Below are positions 1-20,275 of a stretch of DNA of 20,275 nucleotides, one piece after another (position 1 is the stretch's first letter; each line of letters starts with the position of its first letter). The DNA is from a virus. Under the pieces are notes generated by a model, which worked only from the letters and a program-made list of their open reading frames with translations, was not told the DNA's origin and did no database searches. Made by a program: the position numbers and the translations under genes. The DNA lies in the IMG/VR virus record IMGVR_UViG_3300045118_000009, positions 1-20,275 of that record; one strand, written 5' to 3'.

Positions 1-975
1 CCCGACAACATACGTCATGGCATTGTGGAGAAGCCTCTGGTCGCTGTAACGCTGCTCTTCCCATGCGTTTCCGAGGCAGGCGAATCCAACGTAATCAATA
101 TCCAGGGGCAGGGCATAATCATATACGGCAGGGGTGACTATCATGTAGCCCCTGTCGGCATAGCTTATCTTGGTGTTGGCGGTGTCTATGCCAAGCAAAA
201 CCGACTTCGTCCCTGTCGGGATAGTGTAGGTCAGCGACAGCTTTTCCCATTGACCGCCGCCGGAATGGTATGTAGAGCCAGTCGTGGTCGTGGCTCCTGT
301 TGCGTTAGTGACCGTGACCCGTAACCGTGCGCTGTTCGCATCGCTAGCCTTGACATACTTGTACCATGTGAAGGTCGTTCCCACCAGGTCAAGCAGTCTC
401 GGCCATGCGGTTGGTGAAATAGACAAGGCAGGGTTCACTGCGCCGCCTGTGATTTTAGCCGAGTATGTGCCGTATAACCTCTCGGTTGACTCCCTCGCCA
501 CGGTAGCCGCATACGTCCAGAAATCGGGTGCGGTAGAGGCAGTCCATTCCTCGAAATCGTCATTGGGCAGGAAACCGCCGCTGACGAGGTTTCTGTAATC
601 CTTACGGACATGAAGCCGTGGGTAACAGTCTTTCAGGGCGAGGTTGATAAACATGGTAAACAGCGCAGGGCGTATCCTTGTCACCTCGAAGGTTGAGTTC
701 AGAGGCACTTGCGCCGAGAAAACCTGTGCCGGCGTAATCGTACTCGTTGACCTCACAAAGGCGGAGACCAGTCTCTCGTCACCGACCACGCCTGTACCCG
801 ATGTCATCAACACCCACTGGTACTTGTAAGCGTCATCGGTGAGCGCCCTTGCGGAAAGGTCGGTGGAGATTAACGAGATGCCTCCTGCGCCGCCGATTGA
901 TGTCGCTGTCCCCAGCCAGTAATCGCCTACGGCCACCTTGAGGTCTTGCCTGAGTTGAGCAAGGGTATAGGCCAT
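1..975 (-). CDS. Virion structural protein with CBM-like jelly-roll region (3' end beyond window)
   Basis: An open frame of 325 codons runs from an ATG at 975 to the window edge with no stop, so the C-terminus is missing. The start has a clear AGGAG ribosome binding site 6 bases upstream and follows the previous gene by 9 bases. The N-terminus begins MAYTLAQLRQDLK. From about residue 140 the pattern NDDFEEWTA, then a serine/glycine stretch, then GGGQWEKLSLTYTIP resembles carbohydrate-binding (CBM4/9-like) or galactose-binding jelly-roll domains that occur in phage tail and head appendages. This is recognition by pattern, not by search. The gene is last in the visible leftward structural operon, so a virion surface role is inferred. 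The receptor or substrate is unknown. Confidence 0.75.
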   Translation of the reverse strand, partial: MAYTLAQLRQDLKVAVGDYWLGTATSIGGAGGISLISTDLSARALTDDAYKYQWVLMTSGTGVVGDERLVSAFVRSTSTITPAQVFSAQVPLNSTFEVTRIRPALFTMFINLALKDCYPRLHVRKDYRNLVSGGFLPNDDFEEWTASTAPDFWTYAATVARESTERLYGTYSAKITGGAVNPALSISPTAWPRLLDLVGTTFTWYKYVKASDANSARLRVTVTNATGATTTTGSTYHSGGGQWEKLSLTYTIPTGTKSVLLGIDTANTKISYADRGYMIVTPAVYDYALPLDIDYVGFACLGNAWEEQRYSDQRLLHNAMTYVVG

Positions 976-984
976 AAGCTACTC

Positions 985-1560
985 CTAACTGTTCAGTGAT
1001 TTATACCAGATGGTGAAATCGTCACCGCCGACAATAGCACCGCCTGTGCTTACATCCACGGTGCTGTAAGTGGCCGAGACCGTATAACTCGCCGCAGCAT
1101 AGTGGGCGTTGTTTTTCTTGACCTTGAACACATTGTCGGTAGCGGAGATGGTATTCGCCAGCCCTATCTTCGAGCCACGGCCGATGTCCATCGTATCGCC
1201 TACACCCGTTCCCGTCCTTGCCGACATGATGATTGAGGTAATCGAGATATAGGCATAAGTGGTCTCACCAGTCCAGCCTGAAGCCTCGGTGAATGACTCG
1301 CTTCTTGATACGCCGTCAGCACCAACGCCGGTGATAGTGAAAGTAAACGCTGTAATCTGAAGGTGTGAGTCAAATGACCACGTAAGGGTTCGGGGGATAT
1401 CGGGCTGAGCGTCAATGGTGAATGTAATCGGGATTGCTGCGCTCAAGTCCTCATTGGAGCGAACTGCGTCTGCGGTAGAGGCGAGTACGTCCTGGAAATG
1501 CTCGGCGTTCTGAACCTGCACCGCACCATGACTGGCTCCGGCTTTCCTTATCCTTGTCAT
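985..1560 (-). CDS. Probable virion surface/decoration-type structural protein
   Basis: The 191-aa protein has no signal peptide or membrane segment. It is rich in Thr, Ser, Gly and Val and looks all-beta. The segment around residues 50-60 (AQPDIPRTLTWSFD) matches a PDxPR-type element that I recall in small phage capsid or tail-associated beta proteins. It is followed by alternating ITAFTFTITGVGADG and a later DTMDIGRGSKIGL segment typical of that type. The ribosome binding site AGGAGG lies just before the ATG. The gene sits 3 bases downstream of the 124-aa gene and 9 bases upstream of the truncated CBM-like gene, so the three are probably co-translated. The function assignment as a structural protein is inferred from context and composition. 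Confidence 0.7.
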   Translation of the reverse strand: MTRIRKAGASHGAVQVQNAEHFQDVLASTADAVRSNEDLSAAIPITFTIDAQPDIPRTLTWSFDSHLQITAFTFTITGVGADGVSRSESFTEASGWTGETTYAYISITSIIMSARTGTGVGDTMDIGRGSKIGLANTISATDNVFKVKKNNAHYAAASYTVSATYSTVDVSTGGAIVGGDDFTIWYKSLNS

Positions 1561-1563
1561 GGT

Positions 1564-1938
1564 CTAGCCTCCTACCGAGTAGTCAATGCCTATCGTTCCG
1601 CCGCCATCTACCACCATTGCCGTAATCATCGGGTAGAGGATACACCCTGCTATATCTTCCACTATGACTGCGGCAGGGAACTGCGTCAAGTTAACGCTGT
1701 CCCCGTAAACCCATTTCAGCGCCCGTTTGTTGAAATAAAGTATGTGGACGGTACACGATGTAAGCGTACCAGCGCCTGCGTCATTGTGGACATCGAGGCG
1801 GCACTTCGATTCGACCTCGTTTTCACGGTCTATGCCGTTGGCTTTGGCAGCAGCAAGCGTGGCGGTAGGCGTTGCGCCGTCTGCCGCAGCCACGTTAGCC
1901 CTGACTATCCTCGGTACGCTGAACGGTATTGCTGTCAT
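1564..1938 (-). CDS. Hypothetical structural-operon protein
   Basis: The 124-aa protein starts at an ATG preceded by AAGGAG at a good distance. It begins MTAIPFSVPRIVRANVAAADG, then has a charged patch (NGIDRENEVESKCRLDVHND), then a beta-like hydrophobic stretch with CTVHILYFNKRALKW. It ends Gly-rich (GGGTIGIDYSVGG). There is no transmembrane helix. I do not recognise the family. Its size, composition and position among decoration and fibre genes suggest a small virion or head-tail joining component, but this rests on context only. It lies 11 bases after the 44-aa gene and 3 bases before the next gene. Confidence 0.65.
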   Translation of the reverse strand: MTAIPFSVPRIVRANVAAADGATPTATLAAAKANGIDRENEVESKCRLDVHNDAGAGTLTSCTVHILYFNKRALKWVYGDSVNLTQFPAAVIVEDIAGCILYPMITAMVVDGGGTIGIDYSVGG

Positions 1939-1949
1939 GGTATTACTCC

Positions 1950-2084
1950 TTATTTGGCTTCTGGCTTATTAGCCGCCTCAAGCATCCTCATTAAGGCAGC
2001 TATTTGAAGTCTCAGATTGGCATTTTCAATTACCAACTCTGATAGTAACTTCTGTAAGTCGTTAGGCTCTACCTTGATTTCCAT
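1950..2084 (-). CDS. Small coiled-coil peptide, 44 aa
   Basis: A short open frame begins MEIKVEPNDLQKLLSELV and ends KPEAK. It is preceded by AAGGGG about 6 bases before the ATG and fills the gap between the 458-aa and 124-aa genes, with 9 bases to the former and 11 bases to the latter. Residues 9-38 show leucines and isoleucines at heptad-like spacing (LQKLLSELVIENANLRLQIA), so a short amphipathic helix that may dimerise is likely. Phages often encode such small helical peptides between structural genes. I cannot assign a role. The start signal, fit to the operon and lack of any overlapping better frame support it as real. Confidence 0.65.
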   Translation of the reverse strand: MEIKVEPNDLQKLLSELVIENANLRLQIAALMRMLEAANKPEAK

Positions 2085-2093
2085 ACAATCCCC

Positions 2094-3470
2094 TTATGCT
2101 TTCAACATTATCTTGTAGGTTACGCCATTGATACGAACCTGCAATGACCTGTCATTAGTAAGAGGCGCTCCTTCAACTGCGACAGCCTCTTCTGTCCCGA
2201 TGGCTAACGTCCTTTGCCCGGCACCCAAATCGTAACCGCCGAGAGTCACGGTATCCGCTGCGGAACCTGAGTCCGTGGAAGTAGTTGAGGTTAACTGGTT
2301 AGCACCTGTGATACTGTTGCCTCCCGCAGCAATGTTGCCAGAAAGGCTAAGACCTGTGTGTGTTATATTTGACCATGTAGCAACAGCCGTGGCTACGCCT
2401 CCTGTAATAGCGAGGCGGTTGGTAATAGCGTCAGCGGCATTGAAAGTCCTGAACAGCAGGGCTGTGCCATTGGTGGCATTCGCCCTTTCGCTGTCAATAT
2501 ACATTGTCCCGGCTGTGTGTTTACTGACAAGATGAAGTTGTGAGGTAGCCGTGCTTTGCACGTATGGTTCTCCACCCGATTCCGAGAATGAGCCAACCTG
2601 TCCTGCCCCCACCGTGAGAGAAGACACCTTGATAACCGTCTGACTATTAGCATCCAACGAGCCACTCAGGGTAATGCCCGTGTGAGTTACATTCGCCCAA
2701 GTTGCCACGGCTGTTGCTAGGTCAGCAGAGATTGTTAATCTGGTAGTCAATGCGAAACCAGCACCAGCGCCAGTAGTCCTCAGAAATATCGGTATACCAG
2801 ACACACCGCTGACAGAACCGTTGACGTACAACCCGCCGTATGCCACCTGCCCTCTGATTTCACCGACATTGTTAAGTAACTTGCCGTTGAAATCAGGATT
2901 AGTTGTCCACGCCAGCTTTGCATTGTCTATCGCGGCGGTGGTCTTGACATCAGCATTGACGATGGAATCAGCGGTAATGGAAGTCGTGCCGGCAGCAACA
3001 ACAGTCACATCACCAGCCAGCACTTTGGAAGCGGCGAGACCAGTAGCCTGCCCGATAAGCACCTGATTGACAGGGAGTGAAATATCACCAGGGTCAACAG
3101 CCCCGTATTCCGAGACATTGATGAGCATGGCTGCGGCGGTCAAGGCTTTACCGACAGTGAACTGGTTTGTTCCGGCAGTACCGCTGTATTGCCCTGCGGT
3201 ATCCGAAAGATAGACGAGTTGCCCCGGAGTCATGCCGGACAGGTTATCAACGGTAGCACTTACCGTGACCTCGATTTCCTGCCCGCTTTTCCCAAAGCCA
3301 CAGGCTATAAATACAGGGGCGATGGGAGTCGTTCCGATAGCCCTCATCCAGCCGCTTGAATAACCAAGGAGGTCTCCGGGGCTGCACGTTTCCCCTGATT
3401 TCAGAGTCACCTTACCCCTGGCTCCAGTCGCTGTTATGATTCTGCCATTCTGATTCTCGGTTAAAGCCAT
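2094..3470 (-). CDS. Head decoration/fibre-like protein with internal repeats
   Basis: The 458-aa protein has a compact N-terminal region (about residues 1-125) with TPGQLVYLSDTAGQ and VGKALTAAAMLIN. These resemble the SH3/beta-tulip decoration proteins that stabilise phage capsids. The rest is Ser/Thr/Gly-rich fibre-like sequence. Two copies of a roughly 60-residue unit appear around residues 223-285 and 333-395. They share FLRT/LFRT, then RLTI/RLAI, then ATAVATWANVTHTG/ATAVATWSNITHTG, then LSGS/LSGN. The C-terminus (SLQVRINGVTYKIMLKA) is of the kind found at the end of trimeric fibre or appendage proteins. A capsid fibre, with the decoration domain as the anchor, is the best reading. It follows the 134-aa decoration-like gene after a strong hairpin. 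Confidence 0.7.
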   Translation of the reverse strand: MALTENQNGRIITATGARGKVTLKSGETCSPGDLLGYSSGWMRAIGTTPIAPVFIACGFGKSGQEIEVTVSATVDNLSGMTPGQLVYLSDTAGQYSGTAGTNQFTVGKALTAAAMLINVSEYGAVDPGDISLPVNQVLIGQATGLAASKVLAGDVTVVAAGTTSITADSIVNADVKTTAAIDNAKLAWTTNPDFNGKLLNNVGEIRGQVAYGGLYVNGSVSGVSGIPIFLRTTGAGAGFALTTRLTISADLATAVATWANVTHTGITLSGSLDANSQTVIKVSSLTVGAGQVGSFSESGGEPYVQSTATSQLHLVSKHTAGTMYIDSERANATNGTALLFRTFNAADAITNRLAITGGVATAVATWSNITHTGLSLSGNIAAGGNSITGANQLTSTTSTDSGSAADTVTLGGYDLGAGQRTLAIGTEEAVAVEGAPLTNDRSLQVRINGVTYKIMLKA

Positions 3471-3488
3471 TTCATTCTCTCCTTGTTG

Positions 3489-3517
3489 AGTGGGGTGGGA
3501 TGTTAGCCCACCCCACT
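3489..3517 (-). promoter_or_regulatory. Perfect 11-bp stem-loop between two structural genes
   Basis: The sequence AGTGGGGTGGG, a 7-base loop, then CCCACCCCACT forms a perfect 11-bp stem. It lies in the 56-bp gap after the 134-aa gene stop and before the ribosome binding site of the 458-aa gene. No T-run follows on the minus strand, so it is not a classical intrinsic terminator. A role in mRNA stability, processing or partial termination, to lower expression of the downstream fibre gene relative to capsid and decoration, is inferred. Confidence 0.6.
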
Positions 3518-3526
3518 ACAAACTCC

Positions 3527-3931
3527 TTATGAGTACCTGTACCCCTTAATTATCACCTTGGCGACAGCCTCGGTGTCATTAGCCGCAGAGCAGACAATCT
3601 TGATTTCCTTGCCTACTGCGGTATAGAACTTGCCGTTAGGAGTCGTGGCGTCTATGTAAGTGCCACACTCCGCCACAGCGTCACCGTAAACGGTATTGGC
3701 GGCGCCCTTGGCACTAGCCGCAAGGATGTACCCGTTGGCTGAGTCATCGTCACCAACCGTTAAATCAACGCCACCGGCAGCACGGACAGCCGGTGTGACC
3801 ATCAGGACAGTCACCTTCTCGATAACGGACTGCGCCTGAATGGTGTAAACGTCAACAGCCGTGGTGCTGTTGGTCTGCACCTGAACACACTCATTGATGA
3901 GGTAAATGGGTCTCTGGTTCACTACTGCCAT
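3527..3931 (-). CDS. Probable capsid decoration protein
   Basis: The 134-aa protein directly follows the major capsid gene with a 17-base gap and a strong AGGAGG ribosome binding site. It is beta-rich, with VYTIQAQSVIEKVTVLMVTP near residues 28-47, a GGVDLTVGDDDSANG turn, and KIVCSAANDTEAVAKVIIKGYRYS at the end. No membrane segment or catalytic motif is seen. Small beta proteins encoded just after the capsid gene in phages are often decoration or stabilisation proteins present in many copies. This call rests on position, size and composition, and a head-completion role is the main alternative. Confidence 0.6.
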   Translation of the reverse strand: MAVVNQRPIYLINECVQVQTNSTTAVDVYTIQAQSVIEKVTVLMVTPAVRAAGGVDLTVGDDDSANGYILAASAKGAANTVYGDAVAECGTYIDATTPNGKFYTAVGKEIKIVCSAANDTEAVAKVIIKGYRYS

Positions 3932-3948
3932 TTTATTTCCCTCCTGCC

Positions 3949-4869
3949 TTAGTCCTTGACACCGATAAGGGCGGCACGAGCGACCACGGAGTAGTCACAG
4001 AGGCCGCAGTACCACTTGATACGGGTTCTGGTGGCGTCCTTGGTTTCAAGAGCGCCGACTTCCTCGACCTGAATACCCTGGTTCTGTATGCCCATCAGCT
4101 TGCCCTCACCGAATTGCAGGGCGTAGATGGTGCTGGAAGTGTCGCCGGTATATGCGGTCTCGACTGAAGCGAGAAGGGTGTGGGTGTCCAGTATCCAGTC
4201 GGAAACACCAATCGGGATGTCGTTATAGGTGGCAACGAGCGCACCGAAACCATCCTTGATGTAGCCGAGCTGTGCGCCACCGAGCGCACGGACGAGAGCG
4301 GTAATCTTCCGGCGTGACCGCTTGCTCATCAGGAGCATATCCGGGGGGCCGCCTTTGACGGCGTCAATCAGTTGGTCAACCATTGCGAGTGTCAGCGTGG
4401 CGCCGGTAGCACCTGCGGCGATAAGCTGGGAAGAAGCAGTGGCCGTGTCAATGAGTTTCGCAAGACCGCTGAACTCCTTGGGGTTGGTGGTAGCATTGCC
4501 GTAGATGAAGGTGTCCTCAAACTCATGGCGGAGAGCCTTGGATTTGAGTTCGATTACGGCAGCTTTCAGGTCCTGTATGTTGCTCCGGGTCTGTTGCAGG
4601 TACTTGTCAACATCAGCATCACCGCCGAGAATCTTGAGTGTGGAACTGAGCTGGGTGAATGTCGGGGTGGACTCGTTCCATGTGTCACCGACATCGAACC
4701 AGTCAACCGTGGCCATTGCGTTTTCACGGTTATAGGTAAGGGCGTTGCCGTTGATTTCGGCAAACGGGAGTCTTTGAAGGATAGGCGAATCCTTCACGGT
4801 TGTCTCGATAACGCCTTTTACAAGGACATCATTCGAGAGTTTTGCCGCCTCGACTAAAGTCATTGCCAT
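3949..4869 (-). CDS. Major capsid protein, HK97-like fold
   Basis: The 306-aa protein has the expected features of phage major capsid proteins of this size class. The N-terminal helix MTLVEAAKLSNDVLVKGVIE is followed by ILQRLPFAEINGNALTYNRE. Then come the conserved-looking LGGDADVDKYLQQT, with a long helix ELKSKALRHEFEDTFIYG (E-loop/spine region). DMLLMSKRSRRKITALVRALGG follows around residues 180-200, and the C-terminal TRIRIKWYCG-like segment has VVARAALIGVKD. The ribosome binding site AAGGAG precedes the ATG. It is flanked by the scaffold gene upstream and a decoration-like gene downstream, which is the typical order. It should assemble into the icosahedral shell. I am confident in the fold family but not in the exact subfamily. 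Confidence 0.88.
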   Translation of the reverse strand: MAMTLVEAAKLSNDVLVKGVIETTVKDSPILQRLPFAEINGNALTYNRENAMATVDWFDVGDTWNESTPTFTQLSSTLKILGGDADVDKYLQQTRSNIQDLKAAVIELKSKALRHEFEDTFIYGNATTNPKEFSGLAKLIDTATASSQLIAAGATGATLTLAMVDQLIDAVKGGPPDMLLMSKRSRRKITALVRALGGAQLGYIKDGFGALVATYNDIPIGVSDWILDTHTLLASVETAYTGDTSSTIYALQFGEGKLMGIQNQGIQVEEVGALETKDATRTRIKWYCGLCDYSVVARAALIGVKD

Positions 4870-4886
4870 TGCAGTAACTCCTTAAT

Positions 4887-5630
4887 TTACTTTTTTGCTG
4901 TTAACCTTCGTATGCCTTCACGAATCTTCTGTGCCGGGGTCATGGCTTCAATATCCGCCGATGAAGCGGATGACATTTGCCCGTCCACGGCACCGACAAG
5001 AGCCTGTTTCACTTCCGCCTCAAGCCTCGCCTTCTCAGCCGCTATCTGTTCGGGTGTAGGGATTAGCGACTTCAGATGGTCGAAAGAGGCTTTTTGCGCC
5101 GCCTTGACTGACTCATCGAACTTGCGCTCTTTGAACAGTTGCCTCGCACTGTCGAACTTCGGGTCTTCGGGTGATAGCCCGGCATAGGTGGCTGCATCCT
5201 CGATGGAAGAATAGGCGCTGGCCGCCGTTCTAAGGGTCGTGGCCTGTGCCTTTTCAGCATCCTCCAGCTTGGCTATGGCAGCCTTCTGCTCCTCTGATAA
5301 CCCGGCAGTTTCCGCAATGCCCTTGAGTATGGTCTCCACTTTGTCCAGCCTCTGCATGGTTGCGCTGAAACCAGACTCATTCGACAAGGCACGGTCTCGC
5401 CATTTGTTGAGTTCTGTCTGACCCTTGGCGTAGAGTTCCTTGTAGTTAGGCTCGGCGGATGGCGGTGTTTGCGGTTTCTGTGCGGCAGTTTGCGGCGCAG
5501 GTGCAGTACCAGGGGTTTGCCCGGAAGGGGCTGCCCCCGTAGCCTTGGCCTCGGCGCTTTGCGCTGGCGCTCCAGTTGTTACCGCTGTGTTCTGTGCCGT
5601 CTGTCCGGCTGTCTTCTGTTCGGTAGTCAT
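4887..5630 (-). CDS. Capsid scaffolding protein
   Basis: The 247-aa protein is dominated by Ala, Glu, Lys, Gln and Thr. The first 65 residues are low-complexity (APAPQTAAQKPQTPPSAEP). Residues 65-110 contain YKELYAKGQTELNKWRDRAL and a helical LDKVETILKGIAETAG, followed by EEQKAAIAKLEDAEKAQ. The C-terminus is basic (KIREGIRRLTAKK), which fits the capsid-binding helix of phage scaffolding proteins. It lies 17 bases upstream of the major capsid gene with the ribosome binding site GAGGAG. No protease domain is visible in it or nearby. Scaffold is called from composition, predicted helicity, the basic tail and position. Confidence 0.8.
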   Translation of the reverse strand: MTTEQKTAGQTAQNTAVTTGAPAQSAEAKATGAAPSGQTPGTAPAPQTAAQKPQTPPSAEPNYKELYAKGQTELNKWRDRALSNESGFSATMQRLDKVETILKGIAETAGLSEEQKAAIAKLEDAEKAQATTLRTAASAYSSIEDAATYAGLSPEDPKFDSARQLFKERKFDESVKAAQKASFDHLKSLIPTPEQIAAEKARLEAEVKQALVGAVDGQMSSASSADIEAMTPAQKIREGIRRLTAKK

Positions 5631-5698
5631 ATCTCCTCTTTTTTACGGTTGCACCTTGTGGTGTTACCCGTTACTCTACCTGCTACTAATATACACAG

Positions 5699-8600
5699 TT
5701 ATTCAATCCCTTGCAAACCGATGGGCTTATAGCCGTAGTATTTCACCAGCGCAGCGTCTATGGTTGACTGGTTTTTCAGCCTGTACCTCTGCTGTGTGTA
5801 TTTCAAAAGGCCGTTGTATTCGTCTATCACAGGGTACTTCTCCCTGACGGCTTCCATTTCTTCTTCGTTCATATACTGAGAGCGTTCCTTGTACTTTTCT
5901 ATTACAGCCTTGGCGTTAGGATACCTTCTCTGAACGATGGACATGGTCGCATCGGCTAACGCCCAGTACGGCTTCAGTATTTCCTTTGCCCTCTGTAACT
6001 CGAAGTATTCGGCAGGGTAGTCCTTTTTGTCATAGTCCTTGCGTGCCTGAACGTAAGCCCATATCTCGGCGCCCCATTTGCGCTTGAACTCACCGATTCT
6101 TCGCTCGTATTCGGCAAAGTTAAAACCATCGGGTGTTTCAAGGTCGGGCGCCACGATTATCTTCGCCTGGTATTCCTCGTAAGCCGTGTCCTGAACGGGT
6201 TTGTCAAGCCCCTTTTCCTTTAATCTCTGGAGTCCTTCCTTCGCCCATTCCTCGAACTGAGCCAGCACAGGCTGATTCTCCTTGGCTTCGTAGATTCGGG
6301 TGTAGTCTTTCCCCAATACCTTCCCTGCGTCCTTGACGGCGTCCTTGAAATCTTCCCACTTGCCTGTCCTGCGCCCACGCTCGGCAGCCTTTATGACGTC
6401 ATTCTTGTAGGTTGTCTTGGCTTCCTCGATGCGCTTGTAGAAAGCATTGCGCTGCTTGGCTTCGGGAGTGTCCATTGCCTCGGCTTTGGAACGGGCGAGT
6501 TCAGTCCACTTCTTCAGTTCGGGATTGCTGTCCGTAATCTTGTCACGCTCAAGTTCCGGCATGGCTTCCCACAAGGGGTAATTGCTCTGTTCTGCGATTT
6601 CCTTTCTAAGGTCATCCCTCATCTGGGCAGGGCTGGCTTCTGTCGCCCTCCATCCTGCAAACTCGGCAGTCCCACGAAGCATACGAGCCATCGGGTCTCC
6701 GCTGCCGAGAGCGAGGTTCTGCGTCCAGATAGGAAGCAGGTTTTCGCCTAATACCGTCTTTGTGAGAGCAAGCCATCCGTCTGCCGCCTTATCGCTGGCA
6801 AATGCCTCCTGAAGCGATTTAGGTCTCGTGGGTTCGCCCATGAAGTTTTCACCCTGAATAACATCCAAGCCTGTACCAAGCACGGGGGAGAAGTTGCCAC
6901 GTAGCCAATCGAATGTAGCTTCGGGCATCTTCGCAGGGTCTTCAGCCCACCTGCCGAGCAAGCGGATAATGGAACGGACTTTACCGCCCGGTCCGATGTT
7001 CTGCCCTGCGATTCTCCATGTCAGGAAATTGTTTGACATCGGGTTAAGGTGGTCTGCGATTTCTTCCCATGACTCTCCACGGGCAAGCGATAACGCCACA
7101 GCCCCGGCAGTTACACCAGCGATACCCTTGAGTAACCCTTCCCGTGCCAATCCTCCTCGTAATCCGCCACGGAAGAAGTCGGTCAGGAGAGCGATGGTCG
7201 CCCTGTTATACTGTGTGGCAAGTATAGATGCCCCTTCTGCCTGACGTTGTAATGGGCTTACACCGAATGTGCGGCTGTCGAGTACACCACGGAACTTGTT
7301 GATGAACCCGTCAACATCAGCAGTCCTTGCGGTATCGGTAGCAAGGTGCTGTAACTGCTTGGCGGTTTCTACGCCATAAACATCCAAAGCGGCTTCGTAT
7401 GCCCTCTGGAACGGCTCAAGTACCTTTTTGAACGGTCTCATAATCTTAGACCTCATCAATCCGCCTTCTCTCAGTGCTTCAGTCTGCTCTACACGCCCGC
7501 CTGAAGTCAGTTTCAAGCCGGGGTGCTTTGCCAGAACATCGGCGTTTCTCTCGAAATACCCTGAGATGAAGTCTCCGTCAACAAGCGCCTTGCCAAACCC
7601 TTTCACCGCCTGTACGAAACCAGCGGGGTTGTTGTAAGGCGCAAACAATAGCTGAATCTGTAACGGAGAAGCATCACCGGCTAGAGCGAAGAACCTGCCG
7701 ACTGCATTAGCCTTGTTCAGAGCCGTGAGTGCGGAATTGAACTTCGGGTCGAAAGCGTCACGGAGAAGCTGCGCTGATTTCTTCGCCTCATCTCCCGTCA
7801 GTATCTTCCCCGAAAACGCAGGAATGTCATACAAAGCGGCTTCGTTAAAGCCGGGTTTCATGGCAGCTTCCCTAGAATTGGTGAATTGCCGTGTAGCCTC
7901 CTCGAAGTTATGGCGCTCGGTAGCCATAATTTCCTTGACTCGACTCTTTAACTCACGAACCAACTGGACTCGCTGCGCCCCCTGGCTGTTGGCGGTTTGC
8001 CTGAGTAACGTGTCAAGTTGTGGGAAGTATTCACCCATTGAGCGCATGGTGGACTCGTAAGGTGCGTCAAGCCTGCCGCCTCGCATGAGATTAACAATCT
8101 TGTCAAGTTTCTCTATCTTCTGAAGCCGTGTGTGAGCCATGCGCTTGAGCGTCACAACCTCATCGGCTACGCCGGTTCCACGCCAAGGAATCTTCTGTAA
8201 CAACCACTCGGCTGCCTGCTTGTCATTCACACGGTTATATGCTGCCTGCACGTTAAGGGCAAGAGCCTCGTCACGGGGTAAGTATCTGTATCCTGCCTTC
8301 AGGGCTTCCGCAGGGTTTTCAAATACACGGGCTTTCTCAAAACCAGTCTTGGCACCCATCCTTGAAGGACCGGCGCCGACATAGGCTATTTCCATATCCC
8401 CGTCAGGATTGACCTTCCCGTAAACCTTGCGTCCGGCGTATCTACCGCCTTCCTCGAATGACAGTTCGTTTACTTCTATGCCGTTCCTGCGGAGAAAGTC
8501 GAGTTTCGCCCGTTCTATTTCATCGGCGGTATCAATCCAGCGCCGTTGCTCTCTGGTCAGGCGGTTAGCATACCTGTCGGGGTATGTCCATAGGTCATCG

Positions 8601-11600
8601 GGGACTACCCCCTTAAGGTTTCCGGTGGCGAACTTGCCGTCAGCACCAGTATTACCAAATACCTGTGCCAGTTTCCCCTGGGAATTAAGGCGGGACATCA
8701 CGGCAGTCGAGTAGGTCTGCGTAGCCTGCCTCTGAACCTCACGCCCCACAATCATCTGAAGGACAGGGTTTTCATCGGCTATGGCAGACTTGCCTCCGAC
8801 AGCCTCTGTAAGCTGTTTCAGCACGGGTTTATCATCCATAGCCCGTGCCAGTTTCCTAAGATTGTCGGGGCGGAACGATGTCTTGACAACCGTATCGAAG
8901 TCAACGAAGTCGGGCAGGCTCCTGAGAGCGCCACGGGCAATAGCAGACCGTCCCCGTGGGCCGGCGAACAGAACCGCACCTACGGCTGCTGGTAACACTA
9001 GCCAAGGGGATACTTTCTCACCTTCTTCTTCTTGACTTTTGAGAGACTGGTCTAAACCGCCGGGGATGGAACTTAACGGCAAGCCGACCAACTGCGCCAG
9101 TCTGGTGATGGATATATCGGCATACTCTGGATTTTTTTGGGCTTTCTTTATAATGGCTTCAGGGAATTGCTTTGAGACCTCTTCTAAGGATTCGGTTTTA
9201 AGCAACTTCGCCGCTTTCGATACCTGGTCAATCTCGGCTAGTTTTGCTGTTGCTACTTCCTCACTGACAGACTTAGGCTTTATCGGTCTTGCGCCTTTTG
9301 TCAAGCCGAGCATTTTAGCGTCTTCGGGGACTATTATAGAACCGACAAAGTCGCTATACAGCTTGTCAAGTTTTTCCTTTAATGGGGCTAATTCAGCTTG
9401 AAGTTTCTCAATCTTGGGTGAAGTAATCTCGGAGAAATTATAATCTTTACCACCCTTGCTTCTTTGTATTTTAAAACGCTCATCATATATCTGGTCACTT
9501 AAAGTGCCAATCTTTTCTTTGAGTTTTTGTTCTTCGGCTGCCAATCTGGTTCTTGGTTCTACCATCCGCATTTCTCGTGCGGTATCCTGCTCCGCCAATC
9601 TCGCACGGGTCTCTGCCAGCTTCTTCGCAGACCACGGTTCGCCCTTTGCCTGAACACCTGTGGAAATCAGGGAGACATCACCTGTGTCGAGGAACTTATC
9701 AAGGTCACGAATGGACTTGAAGGGCAAAAATGGCTTTTTAGTGGATTCCTGCACTACTGTCTTATATAATACGTTACTTTCCTCTTCTGTTACCCTTTTA
9801 CTAACAGTATCGAACCACTCTAACAGATTATCTCTGTCTTTACCTTTACCCACAGTCAAAGACGCCCACTGCTGGTCGGGTGTCACTCCCTCATGGACTT
9901 CTACATCAAACCCGTTTTTAACACCCTTATCCTTTATCTTTTTAACAACATCGCCCTCTTCACGCTTGGACACGAATGGTATTTCGGAAGTAGTTGGTTC
10001 TGCTTTCGGAGGCACAACTTCTGTCGGTACTTCTTTGGAAATACCGACACTTTGTATAGTCTCCCTTGGTGCTTCAGGAACAACAGGCTCAATCTTCGGA
10101 GACACTGGAACTTCATCAGATACAACAAATAAGTCTTCTGGCTTGAATCGCAACTCCGCCTCGTCAGCGATATGCTCAACAGGCTTGCCTTTTGCAGCAA
10201 CTTTTAGTATTCCAATCTCATCAGGGTTAATTTTGCGGAGCATGGATTCTTCGCCCGTGAGACCTATCCTCAAACCGAAACCTTCCCATCCGGGGTATAT
10301 GCCCACTAGTGCGTCATCTAACTCCTGTAACAAGGAATATGGCGATTTAGAATATTTATTATTAACCCATTTAATAAATACATCCCAATCCTCATAGGTA
10401 TTTTTAGGCGCATTTAACGCCTTTGCGATTTCTATGGGGGTATCATCTAACCCTACTTCGGCTGTAATAATATCAATTATTTGCTCTGGTTTTATCTCTT
10501 TTCTCGCCGCCTCTGTTGCCAATCTCAATCTTTCTGCGATAACAGACGCATGAGCCTCATCAAAAGTAACCGAGACTAAATCTGGCGATTGATTGTCAAT
10601 ACCACCACCAAGCCCAACGGTTTTGGTCTCGCTTCTTGCCTTTAGACCCTCACTCAATACCTTTGACTTGGCGGTTGTAACGTGCCAAAGTTCATCCTCT
10701 ATGTTTTCCAAATAATCCGCATTAACAAAATCTTTTGCCTTTACTGAATAACCAGGCGGAACTACACCCCCAACCCTTTTGGATACTGGAGTAGCAGGTT
10801 TAGGCGCAGATGGTTTTAATCTTGCCAACTCTGGATAATCTTTGAGGACATCGGGGGGTATTGGTTTGCCTTCGGATAGTGCTTGTTTAACGTAAGAATA
10901 ATGCTCATTTTCCAGAGAATAATTACTGGATTTCCCTGTTGCGATAAGTTCATCATCAAATGACTTGATTGCACGTTCTGTAAATCCTGTATCCCATCTA
11001 GTCCTTGCGTTATCTAAGTCACTTGTTGCGTATTGTCTTGTTCTTAACGGCTCTCCGTTTAGTGTATTATCCAAACCAATAAACTCAGCCTTTGTCATCT
11101 GCCAAGGCTCTTTTTGTGTTAAGCCAGCACCCACTTCGCTTCCCGCAACAGGCTTAGCTGTTACTGGAGTTTCGGCAATAACAGGTTTTTCAACAAGCGG
11201 TGAAACAGGTTGAGCTGGTGTCTCAGGCGGTACGGCAGGTTGTTCTGGTATTGTGGCAATCTCCCTGCCTCGTGCTACTGGTCTCGTATCAGCACGGGGT
11301 TTCAGCTTGATATATGACGCCCTCAGATTCCCTGCCTCGTCAACCACATTGACAAACCAGCCGATGTCATCCTCAAGGAGATTAGGATTAGGAGTCGGTC
11401 TTTGAGTGATGACGTTTGACACAGGCGGTTCCGGCGCAGGAGTCGGCACTACTGTTTCGGCCGCCCTTGCTGTTGCGCCTTCACCGAGAATATCGTCAAG
11501 CCCCGGAATATCGTCAGCGTGGGCAGCTATGTGTGCGTTCCACTCGGCTTCTATTGCATCCATTTCAGCCTGAGTTACCTTGTGTCCCCTGATAAATAAC

Positions 11601-12646
11601 TTCGGGTATTTCTTGGCAAGGCGATTCATAAACGCATTTATAACTGGGCCGCCACCGGCGACATACTCGATGTGCGCTATCTGAGATACAATCCTTTCGG
11701 GAACGCCGACAGCCCTCGCTGCGCCTGCGGCAGATATAAGGGACAAAGGAGCCTCTGCGAGTAACTGTTGCCATAGAGGTTTTTCTGCGTAAATAGCTCT
11801 TGCCTGATTCTCAGCAAGCGCCGTCAGTTGTCGGTATTCCTCATCCCATCTCTTGCGCTCTGGAGTACCAAACCGAGGAGCAAGCCCACGCCTTGCCTCC
11901 TCATCCATGATGTCTAGTTCTTTGCCAGCACCAGTCTCTCTTCGAGGCACACCGCCCGTGGCTGAGAATGCGCCGAACTCCCTGACCGGCGCACCTGCTA
12001 TGTCCATCCCTTTGAGTAACAGTTCACCACCGGCGGCAGCCTCTTCTGGAGAAACACCAAGCCCCGGTACAGGGGGAGTTTCAGCGTATTGCATGGCAGC
12101 GAACTCGGCAGCGCTCTTCAGGAATTGGCGAGCCTTCTCAAGCCCGAACCACCACTGCCCCTTGCCACTTGCTATCTCGTCATATATCTTCTGGATTTCG
12201 ACAGCCTGTTCCTCGGACAGATAGCCCCTTAACGTTCCGCCGAGTTCAGGCCGGTTAACGTCAAACGCCCTCATGATTTTATTGGCTGCGCCCTGTGCGG
12301 CGAGTAATGCCTCCTGTTCCTTAATCAAAGCCTGTTTAGCCTTGAGTTCGTCAACAGAAGCCTTCTGTTTGTTCAGAGGGTCTGGAGTAACGGATATATC
12401 GGCAAGAGCCTCCGCCTCTTTGTGCTTGGAAACAGTATTACCTACCTCCTTGTCTATTTCGGCTTGGTCTTTATCATACTCATCAGTGATAGCCTTCTTT
12501 CTCTTAGCTTTTTCTATTTCGGCTAACTTGCGCTTGAACTCCTCACGGCCACCGCCTTTATACCAGTCTTCCCAGTCCGAAGGGAAAAGGAATCCGGCTC
12601 GTTCTGCGTCTGATATTAGCCGAAAGTCCTTGAACTCAGTTACCAT
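5699..12646 (-). CDS. Giant polyvalent/ejection-type virion protein (about 2315 aa)
   Basis: One open frame spans about 7 kb. I chose the ATG at 12646 because AAGGTGG lies 8 bases upstream; a GTG at 12658 would add four residues. Visible regions: a Lys/Glu-rich N-terminus; Pro-rich linkers near 400-530; the motif ALSEGKPIPPDVLKDYPEL near 590, common in large polyvalent phage proteins; a possible ADP-ribosyltransferase-like region near 650-840 beginning LWHVTTAKSKVLSEGLK, with VSVTFDEAHASVIAERL; a Glu/Lys coiled coil near 1015-1110; a single hydrophobic segment near 1215 (WLVLPAAVGAVLFAGP); a region near 1645-1930 resembling LPD38-type polyvalent domains; and a long helical C-terminus. Its place between portal and scaffold suggests a protein packed in the head and ejected with DNA. 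Catalytic activity is not established. Confidence 0.8.
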   Translation of the reverse strand: MVTEFKDFRLISDAERAGFLFPSDWEDWYKGGGREEFKRKLAEIEKAKRKKAITDEYDKDQAEIDKEVGNTVSKHKEAEALADISVTPDPLNKQKASVDELKAKQALIKEQEALLAAQGAANKIMRAFDVNRPELGGTLRGYLSEEQAVEIQKIYDEIASGKGQWWFGLEKARQFLKSAAEFAAMQYAETPPVPGLGVSPEEAAAGGELLLKGMDIAGAPVREFGAFSATGGVPRRETGAGKELDIMDEEARRGLAPRFGTPERKRWDEEYRQLTALAENQARAIYAEKPLWQQLLAEAPLSLISAAGAARAVGVPERIVSQIAHIEYVAGGGPVINAFMNRLAKKYPKLFIRGHKVTQAEMDAIEAEWNAHIAAHADDIPGLDDILGEGATARAAETVVPTPAPEPPVSNVITQRPTPNPNLLEDDIGWFVNVVDEAGNLRASYIKLKPRADTRPVARGREIATIPEQPAVPPETPAQPVSPLVEKPVIAETPVTAKPVAGSEVGAGLTQKEPWQMTKAEFIGLDNTLNGEPLRTRQYATSDLDNARTRWDTGFTERAIKSFDDELIATGKSSNYSLENEHYSYVKQALSEGKPIPPDVLKDYPELARLKPSAPKPATPVSKRVGGVVPPGYSVKAKDFVNADYLENIEDELWHVTTAKSKVLSEGLKARSETKTVGLGGGIDNQSPDLVSVTFDEAHASVIAERLRLATEAARKEIKPEQIIDIITAEVGLDDTPIEIAKALNAPKNTYEDWDVFIKWVNNKYSKSPYSLLQELDDALVGIYPGWEGFGLRIGLTGEESMLRKINPDEIGILKVAAKGKPVEHIADEAELRFKPEDLFVVSDEVPVSPKIEPVVPEAPRETIQSVGISKEVPTEVVPPKAEPTTSEIPFVSKREEGDVVKKIKDKGVKNGFDVEVHEGVTPDQQWASLTVGKGKDRDNLLEWFDTVSKRVTEEESNVLYKTVVQESTKKPFLPFKSIRDLDKFLDTGDVSLISTGVQAKGEPWSAKKLAETRARLAEQDTAREMRMVEPRTRLAAEEQKLKEKIGTLSDQIYDERFKIQRSKGGKDYNFSEITSPKIEKLQAELAPLKEKLDKLYSDFVGSIIVPEDAKMLGLTKGARPIKPKSVSEEVATAKLAEIDQVSKAAKLLKTESLEEVSKQFPEAIIKKAQKNPEYADISITRLAQLVGLPLSSIPGGLDQSLKSQEEEGEKVSPWLVLPAAVGAVLFAGPRGRSAIARGALRSLPDFVDFDTVVKTSFRPDNLRKLARAMDDKPVLKQLTEAVGGKSAIADENPVLQMIVGREVQRQATQTYSTAVMSRLNSQGKLAQVFGNTGADGKFATGNLKGVVPDDLWTYPDRYANRLTREQRRWIDTADEIERAKLDFLRRNGIEVNELSFEEGGRYAGRKVYGKVNPDGDMEIAYVGAGPSRMGAKTGFEKARVFENPAEALKAGYRYLPRDEALALNVQAAYNRVNDKQAAEWLLQKIPWRGTGVADEVVTLKRMAHTRLQKIEKLDKIVNLMRGGRLDAPYESTMRSMGEYFPQLDTLLRQTANSQGAQRVQLVRELKSRVKEIMATERHNFEEATRQFTNSREAAMKPGFNEAALYDIPAFSGKILTGDEAKKSAQLLRDAFDPKFNSALTALNKANAVGRFFALAGDASPLQIQLLFAPYNNPAGFVQAVKGFGKALVDGDFISGYFERNADVLAKHPGLKLTSGGRVEQTEALREGGLMRSKIMRPFKKVLEPFQRAYEAALDVYGVETAKQLQHLATDTARTADVDGFINKFRGVLDSRTFGVSPLQRQAEGASILATQYNRATIALLTDFFRGGLRGGLAREGLLKGIAGVTAGAVALSLARGESWEEIADHLNPMSNNFLTWRIAGQNIGPGGKVRSIIRLLGRWAEDPAKMPEATFDWLRGNFSPVLGTGLDVIQGENFMGEPTRPKSLQEAFASDKAADGWLALTKTVLGENLLPIWTQNLALGSGDPMARMLRGTAEFAGWRATEASPAQMRDDLRKEIAEQSNYPLWEAMPELERDKITDSNPELKKWTELARSKAEAMDTPEAKQRNAFYKRIEEAKTTYKNDVIKAAERGRRTGKWEDFKDAVKDAGKVLGKDYTRIYEAKENQPVLAQFEEWAKEGLQRLKEKGLDKPVQDTAYEEYQAKIIVAPDLETPDGFNFAEYERRIGEFKRKWGAEIWAYVQARKDYDKKDYPAEYFELQRAKEILKPYWALADATMSIVQRRYPNAKAVIEKYKERSQYMNEEEMEAVREKYPVIDEYNGLLKYTQQRYRLKNQSTIDAALVKYYGYKPIGLQGIE

Positions 12647-13788
12647 CTGGTTGACCACCTTCGTATCTGCGAAAGCGCATTGAGGTTAGGCTGAGTTTCT
12701 ATCGTGGTATCTGCTGGTTCAGCCATGAGTTGCGACTCTTTGAGCCAATCGCTGAATTTCTTGCCAAACGATTCAACAATGCGCCTGATTTGAGCCTTCT
12801 GTTCGGGGGTCATCTTCAGCCACTGCCTTGCTGACAGGTTGCCAGGCCATGACCATTCTCCGACAGAACCCTTCGTGGGCCCTTCCAAACCAGTCGAGCC
12901 AAGCCCATGCCCTTCGGGTACTGCCGAGTTCACGCCGGTAATGCTCACGTTTCCTGCCTTATCTGTCCATGCATTGGTTGACAGGAAATTACCCCATATA
13001 CCGTCCTGCTTGGTAGCGAGGACAAGTCGCTGGCGCAGCCCTTCTCTGGTCATACTAGGGTCTGTCATCCCGATAATCTCATACCCCTGCGACCTCATGT
13101 CGGTTATAAGGTGGTTCATAGTCGGATAAAGTTCAATCGAGAATTGAGGCAGGGGCTTGTCGAATGTCGGGTTAGACAGCCTTGTTTTGGCTATGTCAAG
13201 CTGCCGCCTTGCTTCCTGCTGTTCATTTTCGGAAAGCTGTTGTGTTTTATATGACAGCCACAGTGGTTGCGCCTTGCGTCCTGCGGCGATGTCTAAATCG
13301 CTTCGTGATGTCATCATGCCGGGGAATACATCATAAACATCTTCAGGACTCATTCCCATCCTCATCAAGGCGTCCCAGTCCGCTTTCCTGTATTGATTCT
13401 GGAGATATTGAGGGGTCAGTTTGTTTTGATAGAAAAAGCCGGGGCGTTCACCGGGTCGTGGAGGCTCTTGAACAAATGACCACCCGACCTTGTCATTCAG
13501 GTAATGCCATCCCCATCGGGCAAGAGGATTAGCCTCGTTGATTTCCTGTCTAGAAAACCTGTCGGCGTTTGGCTGCTGTATGTTCAGTATCGCCTCACGC
13601 AAACTGCCTTTCATGCGGTCAGCGCCGAAAAGACGCTCGTAGTAATCAAGCGACTGCTTCTGCCTTGCTGCGGCAGACCCCGGCTCCGGCTCGCTGCTTA
13701 CAGGCGGTGGCGCAGGCGGAGGGGCTGGAGGCGGTGTAGGCGGTATGTTAAGAGCGAGAAGTTCCTTTAATTCTTCATACGTTGCCAT
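12640..13788 (-). CDS. Hypothetical head-module protein with Pro-rich N-terminus
   Basis: The 382-aa protein starts MATYEELKELLALNIPPTP and then has a striking Pro/Ala run (residues about 16-30). It continues with a Gln/Arg-rich segment. The body is soluble, with Trp-rich stretches (ARWGWHYLNDKVGWSF; GIWGNFLSTNAW; GEWSWPGNLSARQWLK) and a helical C-terminal part (EQKAQIRRIVESFGKKFSDWLKE). The ribosome binding site GGAG lies 9 bases before the ATG. Its stop lies inside the first codons of the giant gene, so the two are probably translationally coupled. I do not recognise the family. Position between portal and the giant ejection-like protein suggests a minor head or connector component. Confidence 0.7.
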   Translation of the reverse strand: MATYEELKELLALNIPPTPPPAPPPAPPPVSSEPEPGSAAARQKQSLDYYERLFGADRMKGSLREAILNIQQPNADRFSRQEINEANPLARWGWHYLNDKVGWSFVQEPPRPGERPGFFYQNKLTPQYLQNQYRKADWDALMRMGMSPEDVYDVFPGMMTSRSDLDIAAGRKAQPLWLSYKTQQLSENEQQEARRQLDIAKTRLSNPTFDKPLPQFSIELYPTMNHLITDMRSQGYEIIGMTDPSMTREGLRQRLVLATKQDGIWGNFLSTNAWTDKAGNVSITGVNSAVPEGHGLGSTGLEGPTKGSVGEWSWPGNLSARQWLKMTPEQKAQIRRIVESFGKKFSDWLKESQLMAEPADTTIETQPNLNALSQIRRWSTRW

Positions 13789-13943
13789 AGGTCTTCTCCA
13801 TCTGCCCTTGGTGGTTTAGGCAAAGTCACATCACGGCTCAGCAGGGGCTTGGGGACTTCCTTAATCAGGTAGTCCATGAAGTCGCTTAATTGCTGTACGC
13901 CCTCATGGATTATATCAGTTGTCCAATGCTCTTGGCTCTTCAT
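13767..13943 (-). CDS. Small hypothetical protein, 58 aa, ATGA-coupled to portal
   Basis: The ATG overlaps the portal stop as ATGA, and the frame runs to a TAA 22 bases inside the next gene. It therefore closes the only gap in this part of the operon. The peptide begins MKSQEHWTTDIIHEGVQQLS, continues FMDYLIKEVPKPLLS, and ends DLWQRMKN. It is acidic to neutral, probably with one amphipathic helix in its first half, and has no membrane segment. I do not know a family for it. The tight coupling on both sides and the absence of an alternative frame support it as a real gene. A portal-associated function is only a guess from location. Confidence 0.65.
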   Translation of the reverse strand: MKSQEHWTTDIIHEGVQQLSDFMDYLIKEVPKPLLSRDVTLPKPPRADGEDLWQRMKN

Positions 13944-15667
13944 AGCGGGGTAGCCTCCGGCAGACTGTTAAGGGACTGCGGTTTGCCTAGCTGGTCTAAC
14001 CGCTTCTGCTTGAGAAACATATCGGGGTTCACGGGATTGATGGCGGCAGGCTGGTTGACCCTGTCACCGAGTTTCGTGGCAGCCTGTAACTCCTTCAGCA
14101 GTTCATCGGCTTTGAGCGCCTTCATAAGTGCCAGCGCCATCGGTTGCAGGACTTCGGGTGTTTCCATAATCTTTTCAAGAAGCATCTGGTTGCGCTCGGT
14201 AGTCCAGTCCTTGCCGAAAAAGTCCTTGATGATTGTCTGCTTGGACAGCGCCTTCTGACTCCACGCCTCAAGCCCAATCCGCATCCGGCGGTCAATCTGC
14301 TCCGGCGTCTGCCCGTCCATCTTCACGAAGAATACTGGAGAGTCCTTGAAGTCATCGGGAGTGACCTCAGTTACCTCGACTCCGCCTGTCGGTGGGAAGC
14401 CGTAGAGCGTAACAGGCGACTGCAATACGTCACGGACAAGGATACCGCACCTGCCGATGTCGTATCCTTCGGCAAGTTCGATTGAAGAGACCGTCCCCTC
14501 GAGCATAAGGCGAGCCTGCCCGATTGAAATAGCCCTCATGTAACCGCTGTCATCACCGATGTTGCCCTGCCCTTCAAGCACCTGGGAAGTCATTGACCTG
14601 TCGGAGTCGGCGTTTATCATCGCCATATACCGCCAGACATCGGAACTCAACTCCGGCGGCCTGTCAACACGGTAGTTGTAGTAGTCGGGCTTGATGCTGA
14701 GTTCGCCTATGCCACGGTTGATAATCAGGTCGTTGCCCATGTTCTGAGAGATAGTCGGCTCACCGTACGAGTATGCCTCGGTGTGGGTCAGCATCGCAGT
14801 TTTCCCACGGGCTTCGGCTCGGAGACTTGAAATAGCAGGACCGACCATGCCAACGGCAATCTCTTCCGGCGAGGCTATGGCATTGACATTCCCGAAGCCC
14901 GAATACCCCCATGTGTAAGGGATGAAGCCCATCGGGTTCTTCATAAATCCGCCGGTCAGCACATCCTTGTCGGCCAGGATGATATACTTGTCGTTGTCCC
15001 AGTAGGCGATAAACTCAACCGCCGTGGTGTCGGACTTGCTGGTTTTCCAGTTAGGGAACTCCTGCTTGATATTGGCGACCATGCGCTGAGAAAACTCGAT
15101 GACGTACTGTGGGTTCGTGAGATTGGGGTCGGGCAGGAAGTTCTGGGGATTGACGGGTATCGCCCTGAACGGGAAGGCGAACATCCTCTGTTTCTCCCAC
15201 TCGTTCATGACCCTTGCGGATTCGGCTTTGGACATTCCGAGAGTTGACGGCTTGGTAGGCCATGCGCTCTTGACAAAGACAGGTCCTCGCCTTACCCACA
15301 TACCGTAGAGCATAGAGTGAGTGGCATTGACACGGGTAGGGTTGATGGTTGACATCCTGTCCGTCATGTCGAGGGTATTCTTGCCCCATTTTTCAAGGCG
15401 TTCCGAGGTTGCCAGGACTTTCTCGGTCTTCCCCCACGGCGGTACAATCACCCTTCTCCCGATGGACATGAAGTGGTCAACAGCAGCCATGACCTTGCGC
15501 CGAGCCGTAGCCGGTTTATACGGCTCAAAGTCCTTCATGGTCTTTATTTTGTAGGAAACGTTGTAGTAGGTATCCGCCTCTGCCATTGCCCGGATGGACG
15601 CCCCGTAGTAGGAGTAGAGGTCTCCTTTTAACTTTCGGACATCCTCAACATTATTTACAATGCCCAT
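13940..15667 (-). CDS. Portal protein
   Basis: The 575-aa protein directly follows the terminase large subunit (TAATG overlap, GGAG ribosome binding site inside the terminase end). Its length is usual for phage portals. The N-terminal part has helices and KPATARRKVMAAVDHFMS, then RRVIVPPWG. A central RAEARGKTAMLTHTEAYSYGEP region is followed by RPPELSSDVWRYMAMINADSD, and then GDDSGYMRAISIGQARLMLEG, typical of the stem and crown helices of portals. The C-terminus is helical and ends with a flexible NPVNPDMFLKQKRLDQLG tail. The portal would form the dodecameric vertex ring through which the terminase packages DNA. The call rests on sequence pattern plus strict TerL-portal synteny. Confidence 0.85.
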   Translation of the reverse strand: MGIVNNVEDVRKLKGDLYSYYGASIRAMAEADTYYNVSYKIKTMKDFEPYKPATARRKVMAAVDHFMSIGRRVIVPPWGKTEKVLATSERLEKWGKNTLDMTDRMSTINPTRVNATHSMLYGMWVRRGPVFVKSAWPTKPSTLGMSKAESARVMNEWEKQRMFAFPFRAIPVNPQNFLPDPNLTNPQYVIEFSQRMVANIKQEFPNWKTSKSDTTAVEFIAYWDNDKYIILADKDVLTGGFMKNPMGFIPYTWGYSGFGNVNAIASPEEIAVGMVGPAISSLRAEARGKTAMLTHTEAYSYGEPTISQNMGNDLIINRGIGELSIKPDYYNYRVDRPPELSSDVWRYMAMINADSDRSMTSQVLEGQGNIGDDSGYMRAISIGQARLMLEGTVSSIELAEGYDIGRCGILVRDVLQSPVTLYGFPPTGGVEVTEVTPDDFKDSPVFFVKMDGQTPEQIDRRMRIGLEAWSQKALSKQTIIKDFFGKDWTTERNQMLLEKIMETPEVLQPMALALMKALKADELLKELQAATKLGDRVNQPAAINPVNPDMFLKQKRLDQLGKPQSLNSLPEATPL

Positions 15668-16971
15668 TATTTCAACTCCATGAACCTAGGCAGTATCGGT
15701 CTCCCTGACTCAGATATTAACGCATGACGGGCAGGTTCGTCAAAGTCAGACACGATATACCGTTCCGCATCCATCAGGTGGAACGTCTCCTTGTCCTCGA
15801 TGGTCTTGGTCGTTTCGTACTCGGCGTCCAGCGAATAGGCGTACCGCAGTTTCTGGTCGATGTACCTCACGAGGCTCTTGAAGACGAACAGCTTGTTAAT
15901 CTTGTGCCACCCGTAAACACGGCTTATGCCTACCTCTATGTCCTTGATGGTCGGCTTGATGATAGGCCATCCTGCTGCGGAAAACTCCATGCGCCACTGG
16001 TCTTCAGACCATGCGCCACCGACACGCTTGATGATATTCTCCTGCCCTGAGATTTCCTTGAGCATACGGGCGTGTTCGGCAGCGACCATGCCTCCCTGTA
16101 TGTACTCACGGTAGGCGTAGAGATAGCCCGTGTTCGGGTCTTGAGCGTACCATAGAGCCGCCGTGTTCCTGCCGCCGAAGTCAAGTCCGACAAAGCGAGG
16201 CCATGCTGACGGCAGAGGGAACGGTGAAACGATGGAGCGCTCCTTGTCGAAGCAGTCATAGACGAGGCCGACAGGCTTGGTAAACTTCCCCTCGTGGAAC
16301 ATCTGGAACTTCCACGGGGGCATCCTCGCACGTTGCCTTTCCCATTCCTGCATCGGGAAAGCCGGGTTCATTATTGACGGAAACTGTATTACCTCTATGC
16401 TCTTGTCGCCTTCTTCCCACCTGTCGTAAACCTCACGCTTGAGCCAGCCGAAGTTATAGGGAGTGGTGGTTATGAGGATACGGCCTTCATTGACGGTGAG
16501 GCGGCGGAGGATGGCATCCCACGTTCCACGGTCAAACTTGTTCATACCGGCTTCGTCAAGCCACGCCGCCTTGGCGGTTGCGGCCTCTACCGATTCCGGG
16601 TTGACGGCGGAAGCGAGGATAAGTCTAGAGCCTTCCAGCTTGCCTGAGTTTATCTCAAACAGTTTCTTGGCTTCTTTCCAGTTGGCTATGCCGAGTTTGC
16701 CAACGAAGAAATTGGAAAGAGCCGGCTGCATCTTCAAGTCCATGAGGGGGAAAGTGGTGGTGCAGGCGATGTAGTCACCGATGCCGCGGCGGTTCATTTC
16801 CTGGTTGAGCCACACCGGGCCGATTTCGGTCTTACCGCCCTGGGAGCCGGACAAAACGAGTATAATCCTCGCCTCGGACTCAAGTGCCTTTCGTTGTCCG
16901 GGGTGAGGGTTGATGACCCATTTACCGCCCTTGAGTTCGTAGAACGGCTGAATCTTCTCTTTAGTGACCAT
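15667..16971 (-). CDS. terL: Terminase large subunit (packaging ATPase and nuclease)
   Basis: The 434-aa protein is the normal length for TerL. The ATPase domain carries a Walker A motif SGSQGGKT at residues 41-48, a Walker B AAWLDEAG with D139 and E140, and a coupling motif ITTTPYN near 167-173. The nuclease domain begins with VGLDFGG near 261-267 (first metal-binding Asp), contains a downstream SEDQW, and ends with HLMDAERYIVSDF, where the Asp near 401 fits the last acidic residue of the RNase H-like site. It powers DNA translocation into the prohead through the portal and cuts the concatemer. The start at 16971 has AAAGG upstream and lies inside the end of a 41-aa membrane peptide gene. 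Confidence 0.95.
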   Translation of the reverse strand: MVTKEKIQPFYELKGGKWVINPHPGQRKALESEARIILVLSGSQGGKTEIGPVWLNQEMNRRGIGDYIACTTTFPLMDLKMQPALSNFFVGKLGIANWKEAKKLFEINSGKLEGSRLILASAVNPESVEAATAKAAWLDEAGMNKFDRGTWDAILRRLTVNEGRILITTTPYNFGWLKREVYDRWEEGDKSIEVIQFPSIMNPAFPMQEWERQRARMPPWKFQMFHEGKFTKPVGLVYDCFDKERSIVSPFPLPSAWPRFVGLDFGGRNTAALWYAQDPNTGYLYAYREYIQGGMVAAEHARMLKEISGQENIIKRVGGAWSEDQWRMEFSAAGWPIIKPTIKDIEVGISRVYGWHKINKLFVFKSLVRYIDQKLRYAYSLDAEYETTKTIEDKETFHLMDAERYIVSDFDEPARHALISESGRPILPRFMELK

Positions 16972-17086
16972 TCTTGAGCCTTTTCAGGAAAGCTATGAAG
17001 GCGAGGGTAAGCAGCATGGTCACGACAGCCACGTTCAGGCAGGCTATGAGGATAACGGCAGTTACCGCCTCCTGAACGTAAGGCAT
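16961..17086 (-). CDS. Single-span membrane peptide, 41 aa, just before terL
   Basis: The frame begins MPYVQEAVTAVILIACLN and ends FLKRLKNGH. Its ATG follows the stop of the 66-aa gene after one base, and its end overlaps the terL start by 11 bases. Residues about 7-34 form an uninterrupted hydrophobic helix long enough to span the membrane, followed by a basic tail (KRLKNGH), which suggests the C-terminus stays in the cytoplasm. Small holin-like proteins are sometimes found beside terminase genes, as T7 gp17.5 is, but no lysis partner is visible here, so a holin role is only a possibility. No strong ribosome binding site is seen; translational coupling is likely. Confidence 0.6.
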   Translation of the reverse strand: MPYVQEAVTAVILIACLNVAVVTMLLTLAFIAFLKRLKNGH

Positions 17087-17087
17087 A

Positions 17088-17288
17088 TCAGGCCATCCGT
17101 TTATCGGCTATTCCGTAAGCGATAGCTGCGGCCTGTTCCTGCGCCTCGGTGATGGTCTTGGGGCGTGAGTCTCCAATCTTCCCAGTCCTGCGCCATTCCC
17201 TTATGAGCATGGCGATAGTATCGGAAATCGCCCGGTCAACCTGTTCCCTGCTGCTTCCCTTGCTCAGTTTGTCAACCGCCATCGGCAT
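17088..17288 (-). CDS. Small conserved-type phage protein, 66 aa
   Basis: The peptide MPMAVDKLSKGSSREQVDR continues with a helix AISDTIAMLIREWRRTG. It ends with GKIGDSRPKTITEAQEQAAAIAYGIADKRMA. The closing pattern (SRPK, then a helix with QAAAIAYGIA and a basic end) is common in very small phage proteins encoded near terminase and portal genes; their function is not known to me. The ribosome binding site GGGGAAG is about 9 bases upstream. A second ATG two codons later is possible. It is coupled on both sides: one base separates it from the 14-aa frame upstream and one base from the 41-aa membrane peptide downstream. Confidence 0.7.
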   Translation of the reverse strand: MPMAVDKLSKGSSREQVDRAISDTIAMLIREWRRTGKIGDSRPKTITEAQEQAAAIAYGIADKRMA

Positions 17289-17289
17289 C

Positions 17290-17334
17290 TTATTTCTTCC
17301 CCTTTTTAGACTTTCTGCCCTTGTGGTAACTCAT
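17290..17334 (-). CDS. 14-residue basic micro-ORF
   Basis: The frame encodes MSYHKGRKSKKGKK and then TAA. It has a strong ribosome binding site (AAAGGAG, 7 bases before the ATG) and ends one base before the ATG of the 66-aa gene. Nine of 14 residues are basic (His, Lys or Arg). It could be a real micro-protein, or a leader whose translation opens the start of the next gene. The ribosome binding site quality and exact coupling argue against chance, but a 14-codon frame cannot be proved from sequence alone. Confidence 0.45.
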   Translation of the reverse strand: MSYHKGRKSKKGKK

Positions 17335-17346
17335 GTTCGTTCTCCT

Positions 17347-17511
17347 TTACTTTTTCCTTATCCAGACCATTTCGGCCATGAGGGTAAATACGCCTGCGGA
17401 AATCCATGTCACCCGTTTCCCATGACTGACGGTCTTCTGTTTTATAAACACGGGCTTCCACGAGTTAGTCCTGCAAAAGTGAAACCAGTCAGGCATTATC
17501 AGTCTTCGCAT
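17347..17511 (-). CDS. Small hypothetical protein, 54 aa
   Basis: I place the start at the ATG at 17511 because GGAGG lies 6 bases upstream; longer versions of this frame would run through the tRNA-like region. The peptide starts MRRLIMPDWFHFCRTNSWKP, has a basic middle (KQKTVSHGKR), and ends with a hydrophobic stretch TWISAGVFTLMAEMVWIRKK. That stretch might touch a membrane but is short for a span. The N-terminal HFCRTNSWKPV resembles small Trp/His/Cys proteins seen in many phage genomes, but the second cysteine pair of those proteins is not present here. It overlaps the end of the upstream frame by 23 bases. Confidence 0.55.
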   Translation of the reverse strand: MRRLIMPDWFHFCRTNSWKPVFIKQKTVSHGKRVTWISAGVFTLMAEMVWIRKK

Positions 17512-17869
17512 ACAGGCCTCCGTTGCAGTCGCAGGGGATATAGTCGTGAACGTTATAATCGGGGTAATTGGTGACGGTCTCGGTGTAGCCGCACCCTCCG
17601 CACTTCTCACAATGGGGTCTGGTGGCGGGGGACGGAGTCGAACCGCCTGTCTCAACCGTATGGGGGTTGCGAGATGCCGTTTCTCTACACCCGCTACGCT
17701 TCCTCTTCCCCTTCTTCACCTCAACCACCTCCCCCTCCTTGCTCTTCTCCAGCAGCACCCTCGCTATATACGCCGGCCCCGTGTTCACTCCGCTTACCGT
17801 TGCCTTACCTACTCCCTGCCCCTTCAAATACTCCCGGTACTCTTCTACGCTCATGTGCCTCGTACTCAT
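17489..17869 (-). CDS. ORF with C-terminal zinc-ribbon, interrupted by a tRNA-like gene
   Basis: The 126-aa frame has three parts. Residues 1-57 (MSTRHMSVEEYREYLKGQ and a basic end KKGKRKRSG) look like a normal phage protein N-terminus. Residues 59-84 (ETASRNPHTVETGGSTPSPA) are the translation of a tRNA-Met-like gene on the same strand and have the look of tRNA read as protein. Residues 87-115 carry CEKCGGCGY and later CDC, a zinc-ribbon-like set with Cys at 87, 90, 113 and 115. The frame stays open throughout. Either the tRNA landed in or joined two gene pieces, or the frame is open by chance and only one end is translated. An internal ATG at 17854 is an alternative start. No strong ribosome binding site is present. 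Confidence 0.5.
   Translation of the reverse strand: MSTRHMSVEEYREYLKGQGVGKATVSGVNTGPAYIARVLLEKSKEGEVVEVKKGKRKRSGCRETASRNPHTVETGGSTPSPATRPHCEKCGGCGYTETVTNYPDYNVHDYIPCDCNGGLYAKTDNA
17620..17694 (-). tRNA. tRNA-Met-like gene (anticodon CAT), imperfect acceptor
   Basis: On the minus strand the 75 bases fold as a tRNA: D arm GAGA-AACGGCA-TCTC with the GG of the D-loop; anticodon arm CAACC-CCCATAC-GGTTG with CAT at the anticodon; a 5-base variable region; T arm GGCGG-TTCGACT-CCGTC with the standard TTCGAnT loop; and an encoded ACCA end. Odd points are C instead of T at position 33 and an acceptor stem that pairs at only four of seven places in the standard register. GCGGG/CCCGC pairs well if shifted by one base, leaving an A-C mismatch at the end as in initiators. 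It may be a diverged phage tRNA or a pseudo-tRNA. Met is read from the anticodon; tRNA-Ile2 cannot be excluded. Confidence 0.6.
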
Positions 17870-17948
17870 AACACTACTATACCACCACCTACAAAATTAT
17901 TCACCTAGACCCGTTTTTAACTCAAAAAATATTGGTGGACATCCTATC

Positions 17949-18458
17949 TTACGTCCTACTCGTTTCGGGGTTTTCCTCTGGGGGGTGGCTCTCGGTCTCA
18001 GGCTCTAACCTGGTCGAAGCTACGGAAACATTAACCAGCCCGGACGGTCCTCCGCCGGCGCCGTCCTCCGATGGTAGCCGATGGATGACCTCCTCGAGCT
18101 GGACGGCCTCCGCCCTGGGGGCAAATCCCGTCCCGGTCATCACCAGGGTGGATGGAGCTGGAGGTAATACCTTAACCGTCCTCTTTGCCCTGACCTGTTT
18201 CGGGATACCGGAGGAGATAACGACCTCAATCGGTTTACCCTTGTCCTTTCGACCTGGTGCAGGCTTGCCAAAGTACAATTCGCAGACCTTATGGGCAAAT
18301 TGTAACCGATGCTTTGCCCAGTCTTGGGTACGCTGGTCAGGCGAGTACTTCCCGGATGTTACCCTCTCCAAGAATGAAATAGACGCTTCCACCGTCCTAA
18401 TCCACGAGCGACAACCCTGCCTACTTATAGCTGATTTTGTGCCTGAGCGAGAAGGCAT
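17949..18458 (-). CDS. Putative terminase small subunit-like protein
   Basis: I chose the ATG at 18458 because GGGAGG lies 9 bases upstream; a TTG at 18467 sits directly against that site and is less likely. The 169-aa protein has, near residues 22-75, TVEASISFLERVTSGKY, then QRTQDWAKHRLQFAHKVCELYFGKP. This helix-turn pattern (repeat of Ala/Leu helices ending in a YGKP-like element) resembles small-terminase-like DNA-binding proteins of metagenomic phages. The C-terminal half is Pro/Gly/Ser-rich and probably disordered (PSEDGAGGGPSG; PETESHPPEENPE). It is the first gene of the leftward operon and precedes terL by about 1 kb, fitting a packaging-initiation role. Without a database search the TerS call is moderate. 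Confidence 0.55.
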   Translation of the reverse strand: MPSRSGTKSAISRQGCRSWIRTVEASISFLERVTSGKYSPDQRTQDWAKHRLQFAHKVCELYFGKPAPGRKDKGKPIEVVISSGIPKQVRAKRTVKVLPPAPSTLVMTGTGFAPRAEAVQLEEVIHRLPSEDGAGGGPSGLVNVSVASTRLEPETESHPPEENPETSRT

Positions 18459-18480
18459 AGGAAACAACCTCCCTCATTAA

Positions 18481-18490
18481 CACGAATAAA
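18481..18490 (-). promoter_or_regulatory. TTTATTCGTG box, minus orientation
   Basis: The minus strand reads TTTATTCGTG here, identical over 10 bases to the plus-strand box at 18812-18821. It lies between the leftward promoter candidate and the first gene of the leftward operon. The inverted matching copies on both sides of the region suggest a shared binding site for a regulator or replication protein. Confidence 0.4.
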
Positions 18491-18515
18491 ACAGGATTAC
18501 GATACTCATGGAAGT

Positions 18516-18545
18516 AGTCTAGGGTAAGTGACGGGATGGAGTCAA
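18516..18545 (-). promoter_or_regulatory. Candidate leftward promoter
   Basis: On the minus strand TTGACT (18545-18540) is followed after 18 bases by TAGACT (18521-18516). They match the -35 and -10 consensus at 5 of 6 and 4 of 6 positions. Transcription would begin near 18509 and enter the TerS-like gene at 18458, whose ribosome binding site is at 18473-18468. The -35 lies three bases from the first inverted TTGTCCGGC box, so a protein bound there could control it. Confidence 0.4.
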
Positions 18546-18547
18546 GC

Positions 18548-18576
18548 GCCGGACAAAAAGCGGACAAGGGGGACAA
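18548..18576 (-). repeat. Three inverted TTGTCC-type boxes
   Basis: Read on the minus strand, TTGTCCGGC (18556-18548), TTGTCCGCT (18567-18559) and TTGTCCCCC (18576-18568) are spaced 9-11 bases apart, near one helical turn. The first is identical to one copy in the plus-strand array at 18709-18717. They face that array across the AT-rich element. Confidence 0.6.
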
Positions 18577-18631
18577 TATATATTAACCATTAAAGTAATA
18601 TATAAGAGAGAGATTGTTAAGAGAGAGATTG
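18577..18631. repeat. AT-rich palindrome followed by 14-bp direct repeat
   Basis: TATATATTA (18577-18585) and TAATATATA (18596-18604) form a perfect 9-bp inverted repeat around a 10-base spacer. Next, TAAGAGAGAGATTG occurs at 18603-18616 and again, perfectly, at 18618-18631, a 15-base period. The segment is much more AT-rich than its surroundings and is suited to strand opening or to DNA bending, though no function can be shown from sequence. Confidence 0.6.
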
Positions 18632-18649
18632 AACACGGCGGAAGTGGTT

Positions 18650-18781
18650 TTGTACGGTTGTACGGTCGCTTGTTCGGTTGTTCGTGATTTGTTCGTAAGC
18701 GTTTTGACTTGTCCGGCGTTGTACGGTGACTTGTACGGTCGGTTTTTGTGCCTAGACCCTTGTTTTGTTGTTTTGTACGGT
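18650..18781 (+). repeat. Iteron-like array, consensus TTGTnCGGT
   Basis: TTGTACGGT occurs exactly at 18650, 18658, 18719, 18731 and 18773. Variants are TTGTTCGGT at 18670, TTGTTCGT at 18678 and 18689, and TTGTCCGGC at 18709. The first two overlap by one base, giving an 8-base tandem step. Nine boxes in 132 bp, all in one orientation, facing three inverted ones at 18548-18576, look like binding sites for a replication initiator or a cooperative regulator. Confidence 0.65.
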
Positions 18782-18811
18782 CAGAATGGCACAGGCGGAG
18801 ATTGATATTAT

Positions 18812-18831
18812 TTTATTCGTGGTTTATTCGT
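18812..18831 (+). repeat. Two TTTATTCGT boxes, plus orientation
   Basis: TTTATTCGT is repeated at 18812-18820 and 18823-18831 with an 11-base step, one helical turn. The first continues with G to match the minus-strand box at 18490-18481 over 10 bases. They lie about 30-50 bases upstream of the rightward -35 element, a usual place for an activator site. Confidence 0.5.
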
Positions 18832-18861
18832 AGAGGTTTTGGGAAATAGTAGCAAGGGGTA

Positions 18862-18890
18862 TTGACAAGTAGCATATTATCTGCTAACCT
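18862..18890 (+). promoter_or_regulatory. Rightward promoter with operator-like palindrome
   Basis: A perfect -35 TTGACA (18862-18867) is followed after 17 bases by TAACCT (18885-18890), a weak -10 with the essential TA and final T. Between them, TAGCA-N7-TGCTA (18870-18886) forms a perfect palindrome filling the spacer and touching the -10. An extra AGTAGCA lies upstream at 18848-18854. The arrangement suggests repression by a dimeric DNA-binding protein. The promoter leads to the gene starting at 18935. Confidence 0.55.
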
Positions 18891-18934
18891 TCCTAATGTA
18901 AGCCCCAACAGGACGGAAAGGAAAGGAGAATACA

Positions 18935-19198
18935 ATGGCAGTCATAATCAAGCGGTACGGCGATATCAGGAGAGGGGATGTTGTGTGGATAGCTGGGTAT
19001 CAATTTAGGGTCACGGGCAAGGTCGAGCGTCACTATAGGGATTGTACGGGTCAGCTTATCCCCTATGCTCTCATCCGCTTTGACTGTGCGTGCACCGACA
19101 ATCCTGTCAACCATCCCCTTAAGGGCACTGGCTACTACAACAACATGAGGGGCGGGGCTTACGATTGGGTGACCATCGAGATTGAGCGAACTATATAG
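18935..19198 (+). CDS. Small early-type phage protein, 87 aa
   Basis: This is the first gene of the rightward operon, with AAAGGAG 6 bases before the ATG. The protein begins MAVIIKRYGDIRRGDVVWI, continues AGYQFRVTGKVERHYRD, and has a second beta-rich half ending DWVTIEIERTI. The RGDVVWIAGYQFRV segment resembles small SH3-like beta-barrel proteins that turn up in phage early regions next to ArdA-like genes. Cys50 and Cys52 form a CAC near FDCACTDN, followed by a Gly/Asn/Tyr-rich loop. No membrane segment or catalytic site is visible. The function is unknown; a host-takeover or DNA-metabolism accessory role is suggested only by its position behind the strongest promoter in the window. Confidence 0.7.
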   Translation: MAVIIKRYGDIRRGDVVWIAGYQFRVTGKVERHYRDCTGQLIPYALIRFDCACTDNPVNHPLKGTGYYNNMRGGAYDWVTIEIERTI

Positions 19199-19206
19199 GG
19201 TATTAA

Positions 19207-19219
19207 GCCCCTAGAGGGC
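19207..19219 (+). promoter_or_regulatory. Short hairpin before the second rightward gene
   Basis: GCCC, CTAGA, GGGC forms a 4-bp G/C stem with a 5-base loop, 9 bases after the stop of the 87-aa gene and just before the AAGGAG of the next. No T-run follows. It belongs to a series of hairpins that precede each gene of this operon. Confidence 0.4.
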
Positions 19220-19235
19220 AGAAAAGGAGCAGAGA

Positions 19236-19589
19236 ATGAACAGCACAGTAGTAACCAACAAGGAGCAATTGTTCTGGGTGCAGGTGGTAACACTAGGCCG
19301 GGCAATTTGGGCGCAGGTACAGGCGGTCGGCCCCAAGGAGTTGGCGAACGAGGCAAAGTCATCTGACTCTACCACCCTTATTGGTTGGGTGGAGAGTACC
19401 GACAACACTCCCGGCGGGGTGTTATTCGAGAAGGTGGTCAGGGATAGTCACCGGCTGGTTCGCCTGCACATGACTGATTATCCCGAATATTTGGCTCTAA
19501 TGGGGAACTTGACCTCCTACACTATGGAAACCATTCAGAAAGCGCAGAGGGATTTACGGAACAACAACCCGCAAATATTCCTCAAGTAG
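19236..19589 (+). CDS. Hypothetical protein, 117 aa
   Basis: The ATG follows AAAGGAG at a suitable distance, 37 bases after the previous gene. The protein begins MNSTVVTNKEQLFWVQVVTL, with an aromatic, mixed N-terminal part. It then has SDSTTLIGWVESTDNTPGGV, a basic segment VVRDSHRLVRLHMTDYPEYL, and a C-terminal amphipathic helix (METIQKAQRDLRNNNPQ). There is no transmembrane span. I do not recognise the family. It is co-oriented with, and probably co-transcribed with, the 87-aa and ArdA-like genes, so an early accessory function is likely. The gap after it contains the hammerhead-like RNA. Confidence 0.65.
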   Translation: MNSTVVTNKEQLFWVQVVTLGRAIWAQVQAVGPKELANEAKSSDSTTLIGWVESTDNTPGGVLFEKVVRDSHRLVRLHMTDYPEYLALMGNLTSYTMETIQKAQRDLRNNNPQIFLK

Positions 19590-19592
19590 TTA

Positions 19593-19653
19593 GCCGATAA
19601 TCGGGGCATCACGCCCCGATTCGTGAGGATTGACCCACTCACGCTGATGAGGC
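19593..19653 (+). ncRNA. Hammerhead-like (type II layout) RNA element
   Basis: Three helices meet at a hammerhead-like core. Stem III is ATCGGGGC/GCCCCGAT with loop ATCAC (19600-19620), followed by a single T (position H17 of an AUU site). Stem I is CGTGAG/CTCACG (19622-19627 with 19638-19643), and its 3' strand is followed at once by the exact CTGATGA core (19644-19650). Stem II is open: GGC (19651-19653) pairs with GCC (19593-19595). The departure is in the third core strand: between GCC and stem III lies GATA, where a canonical hammerhead has GAA, so activity is uncertain. It sits 4 bases after the 117-aa gene stop and upstream of the ArdA-like gene. Confidence 0.45.
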
Positions 19654-19654
19654 A

Positions 19655-19678
19655 GGTCACCTGACCCAGATAGCTGGG
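19655..19678 (+). promoter_or_regulatory. Two mutually exclusive hairpins before the ArdA-like gene
   Basis: GGTCA-CC-TGACC (19655-19666) and CCCAG-ATAG-CTGGG (19665-19678) share two bases at 19665-19666, so they compete to form. They lie between the hammerhead-like element and the ribosome binding site TAGGAG of the next gene. No T-run is present, so a terminator is unlikely; a role in mRNA stability or translation is possible. Confidence 0.35.
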
Positions 19679-19704
19679 CAGGAAAAGAATAGGAGAGTAA
19701 GAGA

Positions 19705-20046
19705 ATGGCAACCAGAGCAATCAGCAACACTGAGGACAAGCTAAACACCGAGGACCTGAGGAAATACGCCGAGGAGCTGGAGGGAACGGAAGACCCGGAC
19801 GAACTCGAGGAACTCAAGGCGCTCACCGACTTGCTGGAGCAGATAGGGGACGAGGATGGGGAGTTAATCAGGGATTCGTGTTTCGTGGAATATGCCCAGG
19901 AGCTAGCCGAGGAAACAGGCGCACTCCCGGAAAAACTGAGCTGGCCGCTGTATAACATTGACTGGCAGGCGGCAGCCCGTGACCTCCAAATGGATTATAC
20001 GGCGGTTGAGTTCGCCGGCGTGACGTATTGGTTTAGAGAGTATTAA
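19705..20046 (+). CDS. ArdA-like antirestriction-type protein (C-terminal region only)
   Basis: The 113-aa protein is strongly acidic. Its N-terminal half is a Glu/Asp-rich helix region (TEDLRKYAEELEGTEDPDEL; ELKALTDLLEQIGDEDGE). From residue 50 on, LIRDSCFVEYAQELAEETGAL, then WPLYNIDWQAAARDL and VEFAGVTYWFREY follow the pattern of the last domain of ArdA proteins (an EYAQELAE helix, a DWxAxARDL helix, a final YWF strand). ArdA mimics DNA and blocks type I restriction enzymes. Full ArdA is about 165 residues, so this is shorter and may be a separate family sharing that end. The ribosome binding site is TAGGAG. A defence-evasion role is inferred from fold resemblance and acidity. Confidence 0.65.
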   Translation: MATRAISNTEDKLNTEDLRKYAEELEGTEDPDELEELKALTDLLEQIGDEDGELIRDSCFVEYAQELAEETGALPEKLSWPLYNIDWQAAARDLQMDYTAVEFAGVTYWFREY

Positions 20047-20053
20047 GTTTCAC

Positions 20054-20080
20054 GCCCTGCGGGTAGATACTACCGGGGGC
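20054..20080 (+). promoter_or_regulatory. Two-part hairpin before the last gene
   Basis: GGTAG-ATA-CTACC (20062-20074) forms a perfect 5-bp inner stem, and GCCC (20054-20057) with GGGC (20077-20080) forms an outer one. It lies directly after the ArdA-like gene and before AGAGGAG. No T-run follows. It resembles the hairpins in the other gaps of this operon. Confidence 0.45.
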
Positions 20081-20097
20081 AAGAGGAGAAAAGAGCA

Positions 20098-20275
20098 ATG
20101 GAGTACACCTACAACAACGATTACCACAACACTGAGTACGTATCTCGAAAATCACCTGAGGAACTTGAGGCAATCACTGAGCGAGTCTGGGCTAGCCGAG
20201 CCACCCCGGCAGACAAGGCGTTTGTCCGCCGGATGCATGATGCGCTGTGTGGCTCCGATACTTGTACCTGTGGCG
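20098..20275 (+). CDS. Small early-type phage protein (C-terminus beyond window)
   Basis: The frame is open from an ATG with AGGAG 9-10 bases upstream to the window end, 59 codons. It begins MEYTYNNDYHNTEYVSRK, continues PEELEAITERVWASRATPADKAF, and reaches RMHDALCGSDTCTCG at the edge. The HNTE start and the closing ALCG-x-CTCG element recall small cysteine-containing proteins common in phage early regions; whether the cysteines bind metal is unknown. It is the fourth gene of the rightward operon. Function is not assigned. Confidence 0.65.
   Translation, partial: MEYTYNNDYHNTEYVSRKSPEELEAITERVWASRATPADKAFVRRMHDALCGSDTCTCG

Follow-up and report, generated by a model that had tools for sequence, protein, structure and literature searches.

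What is the structured element that lies within the early operon of this virus, in the 115-base gap between the stop codon of a 117-aa ORF and the start codon of a 113-aa ArdA-like gene? A reading of the DNA without database searches (the sequence-only reading) noted two perfect hairpins separated by a single T, with CTGATGA next and GGC/GCC closing a third helix, and it proposed a type II hammerhead ribozyme that could be a variant, a degenerate copy or a coincidental fold. Of these, the evidence selects the variant: stems and pseudoknot are intact, model scores are high and the same core change recurs elsewhere. We consider it highly probable that this RNA acts in cis as a type II hammerhead ribozyme whose core has gained a U (U13a), and that it is carried in the early polycistronic mRNA, where it is predicted to cut before the ArdA gene. 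Its membership of the type II hammerheads, as judged by sequence and structure, appears close to certain, and self-cleavage is predicted to be likely. The element is a single ribozyme of a known phage kind, and its core variation is rare and previously described.

Anatomy of the element and its place in the early operon

The anatomy and the gene context can be read directly from the window, i.e., the whole 20,275-base viral record analysed here, in which the element lies on the early-gene strand (Table 1). Every component that the sequence-only reading had listed is present at 19593-19653, and all 17 stem pairs are standard (6, 8 and 3 bp in stems I, III and II). Stems I and III are capped by hairpin loops, stem II is open and all three adjoin the core, which is the arrangement that defines the type II class; together with the family model scores described below, this bears out the proposed layout. 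The CUGANGA strand and the NUH site (AUU) are both in place, the closing pair of stem III is followed directly by an H17 residue other than G, and G12, A13 and A14 are all present. The element does not pass the strict filter of Perreault et al. (2011), which admits no insertion or substitution in the core, as U19598 is inserted. A further feature, absent from the earlier description, is a pseudoknot of 5 bp (TGACC/GGTCA) that joins loop I to the bases just 3' of stem II. Natural type II hammerheads possess such a loop I/stem II-tail pseudoknot, which is needed for fast cleavage (PMC3088659); in the majority of them it has 4 or more pairs.

Table 1. Positions in the window of the predicted ribozyme, its parts and its neighbours
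Feature	Coordinates	Strand	Basis
Type II hammerhead ribozyme (predicted), core variant U13a, 3' pseudoknot strand included	19593..19659	+	models R2 and R1
Stem II 5' strand GCC, pairing with GGC at 19651-19653	19593..19595	+	sequence, pairing check
Core G12, A13, U13a, A14 (GATA): G19596, A19597, inserted U19598, A19599	19596..19599	+	R2 alignment, single-base insertion
Stem-loop III, 8 bp: strands ATCGGGGC (19600-19607) and GCCCCGAT (19613-19620), loop ATCAC (AUCAC in RNA, 19608-19612), closing pair A15.1-U16.1 (A19600-T19620)	19600..19620	+	sequence, pairing check
Predicted cleavage site, H17 = U19621 (T19621 in DNA), cut between 19621 and 19622	19621..19622	+	H17 position in model alignment
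Stem-loop I, 22 nt, 6 bp and 10-nt loop: strands CGTGAG (19622-19627) and CTCACG (19638-19643), loop GATTGACCCA (19628-19637)	19622..19643	+	sequence
Pseudoknot strand UGACC in loop I, pairing with GGUCA at 19655-19659	19631..19635	+	family covariation in the same columns, pairs checked
Core strand C3 U4 G5 A6 N7 G8 A9 = CUGAUGA	19644..19650	+	sequence
Stem II 3' strand GGC	19651..19653	+	sequence, pairing check
Pseudoknot strand GGUCA, 3' of stem II	19655..19659	+	family covariation, pairs checked
Additional hairpin of 9 bp with one bulged A, 3' of the ribozyme and 5' of the ribosome-binding site	19660..19682	+	pairing check
Ribosome-binding site AGGAGAG of the ArdA-like gene	19691..19697	+	sequence
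117-aa ORF, function unassigned	19236..19589	+	stop codon ends 3 nt upstream of ribozyme
113-aa ArdA-like anti-restriction ORF, 3' of ribozyme	19705..20046	+	Pfam and PHROG matches

The 113-aa ORF matches the Pfam ArdA family with 29.8 bits (cut-off 27) and the PHROG anti-restriction family with 33.7 bits, and its product has phage relatives of up to 46-50% identity. A pattern scan returned zero relatives of the 117-aa protein, zero similarity was found between the window DNA and named phages, and no intrinsic terminator was found near the element. Upstream of the first early ORF, TTGACA and TAACCT are separated by 17 bases at 18862-18890; the -35 of this promoter-like pair is perfect and the -10 is weak, and the pair is absent from the promoter scan listing. 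Short direct repeats (TTGTACGGT, TTGTTCG/TTATTCG types) are clustered at 18640-18850, between the divergent gene blocks and upstream of the early operon, and it is possible that they are origin or operator sites. A tRNA-Met gene (CAT anticodon) lies on the minus strand at 17624-17694, where it overlaps an ORF call; it was found by ARAGORN and by a relaxed Rfam search (37.1 bits) and was overlooked by the fast gathering mode of Rfam.

Covariance models and the type II family

Family membership was established directly by scoring the window against two covariance models, R1 built from 16 canonical elements and R2 from 150 type II hammerheads with the GAAA core only; the window and all U13a elements were excluded from both. 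The stretch 19593-19661 scored 53.2 bits with R1 (E 8e-13; second best in the window 11.2) and 51.7 bits with R2 (E 7e-14; second best 13.3), where the E-values are rough but background lies about 38 bits lower. R2 detects a single hammerhead in the window. Its alignment calls for a single added base, a U that follows A13 and precedes A14, and marks two further departures from the family: U at position 17 in place of the usual C, and U-A as the second base pair of stem III (15.2-16.2), a pair that is C-G in 144 of 148 family members.

The search with Rfam models that had been proposed as a check came out differently. Hammerhead_II gave a best alignment at 19592-19661 of 16.9 bits (E 0.17) in an 85-base query, which is 20 bits under the 37-bit cut-off, and gathering and relaxed scans of 73, 501, 2,576 and 20,275 bases left the hammerhead unlisted. 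A sub-threshold score was among the outcomes that the sequence-only reading had said would count against it, and formally that is what Rfam returned. Since a naive reading of Rfam would have been "not a hammerhead", positive controls were run. The U13a elements of two other viral contigs (L366 and L404) pass the Rfam cut-off, and the fast mode dropped a match above the cut-off (L404, 46-113, 40.2 bits) that was seen in another Rfam scan. Because the element is unlisted in the broad scans and scores 16.9 against 37 bits in the short query, Rfam alone neither accepts nor excludes it. The family-level models and the pseudoknot outweigh the sub-threshold Rfam score and the missing orthologous copies. 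Matches to the archaeal snoRNAs sR1, sR2 and sR28 (9-13 bits) were set aside as chance.

Pattern scans of viral and bacterial contigs followed by a structural-descriptor filter yielded 335 distinct candidates, including the window, and the element sits comfortably among them. Its 22-nt stem-loop I is of the commonest length (139 of 335), and its GCC/GGC stem II is likewise the commonest (244 of 335), although the scan patterns favoured GCC/GGC. A gapless set of 16 shows covariation in each of the three stems and in the pseudoknot, with 97.3% of cells paired and a covariation score of 0.642 against 0.241 for shuffled sets (slid controls 0.08-0.17). Among the 131 members with a 22-nt stem-loop I, the four core pseudoknot pairs are 94% paired, as compared with 76% when the tails are randomly reassigned (maximum 79%). 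The 150 model-aligned members have stems that are 99.1% paired, with 654 double changes, in an alignment that was fitted to the structure and is biased toward it.

Covariation had also been proposed as a check in related phages, but no convincing hammerhead was found in 18 terminase/ArdA-relative records and five phage ArdA loci. Close relatives by ArdA or terminase thus offer no orthologous copy in which stems could be compared, formally a second of the outcomes that the sequence-only reading had said would count against it, and the compensatory changes are seen across the family only. For the same reason, the ribozyme does not appear to have been inherited with the ArdA gene.

The inserted U and competing readings

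How should the GATA strand be read? The sequence-only reading had allowed for either one extra base or a change of A14. The best reading, as the alignment suggests, is a U between A13 and A14 (U13a), and not an A14 change. Other U13a elements have A or C at position 17 and are unable to form the alternative register (a 9-bp stem III, A14 changed to U and no proper H17), which was rejected on this ground. A U inserted in the GAAA strand is a natural hammerhead core variant (Perreault et al. 2011, PMC3088659), and the element is therefore filed as a core variant and not as canonical, U19598 being inserted.

Recurrence of U13a was observed directly. Six further viral contigs have it, namely L366, L373 (two elements), L404 (two elements), L418 and the near-identical pair L152/L406, and these elements always have full stems and a pseudoknot of 4-6 pairs. 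They resemble the window in having the GAUA insertion at the same place, the type II layout and the pseudoknot, and differ from it in their stems and neighbouring genes. In a scan with a free 5' core, two of 50 newly gained elements had GATA, and none of the 50 had any other insertion. The example of U13a described by Perreault et al. (2011; Figure 5), matched by its description, has the same insertion as the window.

One alternative to an active ribozyme is that the element is a true type II descendant that has lost useful activity through the extra core base and the altered base at the cleavage site, so that only its stable hairpins remain. The inserted U, U17, the unusual second stem III pair and a Rfam score 20 bits below the cut-off are all compatible with such decay, and some hammerhead-like RNAs with core changes are inactive (Perreault et al. 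2011, PMC3088659). One would expect such decay to wear away stems and pseudoknot alike, whereas here all 17 stem pairs are preserved, as is the 5-bp pseudoknot. Moreover, the insertion recurs with all else intact in the six other viral contigs, of which two are near-identical, and the authors of the 2011 study expected U13a to bulge outward and to be near neutral, doing little harm (PMC3088659). A degenerate, inactive or nearly inactive hammerhead is thus an unlikely account of the element, and a variant ribozyme that would still cleave remains the preferred one.

A second alternative is that the gap holds ordinary intergenic mRNA hairpins, with roles in RNase processing, mRNA stability or translational insulation, that resemble a hammerhead by coincidence. 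Other gaps of the operon do have short hairpins directly 5' of the ribosome-binding sites of neighbouring early genes (19207-19219 and 20062-20078), although these lack a hammerhead core, and strong structure extends to the entire gap (z -3.67). Coincidence is nevertheless very improbable given the model scores of 52-53 bits and the rarity of the motif. A motif with stems III, I and II of at least 8, 6 and 3 bp arose once in 32,472 shuffled windows, and its core insertion was a C; the shuffles preserved dinucleotides, covered the whole window on both strands and permitted any single inserted base in the GA-A strand, and the pseudoknot was not even required. The remaining alternative is a palindrome that works as DNA, for example as an operator, an origin or a site of recombination. 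It draws on the ability of two adjacent palindromes in phage DNA to bind proteins and can be practically dismissed, since conservation of the pseudoknot and of the unpaired core (CTGATGA, GA-A) follows the needs of an RNA, across unrelated phages, on the coding strand and between genes.

The isolated 61-nt stretch folds into the three-way junction at -25.1 kcal/mol (z -2.7). An unconstrained fold of the full gap counts narrowly against the hammerhead: the minimum (-42.1 kcal/mol) places the pseudoknot strands in a nested helix and the hammerhead fold reaches -41.3. The latter is weaker by 0.8 kcal/mol with the pseudoknot uncounted, and the pseudoknot would probably tip the balance toward the hammerhead.

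Position 17 is U, A or C among the U13a elements. It is other than C in four of six U13a contig groups, as compared with six of the 48 canonical elements that one scan supplied (p 0.008 by Fisher's test, a post hoc comparison). One might speculate that U13a hammerheads are a distinct, recurrent phage sub-class in which the inserted U and the non-C cleavage base jointly tune the rate of mRNA cutting, making it slow or regulated, and do not reflect chance drift, but we regard this idea as doubtful.

Predicted mRNA processing and relation to known hammerheads

By analogy with the family, we infer that the element is transcribed and active, where it cuts, and that it has a role in mRNA processing. 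It would be transcribed within the early polycistronic mRNA, where the 5-bp pseudoknot may lock loop I to the 3' tail of stem II and keep stems I and II next to each other, as the active geometry demands. The early transcript would then cut itself between U19621 and C19622, i.e., 32 nt past the end of the 117-aa gene, with 83 nt left to the start codon of ArdA. The upstream product would end in the strong, GC-rich 8-bp stem III with a 2',3'-cyclic phosphate, and the ArdA mRNA would carry a 5'-hydroxyl and begin with the pseudoknotted stem-loop I. A possible purpose of the cut is to separate the two messages so that their stabilities are set independently.

The placement of the element fits that of the family. 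When ORFs around the 335 hammerheads were assigned mechanically, 303 had the end of a same-strand ORF within 300 nt upstream. Measured against the base that opens stem II, the median offset of this end is -1 nt, with quartiles of -6 and +1, and translation of the following gene would start at a median of 28 nt 3' of stem II; the corresponding values for the window are -3 and 51 nt. The genes downstream of the hammerheads are varied early genes. Among the genes 3' of about 280 hammerheads searched with Pfam, ArdA was in one half the family met most often (3 of 138, including the window) but was rare overall, and we therefore do not claim a general link between hammerheads and ardA.

Like the type II hammerheads of Rfam RF02276, the element has the permuted order II-III-I, the CUGAUGA strand, A15.1-U16.1, a short GCC/GGC stem II and the pseudoknot, and these too are intergenic in phage operons and sometimes directly upstream of ardA. 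It differs from them in the extra U between A13 and A14, the U in place of C at the cleavage site, and the U-A in place of C-G at the second stem III pair. Hammerheads occur immediately upstream of ardA in Legionella and, as a triplet, around ardA in Agrobacterium tumefaciens, and the Agrobacterium set cleaves in vitro and in E. coli (PMC3088659). These resemble the window in lying beside ardA in phage-like DNA, a likeness in arrangement, and the A. tumefaciens triplet contrasts with the single detectable hammerhead of the window.

The hammerhead-before-ardA arrangement is thus repeated in another phage, and the element, which is overlooked at standard Rfam thresholds, adds a well-placed natural case of a rare variation in the core. 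The recurrence of U13a across several viral contigs and this new case suggest that variant-core hammerheads in phages are under-counted. The element also offers a clean test case for the cost of a core insertion in a hammerhead that retains its pseudoknot.

A canonical type II hammerhead in contig L017 (IMGVR_UViG_3300014887_000011) was first found solely through the stem-loop III that it shares with the window, and it was the only match to a pattern combining that stem-loop with the hammerhead core. The two share the 17-nt stem-loop III (CGGGGCATCACGCCCCG / CGGGGCAUCACGCCCCG), stem II GCC and the pseudoknot, whereas L017 has a GAAA core, C17 and a 9-bp stem I. No protein similarity was detected between the flanks of the L017 element and the early genes of the window.

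Type II hammerheads of phages, such as those in L121, L203, L250, L272, L324 and L379, are often present in many copies per contig, each 5' of a small gene; L121 carries about a dozen. In L185, a contig with a type II hammerhead, twister-P1-like matches were observed at 4668-4735 and 3766-3835 (59.1 and 47.3 bits; cut-off 67.2), and possibly different ribozyme classes occur within one phage operon there.
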